This document shows positions 1-64,000 of a stretch of 64,000 nucleotides of DNA, in pieces. Source of the DNA: SAR324 cluster bacterium REDSEA-S27_B3 (GTDB lineage: Bacteria; SAR324; NAC60-12); the NCBI GenBank assembly GCA_001627865.1, contig LUQO01000004.1, positions 136,384 to 200,383 of the forward strand, in the 5' to 3' direction. The notes below the pieces were generated by a model that was given only the letters and a program-made list of their open reading frames with translations, made no database searches and was not told where the DNA came from. The first letter of the stretch is position 1, and each line of letters begins with the position of its first letter. A program made the position numbers and the translations under genes.

Positions 1-1
1 C

Positions 2-1456
2 GGCCGATCCGAAGCACCTCCGTATTTTCGTGCAATTCCAATAAGCACTGAAGCTGATACAGCAGAAACTTCTGCAGCCATTACAAGTGAGAAAGTCTCT
101 TTGTTATTGAAAAAGAGCCTGGAAAACCATGAATGGCGTCAGCAGAACTGCGTCAACCTTATCCCCTCTGAAATGACACAGTCCTCTTTGGTCAGGCTTC
201 TGCAGATCACCGATCCATGTGGACGCTACGCGGAACACAAGGAACTGCTTGCTGCATTTGAACAGGAAGTATTCTACTACCAGGGGACAGAATTCATTGA
301 GTGGGTTGAAGAAAGGCTGGTCGATGAAATGTGTCAATTTCTTGGCTGCCCGCTGGTTGAATCCAGGATGATCAGCGGACAGATGGCAAACATGACAGTT
401 TTCAGCGCACTGGTTGATTTTCGAAACCGCACAGAACGCCGCAGTGAACCCGCCCGTATTCCTCTGGTGATGAACAATCACATTGGCAAAGGCGGTCACC
501 TGAGTTCCCAGCCGATGGGGGCCCTGCGTGACTATGTGGCAAAAAATCCGATAACAGAGAAGTATGCGGTGATAAACTTCCCTGTACTCAGGGATGACCC
601 TTATTGCATTGATCTGCAGGAAACAGCTGAACTGCTGGAACGTTATGATCCGGAACTTATTATTCTCGGCAAGAGCATGATTCTGTATCCGGAACCGGTG
701 GAGGCCATCTGTAAGATTCTGGAGTCAAAACTTGTCAGGCCTGTGGTGATGTATGACATGGCACACGTTTTGGGATTGATAGGACCGCACTTTCAGAACC
801 CATTTGCTGAAGGAGTAGATATTGTCACCGGATCAACTCACAAAACCCTGTTCGGCTCACAGCGTGGACTAATCGGGGCGGCGTTTCAAGAAGAAACTCC
901 AGAATACGAACTTTGGCAAACCATTCAGCGGAGAGCATTCCCCGGTGCAGTCAGCAACCATCACCTGGGCACGCTGCTCGGAATGCTGATGGCTTCTCTT
1001 GAGATGAATGCCTTTAAGGATTCCTATCAGCCACAGGTGTTGGCAAATGCCAAAGCCTTTGCTAGTGCACTGGCTGATGAAGGAATTAAGGTACAGGGAA
1101 ATCCTGAGCTTGGCTATACCCAGACTCACCAGGTTGTAGTGGTTGTGGGTTACGCCCAGGGCACGGTCATCGCTGAGGAACTGGAAGCAAGCAACATCAT
1201 TGTCAACTACCAGGCTATTCCTTCTGATGAAAGTTTTACCTCCAGTTCCGGCCTGCGCATGGGAGTGGCCGAAATGACACGTTTCGGCATGAAGGAGGAT
1301 GACTTCAGGGAATTTGCCACACTTTTTGCTGAGGCCGTTCACGGAAGGAGTGTGGGTGATGAAGTAGCCCGGTTCCGTAAACGCTTCCTTAATCTGCATT
1401 ACTGCTTCGATCAGGATTATCCTGAGGATGTTGAAGCACTTAAAAAACTTTTTTGA
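2..1456 (+). CDS. SHMT-like PLP-dependent enzyme, 5'-truncated by window edge
   Basis: This is a fold-type I PLP enzyme of the serine hydroxymethyltransferase superfamily. Family marks are INLIPSE-like NLIPSEM, SGQMAN (SGSxAN in SHMT) and the lysine motif GSTHKTLFGS, whose Lys would form the Schiff base. The usual GGHLTHG is altered to GGHLSSQ and the C-terminal RLGTPALTTRG region reads LRMGVAEMTRFG, so a non-folate aldolase or transferase role is possible. The track start at 101 is a TTG. The frame is open to base 2 with no stop, so the true start lies left of the window. The downstream genes are convergent on the minus strand. Superfamily assignment is firm; the reaction is not known. Confidence 0.8.
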   Translation, partial: GRSEAPPYFRAIPISTEADTAETSAAITSEKVSLLLKKSLENHEWRQQNCVNLIPSEMTQSSLVRLLQITDPCGRYAEHKELLAAFEQEVFYYQGTEFIEWVEERLVDEMCQFLGCPLVESRMISGQMANMTVFSALVDFRNRTERRSEPARIPLVMNNHIGKGGHLSSQPMGALRDYVAKNPITEKYAVINFPVLRDDPYCIDLQETAELLERYDPELIILGKSMILYPEPVEAICKILESKLVRPVVMYDMAHVLGLIGPHFQNPFAEGVDIVTGSTHKTLFGSQRGLIGAAFQEETPEYELWQTIQRRAFPGAVSNHHLGTLLGMLMASLEMNAFKDSYQPQVLANAKAFASALADEGIKVQGNPELGYTQTHQVVVVVGYAQGTVIAEELEASNIIVNYQAIPSDESFTSSSGLRMGVAEMTRFGMKEDDFREFATLFAEAVHGRSVGDEVARFRKRFLNLHYCFDQDYPEDVEALKKLF

Positions 1457-1626
1457 TACATTAAGATTGGTATTAGCTTTCAACAAGACAGCACGGGGTG
1501 AACAATTCAACCTTGTTTAAGGCCTTGGTTCTTATTGAAGTATAATTAGTGGATTAGGACCTGAGGGGTGATTACTATGACGGGGCTTTTACTTATCCAA
1601 CTTTAACAAGCATAAAATAATCAGTA

Positions 1627-2322
1627 TTATTTTATTTCAGCTGATTCCTGAATTGCCTGCTTGAGAACCTCATAATTAAAATCGTCTCTTTTGCATGCAT
1701 CAAGAATTACCTTCTCCCGCCTGATCATCAGATCAATGGCATTCGGCAAATCCTTTGCGAGCTCCGCAGGAATGACTACGGCGCCATGCCGGTCGGCATG
1801 TACTAAGTCATTGTGCTGAACTTTCATACCGAAAATTTCTACGGGTATTCCTGTTTCCTCTACCCGCACATACGCATGGGCCGGCCCTATTTTTCCTGCA
1901 AGCACCTGGAATCCCGGAGCAAGCACATCAAGATCCCGTACCGAGCCGTTGGTCAAAACACCTGCAACTCCCAGCGCGTTATGAATGTTTGTATTCACCT
2001 CTCCCCAGAAAGAGCCAAAACCGGGAATATCATCAATATCCTGGATCACACTCACACAGGGGCCTGTTCCGGAGGACACATATTGGTAATAAGCTAAACT
2101 TCGTTCACGCTTTGTGTTTGGATCAACTTCAGTGGATGAGCGGATGGTTGCTGTCCTGGCATAACCCACAAGCGGAGGAAGCGACGTGTCAGCGCAGACC
2201 AGCTGTTCTGTAGTAAAACCGCTGGTGCGGAAGCTGGAATCAAGCAGTTCCAGTGAATTCACGATTGTCGGCGTGTCGTATTTCCTGAATGTATCAAGCA
2301 GGGTTTGAGGGATTTGTTTCAA
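1627..2322 (-). CDS. RraA-like / HMG-aldolase family protein
   Basis: The 231-residue protein belongs to the RraA / 4-carboxy-4-hydroxy-2-oxoadipate aldolase fold family. The core GVLTNGSVRD and VHADRHGAVVIP segments correspond to the family's substrate- and metal-binding loops. Members either cleave 4-hydroxy-4-methyl-2-oxoglutarate-type acids or have unrelated regulatory roles. Next to an SDR and a HisD-type dehydrogenase, a catabolic retro-aldol step is more likely than RNase E regulation. The start is a TTG with no clear Shine-Dalgarno and no in-frame ATG nearby, so the first residues are uncertain. It is the last gene of a minus-strand run. Confidence 0.8.
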   Translation of the reverse strand: MKQIPQTLLDTFRKYDTPTIVNSLELLDSSFRTSGFTTEQLVCADTSLPPLVGYARTATIRSSTEVDPNTKRERSLAYYQYVSSGTGPCVSVIQDIDDIPGFGSFWGEVNTNIHNALGVAGVLTNGSVRDLDVLAPGFQVLAGKIGPAHAYVRVEETGIPVEIFGMKVQHNDLVHADRHGAVVIPAELAKDLPNAIDLMIRREKVILDACKRDDFNYEVLKQAIQESAEIK

Positions 2323-2363
2323 GGTTACATTTAAAAGTGTTAAAGTAGTTTTACCTGCTGTGA

Positions 2364-3031
2364 TCAGACAGCAGTCCAGCCCCCGTCAACCTTGATGGCT
2401 GAGCCGGTCACCATTTTACTCATGTCAGAGGCAAGAAACAGCACTGCGTCTGCCACATCCTCAGTCTGTCCTACATGTCCAAGCGGAATGCGGCTCAGGA
2501 CATAATCACCGAATTCCTTTTCTGCCAGGAATGGTTTTGTCAGTTCTGTCTCAACAAAGGTCGGGCAGACAGTATTTACCCTTATTCCATTTTCTGCCAG
2601 GTCCAGCGCCATGCTTTTATTGATCCCTTAATTCCAGACTCAAGCATTCCCTTTGCAACAACCTGTGCCACGAAAAAGGCTGATTTAACATTAAGGTCAA
2701 TTACCTTATCGAAACTCTCTTCCGTGACATCGCAGAAATGTTCTGGAATATTGCTGCCCGCGTTGTTCACAAGTATGTTGAAAGGGCCATGATTTGATAA
2801 ATTATAAACTGCTTCCATGGACAGAAGGTCTGCCGCGTAAACCGAGGCTTTTCCTCCGGATTCAATGATTTGATCCAGGACCTTTTCCAGTTGTTCTTCG
2901 GAGCGCGCGGTCAGCACAACTTCCGCGCCCACCGAGGCCAGGCATTTAGCACATGCTTTACCTATACCCCTGCCGGCACCGGTAACCAGTGCACGCTGTC
3001 CGCTTAACTCAAATTTTTTTTCTTCTGTCAC
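2364..3031 (-). pseudogene. Short-chain dehydrogenase (SDR), internal deletion removing the active site
   Basis: Two ORFs in different frames together make one SDR. The N-terminal part carries the NAD(P)-binding TGAGRGIG and the LVNNAGS motif. The C-terminal part begins KSMALDLAENGIRVNTV and ends SAIKVDGGW. Between GSI and KSM the usual ~30 residues are missing, with the catalytic Ser and the YxxxK pair, and the frame changes there (near 2615-2622). The gene should therefore make no working enzyme. The GTG start overlaps the TGA stop of the upstream HisD-type gene, so the two were one transcript. An assembly collapse would look the same. Confidence 0.85.
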
Positions 3032-4314
3032 GTAGCTTCTCTGCTGTATCTACGCACCCTGAGATCAGCCTGTTCCTGGTGTCCGGCAAATCCTTCAAGC
3101 CTGCATAATCTTGAACAGTATTCTCCTACCTTCACACTGGCTTCGTTGCTGAGGACTTTCTGGTAGGTACAGGTCTTGAGGAATTTTCCAACCCACAGGC
3201 CTCCGGTGTAGCGCGCCGCTTTTAAGGTGGGCAGAGTATGGTTTGTGCCGATCACCTTGTCTCCATAGGAAACATTGGTACGAGGCCCAAGGAAAAGCGC
3301 GCCGTAGTTTGTCATGTTCTCCAGGAACCAGTCATCCTTTTGGGTCATTACCTGCACATGCTCAAAAGCAAGTTCATCAGCAATCTCCAGCATTTCATCA
3401 TAAGAATCAGCCACGATTATCTGTCCGTAGTTTTTCCAGGCCGGTTCCGCGGTGTCACTGGTTGAAAGCGTTTTCAGCTGCCTTTCCACCTCCTCAAGAG
3501 TGTTCCTGGCAAGATTCATTGAATTTGTTAAAAGGACTGCAGGGGAAGTCGGACCATGCTCTGCCTGTCCCAGCAGGTCTGTGGCACACATTTCTCCATC
3601 AACCGTTTCATCCGCAATTACAAGAGTTTCGGTTGGTCCGGCAAAAAGGTCAATACCAACTCGTCCGTACAGCTGCCTCTTGGCTTCTGCCACATAGGCA
3701 TTTCCCGGTCCAACCAAAATGTCCACGGGTGGAATGGATTCTGTCCCCAATGCCATGGCTGCAACTGCCTGGACACCTCCAATCACGAATATATCGTCTG
3801 CCCCTCCAAGATGCTGGGCCGCAACGATAGCATCAGACGGACGTCCTTCATAGGGAGGAGCACAGGTAATGATTTCCTTTACGCCGGCCACCTTTGCTGT
3901 TACAACAGACATGTGGGCAGAAGCAACCATCGGGAACTTTCCTCCTGGTACATAACTTCCAACACGGTTGGTGGGGATATTCCTGTGCCCAAGAATCACA
4001 CCCGGAAGCGTTTCCTCTTCAACGTCTTTCATGGAATCCCGCTGTATCTGGGCGAAGTTCCTGATCTGCTCCTGAGCGAAGCGGATGTCCTCTATTGTCT
4101 GTGCATCAAGCCGCTCTATGCAGGACTGTATTTCTTTTTCAGTAAGTCGGAATTCATCAGGAGACCAGTTGTCAAATCGTTTCGAAAGCTCCCTGACTGC
4201 TGTGTCCCCACGCTTGTCAATATCTTCAAGCAGTTTTTCTACCGTCTCACGTATTTGTTTCTGGGCTTCGTCCCGTTGTTCTTCTGAAATTGCTTCCTTT
4301 ATCCAGTTTGCCAT
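3028..4314 (-). CDS. Histidinol-dehydrogenase-family enzyme (sulfopropanediol dehydrogenase type)
   Basis: The 428-residue protein is an NAD-dependent, zinc-containing dehydrogenase of the HisD family, oxidising an alcohol to an acid in two steps. Visible are [18 protein letters not shown], the zinc ligands of GQAEHGP and [13 protein letters not shown], the catalytic Glu-His pair in FEHVQV, and a closing EGFAGHQ. No other his genes are present, and the partner is an SDR. This pairing is typical of the HpsN-like group acting on 2,3-dihydroxypropane-1-sulfonate or related polyols rather than on histidinol. The ATG has a GGGAG ribosome site. The substrate is inferred. Confidence 0.8.
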
Positions 4315-4378
4315 AATTCTCCCTATTTTATTGAACGATTTTTGTACTTAATTTATTGTTAACCGGTTTATCGATGTA

Positions 4379-5353
4379 TTAACTCATGGAATAGCTGCTG
4401 ATTTGCATCCATAGTGAGATCTCATCAATCGCATTATATTCCCTTACAACCAAACCTTCCTGCATTTCAGCATGGGTCATGGCCATGATTACCACTGGAG
4501 CACCTGTTGGTTCGCCGAAACTTCCAAATCCGGTATGTTTAGCGGAATAGCTCCAGCGCAAAGCAATTCTGGTATTTTTACCTTCCTCCTCATTGACAAT
4601 CCAATGATGAACCCTAAAACTTCCTTTTGGGAAAGATTTAGTGTAGCCTGTGAGAAATTCAATAAGCTGATCACGGCCATAAATAACTTTTTCTTCAGGA
4701 GCATGAATCTGGCAGGCCCTGTTGTGTGATTTTTCCAGAATGCTGAATTCTGATTGCTCCCATATGGCTTGGTAAGTTTGAGCAAGATTTTTTGCTGCTC
4801 CGTTAAGCGGGCCTGAGTCAGGAGGTCCTGTCCAGCGATTAACGTATTCCTCAGCTGTAGGAACTTCACTACCTTTCTCCTTAAGGTTTGAAATCAACTG
4901 ACGTGCGAATTGATCTGGTTCGAGTCCTATCTGTTTTACAATGGCGGATTGATCTCTAACCATCCACTCATCAATCACTTGGTTTTCCCTGCAGATGCAA
5001 TCTGCGATGACTCTGTAAGTAACTTTTGAACTGTTTGGAGATCCGTAAAATCCGTCGCCAAGATGTGTTGCAGTACTAAGTATTCTGTGTGAAGAATAAA
5101 ATGTTCCCGGAAGATCCTCAGATCCTATCACATCTTCTCCCAGCAGCTGCCTGTCAGGAAACATCTTCAGTGTATCCCAGGTGGAACTGATTACATCTTC
5201 AACACTGTATGAGACGCTTGTGGGGGTCTTTACAGGAGCCTTTTCACCATAATAATCCCTGATACGTTCCACTCCGCGTTCCTCCCAGATGCGATAAGTA
5301 ATCTTGAGGATGTAATCCTTTAAATCCTTAAATTCAGTTTCAAACCCTTTCAT
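4379..5353 (-). CDS. SnoaL/NTF2-like protein, divergent two-domain member
   Basis: The 324-residue protein has no signal peptide or membrane helix. It looks like two NTF2-like (SnoaL, ester-cyclase type) halves: an N-terminal half with a 'THLGDGFYG' strand region, and a C-terminal half with FLTGYTKSFPKGSFRVHHW and ALRWSYSAKHTG. It is more distant from the three SnoaL-pair proteins at 5.8, 10.5 and 11.6 kb than these are from one another. SnoaL-like folds include cyclases, isomerases, hydratases and dehydratases; the substrate is unknown. It lies upstream of, and in the same direction as, the HisD/SDR/RraA genes. Confidence 0.6.
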   Translation of the reverse strand: MKGFETEFKDLKDYILKITYRIWEERGVERIRDYYGEKAPVKTPTSVSYSVEDVISSTWDTLKMFPDRQLLGEDVIGSEDLPGTFYSSHRILSTATHLGDGFYGSPNSSKVTYRVIADCICRENQVIDEWMVRDQSAIVKQIGLEPDQFARQLISNLKEKGSEVPTAEEYVNRWTGPPDSGPLNGAAKNLAQTYQAIWEQSEFSILEKSHNRACQIHAPEEKVIYGRDQLIEFLTGYTKSFPKGSFRVHHWIVNEEEGKNTRIALRWSYSAKHTGFGSFGEPTGAPVVIMAMTHAEMQEGLVVREYNAIDEISLWMQISSYSMS

Positions 5354-5759
5354 TACATTACAACACAGGTATTTTTTTCATCCTTTCATCACACCATGAT
5401 TTAAACCGCCGAATATCTGACACTCGAAGAACATTATTTCGAGACCACATTACCGGAATGATTATTTGCCTGAAGTCCTCAAACCATTGAGTAGTCAACA
5501 AGTTCTTTATGAAAATTCAAAAATTTACATCAAATTATTAATAAACATGATGTTCAGCACTTTATGAAATCAGGATGGAATAGAATTAATGCAATTCATA
5601 AAATGCAAATTCGTTGGGCTCTGATGCTTCAGGAAAAACGATTATAAGGCTTGTGATGAGTTCTTGTTTGTTTGATTAAGGTTATATTCGAGACAACTGG
5701 ATCCCACATGAAATTTTACTAATTCCTGAACAAACCACGCATTTTGATGGTTAATTTTT
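5354..5759. other. AT-rich intergenic stretch, no gene recognised
   Basis: About 400 bases between two minus-strand SnoaL-type genes. It should hold the promoter of the 4379-5353 gene. I see no RNA gene, strong hairpin or convincing short ORF. One 27-codon plus-strand frame (5564-5647) has no ribosome site. Confidence 0.5.
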
Positions 5760-6779
5760 TTAAAGTAAAATTTCTATATCTACTGCTTCGAAAACATCGT
5801 AATCTAGTTGTTTTAGCATATCAATTAGATCAACAAATACCCAATTTTCTACAAGAACGTCTCCTTCTCTTCTCCACCAATCAGAAACACGACAAGTAAA
5901 TTGTTGTCCCTTAGCTTTAATTCCTAGCCAATCCTGACATAAATGCCCACCATGTGAGGGCCAACCACCTGAAGCAACGAAATTTCCTTCAGCAAATCTC
6001 GCAAAATGGCCTTTAACAGCTAAATCAAGCTTTGATCCTTTTTCACAAGTCATGGTTGTAGAAGATTTACGATAGGGATCAAAAACACTTTCATAGGGTA
6101 ATTGAAAACGAGCAAAACCATCTACACCTATATAACTTCCATAGCCTGATGGACCATACCACATCATATTTGGGTGCCAATATTTTCTCCAATATTGTTC
6201 TTTGGTATGAAGATTTCTAAGCATTTCTTCAACCATCACAAGGCTGGTTTTAGTTTCTTCTGAATTTTGCGCTTCTAATATAATCCCATCTGAAGTTATT
6301 GGACCAGGAATAAATCTTTCATCCCCCAAACTTTTTGTAAGCAATGGCCATTTTCCAATTTGGCGCAATAGATCAATAAAATCTAAAAAAATATATGTTT
6401 CGATAGCCTGGCCATTTTGCATTCTGTGAAACTCGCCATATCGTAAATACGTCAACTTTTTATTTGCTGGAATTCCCATCCAATCCTTTGCAAATGTTCC
6501 AACATAGTGACCAGAGCCTGTCACCCATTCTTGATTATTGGAAATTCCAGCAAAAATAATATCAGTTCGTCTATATAAGTTTGGAAATGCAGATAACATT
6601 GGGCTAAAAATTTTTTTTAAGAGTCCTTTTCCTCCTGTGATTTCGTTAATGGGAGCAACAACGTTAATTTTTGCTTCATTGTTAAAGAATTGATGAACGG
6701 CATTACTTAGCCCATCTTCTGTAATATCCAATAGATCATTGGAGAATTTTTTATATATTATTTTGTTTTCTGAAATCAT
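5760..6779 (-). CDS. Tandem SnoaL-like (ester-cyclase family) protein
   Basis: The protein has two SnoaL/NTF2-like repeats. Each carries the family pattern W-x-G-(I/L)-x-A followed by R and an acidic/aromatic residue, then E-x-W-x-F-x-D (GIPANKKLTYLRYGEFHR and GIKAKGQQFTCRVSDWWRR). The linker PGPITSDGI and the second-half motif WYGPSGYGS recur in the proteins at 10542 and 11602. I prefer the ATG at 6779 over the track's GTG at 6788: AAAGGG lies 8 bases before the ATG and directly abuts the GTG. It is the last gene of the ABC transporter operon, so it probably acts on the imported compound. It is markedly AT-rich. Confidence 0.75.
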   Translation of the reverse strand: MISENKIIYKKFSNDLLDITEDGLSNAVHQFFNNEAKINVVAPINEITGGKGLLKKIFSPMLSAFPNLYRRTDIIFAGISNNQEWVTGSGHYVGTFAKDWMGIPANKKLTYLRYGEFHRMQNGQAIETYIFLDFIDLLRQIGKWPLLTKSLGDERFIPGPITSDGIILEAQNSEETKTSLVMVEEMLRNLHTKEQYWRKYWHPNMMWYGPSGYGSYIGVDGFARFQLPYESVFDPYRKSSTTMTCEKGSKLDLAVKGHFARFAEGNFVASGGWPSHGGHLCQDWLGIKAKGQQFTCRVSDWWRREGDVLVENWVFVDLIDMLKQLDYDVFEAVDIEILL

Positions 6780-6784
6780 TTCAT

Positions 6785-7666
6785 TCACCCTTTAACTGCA
6801 CCAGCTGTCAATCCACTTATAATTTGTTTTTGAAAAAACATAACAATCATAAATAAAGGCGCTGTTGCGGAAACCACTGATGCAACTGCCCACATCATAT
6901 TTCCTTCATGTTGATTAGTGCCTAAATAACTCTGAAGTTTGGGTACCATCGTATGGTTTTCAAAACTAAGCAGCATTGCTGTGACAGTGAAATCGTTGTA
7001 GGCAAGCATCAAACTGAATAATCCTGCTGTTATTACCCCAGGCCACATGACAGGCATTATGATATATCTGAATGCTTGAAAATGTGAGCACCCATCTATC
7101 ATTCCACTTTCATCTAGTTCTTTTGGAACGGTTTTAAAAAAAGAATATAATAGCCATAAAGTGAATGGTTGATTAATCGCAACAAGAACGATAATTGTTG
7201 TTGGAAGGATTCCCCAGATATTCAGTTGAAAAAATGGGAATAAATATCCTGAAACAAGTGTAATATGTGGCATAGCACGAAAAACAAGTGCAGTTATTAA
7301 AATCCAGAAAGCATATCGATAAGGTGATCGTGAGAGAGCATAGCCGCCGAGAGTACCTAGAAATAAAGAGATCGTAACAACAAAAAAAGTCACAATTACT
7401 GTATTTCTTGCGGCATACCAAAATTCTCCTTCAATCCAGGCTTCTTTATAAGCATTCAAAGTGTAACGTCCACCAGTTTCAATAATAGTGTTAAAACCTG
7501 AGATTACGTACCACCAATCTGATCTTGAAAAAAAATCCTCACGAACCTTGAATGACCCTAAAAAAGTCCAGATGAAAGGGAAAGCTGCTATTATGAGCCA
7601 GGTAATTATAAATATGGTATTTATAATTAATAGTTTTCTGGATTTAATGTCTGCTAAAGTTGCCAT
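6785..7666 (-). CDS. ABC transporter permease, MalG/carbohydrate type 1 family
   Basis: The 293-residue inner-membrane protein has about six hydrophobic helices. It carries the EAA-type cytoplasmic loop (DESGMIDGCSHFQAFRYIIMPVMWPG) that docks on the ATPase. The first helix is IINTIFIITWLIIAAFPFIW. With the upstream MalF-like permease and the binding protein it forms a CUT1-type importer for a sugar, polyol or sugar derivative. It ends just before the SnoaL gene and starts 8 bases after the other permease. Composition is AT-rich like its two neighbours. The substrate cannot be read from the sequence. Confidence 0.9.
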   Translation of the reverse strand: MATLADIKSRKLLIINTIFIITWLIIAAFPFIWTFLGSFKVREDFFSRSDWWYVISGFNTIIETGGRYTLNAYKEAWIEGEFWYAARNTVIVTFFVVTISLFLGTLGGYALSRSPYRYAFWILITALVFRAMPHITLVSGYLFPFFQLNIWGILPTTIIVLVAINQPFTLWLLYSFFKTVPKELDESGMIDGCSHFQAFRYIIMPVMWPGVITAGLFSLMLAYNDFTVTAMLLSFENHTMVPKLQSYLGTNQHEGNMMWAVASVVSATAPLFMIVMFFQKQIISGLTAGAVKG

Positions 7667-7674
7667 GTTTTTTC

Positions 7675-8703
7675 TTATCTTGTTTCTCCAAACTCACGCC
7701 ATGTTTTAATTAGTACCGGAGTTAAAAGTATTCCAACCATGATGATAGTTAAAATAGAGGTTGCAGCAGCAGAACCAAAATTCATTACCTCAATATTGCG
7801 TAGATCATTATAAATTAGCCATGAAAATGATTGAGCGCTTGCCTCTGCACTAAAACCAAGTATCGGCTCGAAAACTCTGATATTGTCCATCATTGAAATA
7901 AGAGCAATAAAAACTGCCACTGGAAGCAAATGCGGAATAACGACATATCGAATTCTTTGAATGCGATCTGCACCATCTATTATCGCTGCTTCTATGGGTT
8001 CTTGCGGTACTGTTTGAAGAGCAGCATAAAAAACAATAAAGGCAAAAGGAGCATGGTGCCATATTCCATAAGTTATTAATGTAATCCAGGTAAGTGTGGT
8101 TGAAGCTTTTAAGGATAGATAAGGATCATTGAATAAATCCTGAATTGTTGATCCAATAATGCCTTCAGCGTCAATCATCCAGAATAGTACCAGAGAACCC
8201 ATCAAAGGAGTAACAATCATTGGCAGGATTGTTGCGAAAATAGTCGGCCCTTTTATCTTCAGTGTTAAAGCATTGATGCTCAGTGCTAAAATAAAACCTA
8301 AACATATGACAAAAGGTGTAACAAATAACGTATAAGTTAGTGTAAATGTTAATGCCTTATAAAAAGGTAAATTAAAAAAAGTGCTTGAAAACTCCCTAAA
8401 ATTTTTTGAATTGCTCCAACCTTCATACAATTCTTTAAATGCCAAATGATTTCGATCAATGTAAGTTTCTAAACCGTTAAATCTTCCTAAAGGCTGTTCT
8501 TCATTTAAAGCAGCATACGCTTCAATATCCACTCCGACCTCTTTTTTACATCCAAATGGATCACATATCTCAATTTCAATTGTAGGTTTTTGATGTTCAA
8601 TGAAAAGTGATTGAACAAAAATTGAAACAATTGGGATAGCAATGAATAAAACCATTGCTATGCATGTAGGAAGCATGAACCAAAAAAATGTTTTATGTTT
8701 CAC
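7675..8703 (-). CDS. ABC transporter permease, MalF/carbohydrate type 1 family
   Basis: The 342-residue inner-membrane protein has an N-terminal helix, a long extracytoplasmic loop (about residues 40-115, including the Cys pair CDPFGCKKE) and a C-terminal permease domain. The EAA loop reads EAAIIDGADRIQRIRYVVIPHLLP. It pairs with the MalG-like subunit just downstream. The ORF starts at GTG. No ATPase (MalK-like) gene lies in this cluster or anywhere in the window, so the importer must borrow an ATPase encoded elsewhere. Confidence 0.9.
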   Translation of the reverse strand: MKHKTFFWFMLPTCIAMVLFIAIPIVSIFVQSLFIEHQKPTIEIEICDPFGCKKEVGVDIEAYAALNEEQPLGRFNGLETYIDRNHLAFKELYEGWSNSKNFREFSSTFFNLPFYKALTFTLTYTLFVTPFVICLGFILALSINALTLKIKGPTIFATILPMIVTPLMGSLVLFWMIDAEGIIGSTIQDLFNDPYLSLKASTTLTWITLITYGIWHHAPFAFIVFYAALQTVPQEPIEAAIIDGADRIQRIRYVVIPHLLPVAVFIALISMMDNIRVFEPILGFSAEASAQSFSWLIYNDLRNIEVMNFGSAAATSILTIIMVGILLTPVLIKTWREFGETR

Positions 8704-8937
8704 CTATGCAGCTTTATGAGAAATTTAAATTTTGAAATTGGTTAAACCCTTAATGACAGCATCGTCACCTTGCAACCTTTGCAGGAGAATGTACAGGAAT
8801 AATGAAGAGGATACTTGGTAGATGGGTATCTGCCAGGGTATTATAGCACCTGAGTTGTAGTTCAGAAAGAACTGCGTTTCCAGTAATTTTTGATGAAAAC
8901 TGACATCATGAACTATGTCAGGTCAGAAAAAGTGAAT

Positions 8938-8966
8938 AAAGGTGGGAAAAAATTTTTCCCACCTTT
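8938..8966 (-). terminator. Perfect palindrome after the binding-protein gene
   Basis: AAAGGTGGGAAAA-A-ATTTTTCCC... forms a perfect inverted repeat of 14-base arms around one base, just past the stop of the solute-binding gene on its own strand. The arms start and end in A/T runs, so it can act as an intrinsic terminator. A partial terminator here would give more binding protein than permease. Confidence 0.7.
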
Positions 8967-8980
8967 ATGAATATATTGAT

Positions 8981-10216
8981 TTAGAGGAAACCTTTTTCCT
9001 TAGCTTTACCTATATAAGCAGCTTCAACATCCGCCAGGGCTTGTTGAGCTGATTCTTTGCCTTGAAGGAAATCAACTATTTCAGTTCCAAGTGCTCCATG
9101 CATAAGTGACATGTGAGGCAGCATTGGATATGGTTTTGCTCCCATTTTAGCCGCAGCAAGAACTCCAACTGATTTTGGACCAGGTGTAAATCCTTCCACC
9201 AGCCAAACTGCCTGATCTGCTGCGTCATTTGCCATTTTCTTGGAAGTTGCAGCATGAACAAGTACTTTAAAACTGTCTTCGGCATCTTTATCTGACCTGT
9301 TTGTGGCTAAAGTGAAGCCGTCCCACCATAAAGTCGCAGCAGGAATAGACCCTCCGCCAACAGTTGCCGGTGCTGCTAATTTTGTTGCAGCAGTTATTCC
9401 CGGATCACCTTCATCATCAAGCAAAGTACCTGATCTTGAAGCCCATAATGTCATAAGACCAACCTTTCCTGATTCCCACTCAACTTTGATAGCCTCTGAG
9501 TCGTGAGTCAGGAAATCAGGGTTGCTGTATCCAGCAAGTTTTTTTAACATCTTAAGTGTTGCAATTCCTTTAGCGTTGTTGATATTTGGCTTTGCAGAAC
9601 CAGGCTTGAAAAACTCGCCACCATGACCTAAAAACATGTTTACAAATTCTTCTCCTAAATTCCATCCTGCTTTATAAGCTGCAGCATATGGATTTAGCAA
9701 TTTGCCTGAAGAACGCATTTTTTCTGCTGCTGCTACTACTTCTTCATAGGTTTTAGGTACAGGAATACCAAGTTCATTTAAAATATCTTCACGGTAATAT
9801 AAATGCTGTGTATTGGCCATAAAAGCAACAGCCATCACTTTACCATCAATGGTAATTAGCTGTGATTTTTGCAAGCCTTTTCCGTGTTTTGCAACCAAGT
9901 CATCCATTGGTCTGATTAAACCTTCATTCATTAAAGGTACAATAGAACTGTTTGCACCAATTCTAGCTGAATATTCTGCAGGATTAGCTGATAGAGCTGC
10001 CATTGCAAGATTGCTATGTTCAGATGTATGATTCACCTTGAAATCAGCACCTGCTCCTGCACAATCTTTTGCAGTCGCAGTGTATGTCCGTAACGCAGGG
10101 AAATCATTAGCTAAGATATTTATTGAACCACTGGTGTTACCACAAGCAGCATAGGTTGTCTGTCCTAATAGAAACATTAATGTTGCTGTTAGGGTTATTT
10201 TAGATAGCATTTTCAT
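8981..10216 (-). CDS. Extracellular solute-binding protein of carbohydrate-type ABC importer
   Basis: The 411-residue periplasmic binding protein (family 1) starts with a Sec signal peptide (MKMLSKITLTATLMFLLGQ..., cleavage near TYA-ACG). Typical segments are TQHLYYREDILNELGIPVPKTYEEV and VGLMTLWASRSG. The long C-terminal part WWDGFTLATN...DAEDSF matches family-1 binding proteins for sugars and polyols. The ATG has AAGGAG at good distance. It is the first gene of the importer operon and faces the divergent SnoaL pair across a region with two operator-like repeats. Confidence 0.92.
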   Translation of the reverse strand: MKMLSKITLTATLMFLLGQTTYAACGNTSGSINILANDFPALRTYTATAKDCAGAGADFKVNHTSEHSNLAMAALSANPAEYSARIGANSSIVPLMNEGLIRPMDDLVAKHGKGLQKSQLITIDGKVMAVAFMANTQHLYYREDILNELGIPVPKTYEEVVAAAEKMRSSGKLLNPYAAAYKAGWNLGEEFVNMFLGHGGEFFKPGSAKPNINNAKGIATLKMLKKLAGYSNPDFLTHDSEAIKVEWESGKVGLMTLWASRSGTLLDDEGDPGITAATKLAAPATVGGGSIPAATLWWDGFTLATNRSDKDAEDSFKVLVHAATSKKMANDAADQAVWLVEGFTPGPKSVGVLAAAKMGAKPYPMLPHMSLMHGALGTEIVDFLQGKESAQQALADVEAAYIGKAKEKGFL

Positions 10217-10360
10217 TATCCATCTCCTTTATTATGGAGGCTTAACTTAATGTCTGTCCCCCAATGATTAATTGATCTGAACTGTTTATTACAAACAATC
10301 CCGTTGTATCCAAATTCCCCTTTCATACGAAGGGTACTATCGGGCTGGCCAACATGATAT

Positions 10361-10379
10361 ACATACGTATTCAATCAAT
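10361..10379. promoter_or_regulatory. Operator-like 19-bp repeat, copy 1
   Basis: ACATACGTATTCAATCAAT contains the palindrome ATACGTAT with a central CG, the hallmark of LacI-family operators. It matches copy 2 at 18 of 19 positions. The copies sit 80 bases apart in the divergent promoter region between the ABC binding protein and the SnoaL genes, spacing that would suit looping or double occupancy. The nearest candidate regulator is the LacI-type gene at 14157-15167; that link is inference. Confidence 0.55.
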
Positions 10380-10440
10380 AAAACATATTTATTGAATAAA
10401 ATAACAATTTTCGGTATATATATTGGTACAGGATATAATT

Positions 10441-10459
10441 ACATACGTATTCATTCAAT
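10441..10459. promoter_or_regulatory. Operator-like 19-bp repeat, copy 2
   Basis: ACATACGTATTCATTCAAT is the second copy of the repeat at 10361, in direct orientation, with one mismatch. It lies about 80 bases before the GTG start of the plus-strand SnoaL gene. The remainder of the 10217-10541 gap is AT-rich and must hold the two divergent promoters; no small gene is seen in it. Confidence 0.55.
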
Positions 10460-10541
10460 GCAAGAATAATTTTAAAAAAAGTAAAATATTCTTATTTGAT
10501 CATGTATAAGCTTAAGCACCAGCCTATCAAAGAAAGTAATT

Positions 10542-11591
10542 GTGGATAAACAAAGCAGGCATAAAAAGCTGATTGCCCCATTGAGAGAGGCAATGTATGA
10601 TTTCAGCGAATCTGGAGTCTTCAAAGAGATGAATAAGCTGTTTGTTCCAAACGCCCAGATGCACCTTTGTCATCCATTGGGATCAAGGCAAGGATCAGAG
10701 GCTTTCTACAGTAGGGTATATGCTCCCCTTTTTATGTCAATCCCTGATCTTGAAAGGCGTGATTATATTGTAATCGCAGGACCGACTACCGGAGGGGCAG
10801 ACTGGGTTGGATGTGCTGGGTATTATACTGGAACATTCTGCAAGTCATGGCTTGATATCCCCCCCACAGGGCATCAGGTTTCCATGAGATTTCATGAGTT
10901 TTATCGTTTCGAGGAAGACAAGGTAATAGAAGTCGAGGCGGTTTGGGACATTCCGGAAGTCATGATGCAGTCTCGTGCCTGGCCGATGGCACCAAGTCTA
11001 GGACGGGAATGGCATGTACCAGGCCCGGCAACACAGGACGGGATTGTACAGGGACCTTATAAAGAAGCAATAAGCACAGTCACCTGCCGCCATATCACTG
11101 AAATGCTGACAGCTTTGAACAGACACCCTTCTCAGGGAGGTCCGGAAGTGATGGAACTGGAAAAATACTGGCATCCCAAAATGAACTGGTATGGTCCTTC
11201 AGGCATTGGTACCGGGCGGGGTATTTCAGGCTTCCGAAATTGGCACCAGATTCCTTTTCTGGCTGCAATGCCAGACAGAGGGCAGTATAACGACCAGGTG
11301 ACCAATCACTTTTTTGGAGATGGAGATTACGCAGGCGGAACAGGCTGGCCTAACATGATGCAGACCTTGTCTGAAAATGGATGGATGGGTATTGCTCCAT
11401 CCGGAAAAAGAATAACTCTAAGAAGCCTGGATTTCTGGAGGGTTGAAAAAGGCCTGATCAGGGAAAACTGGGTTCTGATTGATCTTCTGGATGTCTTTCA
11501 GCAGATTGGGGTTGATATATTTTCACGCATGAGAGAGTTTAACAAATCACGTCATGGTTTTGATCCTGAAACCGGGACTGCACTGAGATAA
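10542..11591 (+). CDS. Tandem SnoaL-like (ester-cyclase family) protein
   Basis: The 349-residue soluble protein has two SnoaL-like repeats. Repeat one ends PPTGHQVSMRFHEFYRFEEDKV; repeat two has GIAPSGKRITLRSLDFWRV and ENWVLIDLLDVFQQIGVDIF. The linker has VPGPATQDGI and the second repeat opens with WYGPSGIGTG, shared with the 5760 and 11602 proteins. The start is GTG. It is divergent from the transporter operon and is followed after 10 bases by a paralogue. It may be a hydratase, isomerase, dehydratase or cyclase for the imported carbon source; nothing in the sequence fixes which. Confidence 0.75.
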   Translation: MDKQSRHKKLIAPLREAMYDFSESGVFKEMNKLFVPNAQMHLCHPLGSRQGSEAFYSRVYAPLFMSIPDLERRDYIVIAGPTTGGADWVGCAGYYTGTFCKSWLDIPPTGHQVSMRFHEFYRFEEDKVIEVEAVWDIPEVMMQSRAWPMAPSLGREWHVPGPATQDGIVQGPYKEAISTVTCRHITEMLTALNRHPSQGGPEVMELEKYWHPKMNWYGPSGIGTGRGISGFRNWHQIPFLAAMPDRGQYNDQVTNHFFGDGDYAGGTGWPNMMQTLSENGWMGIAPSGKRITLRSLDFWRVEKGLIRENWVLIDLLDVFQQIGVDIFSRMREFNKSRHGFDPETGTALR

Positions 11592-11601
11592 CTGTTTGAG
11601 T

Positions 11602-12609
11602 ATGAGTAACAATCAGGAGAACAAAGCACTCCTACTGCAATATTACGAGAATATGGAAGCGGCAAATGCAGCCAGTGTTGAAAAGGTTTTAAGTTATTAT
11701 ACTTCACCAGATTTTCAGTGGTTCGGAGTCTATCCGTTTAACGAGCAGAATGGAGCATCAGCAGTTGCTGAGGCTTTCTGGAGACCTTTTCTGACATCAT
11801 GGTCACATGTGCAGAGACGTCAGGATATTTTTCTGGCAGGCACCAGCGAGATTGATCATACCGACTGGGTGATAAGCATGGGACACTTCATGGGTTATCT
11901 GGAAGCAAGCTGGCTTGGTCTTCCTGCCAGTAATAAAATTGTTTTTCTGCGTTACGCTGATTTCAACTGTATAGAAAAAGGAAGGATTGTTAGGAGCAGT
12001 TTTTTCTGTGACCTGATTGGATTGATGCTACAGCTGAATATAAATCCTCTTCCTCTTCAGACTGGCGCATCATTTATCTGTCCGGGTCCCAGGACTCATG
12101 ATGGATTATTGTTTGAAGCTCAGGATCCAAAAGAATCAGCAAAAACTCTTTTACTTGTTAACAGTATGATAGGAGACCTGGATAATCTGAATAAAAGCGG
12201 GGATGACTCTCCTCCTCCTGAATCGCTTGCAGAAACCTGGCATGAAGATATGATCTGGTACGGACCCGCAGGCATAGGGGCTTCATACACAATCAGACGC
12301 TACCAGCAACAGCACCAGTATCCCTTCAGAAAAGGACTCAAGGACAAAGTTTTCAATGGTCACATCTGCCGTTTTGCTGAGGGGAATTATGCCGGTTTTT
12401 TTGGTTGGCCAAACCTGACTAACACTGCTGTTGGCGGATTCCTTGGATTGCCTGCCAGCGGGGTAGCAGCTGATATGAGGGTTGTTGATATCTACCGCCG
12501 ACAGGGAGAAAAGCTGGCTGAAAACTGGGTATTGATTGATTTGCCATGGTGGCTGAAACAGCAGGGACTTGATATCTTTGAGCGCATAAAAAAAATCATA
12601 ATTTCGTGA
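11602..12609 (+). CDS. Tandem SnoaL-like (ester-cyclase family) protein
   Basis: This third close member of the two-repeat SnoaL family lies directly downstream of the 10542 gene. It has GLPASNKIVFLRYADFN in repeat one, the linker CPGPRTHDGL, WYGPAGIGAS, and GLPASGVAADMRVVDIYRRQ in repeat two. I use the ATG at 11602 (track start 11596 is a TTG two codons earlier). The two adjacent genes differ enough to suggest different subunits or substrates rather than a recent duplicate. A short inverted pair (GATTCAAT at 12608, ATTGAATC at 12629) follows the stop and may be a weak terminator. Confidence 0.75.
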   Translation: MSNNQENKALLLQYYENMEAANAASVEKVLSYYTSPDFQWFGVYPFNEQNGASAVAEAFWRPFLTSWSHVQRRQDIFLAGTSEIDHTDWVISMGHFMGYLEASWLGLPASNKIVFLRYADFNCIEKGRIVRSSFFCDLIGLMLQLNINPLPLQTGASFICPGPRTHDGLLFEAQDPKESAKTLLLVNSMIGDLDNLNKSGDDSPPPESLAETWHEDMIWYGPAGIGASYTIRRYQQQHQYPFRKGLKDKVFNGHICRFAEGNYAGFFGWPNLTNTAVGGFLGLPASGVAADMRVVDIYRRQGEKLAENWVLIDLPWWLKQQGLDIFERIKKIIIS

Positions 12610-12738
12610 TTCAATATTAAAAGAATCTATTGAATCAATATTCCGAAACTCAATCCACCGCTTTATTTCAAGTTGTTACCAATTTTATTGGTTCCAGTAA
12701 AATAGTTGATTATTCTTTGATCCTTTGAAGTTGTAGGT

Positions 12739-13914
12739 TTAATTCTCTAAAGCCTGTTCGATATCTTCAATTAAGTCCTCTACCGATTCAATTCCAACTG
12801 ACAGACGCAAAAGCCCATCTACCAAACCTAATTTTTCTCTCCGTTCAGGTGGAATTGCCGCATGGGTCATTGATGCAGGATGTTCAATCAGGCTTTCAAC
12901 TCCTCCAAGACTAACTGCAAATTGAAACAAATTGCAGCGTTGAAGTATTTCATCTGCTCGCTTAAGACCTCCAGCCACAACTATTGTTATAATTGAGCCG
13001 TACCCTGACATCTGGCTCTTTGCTATTTCGTGTCCGGGATGATCTTTGAACCCTGGATAGTTAATAGATTCAATCCCAAGTCGGGATTGGTTTTCGAGTA
13101 AAAAGTCTGCAATACGCTCTGCATTATAGAAATGCCTTTCCATCCGTATTGGGAGTGTTTTTAAAGATCTCAGCAATGTTGCACAATCTTTGGGGCTTAA
13201 GACTGAACCTAAAGCATTTTGAAGAAATCGGAGTTAATCAACTATTTCATCCGGAGTATTACCTGAAATAGCCGCAACACCGGCTAACAAATCCGAATGA
13301 CCATTCAGGAATTTGGTGGCTGAATGAACTACAATATCTATCCCATATTCAAGTGGTCTCTGGCAAAATGGCGAGGAAAAAGTATTGTCACAAACGCTGA
13401 TTACATTGCTAGATTTGGACAAAGCAGCAATTTTTTCCAAATCGACTATTTGCAATAGAGGATTAGATGGTGTTTCAAACCAGAGCATTTTTGTTTCTTC
13501 TTTAATTGCATTTCGTACTAAATCCAAATCAGAAAAATCTACAAAACTAATTTGATAACCGCAGGATCTCTTTCTCACGTTTTCAAAGAGGCGATATATT
13601 CCACCATAAAGATCATTGTGAACAACAAGATGTGAACCTGCATCAATTAATTCGAGCACAGTGGCAGCTGCTACCATACCGGAAGGGAAGGCAAACGCCG
13701 CTTGCGCTCCTTCTAAATCCGCAAGGCATTCCTCCAAGTTCAAACGGGTTGGATTAGCAGTCCTCGAATACATAAATCCCTTATTCCGGCCAATGCCTTC
13801 CTGCACAAAAGTTGATGCGGTGTATATTGGCGGAATGACTGCTCCTGTCTGAGGATCTGGAGCCTGCCCAGCATGAATAGCTCTTGTATTAAAATTTCTT
13901 TTTTTGGAGGCCAT
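12739..13914 (-). pseudogene. Cystathionine gamma-synthase/lyase family gene with in-frame stop
   Basis: This is a Cys/Met-metabolism PLP enzyme (trans-sulfuration family). The first part has YSRTANPTR, NDLYGGIYRLFE, ETPSNPLL and the PLP lysine motif SATKFLNGHSD. The second has SLGGVESLIEHPASMTHA and the C-terminal DGLLRLSVGIE. Both lie in one frame, split by a TAA at 13234-13236 inside ...DEIVD-stop-LRFLQNALGSVLSPKD. Family members usually have Lys or similar there, so a single AAA-to-TAA change would explain it. The upstream fragment keeps the lysine but lacks the C-terminal domain. It is either a nonsense pseudogene or a base error. Confidence 0.85.
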
Positions 13915-13946
13915 GCTTACTCTTAAAAATCAATATTTGGGTTTGA

Positions 13947-14073
13947 TCTGATGGTCTCAATGGAATGGTTCCTCCTCGCTGTTTCGGCTTCGATGAGCCA
14001 GAATGAAGCAGAGCAATGTTGCTCATTTCAATTCACACATCCAAGGAGGAACCATTCCATTGAGATCATCTGA
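13947..14073. repeat. Inverted-repeat element with 30-bp arms (MITE-like)
   Basis: Arms 13947-13976 and 14044-14073 are reverse complements at 28 of 30 positions; the core TCTCAATGGAATGGTTCCTCCT is perfect. The 67-base middle holds a further small inverted repeat (GAGCAATGTTGCTC). It sits between the LacI-type gene and the interrupted cystathionine-type gene, and encodes nothing visible. The long arms with a short non-coding centre resemble a miniature inverted-repeat transposable element or IS remnant. No target-site duplication is evident. Confidence 0.7.
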
Positions 14074-14156
14074 TCTAATAAAGGAAAAATTATTCTTCAG
14101 ATACATTAAAGACATCTCCAACCGACCGTTCAATAAATTATCTAAAGCTATGTAAC

Positions 14157-15167
14157 TTAGATAGAAATCCTTGAAGACCCCCGTATTACCAATTCCCCCA
14201 TTATTACTTTATGATTAGGAGGTTTTTCTGGTGTATTTATTCGCGAAATTAGGTCTTCAACGGAATCATCAACCATGCTTTGGACTGGCTGACGAACAGT
14301 GGTCAGGTTGAAACTCGGCCATGAAGCCATAGGTATATCGTCAAAACCGATAATTGATACATCTTCTGGAACCTTCATGTTCATAGCACTTCTGATGGCA
14401 TCAAGCGCACCAATTGCCATTATGTCGTTAGCGCAGAATATAGCATCCACTGGATCCGGCCTGTCAACCAGACGGACCGCAGCAGCATAGGCATCATTAT
14501 AATTGTAATTGCCAACTTCCTTGAGTGCCTTCACACCGTTTTCAACCATAATTTCCATAAACCCTTTTTCTCTGTCAATGCTGGTGGATGTATCCTCATT
14601 CCCTGCAAGAAAAGCGGGGCTTTTGTGTCCGGAGTCTATGAACATCTGGCCAACCAATCTCCCTCCTGCAACATTGTCACAACAGAACCAGCTCGCGTTA
14701 GAGTCCGGAATATATCTGTTAAATAGTGTTAACGGTGTTCCCCAGCGCTGGCATTCAAATGCCATTGCTGAACTCAAAGTAGCGGCAGTAATTAGAATTC
14801 CATCAACCTGATATTCAAGTAATTGTGGCAGGATATCATCCAGATTCTGATCTCTATGAACTGAAAACAGCATCACCTTTTGACCATTCTGCTGAAATTT
14901 TCTGCTTAACAGATCAAGCACTTCAGGATAAAAAGGATTTGTGGTGACGTTTGAAATGACGATACCAACAATATTTGATTTTTGAGTTATCAGACTGCGG
15001 GCCATGGCATTAGGCTGATAACCGATTTTATTGGCGATACCCAGTATTCTCTCTCTTGTTTTTACTGCAACAGGACTTTCCGGGGAAAATGAGCGTGATA
15101 CAGTTGACTGGGAAACGCCGGCAAGTTGAGCAACTTCAATAGAAGTGATTTTATCTTTTTTCTTCAT
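14157..15167 (-). CDS. LacI-family transcriptional regulator
   Basis: The protein starts with an N-terminal helix-turn-helix (TSIEVAQLAGVSQSTVSRSFS, residues ~6-27), then the hinge helix region KIGYQPNAMARSL, then a periplasmic-binding-protein-like effector domain (FCANDIMAIGALDAIR, VSIIGFDDIPMASWP). The track ORF begins 23 codons earlier, but the ATG at 15165-15167 starts MKKKDKITSIEV, the normal position for a LacI N-terminus. It is divergent from the amidohydrolase/MetE-like/bicupin genes and probably represses them, and perhaps the ABC transporter region, in response to a sugar-like ligand. Confidence 0.93.
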   Translation of the reverse strand: MKKKDKITSIEVAQLAGVSQSTVSRSFSPESPVAVKTRERILGIANKIGYQPNAMARSLITQKSNIVGIVISNVTTNPFYPEVLDLLSRKFQQNGQKVMLFSVHRDQNLDDILPQLLEYQVDGILITAATLSSAMAFECQRWGTPLTLFNRYIPDSNASWFCCDNVAGGRLVGQMFIDSGHKSPAFLAGNEDTSTSIDREKGFMEIMVENGVKALKEVGNYNYNDAYAAAVRLVDRPDPVDAIFCANDIMAIGALDAIRSAMNMKVPEDVSIIGFDDIPMASWPSFNLTTVRQPVQSMVDDSVEDLISRINTPEKPPNHKVIMGELVIRGSSRISI

Positions 15168-15222
15168 GTTTATTCTAAGTGTCTCATCAGAAAAGATGAT
15201 CCATGAGAAATGTATGTTAACG

Positions 15223-15232
15223 CATTCGAATG
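15223..15232. promoter_or_regulatory. CG-centred palindrome in the LacI/amidohydrolase promoter region
   Basis: CATTCGAATG is a perfect 10-base palindrome with central CG, 56 bases upstream of the LacI-type start. It has the form expected of a LacI-family operator. The core differs from ATACGTAT at 10.36 kb. Further AACG/CGTT half-sites lie near 15307-15320. Confidence 0.35.
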
Positions 15233-15430
15233 TCATTCACGCTAAGCGGGAATGAAAACTTTTTATTCGTCAATTTAAAATATTTAAAATGCCTGAAATC
15301 AAATCGTTAACAAACGTTGGAAAATGATCATAACTTAAGTTTGCATAGGTATGCAAGTTTTCGTATAATGAAAAAAAATAACACATCAAATATTTATAGA
15401 TAGTGAAAATTACAATAATAAAATCTGCAG

Positions 15431-16336
15431 ATGCAATTGCAACTGATTGATTCACACCATCACCTCTGGGATGTGGAGTCTTTGGAATATGGATGGCTCA
15501 GGCAAATAGGCGCTCCCAAACCGTTTGGTGATCCGACACCAATACAAAAGAATTATCTGACAAAAGATTTTCAGCAGGATGTATCTCACGCTGAGGGTTT
15601 AGAATTTATCGGGTCAGTTCATGTTCAGGCCGACGGAGCACTGCCTGATCCAGTAACTGAAACCCGCTGGCTGAGTAAACTAAATCAATCAAGAATACCT
15701 GCTGCCATTGTCGGTTTTGTTGATCTTTCTCAAGAAGACGCTGAAAATGTGCTGAAAAGGCATCTTTCATTTCCTGAGTTCCGTGGTGTACGACAGATTA
15801 TCGGAATGCTTGAACAGCGTCCGGATCTATCCTTTACAAAAGAACACCTGCTTAGAAAGCGCAGCTGGCAGGAAAACTTTGCTTTGTTGCAGAAACACCA
15901 GCTCAGTTTCGATCTTCAGCTTTATCCGGAACAGATGAAGGAATCAGCAGAATTTCTGGCGAGTTTCCCGGATGTGCCAATAGTGATAGACCATGCTGGA
16001 AGTCCGTACGATCAGACTGATTCAGGGCTTAAATTTTGGAGGGAAGGTCTGTCATCACTTGCTGATCTGAAAAATACCTGCATAAAGCTGTCTGGATTTG
16101 GAATGTATGACAGGAACTGGTCATCCAAGACATCTCTTGTAATTTTTGAAACAATTCTTGAGTTGTTTGGGGCGCAGCGCATCATGTGGGGCAGCAATTT
16201 CCCGGTTGACGGTCTAATGAAAACGTATAAGTTCTGTGTCGAACAGCTGTTAAAATGGATCTCACCACTTCGATCTGAAGACCAGCGTCTTATTGCTTCT
16301 GAAACAGCAAAAAAGTTTTATCGCATCACTGAATAA
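15431..16336 (+). CDS. Amidohydrolase-family lactonase (fuconolactonase / PDC-hydrolase type)
   Basis: The 301-residue TIM-barrel metal hydrolase belongs to the COG3618 group, which includes L-fuconolactonase and 2-pyrone-4,6-dicarboxylate lactonase. The N-terminal DSHHHLW holds the HxH metal ligands. FDLQLYPEQ, PIVIDHAGSP, and the C-terminal RIMWGSNFPVD with its catalytic Asp are all in place. It starts with ATG in a long divergent promoter region facing the LacI-type repressor. It probably opens a sugar lactone or similar ring in the pathway this repressor controls. The exact lactone is unknown. Confidence 0.85.
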   Translation: MQLQLIDSHHHLWDVESLEYGWLRQIGAPKPFGDPTPIQKNYLTKDFQQDVSHAEGLEFIGSVHVQADGALPDPVTETRWLSKLNQSRIPAAIVGFVDLSQEDAENVLKRHLSFPEFRGVRQIIGMLEQRPDLSFTKEHLLRKRSWQENFALLQKHQLSFDLQLYPEQMKESAEFLASFPDVPIVIDHAGSPYDQTDSGLKFWREGLSSLADLKNTCIKLSGFGMYDRNWSSKTSLVIFETILELFGAQRIMWGSNFPVDGLMKTYKFCVEQLLKWISPLRSEDQRLIASETAKKFYRITE

Positions 16337-16388
16337 ACAGAGCGTTAAACTGTAACAAGCAAAAAACATTTTTTTAATTAAACTGATT

Positions 16389-17531
16389 ATGAAATTAAAC
16401 AAAGACAGGATCCTGACCACCCATGTGGGAAGTCTTCCCCGCTCTGAGAAGGTGTTCAAACTAATCTTCGCAAAAGAAGCCGGAGAAGAACTGGATAAGA
16501 AAGAGTATGACAAAGTAATCGCTGATGCTGTTAAAACAGTTGTGGTAAAACAAGAACAGGCTGGAATTGATGTGGTCAGTGATGGAGAACAAAGCAAGAT
16601 TAGTTATGCAACCTACATCAAAGACCGCTTGAATGGATTCGAAGGAGATAGTCCCCGACGCACACCAAAAGATCTTGAGGAGTTTCCAGCATTTTCATCC
16701 AGGGCTTCAAAATCCGGAGGTGTCCCCACGTACTCCCGTCCGCAGTGTACAGGTCAGGTTTCAGTCAAAGACATGGAGCCACTTGAAATTGATCTGCAAA
16801 ATTTCCGTGTGGCACTCAAGGAAAGTAGTGCTACTGATGCATTCATGAATGCTGCTTCCCCGGGGGTGATAGCACTGTTCCAGCCTAATCAATATTATAC
16901 TGATCACAAAAGTTATCTCTACGCCCTGGCCGAAGCAATGAAGGTGGAATATGAAGGTATTGCCAAAGCAGGCTTTCTAATTCAGATTGACAGTCCTGAT
17001 CTTGCTTTGGGTCGTCACGTAATGTTCAAAGACAAAAGCGATCAGGAATTTATATCTATGATTGAACTGCACATTGAAGCGCTTAATCATGCTTTGGAAA
17101 ATATTCCTGCGGAACAGATTCGGCTGCATGTCTGCTGGGGTAATTATCAGGGGCCACACCATTGTGATATCGAAATGAAAAAAATACTGCCTTCCGTTCT
17201 GAAAGCAAAACCTCAGGCGCTTTCTTTTGAAGGATCAAATCCCCGGCACAGTCATGAGTGGACAGTATTCAGAGATACAGATATTCCGGAGGATAAGATT
17301 TTAATTCCGGGAGTGCTGGACTCAACCACCAACTTTGTTGAACATCCTGAACTGGTTGCTGAACGAATTTGCCGATTCGCTGACATCGTTGGACGAGAAC
17401 GGGTAATTGCAGGCACTGACTGCGGATTTTCAACTTTCGCCGGTTTTGGAACTGTTGACGCGGAGATCACCTACACCAAACTTGAGTCACTTTCAAAAGG
17501 TGCTGAATTAGCGTCAGAAAAACTCTGGTAA
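16389..17531 (+). CDS. MetE-core-like zinc methyltransferase family protein
   Basis: The 380-residue protein matches the C-terminal catalytic half of cobalamin-independent methionine synthase (COG0620). It has the opening TTHVGSLPR and a full set of candidate zinc ligands: His and Cys in RLHVCWGN (about 247/249), Glu in LSFEGSNPRH (about 281) and Cys in GTDCGFS (about 344). It lacks the N-terminal half of MetE. Such stand-alone forms act in methyl or C-S chemistry, including epoxyalkane-CoM-type reactions. The catabolic context (lactonase, bicupin, LacI) argues against ordinary methionine synthesis. It starts 52 bases after the lactonase. Confidence 0.8.
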   Translation: MKLNKDRILTTHVGSLPRSEKVFKLIFAKEAGEELDKKEYDKVIADAVKTVVVKQEQAGIDVVSDGEQSKISYATYIKDRLNGFEGDSPRRTPKDLEEFPAFSSRASKSGGVPTYSRPQCTGQVSVKDMEPLEIDLQNFRVALKESSATDAFMNAASPGVIALFQPNQYYTDHKSYLYALAEAMKVEYEGIAKAGFLIQIDSPDLALGRHVMFKDKSDQEFISMIELHIEALNHALENIPAEQIRLHVCWGNYQGPHHCDIEMKKILPSVLKAKPQALSFEGSNPRHSHEWTVFRDTDIPEDKILIPGVLDSTTNFVEHPELVAERICRFADIVGRERVIAGTDCGFSTFAGFGTVDAEITYTKLESLSKGAELASEKLW

Positions 17532-17616
17532 ATAAAAATATTTTTCATAGTTGTAATGTTTTTTCTTTGCAGTCAAATATGAAATATTTACACAAAATCA
17601 AAATATAGTTTTTTCC

Positions 17617-18618
17617 ATGGAAGATCGCATTGTCCGTCGTAGTGAAATGGTTCCCTGCCGGAGTGCCTTTATTGATACTTATACCCCGGGCAGCCATCTC
17701 AAGGATAATTTCAGCATAATCGGCCCCGGTGTTACGGAGAATCCAGAGCAGGTAATTAATATCAGTGAACCTCATGGGTTCAATTTTGGAGCGGCAGGAC
17801 AGCCTCCACGAATCAAGAACTCACTGCACAGTCACTTTACTTCGGAAGTATTCTTGATACATGAAGGAACTTTTGAAATCTACTGGGGGCTGAATGGCGA
17901 GAATCACAAAATTATCAGCGAGGGTGATGTGGTTTCAATACCTACTCATTGTTTCAGGGGATTTGAAAATGTTGGGGACAAGTATGGGTTCCTGTTCGCA
18001 ATTCTTGGAGGAGATGATACGGGCGGTGTTGAGTGGGCGCCGCAGGTATTTGAAGCCGCAGAAGAGCATGGCCTGGTTCTGCTAGAGGATTATGGAGTCT
18101 GGGATACACAAAAACAGCCCGTTCCGGAAGGATCAAAAAGAATCATGCCAATGAGCTGCAAGCAGGCAGAATCATATGACAATTACACAGCTGATGAAAT
18201 GGAACAGAGGATTTGCCGTAAAGATTCACTCAATCCTCTTGAAGATCATCCGCTAAAGCATAAGAAATTCGGATGTATTGAGTTTCACAGGCTGATCGGA
18301 ACAAGTGATGCCATGATTCCCGGAGGAGATGGGTTTGAGTTGCTACTGCATAAGGCAGTTCCTGGAGGTGGATACAATACCCACAGCAGGCTGGAAAAAG
18401 AAGTGTTAGTCTCTCACAGTGGCAGCTGGAAGATTAGCTGGAGGGATGAAAATAATAAAGGAAGCTTTGTACTTGAACCAGGGGATCTGGTTTCAATTCC
18501 GAATGATATTGAAAAATCAATTGAGCTGGTCGGAAATAAAAATGGATCATTATTCTCCATCATTAACAGTGATAAACCTGCCCTCCCAGTGTTTGGTTAT
18601 ACAGATGGGCGAAGGTAA
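17617..18618 (+). CDS. Bicupin protein
   Basis: The 333-residue protein has two cupin barrels. Domain one (about residues 55-125) has LHSHFTSEVFLIHEGTFE, a canonical HxHxxxxE metal site, followed by EGDVVSIPTHCFRGFEN. Domain two (about 240-315) has YNTHSRLEKEVLVSHSGSW and GDLVSIPNDIEKS, with only one clear His, so its metal site may be lost. Bicupins include gentisate- and oxalate-type enzymes and sugar isomerases; no signal peptide is seen. It lies 85 bases after the MetE-like gene, in the same direction. The reaction is unknown. Confidence 0.8.
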   Translation: MEDRIVRRSEMVPCRSAFIDTYTPGSHLKDNFSIIGPGVTENPEQVINISEPHGFNFGAAGQPPRIKNSLHSHFTSEVFLIHEGTFEIYWGLNGENHKIISEGDVVSIPTHCFRGFENVGDKYGFLFAILGGDDTGGVEWAPQVFEAAEEHGLVLLEDYGVWDTQKQPVPEGSKRIMPMSCKQAESYDNYTADEMEQRICRKDSLNPLEDHPLKHKKFGCIEFHRLIGTSDAMIPGGDGFELLLHKAVPGGGYNTHSRLEKEVLVSHSGSWKISWRDENNKGSFVLEPGDLVSIPNDIEKSIELVGNKNGSLFSIINSDKPALPVFGYTDGRR

Positions 18619-18753
18619 TCATTTTCTTGATTCCAATAATTCCGGACGATCTCGCCTCTTATGCTGGTTTATGCATTGTGAACAAAAGTTGCTGCTGTAT
18701 CGTTGAAAACAGCATAGTGCAAAGTATTCGTAAGTCTTGAACTTCAAAATAAA

Positions 18754-19950
18754 TTACAACGCGATCACAGTACCATTGTTGATCAGCAAGTCAATTTCCT
18801 TGTCGTGGTAACTATATTCACTAAGCACCTCTCTGGTGTGTTCACCCAGCAGTGGGGCACCATGGGTTACTCCTCCGGGGGTCGCTGAAAACTTGACGGG
18901 AGCACCAAGTGTCTTTACCAGACCCAGTTTAGTGTGCGGAACCTCTGTTACCATCTCACGGGCAAGTGTCTGGGGATCACGGTGCATTTCTGCTACGTCA
19001 AGCACTGGACCGGCGGGTACTCCGGCCGCTTCAAGGCGACTGAGCCATTCATCACTAGTGCGAGTCAGGAAGATTGGTGCCAGCGCACCAGCCAGTTCGA
19101 AACGGTGGGTGATGCGGTCATGGTTGTCTTTGAAGCGTGGATCCTCACCCAACTCAGGTGCCGCGATGAGGTCAAGAAGCTTGAGCCAGTTGGCCTGATT
19201 GGCAGCGCCAAGTGTGATCCAGCCGTCGGAAGTTTCGAACGCCTCGTAGGGCGCGTTGAGAGGATGTGCTGAGCCCATCGGGCCGGGTGAAGTACCGGAG
19301 GCCATTGCAATTGCTGACTGCCAGTAGGTGTGTACGATACCAGCTTCAAAGAGCGAGGTATCTACACGCTGTCCCTTGCCGGTCTTCGCTCTTTCGATGT
19401 AGGCGGCAAGCACGCCCATGGCGCCAAGTATGCCTGCAGTAATGTCAGCCATCGGCGCACCGCATTTAATCGGCGGGCGACCTGGAGCCTCGCCGGTGAT
19501 GCTCATCAGCCCGCTCATACCCTGTGCAATCAGGTCAAATCCTCCGCGCTCGGCGTAGGGTCCGGTACGGCCGAATCCAGAGATCTCGCAGTAGATCAGG
19601 CCGGGGTTAGTTTTTTTCAGGCTCTCGTAGCCCAATCCAAGGCGCTCCATCGTGCCCTTGCGGTAGTTCTCTATGACTACATCTGCCTTGGCCAGAAGGC
19701 GACTCAAGACCTGTTTACCGTCCTCAGTCTTCAAGTCAACCACTATGCCGCGCTTGTTGCGGTTCATCATCATGAAAGCAGCCGATTCACCATCAATATC
19801 AGGCGGAAGGAAGCGGCGTGAATCGTCTCCTGCAGGCGCCTTCTCGAGCTTGATTACGTCTGCGCCCATGTCAGCAAGCATCAGACCGCAGCATGGTCCG
19901 GCCATGATATGCGCAAGCTCGATTACCCTGACACCGTCCAGCGGTCCCAT
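18754..19950 (-). CDS. CaiB/BaiF (family III) CoA-transferase
   Basis: The 398-residue protein moves CoA between a donor thioester and a carboxylic acid, activating the acid for breakdown. MGPLDGVRVIELAHIMAGP, MGADVIKLEKAPAGDDSR, MMMNRNKRGIVVDLK (with the catalytic Asp region) and ISGFGRTGPYAERGGFD are all standard. It is the last gene of the TRAP transporter operon and begins two bases after the damaged enoyl-CoA hydratase gene. The operon imports an organic acid and routes it through CoA esters. Its base composition is clearly GC-richer than that of flanking genes. Confidence 0.92.
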   Translation of the reverse strand: MGPLDGVRVIELAHIMAGPCCGLMLADMGADVIKLEKAPAGDDSRRFLPPDIDGESAAFMMMNRNKRGIVVDLKTEDGKQVLSRLLAKADVVIENYRKGTMERLGLGYESLKKTNPGLIYCEISGFGRTGPYAERGGFDLIAQGMSGLMSITGEAPGRPPIKCGAPMADITAGILGAMGVLAAYIERAKTGKGQRVDTSLFEAGIVHTYWQSAIAMASGTSPGPMGSAHPLNAPYEAFETSDGWITLGAANQANWLKLLDLIAAPELGEDPRFKDNHDRITHRFELAGALAPIFLTRTSDEWLSRLEAAGVPAGPVLDVAEMHRDPQTLAREMVTEVPHTKLGLVKTLGAPVKFSATPGGVTHGAPLLGEHTREVLSEYSYHDKEIDLLINNGTVIAL

Positions 19951-19951
19951 C

Positions 19952-20631
19952 TCAACTCCCCTTAAACTCAGGTGATATTTTGTCGAGGAAGGCCCGGTAG
20001 CCGATGCGGAAGTCCTCGCTGTCGTAGCAATCCAGCGCTGCTTCGATCTCTTCTTTACTTAGTGGTGCCGGTTCAGCGAGACGCCTGAGTGCCTGCTTGT
20101 GAAATCGTGCGGTAAGCGGAGCGCCTTCAGCGATACGCTGTGCTGTGGCATAACATTCAGCCTCAACTTCGTTGTCAGCAACGATGCGGTTAACCAAGCC
20201 CATTCGGAACGCTTCGTCAGCTCCAAAGTGCTGGATTGACCACAGATGCGCATGTCGCAGAATGCAGCCGCCTCCAGCCCGCCGCCGATGCATATCCCCT
20301 TAATCAGAGCCAGTGTCGGGTGTCGGCAATTTCCGAGAGCGTCGATAGTGTTTTCAACTGTTGAGTTGTAAGCTCGCGCCTTGTCACGGTTGGCGCGTTC
20401 GGTTTCAAACTCTGAAATATCTGCGCCGGGCGAGAACGCCTTGTCTCCGGCTCCACGCAGCACAATGCAGCGCACATCGTCGTCTGTCTCGAGCTCATCG
20501 ATTGCATCACCCAGTGCGATCCAGGTTGCCTTGTTGATCGCATTCAACTTTTCCGGCCTATTAAGCACCACAGTGACAATCGGGCCATCACGTTCTATCA
20601 GGACAGTTTTAGATATTGCTTCAGTTTCCAT
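19952..20631 (-). pseudogene. Enoyl-CoA hydratase/isomerase, internal deletion with frame change
   Basis: Two overlapping ORFs make one crotonase. The first has LNRPEKLNAINKATW, FSPGADISEFE (oxyanion loop) and IGGGLEAAAFCDMRICGQSS. The second resumes at FGADEAFRMGLVNRIV and runs to SPEFKGS. Normally ~40 residues separate CGxSS from FGADEA, including the second acidic catalytic loop; here they are absent and the frame shifts near 20225-20240. A TTTGG at the join would fit deletion between short repeats. The start overlaps the end of dctM by 11 bases. An assembly error is possible. Confidence 0.85.
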
Positions 20632-21907
20632 AGAATAGATCGACCAGGCTGAGCGCGGTGAACGGAAGGTAGGTCACCATCATAAGAAGAGCAAACAGGA
20701 GGCCGATAAAGTAAACGTTAATCTTGCTAACCTCCCAGATGTCAGCCTTGGCAACCGAGCATGCTGTAACCAGAACACTGGCGACCGGCGGTGTCTGCTG
20801 GCCGATGCCAAGGTTGAGAGTAACGATAATGCCGAAATGCACTGGATCGACTCCGACCGCGTTGACTACCGGCATGACGATCGGGACGATCAGTATGATT
20901 GCCGCAGCAGAGTGCAGGAACAGTCCTGCGATCAGGAAAAAAACATTCAGCAGAGCCAGCACAGCCCACTTGTTGTCAGTAAGTTCGATGATTGCTGCTG
21001 CCAGTCTTTGCGGAACCTGTGCTTCGGTTAGATAGGTGCCGACCAGGGCTGAGGCTGCGACCAGCAGCATTACCACTGCGGTCTGCACGCTGCCTTCGAC
21101 CATCGCTTCTCGCAAATGCTTCCAGGTCAACTCACGGTAAATGAAGCTGCCGATGAAGAGTGCTGCAACAACAGCAAGCCCTGCGCCCTCGGTCGCTGTT
21201 ACCAGTCCACCGAAGATACCACCCAGGATGATAACCGGCATCAGGAAGGCCCAAGCTGCGTCCTTGAAGGAAACCCACAGGTGGCTCGGGTTGAATGCCT
21301 CCTCTACCGGATAATTGAAGCGTCGGGCGAACCAGTAGGCAAGCAGCATCATCAGAAGCCCGCCCAAGACACCGGGGACGATGCCGGCGACGAACAGCTT
21401 AACCACAGAGCTTTCGGCCATCACCGCGTAGAGGATCATTGGGATTGAAGGCGGGATGATGACCGCGAGTGTAGCCGATGAAGAGGTAATTGCTGCCGCG
21501 AATGGACCTGGATAACCCTTGCGCTTCATTGCTGGGATCAGGATCGATCCGAGTGCTGCTACATCGGCAACAGCTGAACCCGAAATCTCAGCAAAGAACA
21601 GTGAGGTTGCTACGTTGACCATGGCAAGACCCCCGCGAATGAAGCCGATCAGTGCTGAAGCGAATGCAATCAGCCTGCGTGAGATACCGGAGGTATTCAT
21701 GATTGCACCGGCAAAGATGAACAACGGGATGGCTATCAGCGGAAACTTGGTTGCTCCATCGTACATCACCAGTGCCACGTTAGCGAGCATGCTTGTTCCC
21801 TGATCGACGAGGATTGCGACGACACCGATTGTACCAAGCGCGATGGCGATCGGCACATTGATCAAAACCAGAACGAACAACAGAACGAAGAACAGAAAGA
21901 TAGTCAT
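20621..21907 (-). CDS. dctM: TRAP transporter large permease (DctM type)
   Basis: The 428-residue integral membrane protein has about 12 hydrophobic helices and is the ion-coupled transport subunit of a TRAP system. Diagnostic stretches are FAGAIMNTSGISRRLIAFA, AEISGSAVADVAALGSILIPAMKRKGY and NLGIGQQTPPVASVL. It overlaps dctQ by 4 bases (ATGA) and the hydratase gene by 11, so translation is probably coupled. The substrate is a carboxylate of unknown identity, presumably the acid activated by the CoA-transferase in the same operon. Confidence 0.93.
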   Translation of the reverse strand: MTIFLFFVLLFVLVLINVPIAIALGTIGVVAILVDQGTSMLANVALVMYDGATKFPLIAIPLFIFAGAIMNTSGISRRLIAFASALIGFIRGGLAMVNVATSLFFAEISGSAVADVAALGSILIPAMKRKGYPGPFAAAITSSSATLAVIIPPSIPMILYAVMAESSVVKLFVAGIVPGVLGGLLMMLLAYWFARRFNYPVEEAFNPSHLWVSFKDAAWAFLMPVIILGGIFGGLVTATEGAGLAVVAALFIGSFIYRELTWKHLREAMVEGSVQTAVVMLLVAASALVGTYLTEAQVPQRLAAAIIELTDNKWAVLALLNVFFLIAGLFLHSAAAIILIVPIVMPVVNAVGVDPVHFGIIVTLNLGIGQQTPPVASVLVTACSVAKADIWEVSKINVYFIGLLFALLMMVTYLPFTALSLVDLFYGN

Positions 21908-22428
21908 TGCTCGACCTTGGGTGGTGAGTCATCTACGCCGATTTTTTGACCCGCGCGTGCCTCACGAATCAGCTGGGGGAGTACTATCAGCTCTGCAATG
22001 ATAAACAGGACTGCACCGATCGGCATCACAGATTTGGTCAGCTGGATCGGTACTTCGGGCAGACTGACAAGGTAGTCTCCGGCAAGGGCGTAATGAACCT
22101 GAACGCCTGTCCAGGCAACGACTACGAAGAATGCGATTACGATCCCTTCGGCGAGCAGCACCGAAACCAACCGGAACCTTAGCGGTAATTTGTTGACTAA
22201 ACCCGGAAATCCGATATGGGCACGCTTTAACGCTGCAAGGGCGGCACCGTAATAGGTTAGCCAGACAAGCTGTACTGAAGCGACCTCGTCATACCAGGCA
22301 AATGATGAACCCAGCTTACGGTAAATAACAGCAAGCACTACGACAAGGGCGAGGCTGATCAGCAGTGCGATCGTTATTGTCTCAAGCAGTCGTTCGAAAA
22401 CAGAGCGCAGACGTGACTCGAAGGCCAT
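21904..22428 (-). CDS. dctQ: TRAP transporter small permease (DctQ type)
   Basis: The 174-residue membrane protein has four hydrophobic helices and the DctQ core WYDEVASVQLVWLTYYGAALAALKRAHIGF. It forms the membrane complex with the large permease, with which it overlaps by 4 bases. It starts with ATG 85 bases downstream of the binding-protein gene, beyond a GC-rich hairpin. Position and composition are those of the operon. Confidence 0.92.
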   Translation of the reverse strand: MAFESRLRSVFERLLETITIALLISLALVVVLAVIYRKLGSSFAWYDEVASVQLVWLTYYGAALAALKRAHIGFPGLVNKLPLRFRLVSVLLAEGIVIAFFVVVAWTGVQVHYALAGDYLVSLPEVPIQLTKSVMPIGAVLFIIAELIVLPQLIREARAGQKIGVDDSPPKVEQ

Positions 22429-22453
22429 TTGTTAGGTCTCTGTGAGGAAAGCT

Positions 22454-22481
22454 GCCCCGCCTCCATGATGGGGGGCGGGGC
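22454..22481 (-). terminator. GC-rich hairpin between dctP and dctQ
   Basis: GCCCCGCC and GGCGGGGC pair perfectly, extending by three more pairs (one G-U) around a 6-base loop. There is no U-tract. It probably stabilises or partly terminates the message after dctP, giving excess binding protein. Confidence 0.6.
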
Positions 22482-22513
22482 GTATCTTCGGTTGGATCAA
22501 CGTTAAGTTGAAG

Positions 22514-23503
22514 TCAGTCTGCCAGGCTTTGCGCCTTTGCGACCATTCCGGCACCACCGTCCACCGAACCGGCATATTCATCATAGATCGCCTTGCTGGC
22601 GGAGATGAACGCGTCCTTATCGGCGCTGTTGACAGCCATACCTCCGGCTTTCAGATTGGCTAAGAGCTCAATCTCAAGCTCGGCGGCCCTTGAATAGACA
22701 AACGACTGCATCTCACGTGCAGTTGCCTCAAGTACAGAACGTACATCACCAGGCAGCGTAGCCCACTTCTTGGAGCCGACTGTGACGTATGCCGGCGTAT
22801 AGACGTGACCGGTCAGTGTCAGATACTTCTGTACCTCGTGAAATTTTGCGCTGTGAATCTGTGCAAATGGATTCTCCTGTCCGTCCATGACTCCCGTCTG
22901 CAGTGCAACGAACACCTCAGAGAAAGACATCGGCGTCGGATTAGCGCCGTAGGATTTGAACATCTTGACACGCCATTTACCTTTCGGTGTGCGTAGTTTG
23001 ATACCCTGCAGGTCTGCAGGCACGTCGATTGGCCGAGTGTTATTGGTAATGTGACGGAAACCGTTCTCCCATACACCTATTATCTTGTAACCCTTTGCGG
23101 CAACGAGGCCTGAGAGTTTGGGCCAGAAGATATCATTGATGATACGTGCACCATGGCTTCGGCTTTTAACCATGTAAGGCATCTCAAAAAGTCCAAAGGC
23201 GTCAATCACTGAGGACATAACTGTTGAGGGCAGCGAGAAATCCACCGTACCCAGTTTGAGTTTCTGCAACAGTTCTTTGTCCTTGCCCAGCTGGCTTGCA
23301 CCGAAAACGGTGACTTTTGCTTTGCCGGCCAGGCTTGCGTTTGCGCGGCGCGCAAATTCATCCGCCGAAATGGCGAACAACGAGCCTGGTGCGCCTACGT
23401 GTCCAAACTTGAGATTTACAGCTTGGGCTAAGGCCTGGCTCGCCACCAGCACAGTGAGGGCGAACGTGAGAGTGAACATTTTATTAATTATACGATGTTC
23501 CAT
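22514..23503 (-). CDS. dctP: TRAP transporter solute-binding protein (DctP type)
   Basis: This is a periplasmic binding protein with a Sec signal (MEHRIINKMFTLTFALTVLVASQALAQA). The ATG at 23503, preceded by GGAGGAG, is the start; the track adds 17 upstream codons. Family marks are LKLGTVDFSLPS, RHITNNTRPIDVPADLQGIKLRTP (ligand-contacting Arg) and SFSEVFVALQTGVMDGQENP. It hands a carboxylate to DctQM. It is the first gene of the operon, behind a clear sigma-70 promoter and a palindromic operator-like site. Confidence 0.94.
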   Translation of the reverse strand: MEHRIINKMFTLTFALTVLVASQALAQAVNLKFGHVGAPGSLFAISADEFARRANASLAGKAKVTVFGASQLGKDKELLQKLKLGTVDFSLPSTVMSSVIDAFGLFEMPYMVKSRSHGARIINDIFWPKLSGLVAAKGYKIIGVWENGFRHITNNTRPIDVPADLQGIKLRTPKGKWRVKMFKSYGANPTPMSFSEVFVALQTGVMDGQENPFAQIHSAKFHEVQKYLTLTGHVYTPAYVTVGSKKWATLPGDVRSVLEATAREMQSFVYSRAAELEIELLANLKAGGMAVNSADKDAFISASKAIYDEYAGSVDGGAGMVAKAQSLAD

Positions 23504-23605
23504 TTGATCTTCTCCTCCTTTTTGCGACGAATAATTCGTCATTGGTTCATACAAAACCTTGCAAGCACCTCTTCAGGGCAAGCCTGTAAAGGCTGCTGAC
23601 CGGTG

Positions 23606-23623
23606 CGGTACAGAATTGTACCG
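23606..23623. promoter_or_regulatory. Palindromic operator-like site before dctP
   Basis: CGGTACAGAATTGTACCG has perfect 7-base arms around 4 bases. It lies about 40-50 bases downstream of the -10 box of the TRAP promoter, a position suited to repression. The form resembles GntR/FadR-type sites. No matching regulator gene is in the window. Confidence 0.55.
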
Positions 23624-23661
23624 ATGCAAATTAAACCAGCTCTCTAGTTATGAAACTTGCA

Positions 23662-23690
23662 CTTATACACTACTGTAAAAGTAATGTCAA
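23662..23690 (-). promoter_or_regulatory. Sigma-70 promoter of the TRAP operon
   Basis: On the minus strand TTGACA (23690-23685) and TATAAG (23667-23662) are separated by exactly 17 bases. It points to dctP 160 bases downstream. The rest of the 23504-23874 gap holds the palindrome at 23606 and nothing else recognised. Confidence 0.75.
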
Positions 23691-23874
23691 GCGTAAATGT
23701 TGAAAATCTAAAAAAAGATGTATAAGCCAGCACGACAATTGTTCACCTTTGGGGTGATGGAATTGGTAAGAACAAGCACAACTGAAACGTCGGCGGTTAC
23801 TGGTTTCAATGGCATAAAAGCGGCACAATTTATTATTTAATTAAGGCGGAAAAACTGTAAGTAACTGATTTTAA

Positions 23875-23951
23875 TGGCGCGGGCGGAAGGGCTCGAACCC
23901 TCAACCCTCAGATCCGAAGTCTGATGCTCTATCCAATTGAGCTACGCCCGC
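23875..23951 (-). tRNA. tRNA-Arg (anticodon TCG), CCA encoded
   Basis: The acceptor GCGGGCG pairs with CGCCCGC, with discriminator G and an encoded CCA. The T-arm is GAGGGTTCGAGCCCTTC, and the anticodon stem TCAGA/TCTGA encloses the loop CTTCGGA, giving anticodon TCG. The tRNA ends 370 bases from the GC-rich TRAP operon, a usual landing point for islands. Confidence 0.95.
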
Positions 23952-24003
23952 GACGGGAAAATATGTGGAAGTTATTATTGGTGTTGCTTCGATCCGGAAT
24001 AAC

Positions 24004-24080
24004 TGGGGCGAGCGAAGGGATTTGAACCCTCGACCACTGGAATCACAATCCAGCGCTCTACCAACTGAGCTACGCCCGCC
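24004..24080 (-). tRNA. tRNA-His (anticodon GTG), CCA encoded
   Basis: The acceptor GCGGGCG pairs with CGCTCGC (one G-T). The extra 5' G(-1) opposite C73 is the tRNA-His hallmark, and CCA is encoded. The loop TTGTGAT between CTGGA/TCCAG gives anticodon GTG. It is upstream of, and co-oriented with, tRNA-Arg; the two are probably co-transcribed. Confidence 0.95.
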
Positions 24081-24190
24081 ATGCAATCAGGTTCATTTCC
24101 AGATCTTTAATTAGTACTTAATGAGTAATGTCAGGATTTCAGCAGTGTCATGATAGCTGTAAATACGTGAATTTGCAACAAATTAGTTGC

Positions 24191-25381
24191 TCAGGGCAAC
24201 ACTTCAACAGCCATCGCTGTAGCTTCACCGCCTCCAATGCACAGGCTGGCCACCCCTCGGGTTTTGCCATATTTTTTCAAGGCGGAAATAAGTGTGATCA
24301 GTATCCTTGTTCCTGAGGCGCCCACAGGATGTCCAAGCGCGCATGCTCCTCCATGGATGTTTACTTTTTCCGCAGGCAAATCAAGATCCTTCATGGCAGC
24401 CATGGTGACGGTGGCAAAAGCTTCGTTGATTTCATAAAGCTCCACGTCCTGAGCATCCCAACCGGTTTTTTCCAGAATTAATTTAATTGCTCCTATCGGG
24501 GCAGTGGTGAACCAGTCAGGCGCCTGCGCAAAACTGCTGTGTCCGAGAATGCGTGCCAACGGAGTTAACCCGCGATTTTTGGCGGCAGCTTCACTCATCA
24601 TCACCAGTGCTGCTGCTCCATCAGAAATTGATGAAGAATTGGCAGCGGTGACTGTGCCGTCTTTTTCGAAGGCAGGCCGAAGCCTTGGAATTTTTTCCAG
24701 ATTTGCTGTCATCGGCTGCTCATCCTGTTCAACAACTGTTTCTCCTTTACGATCAGTGAAGGAAACCGGAGTGATTTCTTCTTTGAAACTTCCGTCCTCA
24801 ATAGCTGTTTTGGCTCGTGTCAGGGAGCGGATTGCGAATTCATCCTGTGCTTCACGTGTAAAACCATAAGTTTTGGCTGTTCTTTCCGCGAAAACTCCCA
24901 TCAGAGTACCTTTTTCGTAAACGTCTTCAAGACCATCCAGGAACATGTGATCACTCATTTCTCCATGTCCAAGTCTTTGTCCGGTACGTGCCTTCTGAAG
25001 AATATAAGGAGCATTTGTCATACTTTCCATTCCACCGGCAACCATGATTTCGTTTGTTTCAGCACGCAAAGCATCATGTGCCATCATTGTTGATTTCATA
25101 CCTGAACCGCACATCTTGTTGACGGTAGTACAGCCTGTGGAATTTGGAATACCTGCTCCAAGTGAAGCCTGCCTTGCCGGAGCCTGTCCCATTCCGGCAG
25201 GAAGCACGCAACCCATCAGTACCTCATCAATATCTTTAGCGGTTACTCCGCTGCGTTCCAGAGCAGCACGGATGGCAAAACTTCCCAGCACAGGAGCAGT
25301 AACCTCTCTCAAAACTCCCTGAAAACCACCCATGGGAGTACGGGCCATTCCTACAATAACAATTGGATCATATTCATTCAT
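24191..25381 (-). CDS. Acetyl-CoA C-acetyltransferase (thiolase)
   Basis: The 396-residue thiolase has the acyl-accepting Cys91 in NKMCGSGMK, NEAFATVTMAA, and the C-terminal GGACALGHPVGASGTRI and CIGGGEATAMAVE carrying the second Cys and His. It either condenses two acetyl-CoA or cleaves acetoacetyl-CoA; the sequence does not separate biosynthetic from degradative use. It stands alone between the tRNA pair and the sensor kinase, with composition like the right-hand part of the window rather than the GC-rich operon. Confidence 0.93.
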   Translation of the reverse strand: MNEYDPIVIVGMARTPMGGFQGVLREVTAPVLGSFAIRAALERSGVTAKDIDEVLMGCVLPAGMGQAPARQASLGAGIPNSTGCTTVNKMCGSGMKSTMMAHDALRAETNEIMVAGGMESMTNAPYILQKARTGQRLGHGEMSDHMFLDGLEDVYEKGTLMGVFAERTAKTYGFTREAQDEFAIRSLTRAKTAIEDGSFKEEITPVSFTDRKGETVVEQDEQPMTANLEKIPRLRPAFEKDGTVTAANSSSISDGAAALVMMSEAAAKNRGLTPLARILGHSSFAQAPDWFTTAPIGAIKLILEKTGWDAQDVELYEINEAFATVTMAAMKDLDLPAEKVNIHGGACALGHPVGASGTRILITLISALKKYGKTRGVASLCIGGGEATAMAVEVLP

Positions 25382-25468
25382 AATTTTTACTTATTACTAT
25401 TTTAATTTTGGCAATGTAAATAAATGCTATAGTTCAGCATGTTATGCTTTCATTTTGCAAATAAATTA

Positions 25469-26560
25469 TTACACAGGATTTTCCGGAGGACTATCAGGTA
25501 AAAACACCTGAAAAGTTGAACCTGCTGAATTACTGGGAGAAAAGCGCAATAATCCTCCAAGCGCCTGAACAAGTCTGTGAGAGATGGACAAACCAAGACC
25601 ATGCCCTTCTTTTTTAGTGGTGAAAAGCGGCTTGAATAACTGATCGCGTATCTCAGTTGGGATTCCATTACCTTCATCTTCAATTGCTATCAAAGTATAA
25701 TTCAGCTCCGGATCAAGATTAGTTCCCGCAAGCTCCCATCTCCCACAGAATCTGGTAGAGACTGTGACAGAAGTATCTGCCGGTGATGCCTCAACCGCGT
25801 TCCGGATCAGATTTAAAAATACCTGATGCAGTTTATCTCGGTCAGACTGAATTTCAGGAAGTGATGTGTCAAAACTTCGCTTAAATCTGATTCCGTCCGC
25901 AGTGTTGTTTTCAAAACGAATTACGGTATTTAACAGCTCATGAATGTTAAATGCACTTGTCTCTAATGGTATCGGATGAGAGTGAAACAGCAGCTGTTTC
26001 AATAAACGCTCTACCCTATCTAGTTCTTCCAGCATCATGCTGATGGAACCGTTTTTGAACTTTGTGTTTTGCAGGTCACGCTGCAGCAGCTGGAGCATGC
26101 CTTTGACACCACTGAGCGGATTCTGAATTTCATGTGCCAGTGTCCCGGCAAGCTTCCCAATTGAACTGGCCAACTGCTCTTCAAGTTCTCTTGCCTGAGA
26201 CTCCTGGATAGTTGTGCTTTCCAGCAGCGTGATTACGGCTTGTTCAATCCTGCCTGATTTGAGACGAACAGGAGCAATTACAATTTCTGCCCCACGCTCC
26301 CGCAGTGGTGGTGTCTGCAGCACATATCCTCCAAGACGGCAAACCTTTCCGGAATCCAGAACTTCCCTTATTTTGTGCTGAATCATCACATCTGCCTGAA
26401 ACAGTTCATTGTTTTTTCTGCCGATCAGACGATCCGTGTCTCGCTGCCAGAACTGGGAAGCAGAATCATTACAATAGACTATCAGCCCTTTCTGGTCAAT
26501 TGCCAGCACCGCCTGCTGCAAATGATCAGTCATATTTGCTATGTGGTCATTTGAGAGCAT
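25469..26560 (-). CDS. NtrB-like PAS sensor histidine kinase
   Basis: This cytoplasmic kinase has an N-terminal PAS domain (TDHLQQAVLAIDQKGLIVYCNDSA), a HisKA domain with the phospho-acceptor in GTLAHEIQNPLSGVKG, and an HATPase domain with N box NLIRNAVEAS, G1 EDEGNGIP and G2 KEGHGLGLSI. There is no membrane segment. This layout is that of nitrogen-regulator NtrB/GlnL. I choose the ATG at 26560, 26 codons inside the track ORF, because the PAS follows it directly. No response regulator lies beside it. Confidence 0.88.
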   Translation of the reverse strand: MLSNDHIANMTDHLQQAVLAIDQKGLIVYCNDSASQFWQRDTDRLIGRKNNELFQADVMIQHKIREVLDSGKVCRLGGYVLQTPPLRERGAEIVIAPVRLKSGRIEQAVITLLESTTIQESQARELEEQLASSIGKLAGTLAHEIQNPLSGVKGMLQLLQRDLQNTKFKNGSISMMLEELDRVERLLKQLLFHSHPIPLETSAFNIHELLNTVIRFENNTADGIRFKRSFDTSLPEIQSDRDKLHQVFLNLIRNAVEASPADTSVTVSTRFCGRWELAGTNLDPELNYTLIAIEDEGNGIPTEIRDQLFKPLFTTKKEGHGLGLSISHRLVQALGGLLRFSPSNSAGSTFQVFLPDSPPENPV

Positions 26561-26728
26561 CAACTGAATATATTTTATGTCAATAAAGATTCTGAAATTC
26601 CAAACATACAATTTATGTTGAACCAACCTCAAGGACAAGTCATTTAGCTTGAAGGCAGTTTTGGAGAAGTTGAATTGTGCAGGTTTGTGTATTAAAATTC
26701 AGGAACATTCAAACAGGAATATCTGGTA

Positions 26729-29700
26729 ATGACAAAAACAGAAAATACAGGACCGGTTTACATTCCAAAACAGTCCGAACTGCTCCAGGATGACCCGGGA
26801 AAAATGGCAGGAAATAATTCAACTGCGGAAATTTTCCATCAAGGTAAAAACAGACTGACAATGATTGAGGCCTCGGCTGGAACGGGTAAAACTTTTGCTT
26901 TGGTGGAATTGGTTTTGGAATTGATGTTTACGCAAAATATACCGCTCAATAGTATTGTGCTTGTAACATTCACAGACAAAGCCACCTCGGAACTGAGACT
27001 GCGTCTTCGCGCTAAACTCCGGGAAATATCAAATGCCTGTGAAAATAATAACAATAAGTTTCTGACTGTTCCGAAAGGAGCATATTGGGAAATAAATAAA
27101 GTCCGTAAGGATCAAATCAAAGCCGCACTGCTGGATTTTGACTCAGTCCCGATTTACACAATTCATGGATTCTGCAAACGGATTCTGCAGGAATTTGCTT
27201 TTGAAAACCGACAGCTGTTTGAACAGCAGCTGATTGATATTAACCATCTTTTCCCGGAAGTGTTTCGAAGATATCTGCGTAGAGATTTGCTTTCTAACAA
27301 CACTCCGGTTTCTCAGCTTTTTGCCATTTATGTGAAACATACAGAAGGCTCGCTGGAGACTCTTGAAAATGAAATAAAAAATCTGCTTGCCAAAAGAGGA
27401 ACATTCGTTCCAAACTTCCCTTCATTTGACATTTTTCTGAATGAATTTTCGGAGCGCTGGAAAGTGTTAGTTGAGCGTGATTTAAGCCTGCGAGAAACAA
27501 ATTCTACAGAACATCCAATCCTTGCCGCATTCAGTGCAACAGCCCTGAATGGAACGGGGAAAAATAATGTCATGCTTAACCTTAAGCTGCTTCTGGAAAC
27601 ACTGAGTGATGCACATTCAGGGAGATCCCTGAATGATCTTTTGCCTGTAATTTTCAATATTGAACTGCACAGGGTAAGTGCTCCAAAATGCAGAAAAAAT
27701 TTGAGGAACGAAGAAAAGTGGCTCAGTCCGCAAAATTTTCCACAGGCTGAACGTGATTGGATTGAGGCGGTGTCCGATTGTGAGAGGCTGCTGCAGCATC
27801 ACAATCTAATCGGTGATGGAAAGAAAATATTAAGAGCATGGGTTACACAGCAGGTTCTTGGAGATATACGATTTGAATTGCAGAATACAAAAATGGAGCA
27901 GGGGATGTACGACTATGATGACCTGCTGCGACTGGTTGAGGAACAGGTTAAGCACAGTGGCAGGGACAGAAATGTGCCGACTGTACTAACGAAGGTTGTT
28001 CGTGAAAAATACACATGCGCTGTTGTGGACGAATTCCAGGACACAGACCATCGGCAATGGAATATTTTCCGGAATATATTTTTGGAAAGTACGGAGCACC
28101 GTTTAATAGTGATCGGTGATCCAAAACAGGCCATTTATTCTTTCCGTGGAGCAGACATTTTTACTTATATGCACGCCAGAACATTATTTGAAATGAACAG
28201 CGCACGTCTGCCGTTTTCATTGAAAAAAAATTTCCGTTCCACAGAAATATTGCTGTGCGGACTGAATCATATTTTTGAAAGTAATTACTGGCTACCTGAA
28301 AAGAAAGGGATTGTTTATCGGCAGGTGGGTTGCGGCAAGCCTGAACTGGAATTTATCGACAAGTCAACCGAACGAAGCGGGGTTCATTTGCTTGAGCTGC
28401 TTCCACAGTTTACTGTATCAGGAAAAAAAATTGCCGATCAAAGAAGTCTGAAAAATCCGGAATTGTCTGCTGAATTGCTGAATGCATTATCTTCTTTGAA
28501 TGGTCAAATATTTTATGGCAAAGAAGATTTAATACAGGCAGTGGAGTCACGGTATAACAATAAAATATCCAAATCTGATCAAAATGCGGTGTTTAAACTG
28601 TTCCTTGAGGATAACGCGGAAAAGGCCACTTCAAGATTTGCAGAGGCCATCGCGCAGGAAATTAAAACGCTTTTGAGAAAGGGGCACCCTGGTTCAGAGC
28701 GGCCGATATGGAAAAATGAAAAAGGGGAACATCCTCTGCGTGAGCAGGACATTTGCGTGCTTTTCCGTAAAAGCAGCGAAGGTGAAAAGATCGGCCAGGC
28801 ATTGCGCGGCTTAGGAATTGACTTTGCCTTTTATAAACAAAAGGGGTTATTGTCCGGACGAGAAGCACATGATATTTATTACCTGCTGGAAGCAATAGCA
28901 AATCCTCATGATCATTCACGAATTGCAAAAGTCTGGCTGACTCGTTTTTTCGGGGCAAATATACAGGATCTTGTTGGAACAACAATTATTGATTCTGATT
29001 TCTCGAATATGCTGCATGAATGGAATATTCTTGCCGAAGCCAGACGCTTCAGGAAACTGTTTGATCAGATTCTGCTTAAAACCAGACTGTTTGAGCGGGA
29101 ATTGTTTTTGTCCGGAGACGAGAGAAGCGTGTCAAATTACGCGCATTTGTTTGAGGTGCTGATCAGGCAGGTGATGGAGAGACATCTTGATTTAAATGAA
29201 TTGAGTTTGTTGTTAAAGCGTTTTATCGACGGTGAAGAGGATGCTGGAGAAAATGAAAATTTGCTGCGCCTTGAAAGTGAACGAAACGCGGTTCAGTTGA
29301 TGACAATACATGCCTCCAAAGGTCTGGAATTTCCGGTGGTTTTTTTATTTGGAGGACTTACAGCAAATAAAAAGGACACTGTTCACTTTTATCATGATGC
29401 AGACGAAAAACCTGTAATTGATTTCCTCAGTAAAAATGTTCCTAAGGAATTCAGCTGGCAGGAGGAGGCAGAAAAGCAGCGTCTGCTCTATGTTGCAATG
29501 ACTCGGGCCTGCGCGCGTCTTTATTTACCCTATGTGGGTTTTATTGAAGGAAATGCCGGACAACACGTTTGTAAGGTCAATGGTGATTATGGGGTTATTA
29601 ATGAGAGGTTGACAACGCTTGATTCCGGCTCTGCATCCGTTAGGGACAAACCGGCATTCAGTCACAGTTATTGCGGAAAGCCTGTGGAGGATTTGGACCA

Positions 29701-30778
29701 AACTTTGAAAATTGAAGAACAGCAGAATCTGGTTAATTGGAAAGTTTCAGGACTGCCGGAAACTCCGGATTTATTGGGTGAAACAACAAATGCGGAGGAA
29801 TCTTTCAGGATGCTTCGACACAATAAAAAGGGTTTTGTGGTTAGTTCCTTCAGTCGGTTGAGCAGCAGGAAAGAAGAACGGCATACAACGGAAACGGAGC
29901 AAGGTGTGACTGGTGTTTTGCCTGTGGAAATCCGTACCGAAAATCAGCTGAAAGCACACAGGGAAGTTGATGAAACTATCGATCAGGAAATTGATTCGGC
30001 AAATGATTATTCAGGCTCCTCAAACGATGGAGTAAAAAAGGGAGAAACAAAAAATGAAATTCTGCCAGGTGGTATTCAAACCGGCAACATGCTGCATGAA
30101 TTGCTGGAGCATATTGATTTTAATATTATTCTTGCGAGCAGGTCTGCACAGGACTGGCTGGGGCAGGCACAAGTCCGTGAGCTGATTGACTCAATCCGGG
30201 AGCGTTATCAGCTTTCTGCTGAAACTGTGCCGACCATCGCAGAGATAATCTGGAGCACTTTGCGTACTCCGGTCAGGCTGGGAAGTGGTCCGGACGCAAC
30301 AAAAGTGGAACTTGCTTCCTGTGAACCTTATTTACGTGAAACTGATTTTTATTTTCCAATTCCTGGAAAAGGTACAGTAAAAAACAAAGATACTGACACC
30401 CTGAATAATCAGTCTGTAATGAAGCTTGAGGGATGGAATGTTGAAAAGGGATTCCTGCGCGGTTCAATAGACTTTGTGTTCGAACATGATGGCAAGATTT
30501 ATTTGATAGACTGGAAAAGCAATTTATTGACAGGTTATAATCCGGAATCATTAGAAAAGGAGGTGATGGAACACTATCTGCTGCAGCTGCAGATTTACAC
30601 ATTGGCGATTTCTTACTGGTTTAAGCTTGACGGAAGAGAAAAATATGAAAACAGGTTCGGCGGTGTATTTTATATTTTTCTGCGTGGAATGCCCAACAAC
30701 GAAGGTGCATATTTTACGCGCCCGGGATGGAATGACCTGCTTGATTATGAAAAACGTCTTAGTCTGGAAAATTATTGA
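26729..30778 (+). CDS. recB: RecB-like exodeoxyribonuclease V beta subunit / UvrD-type helicase-nuclease
   Basis: The 1349-residue helicase-nuclease has Walker A ASAGTGKTFAL (~48-58), motif II VVDEFQDTDHRQW (~433), GDPKQAIYSFRGADIFTYM (~463), HASKGLEFPVVF, and VAMTRACARLYLP. The C-terminal nuclease motif LIDWKSNLL lies near residue 1261. It is longer than the 1180-residue E. coli RecB. The IYSFRGAD and DWKSN forms favour RecB over AddA, but neither recC, recD nor addB is adjacent. It processes double-strand ends for recombination. It is divergent from the kinase gene. Confidence 0.88.
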   Translation: MTKTENTGPVYIPKQSELLQDDPGKMAGNNSTAEIFHQGKNRLTMIEASAGTGKTFALVELVLELMFTQNIPLNSIVLVTFTDKATSELRLRLRAKLREISNACENNNNKFLTVPKGAYWEINKVRKDQIKAALLDFDSVPIYTIHGFCKRILQEFAFENRQLFEQQLIDINHLFPEVFRRYLRRDLLSNNTPVSQLFAIYVKHTEGSLETLENEIKNLLAKRGTFVPNFPSFDIFLNEFSERWKVLVERDLSLRETNSTEHPILAAFSATALNGTGKNNVMLNLKLLLETLSDAHSGRSLNDLLPVIFNIELHRVSAPKCRKNLRNEEKWLSPQNFPQAERDWIEAVSDCERLLQHHNLIGDGKKILRAWVTQQVLGDIRFELQNTKMEQGMYDYDDLLRLVEEQVKHSGRDRNVPTVLTKVVREKYTCAVVDEFQDTDHRQWNIFRNIFLESTEHRLIVIGDPKQAIYSFRGADIFTYMHARTLFEMNSARLPFSLKKNFRSTEILLCGLNHIFESNYWLPEKKGIVYRQVGCGKPELEFIDKSTERSGVHLLELLPQFTVSGKKIADQRSLKNPELSAELLNALSSLNGQIFYGKEDLIQAVESRYNNKISKSDQNAVFKLFLEDNAEKATSRFAEAIAQEIKTLLRKGHPGSERPIWKNEKGEHPLREQDICVLFRKSSEGEKIGQALRGLGIDFAFYKQKGLLSGREAHDIYYLLEAIANPHDHSRIAKVWLTRFFGANIQDLVGTTIIDSDFSNMLHEWNILAEARRFRKLFDQILLKTRLFERELFLSGDERSVSNYAHLFEVLIRQVMERHLDLNELSLLLKRFIDGEEDAGENENLLRLESERNAVQLMTIHASKGLEFPVVFLFGGLTANKKDTVHFYHDADEKPVIDFLSKNVPKEFSWQEEAEKQRLLYVAMTRACARLYLPYVGFIEGNAGQHVCKVNGDYGVINERLTTLDSGSASVRDKPAFSHSYCGKPVEDLDQTLKIEEQQNLVNWKVSGLPETPDLLGETTNAEESFRMLRHNKKGFVVSSFSRLSSRKEERHTTETEQGVTGVLPVEIRTENQLKAHREVDETIDQEIDSANDYSGSSNDGVKKGETKNEILPGGIQTGNMLHELLEHIDFNIILASRSAQDWLGQAQVRELIDSIRERYQLSAETVPTIAEIIWSTLRTPVRLGSGPDATKVELASCEPYLRETDFYFPIPGKGTVKNKDTDTLNNQSVMKLEGWNVEKGFLRGSIDFVFEHDGKIYLIDWKSNLLTGYNPESLEKEVMEHYLLQLQIYTLAISYWFKLDGREKYENRFGGVFYIFLRGMPNNEGAYFTRPGWNDLLDYEKRLSLENY

Positions 30779-30832
30779 ATGAAGAATCAGTGAAAGGGAG
30801 ATTGCGGTACAGTCAAAAGCTCACTTTTTTGT

Positions 30833-31504
30833 TTAATGTTGTAACTGCTTCACAAGATCCTGTTTGAGAAGATGTTTTATTGTTCTGTAAGTTTTGAAAT
30901 CTTTGCTTGCCAGTTCCTGAGCAACCTCCAATGCTCTTGGCATCAGTTTTTCAGGAAGATGTGACTCATCCATCATCCCCAGTTTTTGTGCCTCCTCTCC
31001 TCCGATTTTTCTTCCTGTAAGCAGAAGTTCACGCACTGCCTGTTTGTTGGGGAATAAATCAGCCATCAGGTAAAGTATTGGAGACGGTGGAATTTTTACA
31101 TCAATTTCTGTAAAAGCAAACCAGCCTCTGTCTGCCCTCATCATTCGGAAATCCATCACCGAGGCCAGAAAAGCGCCTCCTGCAATGCAATGTCCGGTGA
31201 CACAGGCAATGGTTGGAAGCGCAAGCAAAGCCCAGCGTCCGAATACTTCTTCCAACTCCCTGAATGTTCCTTCAAATTCCTCAGCTGACTGAGCCTGTAT
31301 CCACTCAAAATCCAGGCCGACACACCATGATTTTGGGTCACTGCTGGTAATAACAACAGCAGAGTTTTCCTTTATTGTTTCAAGCTCTGCCAATATCTCT
31401 CGATGTGCAGAAAGTGAATCTGTATTAATGGCATTTCCTGTTGAAGGATTATTCAGTGTAACAACGAAAATGCCGTCTTTTTTTTCAATTTCCAGTTCTG
31501 ACAT
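30833..31504 (-). CDS. Enoyl-CoA hydratase/isomerase family protein
   Basis: The short, 223-residue crotonase has LNNPSTGNAINT, the oxyanion loop KSWCVGLDFEW, and TGHCIAGGAFLASVMDFRMM. The position usually holding the first catalytic Glu (GGG-x-E) is replaced by GGAFLAS, and the following loop FTEIDVKIPPSP keeps acidic residues. An isomerase-type function (delta3,delta2-enoyl-CoA isomerase / PaaG-like) fits better than a hydratase. It is convergent with recB and separate from the other operons. Confidence 0.8.
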   Translation of the reverse strand: MSELEIEKKDGIFVVTLNNPSTGNAINTDSLSAHREILAELETIKENSAVVITSSDPKSWCVGLDFEWIQAQSAEEFEGTFRELEEVFGRWALLALPTIACVTGHCIAGGAFLASVMDFRMMRADRGWFAFTEIDVKIPPSPILYLMADLFPNKQAVRELLLTGRKIGGEEAQKLGMMDESHLPEKLMPRALEVAQELASKDFKTYRTIKHLLKQDLVKQLQH

Positions 31505-31761
31505 GATTTTTTCTGATGCCTAAAAAGATTTTACTCTGAGATAGTCTGACAAGCCTATGATGATCCTCCCAGGGTTCTGTGTTTGGTCAAAAATTTTTTA
31601 CTGATCTTCCTGAAAGGCTTGTGTTAGGATTGAATAATCTTCATCACAAACTCAAAATACTTTTTATCAGATTATAGTTATTTAAAAAATTCTGCCAGAA
31701 ATAATCCATCGCGTATTCCTTCACAAGGCGATGAAATGAACTGTGAGGTTTTCGTTAACTT

Positions 31762-31776
31762 TGATGACGTTCATCA
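31762..31776. promoter_or_regulatory. 15-bp palindrome upstream of recN
   Basis: TGATGACGTTCATCA has perfect 6-base arms around CGT, ending 25 bases before the recN ATG. It is placed as an operator would be. recN is commonly SOS-controlled, so a lineage-specific LexA site is one possibility. The remaining 31505-31800 gap shows no gene. Confidence 0.4.
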
Positions 31777-31800
31777 TTTTATATACAGAATAAATTTTAA

Positions 31801-33531
31801 ATGCTGCTGCAGCTCAGAATTGAAAATTTAGCAACAATCAGGGAACTCGATGTGGAATTCACAAAAGGTTTTTCCATTCTCACAGGTGAAACCGGGGCAG
31901 GAAAATCGATTATGATTGATGCGATTATGCTGGCGCTTGGGCATCGCGGTGACCCTGCAATGATACGTACCGGTGAGGAGCAGACTGTAGTGGAAGCAAT
32001 ATTTTCTTTAGCTGAAGATTCAGAGGATATTGGTGAGTTCAACATCCGGAGGGAGCTGGAAGAATCCGGAATTGCCTTGGATGATGAGATTATAGTGCGC
32101 TGTGTGGTTGCTGAAATAGGCAGACAAAAGCGATATATAAATGGAAATTCTGTCACAGCAGATTTTCTGAAAAAAATTGGTCGTCAGCTGATCAATATTC
32201 ATGGACAGCATGACAATCAGTCCTTGTTCCAGATATCTACTCACCTTGATTTTCTTGACGGATATGGACAATTACTTCCATTGAGAAAACAGGTGGAAGA
32301 AGTATTCCGTTCTTTGCAGGATGCCCGCAAAGAGCAAAATGAATTTCAGAAAATAATTGCTGAACGAGAATTTCGGTTAGAAGAACTTAAGGTCATTATT
32401 GAAGATTTGTCTGAATTGAATTATCAGCCCTCTGAAGAAATGGAACTTCGTAAAGATGAAAACAGACTGACTCATGTGGAAAAACTTTCCATGCTTTTGG
32501 GACAGGTCAGGCATCAATTGCAGGAAATGGATGGTTCTGTTCTGGAGCAGCTGGAAATGTCTCGAAAACTGTTGGCTGAAGCAGAACAAATTGATCCGGA
32601 ATGTTCTGAGATACAGGCAGGAATTGAAACAGCTTGTTTTCAGTTAGAGGATAGTCACAGGGACATACTAAACTATTGCGGAAAGGTTGAAGCTGATCCG
32701 CAACGCTTAAGCTGGATCAACGAACGTTTAAGCCGCATCCAGCAATTTGTGCGTAAATTCCGTCTGTCAGATGCGGAAGAGCTTTTGACGCTGCATGAAG
32801 AATCCATAAAGGAATTTGATTCGCTGCAGCAGCTTGATGATAATGAACAGCAGCTTGTAGAAAAAATAATATTACTAAGCACACAACTGCAACAGCATGC
32901 TGAGCATCTTTCGAAGCAACGTCGTAAACACGCCAGACATCTCGATCATGCAATTGTGGATGAATTGCGGCAACTGGGAATGAATAAGGCCAGATTTGAA
33001 ACACAAATTGTTTCAGCATCTATGTCTGAAAACAATCAGGCATGCAGCGCAAATGGTATTGATAAGGTAGAATTTTTGTTGTCTGTTAATCCCGGACAGG
33101 GAATGCGAAGTCTGGTTAAGGTTGCCTCCGGAGGAGAACTGTCTCGTATCATGCTTGCTCTCAAAACAGTGCTTACTTCACTTGATTCAGTAGAAATTTT
33201 GATTTTTGATGAAGTTGATTCTGGAATCAGCGGAGGAGTCGCCGAAATTGTTGGAAAAAAATTACGACAGCTTGGATCACGGCATCAGACATTGTGTGTG
33301 ACTCATCTTCCGCAGATTGCCGCTTTCGCGGAACATCACTTTCTGGTCAGCAAAGACATGGAGGACAATCAGACTTTCACAAAAATTAATCCACTTAACA
33401 CAGAAAGTGAGCGTGTACATGCACTCGCAGATTTAATTGGTGGACAGGAAATTACAACGAATACTATGGAATTGGCTGGTGAAATGCTGCGTAGTTTTCA
33501 AAGCAAATCACTGATCACAGAAAAATGCTGA
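31801..33531 (+). CDS. recN: DNA repair protein RecN
   Basis: This is an SMC-like ATPase of double-strand-break repair. The N-terminal half has Walker A LTGETGAGKSIMIDAI (~28-43) and INIHGQHDNQSLF. The middle is a coiled coil, and the C-terminal half has VASGGELSRIMLALK (signature) and LIFDEVDSGISGG (Walker B). The 576-residue length is normal for the family. There is no clear Shine-Dalgarno before the ATG. Confidence 0.96.
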   Translation: MLLQLRIENLATIRELDVEFTKGFSILTGETGAGKSIMIDAIMLALGHRGDPAMIRTGEEQTVVEAIFSLAEDSEDIGEFNIRRELEESGIALDDEIIVRCVVAEIGRQKRYINGNSVTADFLKKIGRQLINIHGQHDNQSLFQISTHLDFLDGYGQLLPLRKQVEEVFRSLQDARKEQNEFQKIIAEREFRLEELKVIIEDLSELNYQPSEEMELRKDENRLTHVEKLSMLLGQVRHQLQEMDGSVLEQLEMSRKLLAEAEQIDPECSEIQAGIETACFQLEDSHRDILNYCGKVEADPQRLSWINERLSRIQQFVRKFRLSDAEELLTLHEESIKEFDSLQQLDDNEQQLVEKIILLSTQLQQHAEHLSKQRRKHARHLDHAIVDELRQLGMNKARFETQIVSASMSENNQACSANGIDKVEFLLSVNPGQGMRSLVKVASGGELSRIMLALKTVLTSLDSVEILIFDEVDSGISGGVAEIVGKKLRQLGSRHQTLCVTHLPQIAAFAEHHFLVSKDMEDNQTFTKINPLNTESERVHALADLIGGQEITTNTMELAGEMLRSFQSKSLITEKC

Positions 33532-33680
33532 TTGACTTTAAATATAAGATATTTGTCCTTTTAAAACTTTTTTTCTTAGAGTTATCAACAAAAAACTTGC
33601 ACACGTAATTTCCCTCCAATAGTTTGAAGAAAGAGACTGACAATACAAAGATAATATGGATTACAAAGCAGGATACTTAA

Positions 33681-34259
33681 ATGGAAAATGAAAAAGACGA
33701 AGAAAATCAAGAGCAGGACAATCTGGCAAACAAGCTGCTGAAGTCACGTACTGTGGTGATCTCTCAGCAAGTTGATGCTAAATTAACTTCAAAAGTTTTG
33801 AGTCAATTGGTACTGCTTGAGCAGGAAGGTCATGATGAAATGGTAACGGTATTTATAAATTCACCAGGTGGAGAAATTTTTTCCGGATTTGCCATTTTTG
33901 ATATGTTGAATTTTATTTCATGTCCGGTAACAACTATTGTAACCGGATTTGCTGCCAGCATGGGGTCAGTTTTAAGTCTGGCTGCAGACAAGGGACATCG
34001 ATATGCCATGCCGCAGGCAAAAATAATGATACACCAGCCGCTGCTGATGGGTTACCAGGGCCGCGCAACAGAATGTGAAATTCAGGCACGAGAAATTCTC
34101 AAGACGCGCGATCACCTTGTCAACCTGTATGCTGAACAAACCGGCAAAAGCAGAGATGAAATAAAAAAAGCCCTGGATCGTGATAACTGGTTTACTGCCG
34201 ATGAAGCATTGGAATATGGTTTAATTGACAAGGTTGTGCATACACGTTCGGAAATTTGA
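33681..34259 (+). CDS. clpP: ClpP-family serine protease
   Basis: The 192-residue protease subunit has the catalytic Ser in TGFAASMGSVL (~93), His in KIMIHQPLL (~118) and Asp in LDRDNWFTADEA (~166), with INSPGGEIFSGFAIFDM. The N-terminus is acidic and Gln/Glu-rich (MENEKDEENQEQDN), unlike housekeeping ClpP1, and no clpX follows. It therefore looks like a second ClpP paralogue. It is followed after 41 bases by topA, probably co-transcribed. Confidence 0.92.
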   Translation: MENEKDEENQEQDNLANKLLKSRTVVISQQVDAKLTSKVLSQLVLLEQEGHDEMVTVFINSPGGEIFSGFAIFDMLNFISCPVTTIVTGFAASMGSVLSLAADKGHRYAMPQAKIMIHQPLLMGYQGRATECEIQAREILKTRDHLVNLYAEQTGKSRDEIKKALDRDNWFTADEALEYGLIDKVVHTRSEI

Positions 34260-34300
34260 AAGTAGTGCTGATACACAGCAATTGCTGAAAACGGTTTATT

Positions 34301-36610
34301 ATGTCAAACAAAATTATCATCGTTGAATCCCCTGCAAAGGCCCGCACAATCAGTAAATTCCTGGGCAAGGATTATACAATTATGGCCTCAATGGGGCATG
34401 TCAGGGATCTGCCGTCGAAAAAGCTTGGATTTGATCCTGAAAACAGCTTCATGCCGCAATATGAAATTTCCAAAGAAAAAAGAAAAGTTGTAGCAGATCT
34501 TAAAAAACAAATTGACAAGAAAACTGAAGTTTTCCTTGCAACTGATGAAGACCGCGAAGGAGAGGCAATTTCATGGCACCTGCTGGAAGCTCTTGGACTA
34601 AAAAAGAACACCGTTAAACGGATTGTATTTCATGAAATTACCAAGCCCGCTATTATCAACGCCCTTGAAAATCCAAGAGAGGTTGATCAGCAGTTGGTTG
34701 ATGCTCAGCAGGCACGAAGAATTCTTGACCGTGCTGTAGGTTATAAGCTGTCGCCATTGCTTTGGAAAAAAATCAAACCGGGGCTTTCCGCGGGCAGAGT
34801 GCAAAGTGTCTCTGTGTATATTCTGGTGGAACGTGAAAGAGAGATAAGAAAATTTGTTCCGGAAGAGTACTGGAAGATAAGAGCAGAATTTTCAGAATTC
34901 TCCGCCGATTTGAAGAAAATCGAGGGCAAGCCTGCCAAAGTCGCAAATGAAACAGAGGCTCGTGCAATTGAAGCAAGCGTAAAGAATGGAAATTTTGTCG
35001 TCAGTGAAATTAATGAACGTATGGCAAATCGGAATCCCGGCGCCCCCTTCACAACTTCAACAATTCAGCAGGAAGCTTCACTCAAGCTTGGTTTTTCGGT
35101 AAAACGTACAATGGTGGTGGCGCAGCAGCTGTATGAGGGCAATTTTGATATTCCTGATTACAGTGGCGGTCTGATTACATACATGCGTACTGATTCAGTG
35201 GCGCTTGCAGAACAGGCGCTTGTTCAGGCTCAGCAGGTTATATCAGATGAATATGGAGTACAATTTGGCTTGAAGGAGCCAAGAAAATATAAAAGCCGTG
35301 CTGTTAACGCACAGGAAGCACATGAAGCAATCCGTCCGGTGGACTTTTCTCAATTGCCTGCAAAGGTTAAAGCCCATTTGAGCCCGGATCAGTTTCGCCT
35401 CTACAGCCTGATATGGAAGCGTGCACTAGCCTCACAAATGGCTGCAGCTGAAATTGCCCGAACTACAATTAATATCGAGGCTGGAGAAAGGCAAGAGTAT
35501 TTGTTTGACGCACAAGGTCAGCGTGTTGTTTTTCCGGGATTCCTGCAGGTTTATGCCGGAACAGCTGATGAACGCGCAGATACTCTTAGTGAAAAAGATG
35601 TAATCCTGCCAAAAGTAGAACAAGGTCAGGTCCTCACCCTGAAAGATCAGCAAAATCCTGTTAGTCTTGAACAATTGTTTACCAAACCTCCGCCCCGCTA
35701 CACAGAAGCATCATTAGTAAAAAAAATGGAATCAGAAGGTATTGGGCGTCCCTCCACTTATGCTCCGACCATTTCAACCATTCAGGATCGTGGATATGCT
35801 GAGTTAACTGCCGAAAAGCGGCTGAAACCGACTTCTGTTGGTGAAGTTGTTACAGATTTTCTGACAGATCATTTTGCCAAAATTGTAAATCTGGGTTTTA
35901 CCGCGGAAATTGAACGGGATTTTGACCGGATTGCGAAGGGCGATGAAAACTGGGTTGAAATGATGAGTAATTTTTATCAGCCGTTTAACCAGACTGTTGT
36001 TGAAAAAGATAAATCCGTAACACGTGCTGAGGTACTAAAACGCAGGGAATTAGGATCTGATCCTGAAAGTGGGAAACCTGTCAGTGTAAGTATTGGAAGA
36101 TATGGACCAATGGTTCAGATAGGCACACGCGAAGATGAAGAAAAACCGCGTTTTGCTTCTTTGCCAGGCAGTCTCAATCTTAATGAAGTAACTCTGGAGG
36201 AGGCACTGGAATGTTTTGCCTTGCCGCGTGAGCTTGGTAAGCACGAAAACGGAGAGGTGATTACAGTCAATAGCGGACGTTATGGACCTTATGTAAAACT
36301 TGGCAAGGATTTTTTCTCATTACCAAAAGGCGAAGATCCGATGAAAATTGAACTGGCACAGGCTATGGAAATTATCCGCGAAGGTCTTGAGAAAAAAACT
36401 AAACGGGTTATTCATGATTTTGGTGATATGCAGGTATTAAACGGTCGTTATGGACCATATATAAAATCCGGAAAAAATAATTACAAAATACCAAAAGATG
36501 TTGAACCGGAAGGGCTGGATGAAGATTCCTGCAAAAAAATTATTGCAGAAGCTCACCCAAAAGGCAGTAAAGGTGGAAAAAACAAACTCTCAAAAAATGT
36601 AACGGCCTGA
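34301..36610 (+). CDS. topA: DNA topoisomerase I
   Basis: The 769-residue type IA topoisomerase relaxes negative supercoils. It has the Toprim start IIIVESPAKARTISKFLG, TDEDREGEAISWH, and the active-site Tyr in GGLITYMRTDS (~294). The C-terminal region has no Cys4 zinc fingers. Instead it carries three or more GRYGP(Y/M)V/IK repeats (about residues 600-740), as in other bacteria that lack zinc ribbons here. It overlaps the next gene by one base (TGATG). Confidence 0.96.
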   Translation: MSNKIIIVESPAKARTISKFLGKDYTIMASMGHVRDLPSKKLGFDPENSFMPQYEISKEKRKVVADLKKQIDKKTEVFLATDEDREGEAISWHLLEALGLKKNTVKRIVFHEITKPAIINALENPREVDQQLVDAQQARRILDRAVGYKLSPLLWKKIKPGLSAGRVQSVSVYILVEREREIRKFVPEEYWKIRAEFSEFSADLKKIEGKPAKVANETEARAIEASVKNGNFVVSEINERMANRNPGAPFTTSTIQQEASLKLGFSVKRTMVVAQQLYEGNFDIPDYSGGLITYMRTDSVALAEQALVQAQQVISDEYGVQFGLKEPRKYKSRAVNAQEAHEAIRPVDFSQLPAKVKAHLSPDQFRLYSLIWKRALASQMAAAEIARTTINIEAGERQEYLFDAQGQRVVFPGFLQVYAGTADERADTLSEKDVILPKVEQGQVLTLKDQQNPVSLEQLFTKPPPRYTEASLVKKMESEGIGRPSTYAPTISTIQDRGYAELTAEKRLKPTSVGEVVTDFLTDHFAKIVNLGFTAEIERDFDRIAKGDENWVEMMSNFYQPFNQTVVEKDKSVTRAEVLKRRELGSDPESGKPVSVSIGRYGPMVQIGTREDEEKPRFASLPGSLNLNEVTLEEALECFALPRELGKHENGEVITVNSGRYGPYVKLGKDFFSLPKGEDPMKIELAQAMEIIREGLEKKTKRVIHDFGDMQVLNGRYGPYIKSGKNNYKIPKDVEPEGLDEDSCKKIIAEAHPKGSKGGKNKLSKNVTA

Positions 36611-37254
36611 TGAGCCACTCTGAAATAATTGTGGAAACCAGGCCGGTTGGTCCGCTTCAATGCAACTGTACCATTTTAGGAGATCAGGAAAGCAGGAAAG
36701 CAATTGTGGTAGATCCTGGCGGTGATGCAGAAATGCTGCTGGAACGATTAGTTGAACTGGATCTGCAAGTGGAGCGTATTATTCATACACATGCGCATCT
36801 GGATCATTTTTTGGCATCCGGAAAAATGAAAGAGGCAACCGGAGCAAATCTGGCTCTGCACCAGGATGATTTATTTTTGTGGGATAAACTGGAAGATCAA
36901 TGCAGGATGTTTGGAATACCTTTTGAGCCGACTCCACCGCCTGATCAATGGCTTGAGCATGAAGAAGAGATTGAGCTTGAAAACGCGCTGGGGAAAGCGC
37001 TGCATACTCCGGGACATACGCCGGGTTCAATGTGCTTTTTATTTGAAAGCCAAAACCTGCTTATTGCCGGTGATACTCTTTTCCAGGGATCAATTGGACG
37101 CACTGATTTGTGGGGAGGAGATTACAGTAAAATTGAGCAGTCAATTCAGGAAAAACTGTATACACTGGATGAATCAACCAATGTGATTACCGGTCATGGT
37201 GAGTCCACAACAATTGGTCGTGAAATGCGCACTAATTATTTTGTTCGTGCGTGA
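36610..37254 (+). CDS. Metallo-beta-lactamase-fold hydrolase (glyoxalase II-like)
   Basis: The 214-residue MBL-fold protein has the zinc motif THAHLDHFLAS, a further His in HTPGHTPGSM, and the Asp of IAGDTLFQGSIGRTD. It is close to the YcbL / hydroxyacylglutathione-hydrolase group. It is shorter than GloB and lacks its C-terminal helical domain, so the thioester substrate is uncertain. It starts inside the topA stop codon, and its 3' end overlaps the convergent ogt gene by 23 bases. Confidence 0.88.
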   Translation: MSHSEIIVETRPVGPLQCNCTILGDQESRKAIVVDPGGDAEMLLERLVELDLQVERIIHTHAHLDHFLASGKMKEATGANLALHQDDLFLWDKLEDQCRMFGIPFEPTPPPDQWLEHEEEIELENALGKALHTPGHTPGSMCFLFESQNLLIAGDTLFQGSIGRTDLWGGDYSKIEQSIQEKLYTLDESTNVITGHGESTTIGREMRTNYFVRA

Positions 37255-37744
37255 AACGCTGTTCCAGTTCAAGCAGCTGTGTTTTGCGATCCAGGCCCCC
37301 CGCGTATCCGGTCAGAGTGCCGTTTTTACCAATCACACGGTGACAAGGAATAATGATGGCAATGGGATTTCGAGAATTGGCCTGACCAACTGCCCGGATT
37401 GCCTTGGGATTGTTTAATGACTGTGCCTGCTGCAGATAGCTCCTTGTTTCGCCATAAGGAATCCGGAGCAAAGCTTCCCATGCTGAACGTTGAAAAACCG
37501 TTCCCTGTGGTTTTAATGCTAAGTTAAATATTTCCCTTCTGCCTTCAAAATATTCATCCAGCTGCTCGCATGCCGCTTTTAGCAGCGGGTTAGATTGTTG
37601 CTTAAAGTCGGTGCAGAACTGTTCTGTTTCGGGATTATTTTCAACGAATTCAGCTCCTGTCAGGAAGCCTTCGAATTCAGTCAGTTTTATTATCCCAAGC
37701 ATAGACTGAAAAAAACAATAAGCTTCAGAAGGAGGAGCGGTCAT
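37232..37744 (-). CDS. ogt: Methylated-DNA--protein-cysteine methyltransferase
   Basis: The 170-residue suicidal DNA repair enzyme removes alkyl groups from O6-alkylguanine. The acceptor Cys lies in IPCHRVIGKNG. GTVFQRSAWEALLRIPYGETRSYLQQA provides the helix-turn-helix that enters the minor groove, and AVGQANSRNPI precedes the active site. It is full length for the Ogt type and ends inside the convergent MBL hydrolase gene. It starts 29 bases after the YbjN-like gene. Confidence 0.95.
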   Translation of the reverse strand: MTAPPSEAYCFFQSMLGIIKLTEFEGFLTGAEFVENNPETEQFCTDFKQQSNPLLKAACEQLDEYFEGRREIFNLALKPQGTVFQRSAWEALLRIPYGETRSYLQQAQSLNNPKAIRAVGQANSRNPIAIIIPCHRVIGKNGTLTGYAGGLDRKTQLLELEQRFTHEQNN

Positions 37745-37773
37745 ACCATGATTTTCAAGACAAAAACCATTTT

Positions 37774-38169
37774 CTACAGGTTAAATTTTTCTATCAGGAA
37801 ATCGTCGTATTCATCCGCGATGACAGCGATGCAGGCAATTATCCATTCAAGTTCTTCCGGATCCAATCCTTGGACAGGACGGACATAGCTCAGGATCAGG
37901 TGCTTGTTACGAATCCCAAAGCTAACTCCTTTAAGCTTCAGCGTTCCGTTAAGCTTAAGCACATATTCGTTAATTGCGTTGTTTTGTTCCGGATATTGGA
38001 AGAGGTTAGACGCGACTACAAGTTCTGCGTTTTCATCCAGGCTGGTGAGGAAAATTTGTACTTTTACTGAACCGCTGATAATCCACCATTCCTGATTACT
38101 GACAAAAGCTTTTTCTACATCTTCATAATTATGCAGAAAATCCGTAATCATGGCACTATACTTGTTCAA
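37774..38169 (-). CDS. YbjN / type III secretion chaperone-like fold protein
   Basis: The 131-residue acidic cytosolic protein shows the alternating strands of the YbjN / SycE-type chaperone fold (EWWIISGSVKVQIFLTSLDENAELVVASNLF), ending with a helical VIADEYDDFLIEKFNL. I accept the TTG start because GGAGG lies 4 bases upstream; the nearby ATG in another frame stops after five codons. No secretion genes are present, so the function is unknown. It probably shares a transcript with ogt. Confidence 0.6.
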   Translation of the reverse strand: MNKYSAMITDFLHNYEDVEKAFVSNQEWWIISGSVKVQIFLTSLDENAELVVASNLFQYPEQNNAINEYVLKLNGTLKLKGVSFGIRNKHLILSYVRPVQGLDPEELEWIIACIAVIADEYDDFLIEKFNL

Positions 38170-38250
38170 GCATCCTCCATATTACAAAAGCTGAATTGAT
38201 GGAAAATGGTGCTTACTACTTACCAGAGTTCCAATTCAAAATCTGACAGT

Positions 38251-38388
38251 TTATTTTTTTTCTGGAAGATAATTGAGCAATTGTGCTGCTAACCCGGCAA
38301 AGATAAATGCCATTACTACACCTGGAATAATAGCAATGAAAAAAATCCAGGGATAGAGAAATAGATAAAAAACCTGCTCAGAAATCAT
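38251..38388 (-). CDS. Small single-pass membrane protein (45 aa), not in ORF track
   Basis: The ATG is preceded by AAAGGA about 8 bases upstream. The 45 residues are MISEQVFYLFLYP, then one hydrophobic helix of ~23 residues (WIFFIAIIPGVVMAFIFAGLAA), then QLLNYLPEKK. A clear transmembrane span with a basic C-terminal end and a good ribosome site make a real gene likely. It is divergent from ftsZ and upstream of the YbjN-like gene on the same strand. I recognise no family; the first half faintly resembles an N-terminal helix of NuoH-like proteins, which I do not rely on. Confidence 0.6.
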   Translation of the reverse strand: MISEQVFYLFLYPWIFFIAIIPGVVMAFIFAGLAAQLLNYLPEKK

Positions 38389-38551
38389 TTCATTTTCCTT
38401 TAATATTGATTGTTATTACGGTTTTTAAACCAACTTCATTTCTTTGATTTGCAAATTCAACTGCAGACTAATATCATTATTAACAAATTATTGCAAGTAT
38501 TTGTCAATATATTTTTATTTTTATCTGGTATTTTCAGCAATTTTTTTCCTG

Positions 38552-38626
38552 TACTTTGATAACACTAATTAACCCGCATTGCAACAATGAACATCAAAAA
38601 CACATTAAGGTTTACATATCAAAGTA
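38552..38626. promoter_or_regulatory. Inverted 10-bp pair in the ftsZ upstream region
   Basis: TACTTTGATA (38552-38561) and TATCAAAGTA (38617-38626) are exact reverse complements 55 bases apart, ending 64 bases before the ftsZ ATG. They may be paired regulator sites or a long-loop hairpin. The 38389-38689 gap otherwise holds AT-rich sequence without a supported gene. Confidence 0.4.
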
Positions 38627-38689
38627 TAAACAAGTAAGTCTGTCGTTTTAACTATTTTATACCTTAACTTCTTTATTGAGCTGTAATTC

Positions 38690-39661
38690 ATGGCAGAAAA
38701 ACAAACCTCACAATTTTCTCCAGTTCAGGAAATTTTTATTCCAAACATAAAAATCATTGGAGTCGGTGGAGCCGGAGGCAATGTTGTCACCCAAATGGCG
38801 GAAGAAAATCTTGACCAGGTTGAAACAATAATTTGCAACACAGATGTCAAAGCGCTCAAGCGCAATAAATCTCATAAGAAGATTGAACTTGGCAAAAAGC
38901 TTACACGTGGAATGGGCGCGGGCGCTCGTCCGGAAGTAGGAGAAAGTGCGGCGGAAGAGAGCATCAGTGAATTGAGCGAGGCTGTTGATGGCGCAAACAT
39001 GGTATTTATTGCAGCCGGTATGGGAGGCGGAACAGGGACAGGAGCGGCTCCAACTATTGCGCGAATGGCAATGGAAAAGCAAATTCTTACTGTTGGAATT
39101 GTTACCATCCCTTTTTCTTTTGAAGGCACAAAAAGAAGGGAATCAGGACTGGCAGGTGTGGATCGTCTAAGAGAATTCACTGACACACTGCTGGTCATTC
39201 CGAACGACAAACTGCTGGATGCAAGTACACAGAATACGAGTTTCCTTGAGGCTTTTCATATGGTAGATATGGTGCTGATTAATGCTATCAGGGGCATTAC
39301 TCTTCTGCTAAGCGGCGTGGGAGATATCAATGTTGACTTTGCTGATGTACAGACCATAATGAAGGGCATGGGGAAAGCAGTGATTGGACGCGGTGTGGCA
39401 AAAGGAAAGGACAGGGCTATCAATGCCGTAGAAGACGCGTTACATGGATCGCTGATGGAAGATACTGACATCCGTGGAGCAAAAGGTATTCTGGTACATG
39501 TAAACGGACCAAAAGACACAAGTGCTTATGAAATACAGGAAGCAATGTCACTCATCGAAGATATGGCGGACGAAGATGTTGAGTTGATCTGGGGCGCCAC
39601 ATTTTCAGAATCAGCAGGAGATGAAGTTGCCATGACCGTAATTGCTACCGGATTAGTCTGA
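38690..39661 (+). CDS. ftsZ: Cell division protein FtsZ, without C-terminal tail
   Basis: This tubulin-like GTPase forms the division ring. IIGVGGAGGNVVTQM, the tubulin signature AAGMGGGTGTGAAP (~109-122) and the T7 loop NVDFADVQTIM are intact. The 323-residue chain stops right after the globular domain (GDEVAMTVIATGLV). It therefore lacks the disordered linker and the conserved C-terminal peptide that normally bind FtsA, ZipA and others. No continuation is found in other frames. ftsA, ftsQ and mur genes are not adjacent. bpt follows after 50 bases. Confidence 0.95.
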   Translation: MAEKQTSQFSPVQEIFIPNIKIIGVGGAGGNVVTQMAEENLDQVETIICNTDVKALKRNKSHKKIELGKKLTRGMGAGARPEVGESAAEESISELSEAVDGANMVFIAAGMGGGTGTGAAPTIARMAMEKQILTVGIVTIPFSFEGTKRRESGLAGVDRLREFTDTLLVIPNDKLLDASTQNTSFLEAFHMVDMVLINAIRGITLLLSGVGDINVDFADVQTIMKGMGKAVIGRGVAKGKDRAINAVEDALHGSLMEDTDIRGAKGILVHVNGPKDTSAYEIQEAMSLIEDMADEDVELIWGATFSESAGDEVAMTVIATGLV

Positions 39662-39711
39662 TTAATATTTCATTTCCCTTTTTTCAAACTCTGTCCTCCG
39701 GATGATTAAAG

Positions 39712-40452
39712 ATGAGCAGAACTCTGATCAAGCTCTATCGGACAGACAACGGTCCCTGTCCTTATCTGGAAAATGGAACCTGGCAGAATATATCCTTCCA
39801 GACAAGCGAACTTCCCGCTGACGGCTACACTTCACTTCTGAATCAGGGTTTTCGCAGGAGCGGACTCACCATTTATCATCCTGTTTGTTCAGGATGTCAG
39901 CAATGTATACCGATTCGTGTTGATGTGCAGAATTTCTCTCAAAACAGGGGACAACGCAGGACGTGGCGTAAAAACAATGATGTACGGGTTGAACACCATG
40001 CAGTGGAATACAAGCAGCAGGATTTTGAACTTTATCGGCGTTATCAAGAGGATTGGCACAAGGCGGATGTTCCAGTGGAAGAGGACGAGTATCTTGATTT
40101 TTTGATAGACTCTCCGGTTCCAACAGAAATTATGCGCTACTATCTTGGAGATAAACTGATTGGTCTTGGATGGCTGGACCGTTTACCGGAACTGCTCAGT
40201 TCAGTTTATTTTGTTTTTGATCCGGATTATGTCTCAAGGAGGCTTGGCGTTTTTTCTTTACTATATGAAATTGAGTACGCGCGAAAACTTGATATACAGT
40301 GGTTGTACCTGGGATATTGGGTAAAAAGCTCTGCAAAAATGAAATACAAGGCAGATTATCAGCCTGCGGAATTATTGCATGATTCCAAATGGATACCATT
40401 CAAATCTTACCAGCCGGAAAACACCAAACTATCTGCATCAGAAAATGAATGA
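39712..40452 (+). CDS. bpt: Aspartate/glutamate leucyltransferase (Bpt)
   Basis: The 246-residue enzyme adds Leu to N-terminal Asp/Glu, marking proteins for ClpAP in the N-end rule pathway. It has the N-terminal Cys pair region PCPYLENGTW, the CSGCQQCIPIRV cluster, SVYFVFDPDYVSRRLGVFSLLYEI and YLGYWVKSSAKMKYKADYQP. It overlaps moaC by 8 bases. Confidence 0.94.
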   Translation: MSRTLIKLYRTDNGPCPYLENGTWQNISFQTSELPADGYTSLLNQGFRRSGLTIYHPVCSGCQQCIPIRVDVQNFSQNRGQRRTWRKNNDVRVEHHAVEYKQQDFELYRRYQEDWHKADVPVEEDEYLDFLIDSPVPTEIMRYYLGDKLIGLGWLDRLPELLSSVYFVFDPDYVSRRLGVFSLLYEIEYARKLDIQWLYLGYWVKSSAKMKYKADYQPAELLHDSKWIPFKSYQPENTKLSASENE

Positions 40453-40948
40453 TTCGAGCAAGGAGTTTACCCACATCAGAAGTAATGATCTGCCGAGCAT
40501 GGTGGATGTTTCCGAAAAATCTGTTACTGAACGTAAAGCAGTAGCTATGGCACGTATTCATCTGGGTCATGAACTTGCTGAATTGCTGAGAAATTCCGGA
40601 AGCACAAAAAAAGGTCCGGTTCTGCAAACAGCAGTAATTGCAGGAATTCAGGGAGCAAAGCGTACTTCGGATATGATTCCGATGTGTCATCCACTGCCGC
40701 TTTCCGCGGTGGATGTGGATATTGAACTGGAGGGAGAATATGCCTTAATTCAGGCAACAGCAAAAACCTCAGCACGTACCGGAGTTGAGATGGAGGCTCT
40801 CACAGCAGCCTCTGTTGCGGCCTTGACTTTTTATGACATGTGCAAGTCTGTCACAAAAAGCATGAAAATTGAGTCTATCTGTCTGCTGGAAAAATCAGGA
40901 GGCAAATCCGGAGACTACCGTGCGAAAGATGCACAAATAAGCAAATAA
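40445..40948 (+). CDS. moaC: Cyclic pyranopterin monophosphate synthase MoaC
   Basis: MoaC makes cyclic pyranopterin monophosphate in molybdenum-cofactor synthesis. Family motifs are MVDVSEKSVTERKAVA, KRTSDMIPMCHPLPLS, and GVEMEALTAASVAALTFYDMCKS. I start at the ATG at 40445 (MNDSSKEFTHI), inside the end of bpt; the track's 22 extra residues are out-of-frame bpt sequence. moaD is at 60.9 kb in another operon; moaA, moaB and moaE are not in the window. Confidence 0.96.
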   Translation: MNDSSKEFTHIRSNDLPSMVDVSEKSVTERKAVAMARIHLGHELAELLRNSGSTKKGPVLQTAVIAGIQGAKRTSDMIPMCHPLPLSAVDVDIELEGEYALIQATAKTSARTGVEMEALTAASVAALTFYDMCKSVTKSMKIESICLLEKSGGKSGDYRAKDAQISK

Positions 40949-40962
40949 CACTTATTCAGTTA

Positions 40963-41286
40963 TTACTGGAAAGAAACAGCCTGACCAAGGTTGTCTGAAA
41001 GCAAATCGGCCAGACACTGGTAAAATTCCTCCTGCTCAGCCCTTGCAAACCAGATGTCCTTTTCCTGCAGGAACTGGAAATGCCATGCGCGCGAATTACC
41101 TGCCAGCCAGATTTCCTTAATTGCACGCTGGGTGTTTATTACAACTTTTTTCCCGCTCAATTCAAAATTGACCATCAGCTTGTCCGGTGTGTGGTCGTAG
41201 TCAATTTCATCTTCATATTCGTCAAGTTTATCCTCCACTTTCTGGAACAATTCTTCAACTCTCTTAAAATATTCTTTATTTTCCAT
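40963..41286 (-). CDS. cyaY: Frataxin-like iron protein CyaY
   Basis: The 107-residue protein regulates iron-sulfur cluster assembly on IscU. The acidic first helix (FKRVEELFQKVEDKLDEYEDEID) and the strands VNFELSGKKVVINTQRAIKEIWLAG and AWHFQFL are typical of the frataxin fold. It is convergent with moaC, with no isc genes nearby. Confidence 0.88.
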   Translation of the reverse strand: MENKEYFKRVEELFQKVEDKLDEYEDEIDYDHTPDKLMVNFELSGKKVVINTQRAIKEIWLAGNSRAWHFQFLQEKDIWFARAEQEEFYQCLADLLSDNLGQAVSFQ

Positions 41287-41344
41287 CGATTTTATTTCAT
41301 TCAGGTTGATGATGATTTAGAAACAGCATTTTGATGCACCACTT

Positions 41345-41689
41345 TTAATAGAGACAAATCCAGGTAATGATGTCCACTCCTGAACGCAATGGAATATCCC
41401 CGTTGTCCACCAATTCATTGTAATACTGTGTTTTGGATTTGTGAAGTTCCGTGATAAATTCGGACAAATTCCCCTGATTGTCAAAAGCAGGTTGAAATTC
41501 GTCAACATAAAATTTCAAGCGCACCTTACCGCCTGTTACTGAAAGCAGCTTTTTATAAAGATGGAAATCCCAGTTCCAATTCAGTCCGGCATCCAGGAAA
41601 GCCAGATTAAAAGCAACTCTGTGTCCATAATTTTCTGTATCCGCCAATGTGCCGTCCACATCAAAAATAAGCGCTTCCAGTTTTGCCAT
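41345..41689 (-). pseudogene. HAD-superfamily hydrolase (CbbY type), 3'-truncated
   Basis: The 114-residue product holds only the N-terminal part of a CbbY-like phosphatase: the nucleophile motif ALIFDVDGTLADTE, HRVAFNLAFLDAGLNW, VTGGKVRLKFYV and GDIPLRSGVD. It stops at DIITWICLY where the Rossmann core with motifs II-IV should continue (~130 residues more). The next 58 bases before cyaY hold no continuation in any frame. It keeps the cap but cannot complete an active site, so it is a remnant. Confidence 0.7.
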
Positions 41690-41867
41690 TAGTGATTACA
41701 TATTTTCTGGTTTGAGAAATAATATAAAACGCATATGTATGTTATTACCCAGGTTTTGATAGTCAATGCAAATACATTTTCTTTCAAATTGCGTTTTTTT
41801 CCTATTGTTTTCAAAATGAGATACGTCTTTCTGAAGTTTTCAAACAATAACCTCATAACAAAATCAA

Positions 41868-44800
41868 ATGAAACATTTGCTTAAATCAATATTTACATTT
41901 TGTTTAATTATTGGAATCTCTGTTTCAGTAAGCGGAGAAGCTCTGGACAATGCAGATTCACGTTTTCCTGAACGTCAGTATCGTCGCTTTCTGCTACCGA
42001 ATCAGATGAAGGTTATGCTTATTTCGGATCCCACCCTTCAGCGCGGGGCTGCTTCCCTGACGGTTGCTGTAGGCTCAATGAGCGATCAAAAGGAACGATT
42101 TGGTCTGGCGCACTTTCTGGAGCACATGTTGTTCCTGGGAACAGAGAAATATCCTGAAGAAGGCAGCTATCAGAAATTCGTTTCTATACATGATGGATTC
42201 AGTAATGCCTATACCGCTGATGATCGCACCAACTATCACTTTGAAATTGATCCGGATTATTTAGAAGAAGGTCTTGACCGATTCGCACAATTTTTTCTTG
42301 CGCCTCTGTTCAACCAGGAGCTGATTGAAAGAGAGTTGAAGGCTGTTAATTCAGAACACTCAAAAAATATACCGAATGATTTCCGTAGAATAAGGCAGGT
42401 GAAACGCAAAGCCTTTGAGGAAGGTCATCCAGCCAGAAACTTTGCTACAGGTACTCTTGATACACTTGCAGGTGTGACCAGAGAGGAACTGATGACTTTT
42501 TACCAAAAGCATTATTCCAGCAACCGCATGTTGCTGGCTGTGGCAGGCCCACAGGATTTGGATACTCTTCAGGAATGGGTTGTTCCGCGTTTTGTTTCAG
42601 TGAAAAACCTGAACCTGCAGGAAATAAGGGTTCCAGCAAAATTCATGAAACCCGATCCTCGATTTAGACTGATGCGTGTTAAAACAATCAAGGATACACG
42701 CACTCTGACATTGATGTTTGCTTTATCACGAACACTTCATTATTACAAAAGTTCGCCACTGGGAATGTTGGGTTTCCTCCTGGGACATGAAGGAAAAGGG
42801 AGTTTACTTTCGCTTTTAAAGCGTGAAAATCTGGCCACAGGTTTGTCTGCAGGGGGTGGAGAATCGAATAAATCATATTCAAGTTTTGAAGTAAAAATTC
42901 AGCTTACACCAAAAGGCCTCCGGAACTATAAAAAAATAATCCGGAATGTTTTTCAATATTTGAGTCTGCTGCGCAAAACAGGATTACCACGCTATGTTTA
43001 TGATGAAGTAAAACTGATGTCAGAACTGGATTACAGATTTGCCGAAAAGCCTGAAGGAACATCGCTGGTTAATGTTTTTTCAACACTGATGATGTATTAC
43101 CCTTTGCGAACAGTGGAAATTGCTCCGTACCTTATTACTGAGTTCAAACCGAGAATTTTTGACAGTATGCTCTATAATTTAACTCCGAAAAATATGCTGG
43201 CTGTTTTGGCGGCACGGGATGTTAAAACAAATCAAAAAGAAGAATTTTATGGAGCTGAGTACTCGCTTACATACAGCGATCCAAAACTGGTAAAGAAATG
43301 GCGCAATGTCAAAACTCATTCTGCCTTGAAGCTTCCGGAAGAAAATCCGTTCCTTCCGGAAAGCATGGATGTATTGCCTTTTGAGGGCGGCATACAGCTC
43401 ACTCATCAATCGATTAGAGGACTTGAACAAGAAGGAATCAGTTCTGAATTACTGAAAAGTTTTGAAAAATCGCAGGGCAAAATTTGGAAGACCCTTGATG
43501 AGTTGCTGAACTCAGCAGATATACCTTCTCCAGCAGAAAAAACTGGAGAATTAAAAGAGCTATTACGCAAACACACCTTAGGAGATCCTAAGATTATTCA
43601 GGATGATGAGTTTGGCAAAATTTGGTTTCAGCAGGATTTTCGTTTTGAAACACCAAAAGCTCAGCTGATATTCCGTATCAATACACCTAAAGTTTATTCT
43701 TCGCCAAGAAACGCGGTGTTATCTCAGCTGTACACTGATGCCATCAGTGAAGGGCTGAATGAATTTGGTTATCCTGTCAGGCTGGCAGGTCTGGAGTATG
43801 GTATCAATGTGGATAAAAAAGGAATAAATCTTACTTTCAGCGGATATTCAGACAGGATTCTTGAACTGGTGAAAACTGTGGCAGGTCATTTAAAGAAAAT
43901 CACCATCGATAAAAAAACCTTCAACACTCTCAAGGAAGTTCGCGCACGGCGCTATCAGAATTTTCATTTTCAGCAGCCATATCAGCAGGCATTTTATTAC
44001 AGGAGTTTACTGCTGGAAGGAAAAAAATTCTCCATCATGGAGTATGAAAAAGAAATCAAGAAAATACGTTTGAATGATGTTAAGAAATTCACTAAAAAAT
44101 TATTTGAACGTATATATATTGAGGGCCTTGCTTACGGTAATTTGCGTGCTGAACCTGCGCGAGAAGCGGCAGCAATTTTGCGGCAAAAACTTGAGGCAAA
44201 GCCTCTTCCTGAAACAGAACGTTTCCGGGACAGTGTTATACAGGTTCCTCCTGGAAAATCTCACGCGTTCACTCGTAATATGCAGGTTGATAATACTGCA
44301 CTGGTAACAGAAACACAGATTGGGCAGCTTAACCCTAAACTGCAGGCATCATTGCTGGTGATCGACAACTTGCTCCAGCCGCAGTTTTATAATGAACTGC
44401 GTACCAGTCAGCAACTGGGCTACATTGTTAATTCAGGCATGACGTTAATGGAGAAAACTCTGGGCTTAATATTTCTAGTACAATCTGGCGAATACGATGC
44501 AGAAATCCTGGAACAAAGGATGGATGTTTTTCTCACAAAATTTTACAAATCACTCGAAGACATTCCTGAAAAAGATTTTACAAAAATAAAGAAATCCGTT
44601 CTGCACAGTAAACTTCAGAAGACCACATCTGTTTCAAGCGAAGCCGATCGGCTGTTTACTATTGCTTTTGAACGAAACGCGGAGTTTGATTTAAACAGTA
44701 AAGGGATCACAGCTCTTGAAGAACTTAAACCGGAGGATATTTTGAGTGTTGTAAACAACTATATGCTGCCGTCTAATCAGCGCAGGCTGATTTTAAGAAT

Positions 44801-44903
44801 GACAGGAAAAAACCATCCGGAAGGAGAGTCAGCGGGAAAACCAATTATCTCAATTGCTGATTTTAAACAGTTGTATACTTGTCCGGAAAACTGTCTTCCC
44901 TGA
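41868..44903 (+). CDS. Periplasmic M16 (insulinase/pitrilysin) metalloprotease
   Basis: The 1011-residue protein has a signal peptide (MKHLLKSIFTFCLIIGISVSVSG) and four M16 domains. The inverted zinc motif HFLEH is at 82-86, with the distal Glu in LKAVNSEHSKN. The C-terminal half has the substrate-positioning pattern RTSQQLGYIVNSG. Length and order match pitrilysin (protease III, PtrA). It degrades peptides in the periplasm. It stands alone with its own promoter region. Confidence 0.92.
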   Translation: MKHLLKSIFTFCLIIGISVSVSGEALDNADSRFPERQYRRFLLPNQMKVMLISDPTLQRGAASLTVAVGSMSDQKERFGLAHFLEHMLFLGTEKYPEEGSYQKFVSIHDGFSNAYTADDRTNYHFEIDPDYLEEGLDRFAQFFLAPLFNQELIERELKAVNSEHSKNIPNDFRRIRQVKRKAFEEGHPARNFATGTLDTLAGVTREELMTFYQKHYSSNRMLLAVAGPQDLDTLQEWVVPRFVSVKNLNLQEIRVPAKFMKPDPRFRLMRVKTIKDTRTLTLMFALSRTLHYYKSSPLGMLGFLLGHEGKGSLLSLLKRENLATGLSAGGGESNKSYSSFEVKIQLTPKGLRNYKKIIRNVFQYLSLLRKTGLPRYVYDEVKLMSELDYRFAEKPEGTSLVNVFSTLMMYYPLRTVEIAPYLITEFKPRIFDSMLYNLTPKNMLAVLAARDVKTNQKEEFYGAEYSLTYSDPKLVKKWRNVKTHSALKLPEENPFLPESMDVLPFEGGIQLTHQSIRGLEQEGISSELLKSFEKSQGKIWKTLDELLNSADIPSPAEKTGELKELLRKHTLGDPKIIQDDEFGKIWFQQDFRFETPKAQLIFRINTPKVYSSPRNAVLSQLYTDAISEGLNEFGYPVRLAGLEYGINVDKKGINLTFSGYSDRILELVKTVAGHLKKITIDKKTFNTLKEVRARRYQNFHFQQPYQQAFYYRSLLLEGKKFSIMEYEKEIKKIRLNDVKKFTKKLFERIYIEGLAYGNLRAEPAREAAAILRQKLEAKPLPETERFRDSVIQVPPGKSHAFTRNMQVDNTALVTETQIGQLNPKLQASLLVIDNLLQPQFYNELRTSQQLGYIVNSGMTLMEKTLGLIFLVQSGEYDAEILEQRMDVFLTKFYKSLEDIPEKDFTKIKKSVLHSKLQKTTSVSSEADRLFTIAFERNAEFDLNSKGITALEELKPEDILSVVNNYMLPSNQRRLILRMTGKNHPEGESAGKPIISIADFKQLYTCPENCLP

Positions 44904-45034
44904 TTTCAGACTTCATTTGCTGAAAGAGTATATTTTGATTAACAGAAACGTGTTTATTTTTTATGTGGTATGAACCTTGCGAGTACTTTTTTTGCAGGAA
45001 AATTTAGAATACTACAATAAAAAAATACCTGGAA

Positions 45035-45358
45035 ATGAGTACTGAAAACAGAGTTCACCTGGAAATTGATCAGCAAAGGCGTATTGGAATCGCAGATGTG
45101 ATCAGCATGCTGAAAGGATTGCGCAGCGAAGCGAAAATTAAGATTGTTCAAGCTTCTGACGCGCATGAAGATGCATTTAGATCAAAACGCAGCAAAGGTA
45201 ACAGTGGTTCCTCCAGGTATGATATTTCCTCCCAGGATTCTTTTGACAAATCTCTGTCTGTAAAAGGAAACACAGATTTGCCGCAAATACGTGAACTGAA
45301 CGATATTGCCGCTCTGCTGCGAAGCATGGATATGCCTCAAAGCCAGCTATCTTCCTAG
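45035..45358 (+). CDS. Hypothetical 107-residue protein
   Basis: I do not recognise a family. The N-terminal ~50 residues (VHLEIDQQRRIGIADVISMLKGLRSEAKIKIVQAS) could be a small alpha/beta unit. The middle is Ser/Gly/Lys-rich and likely disordered, and the C-terminus LPQIRELNDIAALLRSMDMP is helical. There is no signal peptide. Its TAG stop shares CTAG with the stop of the convergent helix-turn-helix gene. Confidence 0.55.
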   Translation: MSTENRVHLEIDQQRRIGIADVISMLKGLRSEAKIKIVQASDAHEDAFRSKRSKGNSGSSRYDISSQDSFDKSLSVKGNTDLPQIRELNDIAALLRSMDMPQSQLSS

Positions 45359-45978
45359 ATAACTCCTAATACTTTAAGCCGTTTCCTGTAGGAACTTACA
45401 GCACTTTCCGGAATTGATATGCCTGCTTCGCGTGCAACTCTGCAAAGTTTTTTAGCAGGATAGAGCGGCTGTTCTCGTAATATTTCAAATAAAAAACTCA
45501 GACTATCGGAATCAAGCAGTCTGTGAGCAGGTTCGGCAAGTTCTTCAATTGCATCAAGGCTGATGTTGTAAGCCTGGCCAATTTCCCTCCAGTCATTTTC
45601 CTCCAATAAATCTCTGATTTCTTTCTGCTCAGCAAGACTGATTTGATTAAGACTTCTTGGAACTGAAACTCCACACTGTTTACACCAGCGTCGTATTGTA
45701 CTTTCCTTGACTCCAGCCTCAGCGCTGATATTTTCAACTGATTCACCAGCTTCTATTCTTCCAACCAGTATTTCCCGTTCTGACTCTGTAAAGCGAATGC
45801 TCTTTGCAGTCTTTTTGTTTAATCGCGTGGATTCCATTTCCCTGGCAATTGCTTTCACAGCAGAGATTTTCAGATCAAATATTTCTGCCACTTCAGCAAT
45901 TTTTTTGCCCTTATCCAACTCGATGGCGATCTCGATGTTCAAGAGTTCTTGATTGACTCGATTAGATGTTGCTGACAT
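45355..45978 (-). CDS. Multi-helix-turn-helix DNA-binding protein
   Basis: The 207-residue protein seems built of successive HTH-like units: KIAEVAEIFDLKISAVKAIARE; VENISAEAGVKESTIRRWCKQCG, which resembles the transposase/homeodomain-like HTH; REIGQAYNISLDAIEEL; and a C-terminal KLCRVAREAGISIPESAVSSYRKRL. There is no nuclease or effector domain. I start at the ATG at 45978 (MSATSNRVN), 13 codons inside the track ORF. It may be a regulator or nucleoid protein; the family is unknown. Confidence 0.65.
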   Translation of the reverse strand: MSATSNRVNQELLNIEIAIELDKGKKIAEVAEIFDLKISAVKAIAREMESTRLNKKTAKSIRFTESEREILVGRIEAGESVENISAEAGVKESTIRRWCKQCGVSVPRSLNQISLAEQKEIRDLLEENDWREIGQAYNISLDAIEELAEPAHRLLDSDSLSFLFEILREQPLYPAKKLCRVAREAGISIPESAVSSYRKRLKVLGVI

Positions 45979-46214
45979 TGAGTAAATGTATGAAAGAAAT
46001 ATGTTTTTTATCTGCATAACTGCTCACACTAAATGAGGTCTTTTTGAATACATGGTCAAGACATTCTTGACAAGCTGTGCTTCCTTTGCGATGCTGAGAA
46101 CAAGTATTAAGGGGAAACAGCCCAGGATAATGGATTCCCCCTGATTAAAAGTGTGCTGATACAAAAGTTCTATTTTTGCATCCGGACATTAATTTGTATT
46201 TTGGAGTGAGGGTG

Positions 46215-46697
46215 ATGGAGGAAAGTTATAATACAATCATAGAATTTCGCATTATACCTGAATGTCTTGAGAAAATAAGCGACGACGGAAAAGTTTGGCT
46301 GGCACAGGCAATTTCGAATATCCTGATTGCTGATAAGCAGCTTTCCCCGGAAGAAAAAGGATACTTCAAAGACGCGATTATGATGGTTGATAATGATGAC
46401 CTGCGAAATGTATTAATTGAATCAATAAAAAATCGTGAAATTATGGAACTGGGAGAATTTTCAGAAGACCGTGAGTATGCTGGACATATCTTCTTCTTTC
46501 TTGGGATGCTTATTGCCGCGGATGGGAAGATAAAAACTTCTGAAGTTAAAATGCTTTCAACAATATGCGGCAAGCTTGGATTCCCACCTGATTCTTCAAG
46601 AATGGTATTGCGCTGGGTTACCGAATTGATCAAACTCAACAATAATAGAAATAAGATCATTGAAGATTTAAAAGAAATCAGACCGGTATTTGTTTGA
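46215..46697 (+). CDS. TerB-like domain protein
   Basis: The ~160-residue all-helical cytosolic protein has two TerB-like motifs, SNILIADKQLSPEEKGYF and GMLIAADGKIKTSEVKML. These are acidic helix turns typical of the tellurite-resistance TerB / DjlA-N fold that may bind a metal. I use the ATG at 46215; the track ORF begins 13 codons earlier. No other ter genes are near. The function is unknown. Confidence 0.65.
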   Translation: MEESYNTIIEFRIIPECLEKISDDGKVWLAQAISNILIADKQLSPEEKGYFKDAIMMVDNDDLRNVLIESIKNREIMELGEFSEDREYAGHIFFFLGMLIAADGKIKTSEVKMLSTICGKLGFPPDSSRMVLRWVTELIKLNNNRNKIIEDLKEIRPVFV

Positions 46698-46749
46698 GAG
46701 CTTTAGTAATCCATATTGACTTCATAAGAACTTTTCCACGCTGTTTTAA

Positions 46750-47679
46750 ATGTCGATATTAATTTGCATACCGGACACATTTGAGCCGGAATCTTTGAGT
46801 TCAGCCTTACTTTCTATTGACTCAAACCTGCAAATAGAAATCGGTCCGGAAAATGTGAAAAATCCATTAGCAGTAGAATTTGCTGTTGTTTGGAAACATC
46901 CTGAGGGGCTTTTACTCAATTACCCAAATTTGAAAGCAATTTCATCATACGGGCATGGAGTGGATGGTTTGTTTTCAGATAAGAAACTTCCACAAGACGT
47001 ACCCGTTGTACGTATAAAAGATGAAACAATGGCTGAGTTGATGAGTGAATATTTACTGGCTGTTGTGCTTCTCAAACGGAGGCAGCTGCTGGAATACGCA
47101 AATAATCCGGAATTCAGTGCATGGGGAACTTCCAGACCTCATCCGGGGAATCAAATCGGCATACTTGGTCTGGGATATCTGGGACAGGCAGCAGCGAAAG
47201 TATTTTTAAACATGGGGTTTGATGTTGCCGGATGGAGCCGTAGAAAGAAACAAATTAATGGTGTCAACTGTTTTTCAGAAACTGAAGGAATGATTCAGAT
47301 GCTTAACAAAACTGATTATCTGATCAATTTGCTTCCAAACACTACTGCCACTCAGGATTTGTTAAACACCCAGACTTTGACTCAGCTGAAACGTGGTGCA
47401 TATATAATTAATGTAGGAAGGGGGCAGACACTTGTGGATGAAGATCTGATTGCCTTACTTGATGATGGCCATTTATCCGGAGCGTGTCTCGATGTATTCC
47501 GGACGGAACCACTGCCAGCAGAACATCCATTCCGTAAACATAGTAAAGTACTTGTCACTCCACACAATTCCAGCGAAACTCCTGCTGAATCTGTTGCGCC
47601 GCAAATACTTGAGAATTACCGAAGGGCCATATCCGGGAAACAACTATTGAACATGGTTGACTTAGAGCATGGCTATTGA
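46750..47679 (+). CDS. D-2-hydroxyacid dehydrogenase (GhrA-like)
   Basis: The 309-residue NAD(P)-dependent enzyme reduces glyoxylate/hydroxypyruvate-type 2-oxoacids. It has the Rossmann motif GILGLGYLGQAAAKVF, INVGRGQTLVDEDLI, the catalytic Arg in NVGRG, Glu in CLDVFRTEPLP and His in VTPHNSSETP. It is the first gene of a tightly spaced run (gap of 3 bases to the next) ending with the polyprenyl synthase. Confidence 0.9.
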   Translation: MSILICIPDTFEPESLSSALLSIDSNLQIEIGPENVKNPLAVEFAVVWKHPEGLLLNYPNLKAISSYGHGVDGLFSDKKLPQDVPVVRIKDETMAELMSEYLLAVVLLKRRQLLEYANNPEFSAWGTSRPHPGNQIGILGLGYLGQAAAKVFLNMGFDVAGWSRRKKQINGVNCFSETEGMIQMLNKTDYLINLLPNTTATQDLLNTQTLTQLKRGAYIINVGRGQTLVDEDLIALLDDGHLSGACLDVFRTEPLPAEHPFRKHSKVLVTPHNSSETPAESVAPQILENYRRAISGKQLLNMVDLEHGY

Positions 47680-47682
47680 TCC

Positions 47683-48819
47683 ATGAATCCCCGCTTTTTA
47701 TTTTCTCCCCAAATTTCCTGTTTCCTTTTTCTTTTGTTCAGTAGTGTGTGGCTGGTTTCCTGTGGTTTACGGACAGCCCCGAGATTTATTCCGGAAGTAA
47801 AATCAAAACCAACATTCTCTGACTTAAAAATACAGCAGCGCGATAATCGAGTACGTTTATCCTGGAGAATCAAACAGACTGAGAGAAATCAGAGATTGAT
47901 GAAGTTTGGAACAGAGCAGGATGAGGAAGATTATTTCCTGATTCAGAAACAGCTTATTCAACTTAATTGCAGAAATTGTGAGGTGATAGAACTGCCTGAA
48001 GAACGGGTGTTATTTAATAGTGACTCATTAGTTCAGGAAGCGAATCAATTTTATTATTATATGGAACTTCCAGAAACAGGCTTATATATACATCAATATC
48101 AGCTTAGTCATCGTGGACCTGATAATGAGAATATGTCTCCTGCACAAACTGTAAGATTGAAACTGAGTAATTTGTTTCCAGCAGTGCCTGTGCCGAAACT
48201 GGATATTGTTCAAATTGAAGATGAAAGTCAAATTGTACGATTCCCTTTTGGCAAAGTTGTGTTACATAAAAAAACTTCCGTTTCAGGAAAAGAAGAAAAA
48301 ATACAGCTAAAGGAAATAGGAGAAACTGAAGAATCTGGAGAACTTCCTTTACAAATGCAGCCATTAATCGAGACAAGGGTATTTATATTGAGACTGTCCT
48401 GGCCTCAGCAATTAAATAATAGTTTGAGTGGTATATCAGGTGAAGGAGACTCTTTTGAGAATCAGGGACATTATCTGACTCATCTGTACCGTACTGTCAA
48501 TGAGGCTAAGTGGCAGGAAACTCCGATTAACAGTGTTTCTGCCTCAAATAACTACTACCTGGACAAACTTAAAATACGAATTCCACCCCCAAATCGACCT
48601 CATTTAGCAGATACTCATCCGGATATGTTCAACTCAAAAATCCTGTTTTATATTGATTTGTCAGGTGAATATGTAGATACTTGGCGGTATAAAATGAGGT
48701 TGGTTGACCGTTTTGGAAATGAAAGTGAAGCATCGGAAACGGTCATCTTTCGATTGCCTGATACCTCTATTTTAGCAAATAGTTTTAGTAAAAAGATTTT
48801 GGTTCCTCTCGCTGATTGA
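47683..48819 (+). CDS. Lipoprotein, hypothetical (378 aa)
   Basis: A signal peptide with lipobox LVSCG (lipid-anchored Cys ~27) is followed by a beta-rich extracytoplasmic protein. Two parts look like fibronectin-type strands: KPTFSDLKIQQRDNRVRLSWRI, and the C-terminal YVDTWRYKMRLVDRFGNESEAS. I know no family for it. It starts 3 bases after the dehydrogenase gene and ends 3 bases before a second lipoprotein, so all three are probably translated from one message. The two lipoproteins may form a complex at the outer membrane. Confidence 0.65.
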   Translation: MNPRFLFSPQISCFLFLLFSSVWLVSCGLRTAPRFIPEVKSKPTFSDLKIQQRDNRVRLSWRIKQTERNQRLMKFGTEQDEEDYFLIQKQLIQLNCRNCEVIELPEERVLFNSDSLVQEANQFYYYMELPETGLYIHQYQLSHRGPDNENMSPAQTVRLKLSNLFPAVPVPKLDIVQIEDESQIVRFPFGKVVLHKKTSVSGKEEKIQLKEIGETEESGELPLQMQPLIETRVFILRLSWPQQLNNSLSGISGEGDSFENQGHYLTHLYRTVNEAKWQETPINSVSASNNYYLDKLKIRIPPPNRPHLADTHPDMFNSKILFYIDLSGEYVDTWRYKMRLVDRFGNESEASETVIFRLPDTSILANSFSKKILVPLAD

Positions 48820-48822
48820 CCT

Positions 48823-50739
48823 GTGAGAATTATTTTTAACTTCTTGTTAGCAGTTTTAACTCTTCTAACTTTCGCCTGTACAGAAAACGGTAATAACGTT
48901 CAGGAATTTCTGCTCACCGCAGAAAATGTGGATAGTTATATTGATGAGCAGAGAAAAATTGTTGAGAGTGATCAGGAAAACGCGCAAGCAAATTTTAATT
49001 TAGCCAGATCATATTATTTCATAAATGAGTTTGAAAAAGCGGAACACTATGCCCGGCGCGCCACGCGTTTTGATCCTATTAATGCCAGATATTATGAAAT
49101 GCTGGGCAGTCTTGCTTTCGCGCTGGAACGTTATGGCGACGCAATCACAGAGTTAGCAACAGCTGTTAGAATTGCTCCTGAAAGGGTTTCTGTTTATCTG
49201 AAACTTGCTGCCACCTATGAGAAAATTGATGAAGATGGACGAGCTGTTTCCTCCCTGGTTCAGGCTCTTCAAATAGATCGGCATTACTCGGAAGCACTGT
49301 ATCATTTAGCACGTATTAATTTGCGCCAGCGTGAATTTGAGGGTTCATTACAAACACTTGAAACTTTGTTGAAACTGGAGCCGCAAAATAAAGAGGCTCT
49401 GCTGATGAGAATTCAGACTTACACTCTTCAAGGCAGCTATTATTACGCGCAAACCCTGGCTGAAGAAATGTTGAATAAATTTCCTGATTACGCTCCGGTC
49501 AGGCGTGAGTTGCTCAGAATAAATTTTGCTCAGCAACAATGGCCGGAAGCACAGGCCATGCTCACAAAACTAAGAGCTAAAAATACTCTTTCTCCTGAAG
49601 ATCAGCTGATTGAAGCATATTTGCTTATACATCAGAAACAAGAAAAAGAAGCCCGACAGCGCTTTGAAGCGATTCTTGAAAAAAACCCCAAAAATGTGGA
49701 TGCGATCATGGGTCTGGCAGTACAGTTGCTGCGTAAGGGGTTTTTGGAGGATTCACTCAACTGGCTTAATCGTGGATTGGAAATCAACTCTCGACTTGCT
49801 AAAGCACATTATTTACGATCCTCGATATTATTCAGACAAGGTGACTATTTGCAGGGAGATCTTGCGATCGCCAGGGCATTGGAATTAGACTCTGCCAATC
49901 CATCATATCAGCTTCTTTTTTTACGTAGACAATTGATGAAAGGAGAACTGGTAGTGGTTGAAAAGCAATTGAAGAGGATTCAGGAAAAACATCCATTGAA
50001 CACAGAGGCTTTGCTGCTTCAGGCTGATTTGTACAAAAGCAGGGGGAATTCGGCTGAAGCAGAAAAACTGCTGAGACAAGCCATCCTGGTTCAGGATTCA
50101 CCTTCGATACATTTTTCATTGGCCAGGGTGCTGTTTCAGCAAAGCAAGTACCGCTCAGTTTTGGAAGTCACAACGCCTTTAATGGAAGTTCTTTCTGGTA
50201 ATTGGGAAGTAGTTTATTTACATGCTTTAACTTTAAGTCGTGTAGGACGCTACGAAGAAGCGCTTGGGATAAGTCAGCCATATCTGCAAAGAAAGGAAAG
50301 TCAGGGATATGCACATCGTCTGGTTGGAGATTTATTGCGTTATAAAGGGAAGGAACAGGACGCGCAAAAAGTTTATCTCGAAGGACTGGAACAGTTTCCC
50401 GGACATCTTTTTCTGGCAGATGGATTAAGCGCGTCATTAACGATGACTGAAAATTGGGTGCAGGTACAGGAACTGCTGGAAACAACATTGGAACAAAGTC
50501 AGCGACTGAAAGGGAATCCGCCGATACAGCTCATTTTTCTGGATCGCTTGGCGGTAGCATATCAGCGTCTGGAAAATTCTGAGAAAAAACTTCAAATATT
50601 AAGAGAATATCATCAAAATAATGATCCACTTACAGCTGCGCAATTGAATTCACTGGAAGAACAGCTTTTGTTCCCAATTTCTTTGCCATCTCTTGACAAA
50701 GCGCTTTCTCCATTATTAATTCCATCGAGGATGAACTAA
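48823..50739 (+). CDS. TPR-repeat lipoprotein (638 aa)
   Basis: The GTG start gives a signal peptide with lipobox LTFAC (Cys ~19), then about fifteen tetratricopeptide-like repeats filling the chain. Repeats include NLARSYYFINEFEKAEHYARRATRFDP, KLAATYEKIDEDGRAVSSLVQALQID and ALAYQ-type terminal repeats. Such lipoproteins act as docking scaffolds for envelope machines (compare PilF, BamD and PEP-CTERM TPR proteins). The partner is unknown. It lies between another lipoprotein and the acetyl-CoA carboxylase gene. Confidence 0.85.
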   Translation: MRIIFNFLLAVLTLLTFACTENGNNVQEFLLTAENVDSYIDEQRKIVESDQENAQANFNLARSYYFINEFEKAEHYARRATRFDPINARYYEMLGSLAFALERYGDAITELATAVRIAPERVSVYLKLAATYEKIDEDGRAVSSLVQALQIDRHYSEALYHLARINLRQREFEGSLQTLETLLKLEPQNKEALLMRIQTYTLQGSYYYAQTLAEEMLNKFPDYAPVRRELLRINFAQQQWPEAQAMLTKLRAKNTLSPEDQLIEAYLLIHQKQEKEARQRFEAILEKNPKNVDAIMGLAVQLLRKGFLEDSLNWLNRGLEINSRLAKAHYLRSSILFRQGDYLQGDLAIARALELDSANPSYQLLFLRRQLMKGELVVVEKQLKRIQEKHPLNTEALLLQADLYKSRGNSAEAEKLLRQAILVQDSPSIHFSLARVLFQQSKYRSVLEVTTPLMEVLSGNWEVVYLHALTLSRVGRYEEALGISQPYLQRKESQGYAHRLVGDLLRYKGKEQDAQKVYLEGLEQFPGHLFLADGLSASLTMTENWVQVQELLETTLEQSQRLKGNPPIQLIFLDRLAVAYQRLENSEKKLQILREYHQNNDPLTAAQLNSLEEQLLFPISLPSLDKALSPLLIPSRMN

Positions 50740-50752
50740 ACAGAAGCTATAA

Positions 50753-53700
50753 ATGAACAATCGGATGGATTCAAACAATAAAAAAAATAAAAAACAAACA
50801 TCTGCATTTCATGCTGCTGAAGTAATGTCACACGATCTTTCTCTTTTGCGGGGGAAGAGGCTTTCTGCATTTTTTGATGATTCTGAAGTTAAAGGTTTGT
50901 TATCAGCAGAAGAGATAGAAAAAAAGGTTCAGCAATTGAAGAGAATTGATGTGGATTCATATATTCAACGTGTAATCAATCCCTCTGAATCAAAAAAGCG
51001 TCCAAGCGCCCCGGAAATAATTCAGCAATTAGGTGGCAAAATGATTGCTGAAGAAACAGACGGGCCGCTTTACATGTCCGAAATTGAAATAAAGTTTTCA
51101 GGGCAACCCCGCAGACTGGGTTTTATTGCACAGAATCACAAAATACAAAATGGTGTCTGGTACCCAAATCATCACCGTAAGGCGGCAGAAAAAGTGCGCT
51201 TTTTTGCTTCACACAGTATTCCATTAGTGACATTCATGGATACTCCCGGAGCTGCCGCAGATGCAGAAGCAAATCTGGGTAACCAATCTCACAGCATTTC
51301 ATTTTTAATAAGTGAGATGGCAAATTTGCAACTACCTGTTATCGGTGTAGTGTTTGGAGGCGGTTATAGCGGGGGGGCAATTCCATTGGCAACAGCAAAT
51401 ATTCTGCTTTCTGTCAGAGAAGGTGTATTTAACACGATACATCCTAAAGGCTTAAGTAACATTGCGCGTAAATATGATCTGTCCTGGCAGGAGTCTGCAA
51501 AACACATTGGTGTTTCCGCTTATGAGCTTCAATCACAAGGGTATTTTGACGGCATCATAGATTATGCTTATGATCAGCCTCATCAGGTAAAAAACATAAA
51601 GGATGCTATTATCAGCGCGGTTGAGATAACTGAGAAAAATTCATGTAATTTTTTGTATGATAATGAATTCTTCTTCGACCATTATCGCGATAGTATTTAC
51701 CATTATCTCAATCCCTCAAAACTACTGATTGAAAGCAACCGTGTAACCGATCGTTCACCAACGGGGACATTGAATATATTTGGTGATGTTTATCGTTTCA
51801 TGCGTTACCTCAAATTGCGTCAGCGCATTGTCAGCCGATCTATAGAGAATTATGCAAGGCTGAGCTCTCGGAAAACTCCGGTTGGAAAATTACAAGAAAG
51901 GTTAAAAAATGAGCGACAGGAAAAATTCCAGCAATGGTACAAAACACCTTTGGAAGTCCGATATCATGAAAAACTTAACAAACGGTTGGAACAGTTTGTC
52001 AGCGCAAGAGAAGATCGGGAAAAAGAGCGCGGGAAATTTGTAGCATTTTTTATAGGTGATCCACGAGAGAATTATCAAAAAGCTATAGATGATTTAACCT
52101 TGGAAATCCTTCTTTATCTTTATAATTTCTGGATGGATAGTACCTCAGAAAACCTGAAGGAACTTAATGAGCAATTGAGTAAATCCACTCTCCATGATCA
52201 TGCGCCAGATAATCCGAATTTACTTGATTTACTCAGAACAACTGAAATATATAAGAGCTTTCAAAAGAATTTCCAGAACATACTTCTTTTTGATTTACTT
52301 TACAATCAGGTAATAGAAGCACTCCCAACAATAGCTAATGAACTGAAAGGCACAAATCAAATTTCCCAGAAATCCGTGGAACAGCTTTTCGAACAAACTG
52401 TTGAGGGAGCTATGGAGGAATTTGAGAAAAACTCTTTGCATCATGAAAGCCATGATTTACGATCCCAGTTTTTCAAGTGGCTTGCAGGTTTTATTGAGCG
52501 CAAGGATTGTGATGATGTTTTGGGGACCATCAGTGAATGGAAAAAAGTTGTTTTTCCAAGAATGAGTCCTCCGCTGTTTGGGGTAGTTCGTTATTATTTT
52601 TCCGGGCTGCTGCCTTCGCTTTATGCCGCCCAGCAGAATAAGGGACGTTTTCAGGGGAAAATTACTCCACGCAACATTGGAATTAAAGATTTCTGGAATC
52701 GGCTTGATCAATCCTATAAGGATTTATTAATCCAAAATCTGCTGAGAGAAAACAAACGAAATATTATCACTCCAAAAAAAGTTATTGAGCATTTTTTCAA
52801 AGATTTTGAGGAACTGTATGCTGATAGAATTACCTCTAACCCTGTAAAATTTCCTGGTTTTCGAGATGCGATTGAGCAGGCATTAGAGAATGGGGTAACA
52901 CCATGTGGTGTGGTAACCGGACTGGGAACATTCACAGGTGATGAAATAACTGAATCTGACGAAGGGAAAAAATCAAAAACCAAAAAAACTAAAACAAATT
53001 ATCGTGTCGGACTTGTGGTAAGCAATGTGGAGTTTCAAGCAGGTTCTTTTGACATGGCAAGCTGTGAAAAAGTTTGCAGACTGCTTGATGATTGTGCTCG
53101 TTTAAAATTGCCTGTGATCTTTTTTATCTCTTCAGCAGGCATGCAAACAAAAGAGGGCGGCGGCTCTTTATTTTCCATGGCCATCATTAATGAACGCATT
53201 ACCCGATTTGTAAAGGACTTGGATCTTCCGGTACTGTGTTTTGGTTTCCGTGACTGTACCGGAGGGGCACAGGCTAGTTTTGTCACTCATCTGCTTGCAA
53301 GAACATATTATTTTTCCGGATCACAAATACCATTTGCCGGTCAACTGGTAGTAGAAAGTCATTTGCCAGCCCATTCTACATTATCAAATTATTTGTCCAG
53401 TAATCCAGGAACAATGGATGGTCTTGTAAAAAATCCGTTTGACAAGGGAATTGATGAAAAACTGAAGGAAATTGATCCGCAAATTCCTGTCGGCCAATTC
53501 TCAGTGGAAGAGATCATCTCGCGTATCCTGTCAGGTGAATATCAAATCTCAGCAGGTGAAGAAGTCAAATCATATTCCACTCAGGAAAATTTACACACTG
53601 GCGAAATAAAACGAATTTTAATTCACGCCCGGGGATGTACCGCTGCCAGACTGATACGAGGGTCACAGGATGCAGGACTGGAGGTTGTGCTGGTAGCTTC

Positions 53701-55348
53701 TGATCCGGATATGGAAAGTTATCCTGCCAGCTTGCTGAGCGAAAAAGATCACCTGGTTTGTATTGGAGGAAAAACTCCCCAGGATAGTTACTTGAACGGA
53801 ATGAGTGTAATAAGAATCGCCGAACAGGAGGAAGTTGATGCAATTCATCCCGGAATTGGTTTTTTATCAGAATCACCTCATTATGCACGTATTTGCAGAG
53901 AGCATGGATTCAATTTTGTAGGTCCTCGTGCGGTAAATATGGACAGAATGGGGAACAAATCGAATGCGATTGCTACCGCCCGAAGCCTGAATATCCCTGT
54001 TGTCCCTGGTAGTGAAGGTGCCTTAATGGAACCTGCGCACGCTATGAACGTGGCTTCAGAAATTGGTTTCCCTGTTCTGATAAAAGCCGCTCATGGTGGT
54101 GGAGGTAAAGGGATTGAGGTAGTGAGAGAGGCTGGGCGGTTCCAGTCTACTTTCACTCGTATGTCACAGGAAGCTTTGAGCGCTTTTGGAAATGGGGATT
54201 TATATCTGGAAAAATACATTGGTTCAATGCGTCACCTGGAATTGCAGATAATTCGTGACATGCACGGCAATTCAAAATTGCTGGGAATTCGGGATTGTTC
54301 CATTCAGCGTAACTACCAGAAACTTATTGAGGAAACTGCTTCCAGAATTCCTACAAAAATCAAGGATCAGCTATATAATTATGCAGAAAAATTGATTGAG
54401 GAAATTGATTATGTAGGTGCGGGAACAGTAGAATTTATCTACGATTTGGCAGAAAAAAAGGTGTATTTTATGGAAATGAATACACGTCTTCAAGTAGAGC
54501 ATCCTGTATCTGAAATGGTTTCCGGAGTTGATCTTGTTCGCCAGCAGTTTGAAGTTGCACAGGGTAATAACATTCGTGATTTGGATTATAAGCTAAACGG
54601 ACATGCAATTGAATTGCGTGTGATTGCCGAGAAAGTTGAGTTGGATGATAATGGTGAATTATTGTTTGTGCCCGATCCAGGTCATGTGACAGAAGTGTTT
54701 TTCCCTGAAAAGTCTAATGTAAGAGTTATTCAAACGGTAACTTCTGGTTCTGTGGTTTCACCTTTTTATGACAGCCTTGTTGCGCAAATTATTTGCTGGG
54801 GCAAATCACGCCGCGATGCAATCAACCGTTTACTTGATTATTTAAAACGAGTGAGAATTCATGGTATTTCAACTAACCTTGCTTTGAACCGTGCAATTTT
54901 GCAGGATGCGTCTTTTCAAAAAGGAAGTTTCAGCACAGGATTTCTTGCGGATTTTTTCATGCGAATTGACTCACAGAAACTATTAAATGAAGCCCGAAAA
55001 GATTCCGGTGCGTCAAAAAGTCCTGTGGATAAAAAGTCCATAATGCTGGAAGGCTCAGATGAACTTAAAGTCTTATCTCCCCAGATGGGCGGCTTCTATC
55101 GCGCCCCGTCAGAAGAAGATGATCCGTTTGTCAGTGAGGGTCAGATCATTGACGTAAATCAAACACTCTGTTTGCTGGAATCAATGAAAGTCTTCTCAGA
55201 GTTAACGCTTTCGGACTATAAAGGTCCGGATGGCAGTACATTATATCCGGATGATATTAAATACAAAGTAACTCGAGTTATTGCAGAAGACCAAAACACT
55301 GTAAATCAGGGCGATTTGCTATTTGTGATGCTGCCTATGGTTGCCTGA
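50753..55348 (+). CDS. Single-chain acetyl-CoA (acyl-CoA) carboxylase: CT-alpha / CT-beta / BC / BCCP fusion
   Basis: The 1531-residue chain holds all four carboxylase functions. Residues ~90-290 are AccA-like (MDTPGAAADAE ~162, GGGYSGGAIPL). Residues ~300-670 are a helical linker of unknown role. Residues ~690-935 are AccD-like (SSAGMQTKEGGGSLF, GGAQASF) without a zinc ribbon. Residues ~950-1400 are biotin carboxylase (HGGGGKGIEV, RDCSIQRNYQKLIEE, FMEMNTRLQVEHP; ATP and catalytic residues kept). The C-terminus is BCCP with the biotin Lys ~1479 in LESMKVF, with extra residues after the Lys. It presumably makes malonyl-CoA for fatty acids. The order is opposite to eukaryotic ACC. Confidence 0.9.
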   Translation: MNNRMDSNNKKNKKQTSAFHAAEVMSHDLSLLRGKRLSAFFDDSEVKGLLSAEEIEKKVQQLKRIDVDSYIQRVINPSESKKRPSAPEIIQQLGGKMIAEETDGPLYMSEIEIKFSGQPRRLGFIAQNHKIQNGVWYPNHHRKAAEKVRFFASHSIPLVTFMDTPGAAADAEANLGNQSHSISFLISEMANLQLPVIGVVFGGGYSGGAIPLATANILLSVREGVFNTIHPKGLSNIARKYDLSWQESAKHIGVSAYELQSQGYFDGIIDYAYDQPHQVKNIKDAIISAVEITEKNSCNFLYDNEFFFDHYRDSIYHYLNPSKLLIESNRVTDRSPTGTLNIFGDVYRFMRYLKLRQRIVSRSIENYARLSSRKTPVGKLQERLKNERQEKFQQWYKTPLEVRYHEKLNKRLEQFVSAREDREKERGKFVAFFIGDPRENYQKAIDDLTLEILLYLYNFWMDSTSENLKELNEQLSKSTLHDHAPDNPNLLDLLRTTEIYKSFQKNFQNILLFDLLYNQVIEALPTIANELKGTNQISQKSVEQLFEQTVEGAMEEFEKNSLHHESHDLRSQFFKWLAGFIERKDCDDVLGTISEWKKVVFPRMSPPLFGVVRYYFSGLLPSLYAAQQNKGRFQGKITPRNIGIKDFWNRLDQSYKDLLIQNLLRENKRNIITPKKVIEHFFKDFEELYADRITSNPVKFPGFRDAIEQALENGVTPCGVVTGLGTFTGDEITESDEGKKSKTKKTKTNYRVGLVVSNVEFQAGSFDMASCEKVCRLLDDCARLKLPVIFFISSAGMQTKEGGGSLFSMAIINERITRFVKDLDLPVLCFGFRDCTGGAQASFVTHLLARTYYFSGSQIPFAGQLVVESHLPAHSTLSNYLSSNPGTMDGLVKNPFDKGIDEKLKEIDPQIPVGQFSVEEIISRILSGEYQISAGEEVKSYSTQENLHTGEIKRILIHARGCTAARLIRGSQDAGLEVVLVASDPDMESYPASLLSEKDHLVCIGGKTPQDSYLNGMSVIRIAEQEEVDAIHPGIGFLSESPHYARICREHGFNFVGPRAVNMDRMGNKSNAIATARSLNIPVVPGSEGALMEPAHAMNVASEIGFPVLIKAAHGGGGKGIEVVREAGRFQSTFTRMSQEALSAFGNGDLYLEKYIGSMRHLELQIIRDMHGNSKLLGIRDCSIQRNYQKLIEETASRIPTKIKDQLYNYAEKLIEEIDYVGAGTVEFIYDLAEKKVYFMEMNTRLQVEHPVSEMVSGVDLVRQQFEVAQGNNIRDLDYKLNGHAIELRVIAEKVELDDNGELLFVPDPGHVTEVFFPEKSNVRVIQTVTSGSVVSPFYDSLVAQIICWGKSRRDAINRLLDYLKRVRIHGISTNLALNRAILQDASFQKGSFSTGFLADFFMRIDSQKLLNEARKDSGASKSPVDKKSIMLEGSDELKVLSPQMGGFYRAPSEEDDPFVSEGQIIDVNQTLCLLESMKVFSELTLSDYKGPDGSTLYPDDIKYKVTRVIAEDQNTVNQGDLLFVMLPMVA

Positions 55349-55364
55349 TCATTTGTCAGCAGTC

Positions 55365-56381
55365 ATGAATCAAACACAAAAAATTACTACCAATATTTCT
55401 TCTCCTCCGCCAGCAAGTTTAGATCAAATCCTTCAGCCTGTCTCTTCAGACATAGAAATTCTTGAGTCACAGATATCCCGTGATATAAAAACCGACATCC
55501 CTTTGCTCAACAATGCGGCAGAACATATTTTAAGTTCCGGAGGAAAGCGTCTGCGTCCTTCTCTGGTACTTTTAGGGGCGGAGCTGTTTGGAGGTGTTAA
55601 CGAACATGTAATGCAGGCGGCTCAAGTAGTTGAGTACATACACACTGCAACATTGCTGCATGATGATGTTGTGGATGGCGCAGAAACAAGGAGATCAAAA
55701 CAAGCTGTATGCAGAATATGGGGAAATGAGGCGAGTGTACTTTCAGGTGATTATTTGTTTGCAATGTCTTTTCACCGAATGACTAAAATGCGCAATTCTG
55801 AAGTTTTGAAACTCATGTCGGAGACAACAACAAAGATGGCACTTGGGGAATTGTTACAATTAACTCGTTCATTCGAAACAACAGATGAAGAAGAATATTT
55901 AGAAATAATTATTAACAAAACTGCGTGTCTTTTTGCTGCAGCAATCAAAACTGGTGCACTGCTTGCCGATGCTCCTGAAAACTCCGCAAATCAGTTGTAT
56001 GATTACGGTATGGCTTTGGGGATTTGTTTTCAGATAGTTGATGATGCTCTTGATTATACGGACGAGAAAAAAACAGGGAAACCTGTGGGAGGTGATTTGC
56101 AGGAACGCAAAATTACCCTGCCTTTGAGTCATTTGCTCGAAAAAGCAAATCAAGGGGACAGGAAACGGCTGGAAGAGATTTTATCCGGAAAGGAAATTGA
56201 AAAATCTCAAATTAATGAGGTAATCAGCATGATGAAAAGTTACGGTTCAATTCCGTACACATTAGCATACTCCAAAAAGTACGCACTTAAGGCTCAAAGC
56301 TGTTTAGCTAATTTTCCTGATTCGGCTTTGAGAAACGCTCTTTCCCAAATAGCTGATTTCATTGTTTCACGACAGGATTGA
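55365..56381 (+). CDS. ispB: Trans-polyprenyl diphosphate synthase (IspB type)
   Basis: This all-helical prenyltransferase extends farnesyl diphosphate with isopentenyl units to make the quinone side chain. Both aspartate-rich motifs are present: LLHDDVVDGAETRR and FQIVDDALDYTDEKKTGKP. SSGGKRLRPSLVLL binds diphosphate. I use the ATG at 55365; the track's TTG start overlaps the carboxylase gene. It is the last gene of the 46.7-56.4 kb run. Product chain length cannot be read here. Confidence 0.92.
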   Translation: MNQTQKITTNISSPPPASLDQILQPVSSDIEILESQISRDIKTDIPLLNNAAEHILSSGGKRLRPSLVLLGAELFGGVNEHVMQAAQVVEYIHTATLLHDDVVDGAETRRSKQAVCRIWGNEASVLSGDYLFAMSFHRMTKMRNSEVLKLMSETTTKMALGELLQLTRSFETTDEEEYLEIIINKTACLFAAAIKTGALLADAPENSANQLYDYGMALGICFQIVDDALDYTDEKKTGKPVGGDLQERKITLPLSHLLEKANQGDRKRLEEILSGKEIEKSQINEVISMMKSYGSIPYTLAYSKKYALKAQSCLANFPDSALRNALSQIADFIVSRQD

Positions 56382-56401
56382 ATTAACAGAATTTTTTCAT
56401 T

Positions 56402-56836
56402 TTACATTTCCTGCGCGGATGCTGAGTGACGGCTGTAAAGGCTACTCCAGCGGATTGCGCGTCGAGATGCCTCACCGAGTGAAATTAAGATATCCTCAAT
56501 TTTCAGTGGTTTTTCGAAAAAATCATAAGCACCGCCCTGCATGCATTGTATAACCCGCGGTAAGGTACTGTGTGATGTCATTACAAAAATCTGCATAAGG
56601 GAATTCATTTTTTTGATTTCCAGCAATAATTCAACCCCACTCATTTCCCCCATCATAATATCAGTAATCACAACGTGAAAGAAACTTCGCTGCAGTGTGT
56701 TCAGCGCTTCTTCGGCGTTCTTGGCGGTGCTTACGTGATAACCTTCTTTTTCCAAAGATTGACGAAGGACCAAAAGAATATTCTCATCATCATCCACTAC
56801 CAGAATACTTAATTTCGATTCAGTTGTCTTTCCCAT
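56402..56836 (-). CDS. Single-domain response regulator
   Basis: The 144-residue receiver has the acidic pair in ILVVDDDEN, the phospho-Asp in VVITDIMMGEMSG, the Thr/Ser switch in IFVMTSHS and Lys in FEKPLK. The ~25-residue tail has no output domain. It lies 15 bases after the TrpC-like gene. Its kinase is unknown; the only kinase in the window is the NtrB-like protein 30 kb away. Confidence 0.92.
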   Translation of the reverse strand: MGKTTESKLSILVVDDDENILLVLRQSLEKEGYHVSTAKNAEEALNTLQRSFFHVVITDIMMGEMSGVELLLEIKKMNSLMQIFVMTSHSTLPRVIQCMQGGAYDFFEKPLKIEDILISLGEASRRAIRWSSLYSRHSASAQEM

Positions 56837-56851
56837 TAGTTGTTTTTCAGC

Positions 56852-57700
56852 TTAAGATTTATTTACTGTTCCTGTAAGTGATCTTAAAAATCCGACACGG
56901 TCCTCAGCCTTCATAACGGAATTCCCGATTAGAGCTGCGTCACAGGGGATTTTTAACAGACTTTGGATATCTTCCGGAGTATTAACGTAGCTGGCACTGA
57001 TCAAAAGTTTACCAGGCTGTTCCTTCCATGCTCTCAGATCCGGATAACGTTCCCACCATTCTGAAATTACCTCAATGCTTCCTTTGTCATAAGATTCGGT
57101 AGGATCCTCCGGAATTGCTGCGATCGGCCGGTTATTAATCATCAATATGTCCGGATTAGTCCCAAGTGCCCTTGGCAGTTCATTTTCAACAGAACATTCT
57201 ACTACTGCTTCCAGTCCGATATTTTTTGCCTCAGCGATGATTTTACCCAACTCTTTCTGCTTGAAATAATATGCCAGTATCAAAGCCGCGCTTGCTCCGC
57301 GTAAGCGTCCTTCCATAAGCTGATATGAATTTACTATGAACTCTTTGTGCAACAAAGGCAAAGAGGAAATCCCGGATACTTTTTCCAATATTTCAAGAGA
57401 ACCTCCAAACCAGCTCTGATCGGTCAAAACAGAAATTGCTTTTGCGCCTCCATCCTCGAAATCCCTGACTACACAATCAGGTTCAAGCCTCTCAACATTT
57501 TTACGGCCTGGCGCTCTGGATTTTACTTCCAGGATAAGTGAAATCGATTCGTCATGCTTGCGCAACAAGCGCTTTCTAAAATCCGGAGCTGCTTCAAGTT
57601 TATCAATTTGTGTTCTAAGATTTTCTTCGCTAATTTCAGATCTGCGCTGGGCAATCTCTTTTAATTTGAGATCATGTAATCTGTCTAAAAATGTTCTCAC
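56852..57700 (-). CDS. Divergent indole-3-glycerol-phosphate synthase-like protein
   Basis: The 282-residue (beta/alpha)8 barrel belongs to the TrpC family. Retained are Glu/Lys in LILEVKSRA, Lys in LLHKEFIVNSYQ, Glu in AVVECSVENE, NN in LMINNRPI and the phosphate-binding AALIGNSVM. Changed are the ASPSKG loop (here RAPGRKN) and the usual SESGI, which reads SASYV, so one active-site Glu is lost. No other trp genes are near. It may be a true but odd TrpC or a related barrel on another substrate. Confidence 0.75.
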   Translation of the reverse strand: MRTFLDRLHDLKLKEIAQRRSEISEENLRTQIDKLEAAPDFRKRLLRKHDESISLILEVKSRAPGRKNVERLEPDCVVRDFEDGGAKAISVLTDQSWFGGSLEILEKVSGISSLPLLHKEFIVNSYQLMEGRLRGASAALILAYYFKQKELGKIIAEAKNIGLEAVVECSVENELPRALGTNPDILMINNRPIAAIPEDPTESYDKGSIEVISEWWERYPDLRAWKEQPGKLLISASYVNTPEDIQSLLKIPCDAALIGNSVMKAEDRVGFLRSLTGTVNKS

Positions 57701-58016
57701 TGTGTCAATTTAGTACATTCAATTCAAGGGATAAATACAACACCTGCAGATAGTCAACACATCCTAATACAATCAGCATGCCGTTGAGCAGCTTACGATT
57801 CAAGTATTCATTCTTTATATTTTACAGCACTTTTTTTGACATAGCTGTTGATTTTTTCACCTGAATTTAACTTGTTTGGAAGAGTAACTTATATATTTCT
57901 CTACAATTAAAATAATTGTTTGTGGTCTCCATATTGCAGTAATACAAATAAATGACTTTATTTAAAAAGAATAAAGAATATATTAATCAATATATTTCAA
58001 CTACTTAGGAGAAAAA
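57701..58016. other. Intergenic region upstream of the small paralogous genes
   Basis: This is an AT-rich divergent region between the TrpC-like gene and the first small gene. A TTGACA hexamer at 57836-57841 (plus strand) is a possible -35 box, without a good -10 partner at 17 bases. AGGAG lies just before the ATG at 58017. No RNA gene is recognised. Confidence 0.4.
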
Positions 58017-58190
58017 ATGAGTGTTTCTCGCGATCAGATAAATGAAGCAATGGCTCGATTTTTAGAACGCGGAGGTTCAATCCGTCGCTATGATCGAGTT
58101 GTAGGAGAGCCGATTTTAGGCAGTGATATTTGGATTACTGAAGACACATTGGAACTGATTGAAACGAATGACTCCGATTTTTGGGGTTAA
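58017..58190 (+). CDS. Small paralogous protein A (57 aa), not in ORF track
   Basis: The ATG has AGGAG 5-9 bases upstream. The 57-residue product starts MSVSRDQINEAMARFLERGG, has the middle VVGEPILGSD, and ends LELIETNDSDFWG. It has no signal peptide or Cys. A second gene 95 bases on encodes the same beginning, the LGSD segment and the end, which is strong evidence that both are real. The C-terminal half is acidic; the stretch RFLERGGSIRRYD is basic. The function is unknown; I cannot exclude a peptide precursor, an adaptor or a small regulator. Confidence 0.75.
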   Translation: MSVSRDQINEAMARFLERGGSIRRYDRVVGEPILGSDIWITEDTLELIETNDSDFWG

Positions 58191-58285
58191 TCACATTTTT
58201 TTCAGAAAGTTTTTACTTTAGTGTAACGCAGAACTAATCAAGGCTATTTTATTTAGATTATTATAATTAGAACTCAGGAGATGTA

Positions 58286-58444
58286 ATGAGTGTTTCCAAC
58301 CAAAAAAATAATGATGCAATGGCTCGATTTCTTGTACGACGCTATCAGCAGACTGTATTCGTACCTGTATTAGGTAGTGATACAATTCCCTCTGAGAATA
58401 CAATAGAGCTTATCAAAACTCATGACTCAGATTTTCTGGGATAA
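58286..58444 (+). CDS. Small paralogous protein B (52 aa), not in ORF track
   Basis: The ATG is preceded by CAGGAG. The 52-residue product shares MSVS, AMARFL-x-R, P(I/V)LGSD, T-(I/L)-ELI-x-T and the end DSDF-x-G with protein A. It has lost the GG-x-IRRYD part (here VRRYQQTVFV). Shared nucleotide stretches (ATGAGTGTTTC, GCAATGGCTCGATTT) show tandem duplication followed by divergence with the ends conserved. Two small stems (58505-58520 and 58525-58537) follow and may end the message before the convergent MBL/cNMP gene. Confidence 0.75.
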   Translation: MSVSNQKNNDAMARFLVRRYQQTVFVPVLGSDTIPSENTIELIKTHDSDFLG

Positions 58445-58646
58445 GTGATTTTACAAGAATTTTTTTCAAAATCCGCAGTTTCTCAAAAAAAGAATCTTCT
58501 GCTGCAGACAAAAAAGTCTGTATAGGTCATCCTGACCAAGAAAAAATAGCTGAAGTTTCTTGTTCTCTTTAAAAAAGTTTCTACAAAAACGTAGCTGTCC
58601 GATTCAGCAATTAATATTGTTGATGTATGGATTTATATGGAACACA

Positions 58647-60875
58647 TTAATCACGTTTTTGGGTCTGTTCCAGCAATTTCCAGCGAATAATGGGGATTTG
58701 TTTGAGGATTTCAATATCTGTGATGTTATAGACTTTTACACGTGTAGTTGCTTTTGCGAGACTTTTTCTGGATGTGTTTGAGATCATTTTCTCGCCTCCC
58801 CAAAAATCACCTTTTCCAACAACATGTTTTCTTCCGGATTTTTCATCTTGCTGTGAGCTGAGCTCCACTTTCCCTTCGTGAACAAGCATTAACCCTTCAT
58901 AATCTATTTTCTCTCCTTTTGAGAAATTTTGAAGTGTCATATTTTGCGCAATTTGACTTTGGACAGGAGATGAAATTGATTCTCCAAATAACCATGTCTG
59001 CTGCAAAAATTCGGTGATTTCATGTGTTTTTTGCAGCTGTTCTATTAGATTGTTACGATGCACAAACTCTTTGAATAAAATTGCGGGTATCTTGAGAGTT
59101 TCAATATGACTTAGGGCTCGGTAAGTTCCACTGCTTTTAAGTCCAAACAGAACCGCCAGATCTCCTATTAATGTACCGCTTGATAACAGGTATCTTGTTT
59201 TTTCTTCTGTAGAAAGGAATTCCGCGACACCTGTAAGCACCAGACAGGCATGATTCGGAATTTCCTGATCCTTCAGCAAAACTGTTCCGGGACTGATTAA
59301 TTCCCGTTTACAATTCAGCAGCATGTGGATTTCACCGTCTTCAACATTTGGATAATATCCCTGTAGATATGCTCCTCCGAATTCAAGCGGATAATCTTCA
59401 TGACCTTCAATCAAAACATCGGCGCTGCCGAAAGTGACGCCACAACCAATCAACAGCTCGTCATGAGTCAACTTGTGCGCGGTATGGGCTAAAATGATTT
59501 TCTCAGATTTGTCATCCTTGAAATCCTCAGCCTTGCCGTGAATAATTCCACCTCCGATATCAATTTTCTTGACTTGCACGGGACTCAGATAATCTTCCCA
59601 GACTTTATTCTTTAATTTCTTGCTTATTCCCGGCTCTTTCTTATTTTCCTGGAGCATCTTTTTCAATACATCATGAGAAGCCACGTCTGCTAAATGTGCG
59701 TATGTGGCATATCCCTCTTCCCATAGTGTCCGGAAGAACAATATATTTGTTTCAACCGGATGCGGGGAAAATACTGGCTTTACCTCCAGCCCATCAATGT
59801 TGTTCCATTCATCAAACTCCAGATCACAAACTTCGAAATATTCTTCAAATGTACTTTCCTTGATAGACATAAGTGAGGACAGCTTCTTTGTAACAGTGGC
59901 ACGCACCATCTGGGTGGAGTAGTACTTTATCCGGTGATTTGTATGGATAAGGGTAGTGAGACCGGCAAAATGATCATCATGTGCGTGAGTTTGAAAAATT
60001 CCCTCCACTTCATTCACATCAACTCCAATGGCATTCAAGGTATGCGAAATGTTCGGACCAACATCGATCAGAAAGATTTTCCCCTGAAAACATATAACAC
60101 TGGCCATGCATGGACGATTAATATCCCAGCCGTCTCCTTCACCGGTATGAACGATGGAGAAATATTCACGCTTGAAATGATGGTTCTCCAGTTGATAGGG
60201 TGTTTCATATTTTTCATTTTTCCCCAGGCTCAAGTCAACTTCTACTCGCTCACCTTTGTAAACAAAATCATAGCAGTTTGTTTTCTTTCTGACGACCTTT
60301 ACTCCGTTCAGGACTTCCACGGGCTGATGACCAACTATTACGGAATGCAGCAGGTCACTACTTGGACGTATTTCCCCAAAGGCAAAGAACAGTTTTATAC
60401 GCATCATCTCTTCTGCCTGTTTCTGAGGTATGCCCGCGGCGAGGATGTCTTCAAGACTAGTCAAACCATAGTTCCCCCGGTAAATGTAATTCATTTGTGC
60501 GTTAACCACGTTTTCGTGTCCTATAAGCAACGGTTTAGCACCGGTATTGTTGGGATGATTGGGCAGCAGCATACCCTGTCGATAAAGCATCTGAAGTACC
60601 GGGAACTCTGCTAAATTAGCAAAGTCACCTTTCTGTACGCTCAGGTCGGAAAGTAGAATAGCATTTGGTCCGGTTTCATTAGTAATTGTTCCATGTGTAT
60701 GATGGTTCGGACCTGATTCAGAATCTGTTTCTATTATATAGTCATGTATCTTGCCGGCTTTCATCAAGTGTTTTACGCTGTCAGCAGGACAACCGCAGAG
60801 GACATATAATTCTGCTTCCGGTACTTCCAGCCAGTAAACACCGGTCGAGATTTTTGTTTTGGAAATTTTGGTCAT
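58647..60875 (-). CDS. MBL-fold hydrolase fused to two cyclic-nucleotide-binding-like domains
   Basis: The ~742-residue protein has an N-terminal ~200-residue part with NLAEFPVLQMLYRQGMLLPNHPNN that I cannot assign. A metallo-beta-lactamase domain follows with the zinc motif TDxH-like THAHDDHFAG (~297) and later His/Asp ligands. Two cNMP-binding-like beta-rolls then follow (~515-610, with LISPGTVLLKDQEIPNHACLVLTGVAEFL; ~650-740, with FSKGEKIDYEGLMLVHEGKVELS). The cNMP units probably gate or place the hydrolase. I prefer the ATG at 60875; the track's GTG at 60893 is possible. It is the last gene of the pheT-dgkA-moaD run. Confidence 0.8.
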   Translation of the reverse strand: MTKISKTKISTGVYWLEVPEAELYVLCGCPADSVKHLMKAGKIHDYIIETDSESGPNHHTHGTITNETGPNAILLSDLSVQKGDFANLAEFPVLQMLYRQGMLLPNHPNNTGAKPLLIGHENVVNAQMNYIYRGNYGLTSLEDILAAGIPQKQAEEMMRIKLFFAFGEIRPSSDLLHSVIVGHQPVEVLNGVKVVRKKTNCYDFVYKGERVEVDLSLGKNEKYETPYQLENHHFKREYFSIVHTGEGDGWDINRPCMASVICFQGKIFLIDVGPNISHTLNAIGVDVNEVEGIFQTHAHDDHFAGLTTLIHTNHRIKYYSTQMVRATVTKKLSSLMSIKESTFEEYFEVCDLEFDEWNNIDGLEVKPVFSPHPVETNILFFRTLWEEGYATYAHLADVASHDVLKKMLQENKKEPGISKKLKNKVWEDYLSPVQVKKIDIGGGIIHGKAEDFKDDKSEKIILAHTAHKLTHDELLIGCGVTFGSADVLIEGHEDYPLEFGGAYLQGYYPNVEDGEIHMLLNCKRELISPGTVLLKDQEIPNHACLVLTGVAEFLSTEEKTRYLLSSGTLIGDLAVLFGLKSSGTYRALSHIETLKIPAILFKEFVHRNNLIEQLQKTHEITEFLQQTWLFGESISSPVQSQIAQNMTLQNFSKGEKIDYEGLMLVHEGKVELSSQQDEKSGRKHVVGKGDFWGGEKMISNTSRKSLAKATTRVKVYNITDIEILKQIPIIRWKLLEQTQKRD

Positions 60876-60921
60876 TGCGGTATTCACAAACACCCGTCGT
60901 TAATTATGGATTAACGGTTGG

Positions 60922-61167
60922 TTATCCTCCGCTGACTGGAGGAATCAAACAATATTCGGCTCCATCAGTAAGAACAGATTGTTTGCTTACATACTCATCC
61001 TGATGAGCCAGACGAGTTGATTTTAAAACAGGTGCAGCCTGTGGATATTTTATTGAGAGTTGTTCAATAACCTGTTCCGCGGTGCAGCCTTGCGGGACTT
61101 CAAGCAAAATAGGCTCCTCAGAAATTGTTTCCTGCAGCACTGCATAAAAAACCAGAGTGATTTCCAC
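60922..61167 (-). CDS. moaD: Molybdopterin synthase sulfur carrier MoaD
   Basis: The 81-residue ubiquitin-like protein ends in the essential Gly-Gly (CLIPPVSGG). The Gly-Gly is thiocarboxylated and donates sulfur to cyclic pyranopterin in molybdenum-cofactor synthesis. FYAVLQETISEE and the closing strand fit MoaD better than ThiS. It starts 4 bases after dgkA. moaC is at 40.4 kb; moaE is not in the window. Confidence 0.9.
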   Translation of the reverse strand: MEITLVFYAVLQETISEEPILLEVPQGCTAEQVIEQLSIKYPQAAPVLKSTRLAHQDEYVSKQSVLTDGAEYCLIPPVSGG

Positions 61168-61171
61168 AAAT

Positions 61172-61537
61172 CTATGAAATATTGGAAATTAAGTCAAACA
61201 AAACTATCCCCCAGATAACTATGAGGTTTATGGATGCCATAAAAACCGCGGCGCTCCCTGCATCCTTTGCTTTAGCAGAAAGCGGGTGGTGTTCTGTGGA
61301 AATCCTGTTCACCGCTGCTTCAACAGCAGTATTAAGCAATTCCACAATCAGTACAAGCAATACGGATCCAATCAGTAAAATTCGCACAATCAATGAAACA
61401 GGCAAAAGCACGGCAACAGGAATCAAAATTACTGCAACAGCTAATTCAATGCGGAAGGCAGTTTCATCATACAGTGTGTTTCGCAAGCCCTGCAAGCTGT
61501 AACCAAAGGCTTTCCACAAGTGAAGCAAAGCATTCAT
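61172..61537 (-). CDS. dgkA: Diacylglycerol kinase DgkA
   Basis: The 121-residue membrane kinase has three hydrophobic helices and phosphorylates diacylglycerol (or undecaprenol) with ATP. The family block VELLNTAVEAAVNRISTEHHPLSAKAKDAGSAAV holds the catalytic Glu and Asp. It lies between pheT (10-base gap) and moaD. Confidence 0.94.
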   Translation of the reverse strand: MNALLHLWKAFGYSLQGLRNTLYDETAFRIELAVAVILIPVAVLLPVSLIVRILLIGSVLLVLIVELLNTAVEAAVNRISTEHHPLSAKAKDAGSAAVFMASINLIVIWGIVLFDLISNIS

Positions 61538-61547
61538 TTTGCCGGTC

Positions 61548-64000
61548 TTATGCCCTTAAAGTTGCCTGAAATTCATGTTCCAGACGCCTGATAATTTTAT
61601 TCCTGATCTTCCCTACCTCATAATCGGTAAGTGTTCTATCTGATGCCTGAAAAGTAAGGGAATAAGCCAGACTGCGTTTCCCTTCATCAAACTGTTCTCC
61701 TTCATATACGTCAAAGAGAATCGCGTTTTTCAGCAACGGTTTCCCTGTTTGAAGAATGACGGGTGTGACATTCTCAACAGGCAGACTTGCATCCATCACA
61801 AAAGCAATGTCCTCAAAGATGGGAGTGTAGTTGGATATCGACTGCATCTGGTGATTTTCAACTCCAAGCCTGATGATAAAGTCCAGGTCAAGTTCCGCGA
61901 CACAGACAGGCTGTTCCGGAAGATTAAACTCAGCTCTAATTTTTGGATGTAATTCTCCTGCAAATCCCAAAACATTTCCATTTACCAAAATGTTTGCGCT
62001 GCGTCCTGGGTGGCAGGGCAATTCACGGGATTTTTTCCATTCAACACCTTCAATATGCAGAGATGTGAGAAAGTGCTCCAAAACACCTTTGAGGTCAAAA
62101 AAGTCATTGTGTCCCACTTCCTGTTCCAGCCAAGACTGAGTATTCCGGACTCCGCTCATTAATAAAGACAACCTCTGAGGTTCATCCGGAAGCATTTTCC
62201 CTTTTTGCGGATGAAACACACTGCCGACCTCGAATGTATTCACTTTACCTAAAAATCTCAGATTCGCGCGCGCGGTGATCAAGGCACCGGGCAGCAGTGA
62301 ACGACGCAGGTGGCTTCGTTCCTGCGAAAGAGGATTTTTTATGGGAATAAAAATTTCTAAATCTACGTTTTTTTCCAGTCGCAAACGTGCTTCATCTAAG
62401 GGATCCATGATTGAGTAAGTAATAATTTCATCCATTCCGGAAGCAACAAGAATATCCCGGACACGCTCAGTTCCTTCCAGATTCTGATTGCCATGCTGCG
62501 GAGGCAGTTCATCTTTGAGCAGAGTTGGTGTCAGATTTTCGTAACCATAAACCCTGACAATTTCTTCAACAAGATCGGCAGGAATACGAATATCCATACG
62601 ATGACTGGGAACTGCTATTTTTAAGATTTTCTTTCCGGATACTTTAAAATCAAGCGCGGTCAAAATTTTTGTAATCTGCTCACTGGAAATTTCGATGCCC
62701 AGCAGCCTCTCCACATATACAGGATCAAGTTCCAGAGTGATGGTATCTTTGCGGCGTGGATAAAGGTCTCCGGCAGTCTTTTCCAGTGTGCCGGAACCAT
62801 ATTCAACCATCAATTGCGCAGCACGAAGGGCTGCCCGAAGTGTACCTTCGGGATCAACCTGTTTACCGAACCGCTCACTTGCTTCGGTGCGAAGTTTGAG
62901 TACCTGAGCGGTACGCCGATTATTGAGAAATTCAAAATTTGCTGCTTCAAGTATAATATTGGTTGTCGCGTCAGTCACCTCTGAATCCCCTCCACCCATC
63001 ACACCGCCAATCCCAATATGTCCCGCGGCATCAGTGATCATCAGCATATCATCATCAAGTTTGCGTTCAACATCGTCCAGAGTGAGCAGCGTTTCACCTT
63101 TTATTGCGCGGCGAATGATAATTTTCGGTTTCCCTCCATTTGCCCGCTTTATAAGTTTATCGTAATCAAAGGCATGTAACGGCTGTCCCAGTTCCATCAT
63201 CACATAATTGGTTATGTCAACAATGTTATTGATGGGGCGCATCCCAACTCGTAGCAGCCGCTGCTGCATCCAGAATGGTGAGGGAGCAATTTTAACATCA
63301 CGTATTAATAAGGCAGAATAGCGTGAACAGATATCTGAGTCTTTTATTCCCAGATCAACAAACGGCGGTTGTTCGAGGACTTCCAATTGTGAGACATCAG
63401 GGATAACACTCTGATCTAAAGTCTCTTCTGTCAGTGCGGCAACTTCACGGCCTATTCCCAGAATGGAAAGCAAATGGCTGAATCCGCCTTTTATATCAAA
63501 ATGCAAGATTACATCACCTAAATATTCCTGCAGCAAAGTTCCTACTGGTGCATCTTCAGGAAGTATCAGGATGCCCTCGTGGTCTTCACTGAGTCCTAAT
63601 TCAAGCTCCGAGCAGAGCATTCCTTCTGATTCGATTCCTCTTATTTTGGCAGGTTTGAGTTTTTTCAGAGGAAGATCATCATGATGTGCATCAATAAGCA
63701 TGGCTCCCGAAAGGGCCAGGGCAACTTTTGGAGCCAGCCGTGGGAGAGATCCTTCCATTTCCCTGATGTTTGGTGCTCCAGTAACAATTGTAATGGGTTT
63801 GTCTGCGCCAAATTCCACATCCACCAGATTCAAAGCGTCAGCATTAGGATGCTTTCGAACCTCCCTGATTTGACCTACAACACAATATTCACCCCAGTTA
63901 TCGCCGATTTTTTCTATTGTTTCAACTTCAAGCCCTGCGTTTGTAAGGCGGTCTGCCAGCTGGTCAGGGGTAATGTTAATTGAAACAAAATCCCTGAGCC
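61548..64000 (-). CDS. pheT: Phenylalanyl-tRNA synthetase beta subunit, 5'-truncated by window edge
   Basis: The beta subunit charges tRNA-Phe together with PheS. The C-terminal portion has the ferredoxin-fold anticodon-binding domain (ISNYTPIFEDIAFVMDASLP to LEHEFQATLRA). The middle has the B3/B4 editing domain (RYSALLIRDVKIAPSPFWMQQRL, DITNYVMMELGQPLHAFD) and B5. The track starts at an internal TTG (63833). The frame stays open to base 64000 and reads LRDFVSINITPDQLADRL and the EMAP-like HPNADALNLVDV, so only about 7-15 residues are missing. It is the first gene of the pheT-dgkA-moaD-MBL run. Confidence 0.96.
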   Translation of the reverse strand, partial: LRDFVSINITPDQLADRLTNAGLEVETIEKIGDNWGEYCVVGQIREVRKHPNADALNLVDVEFGADKPITIVTGAPNIREMEGSLPRLAPKVALALSGAMLIDAHHDDLPLKKLKPAKIRGIESEGMLCSELELGLSEDHEGILILPEDAPVGTLLQEYLGDVILHFDIKGGFSHLLSILGIGREVAALTEETLDQSVIPDVSQLEVLEQPPFVDLGIKDSDICSRYSALLIRDVKIAPSPFWMQQRLLRVGMRPINNIVDITNYVMMELGQPLHAFDYDKLIKRANGGKPKIIIRRAIKGETLLTLDDVERKLDDDMLMITDAAGHIGIGGVMGGGDSEVTDATTNIILEAANFEFLNNRRTAQVLKLRTEASERFGKQVDPEGTLRAALRAAQLMVEYGSGTLEKTAGDLYPRRKDTITLELDPVYVERLLGIEISSEQITKILTALDFKVSGKKILKIAVPSHRMDIRIPADLVEEIVRVYGYENLTPTLLKDELPPQHGNQNLEGTERVRDILVASGMDEIITYSIMDPLDEARLRLEKNVDLEIFIPIKNPLSQERSHLRRSLLPGALITARANLRFLGKVNTFEVGSVFHPQKGKMLPDEPQRLSLLMSGVRNTQSWLEQEVGHNDFFDLKGVLEHFLTSLHIEGVEWKKSRELPCHPGRSANILVNGNVLGFAGELHPKIRAEFNLPEQPVCVAELDLDFIIRLGVENHQMQSISNYTPIFEDIAFVMDASLPVENVTPVILQTGKPLLKNAILFDVYEGEQFDEGKRSLAYSLTFQASDRTLTDYEVGKIRNKIIRRLEHEFQATLRA

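Follow-up and report, generated by a model that had tools for sequence, protein, structure and literature searches.

The gene analysed here very probably encodes a bacterial acetyl-CoA carboxylase (ACC) of the homomeric AccADCB (AccS) family in its SAR324 version. The enzyme would make malonyl-CoA from acetyl-CoA, likely as a homodimer, and would be essential; it is most likely the only ACC of the organism. It lies in the window, the whole stretch of 64,000 nucleotides that was analysed, whose host is a SAR324 (Lambdaproteobacteria) MAG with a completeness of 88%. We directly observed the architecture of the protein, the conservation of its active-site residues, its full-length homology to a known enzyme, the fold of the half that holds CT and the insert, and the lack of separate subunits in the genome. 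The architecture is real but already known, and the SAR324 gene adds no new kind of enzyme; the modest new point is the distribution of AccADCB, which is wider than its published gamma-proteobacterial limit.

Domain Architecture and Active Sites

The open reading frame runs from ATG to stop, has no internal stops, and encodes 1531 residues, along which Pfam and NCBIfam profile searches placed the ACCA match at residues 127–293, the accD model at 746–893, biotin carboxylase (BC) at 952–1403 and BCCP at 1420–1485. The four-in-one chain that had been proposed by the sequence-only reading, with CT-alpha first and then CT-beta, BC, and BCCP, is thus borne out, with a helical insert standing between the two CT halves. 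The features are as follows:

50753..55348, + strand: accADCB (accS), predicted single-chain acetyl-CoA carboxylase, 1531 aa (phmmer to 9kkm; Foldseek)
51038..51652, + strand: CT-alpha (AccA-like), residues ~96–300 (PF03255, 97.6 bits at 127–293; alignment with E. coli AccA)
51653..52822, + strand: helical insert between the CT halves, residues ~301–690 (AlphaFold2 model; match to 9kkm/9w4a)
52823..53572, + strand: CT-beta (AccD-like), no zinc ribbon, residues ~691–940 (TIGR00515, 35 bits at 746–893; alignment with E. coli AccD)
53603..54961, + strand: biotin carboxylase (BC), residues 951–1403 (NF006367, 479 bits; active-site residues kept)
55058..55345, + strand: BCCP, residues 1436–1531 (TIGR00531 and PF00364 matches; ESMKV motif vs. 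E. coli EAMKM)
55187–55189, + strand: predicted biotinyl lysine, Lys1479 (ESMKV aligned with E. coli EAMKM)
55341..56381, + strand: polyprenyl synthetase gene, downstream neighbour outside the enzyme (PF00348, 256 bits)

The same fused frame recurs, at 52–90% identity, in almost every other genome from two SAR324 families, and therefore an assembly artefact is excluded.

In the BC domain, the catalytic and ATP-binding positions checked by alignment with E. coli AccC (K116, K159, E201, H209, K238, E276, E288, N290, R292, E296, and R338) are all kept, as had been claimed for the catalytic residues, and a few changes are found elsewhere, e.g., R167K and H236Y. The carrier lysine, Lys1479, sits in the motif CLLESMKV when aligned with the E. 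coli K-12 subunit. The CT glycine motifs are also kept, with a GGGYSGG oxyanion-type loop in CT-alpha (alignment with E. coli AccA) and GGAQASF in CT-beta (alignment with E. coli AccD). The four zinc cysteines of E. coli AccD have no counterpart in the aligned CT-beta, in agreement with the missing zinc ribbon noted earlier, and the match to the canonical AccD model TIGR00515 reaches 35 bits against a cut-off of 317 bits, so that CT-beta does not qualify as a canonical AccD.

The helical insert, for which ~370 residues had been claimed, measures ~390 residues and is almost all helix in the AlphaFold2 model of residues 1–945 (mean pLDDT 74, 18 sequences in the alignment). When the insert was folded by itself and no alignment was supplied, the model was of no use (pLDDT 36).

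Relation to the AccS Enzyme of Shewanella oneidensis

The best solved match of the protein is to PDB entries 9kkm and 9w4a, both titled “Acetyl-CoA carboxylase multifunctional enzyme AccADCB”, over residues 17–1529 (1463 bits, phmmer). According to the Foldseek listing, 9kkm is the cryo-EM holoenzyme dimer of Shewanella oneidensis carrying the mutation E1238A, released on 2025-11-19; our literature search did not find a paper describing this structure. The mutated E1238 corresponds to E296 of E. coli AccC and to E1249 of the window protein, where this glutamate is intact. The insert by itself matches 9kkm with 35% identity over 383 residues (E 9e-67), with no convincing match other than 9kkm/9w4a in the PDB sequence search, and the model of residues 1–945 superposes on 9kkm with a TMq of 0.83 over 922 columns (Foldseek). 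Judged by this match, the insert is common to the Shewanella AccADCB and hence is not special to the SAR324 host.

The S. oneidensis enzyme was studied in vivo under the name AccS (PMC11602165, 2024). The protein carries biotin and migrates at close to 170 kDa, its under-production slows growth, and E. coli accA, accD, and accBC together rescue the growth of AccS-depleted cells (PMC11602165). The SAR324 protein resembles it in full length, domain order, helical insert, BC active site, and C-terminal BCCP, with both lacking the zinc ribbon; identity by domain is 35–56%, one linker excepted, and the two proteins belong to different phyla. In addition, accADCB, possibly in the sense of a single gene, is listed with the genes for fatty acids in two Berkiella genomes (PMC9803151).

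Compared with the split AccA, AccB, AccC, and AccD of E. coli, the SAR324 enzyme shares the four functions and a CT made of alpha-like and beta-like halves, but it is a single chain, lacks the AccD zinc ribbon, and has the extra helical domain. With the eukaryotic homomeric ACC it shares the presence of every function on one chain, whereas the eukaryotic order is BC-BCCP-CT (PMC3199775) and the profile matches of the SAR324 protein give CT-BC-BCCP. This difference from eukaryotes, also part of the sequence-only reading, is correct, although it had been pointed out before for AccS (PMC11602165).

In Shewanella, the LysR-type gene accR is divergent from accS, whereas no LysR gene was found among the accADCB neighbours scanned in the window; therefore, AccR control as in Shewanella is probably missing in the SAR324 host. 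The end of accADCB overlaps the polyprenyl synthetase gene by 8 bases in the window, and the run of hydroxyacid dehydrogenase-like, unknown, TPR, accADCB, and polyprenyl synthetase genes is kept within the genus and breaks up outside it, the polyprenyl synthetase neighbour being retained only inside the genus.

Carboxylase Complement of the Host

No other accA, accD, or accC-type genes were found in the 88% complete host genome apart from acyl-CoA carboxylase chains, which include two separate beta-type chains of 539 and 561 aa and an alpha-type chain of 694 aa. Searches in two relatives, G024 (99% complete) and G027 (97% complete), likewise found no split set. As no split genes were found in the host, and in part on the strength of these more complete relatives, AccADCB is most likely the sole ACC of the organism. 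The reading of the protein as an ACC is further supported by the biotin ligase gene of the organism and by at least one encoded malonyl-CoA consumer, a pfa-type polyunsaturated fatty acid synthase. The pfa-type cluster (L166 3745-18435, on the - strand of G000:C5 in the host genome) reads KS-MAT-ACP, KR-DH, KS-KS, and FabA-FabA. In the host genome and in G024, no standalone fabD was found, and every match to the FabD model falls in an acyltransferase domain that is part of a multidomain ORF; G027, by contrast, has a fabD of 308 aa.

It could also be thought that the single chain acts on a different acyl-CoA, such as propionyl-, methylcrotonyl-, or long-chain acyl-CoA, given that the CT halves are divergent from those of E. 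coli and that the Foldseek matches include 5fif, a bacterial carboxylase that is single-chain but of a different kind. We consider this very improbable, since that other role is already filled in the host by the separate beta-type and alpha-type chains, the CT belongs to the type split into AccA and AccD, and acetyl-CoA carboxylase is the function of the closest relative studied so far. Moreover, single-chain long-chain acyl-CoA carboxylases have the BC-BCCP-CT order, unlike the SAR324 protein.

Distribution and Origin of the Fused Enzyme

The homologues of AccS have been said to be confined to Shewanella and a few gamma-proteobacterial genera (PMC11602165). The named relatives of the window protein are MAGs of the SAR324 cluster or Candidatus Lambdaproteobacteria, and in our survey of 52 genomes of the phylum, the AccADCB CT-alpha was found in 39 of the 41 genomes of families f1 and f2, with a standalone accA in none of these 41. 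The same picture emerged when selected genomes, G024 and G027 among them, were searched for accC and accD. The two exceptions, G020 and G029, are both draft MAGs, and another genome of the same genus as G020 (G040) has AccADCB. In one genome, numerous stops interrupt the AccADCB frame (G005:C1:431062-435629), and indels from sequencing are the probable cause. AccADCB is also present on a Lentisphaeria-labelled contig (L054) and in four related genomes (G054–G057), at roughly 40–48% identity, while in further relatives of this group accD is split and about 290 residues long. The group is not firmly placed, the rRNA of G057 being 80% like that of its relative G062 and 78% like that of E. coli over partial stretches only.

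A truncated Shewanella-type accS with one internal stop, labelled cmlA5 in the plasmid gene table, was also seen beside a divergent LysR gene and adjoining blaOXA-436 on plasmid pOXA436 (NZ_KY863418.1; L067 6043-9899), which suggests an origin from a Shewanella chromosome.

The sequence-only reading had suggested a possible independent origin of multidomain ACC, and this did not hold, given that AccS, insert included, had been described earlier (PMC11602165), one of the grounds on which that reading was itself to be dropped, and its structure solved (PDB 9kkm/9w4a). The domain phylogeny that had been proposed as a check, carried out here on BC, also spoke against it. In the maximum-likelihood tree of 42 BC domains, where the gamma-proteobacteria are represented by one full sequence only, all fused BCs form one clade (support 100/100), which a long stem of 1.94 changes per column sets far apart from the split AccC, and the Shewanella BC groups with the Lentisphaeria set (100/99). 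As read from this tree, the fused enzymes share one origin.

A separate fusion of the split subunits that SAR324 itself possesses would fit the fact that accA, accD, and accC are still split in SAR324 families at a greater distance, with a standalone accA in 7 of the 11 genomes of the other two families. Such a fusion is, however, highly implausible, as SAR324 shares the insert with Shewanella and the Lentisphaeria group, the fused BCs form a single clade, and forcing the fused BCs of SAR324 into one group with its split BCs, to the exclusion of the others, was 235 log-likelihood units worse and was rejected by the AU test (p-AU 3e-39); therefore, the fusion was not made anew in SAR324. Neither placement of the whole fused clade was rejected, be it with the split AccC of SAR324 (p 0.31) or with that of E. 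coli (p 0.27). The other four of the 11 genomes, all large SAR324-class genomes (G048–G051), showed neither accA, AccADCB, nor accD above the cut-off, but many acyl-CoA carboxylase chains.

On balance, we favour the view that AccADCB is a horizontally moved, cross-phylum replacement of the split ACC, fixed in two SAR324 families, the Lentisphaeria-labelled lineage, and gamma-proteobacteria, with the loss of accA/accD/accC, and that its published range is too narrow.

Proposed Mechanism and Significance

By analogy with its family, the BC domain of the SAR324 AccADCB would carboxylate biotin on Lys1479 using ATP and bicarbonate, and the carrier domain would then move to the CT site, whose AccA-like half and AccD-like half would be linked into one chain by the helical insert. 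Carboxyl transfer to acetyl-CoA at this site would yield malonyl-CoA for lipid synthesis, with the enzyme probably working as a homodimer, as in Shewanella. AccADCB would be the first enzyme of fatty acid synthesis and carry out its committed step in a marine lineage that is widespread, and its SAR324 and Lentisphaeria-labelled members may provide many natural variants for the study of the recently solved Shewanella holoenzyme, and also for the question of how the split ACC gave way to one made of a single chain.
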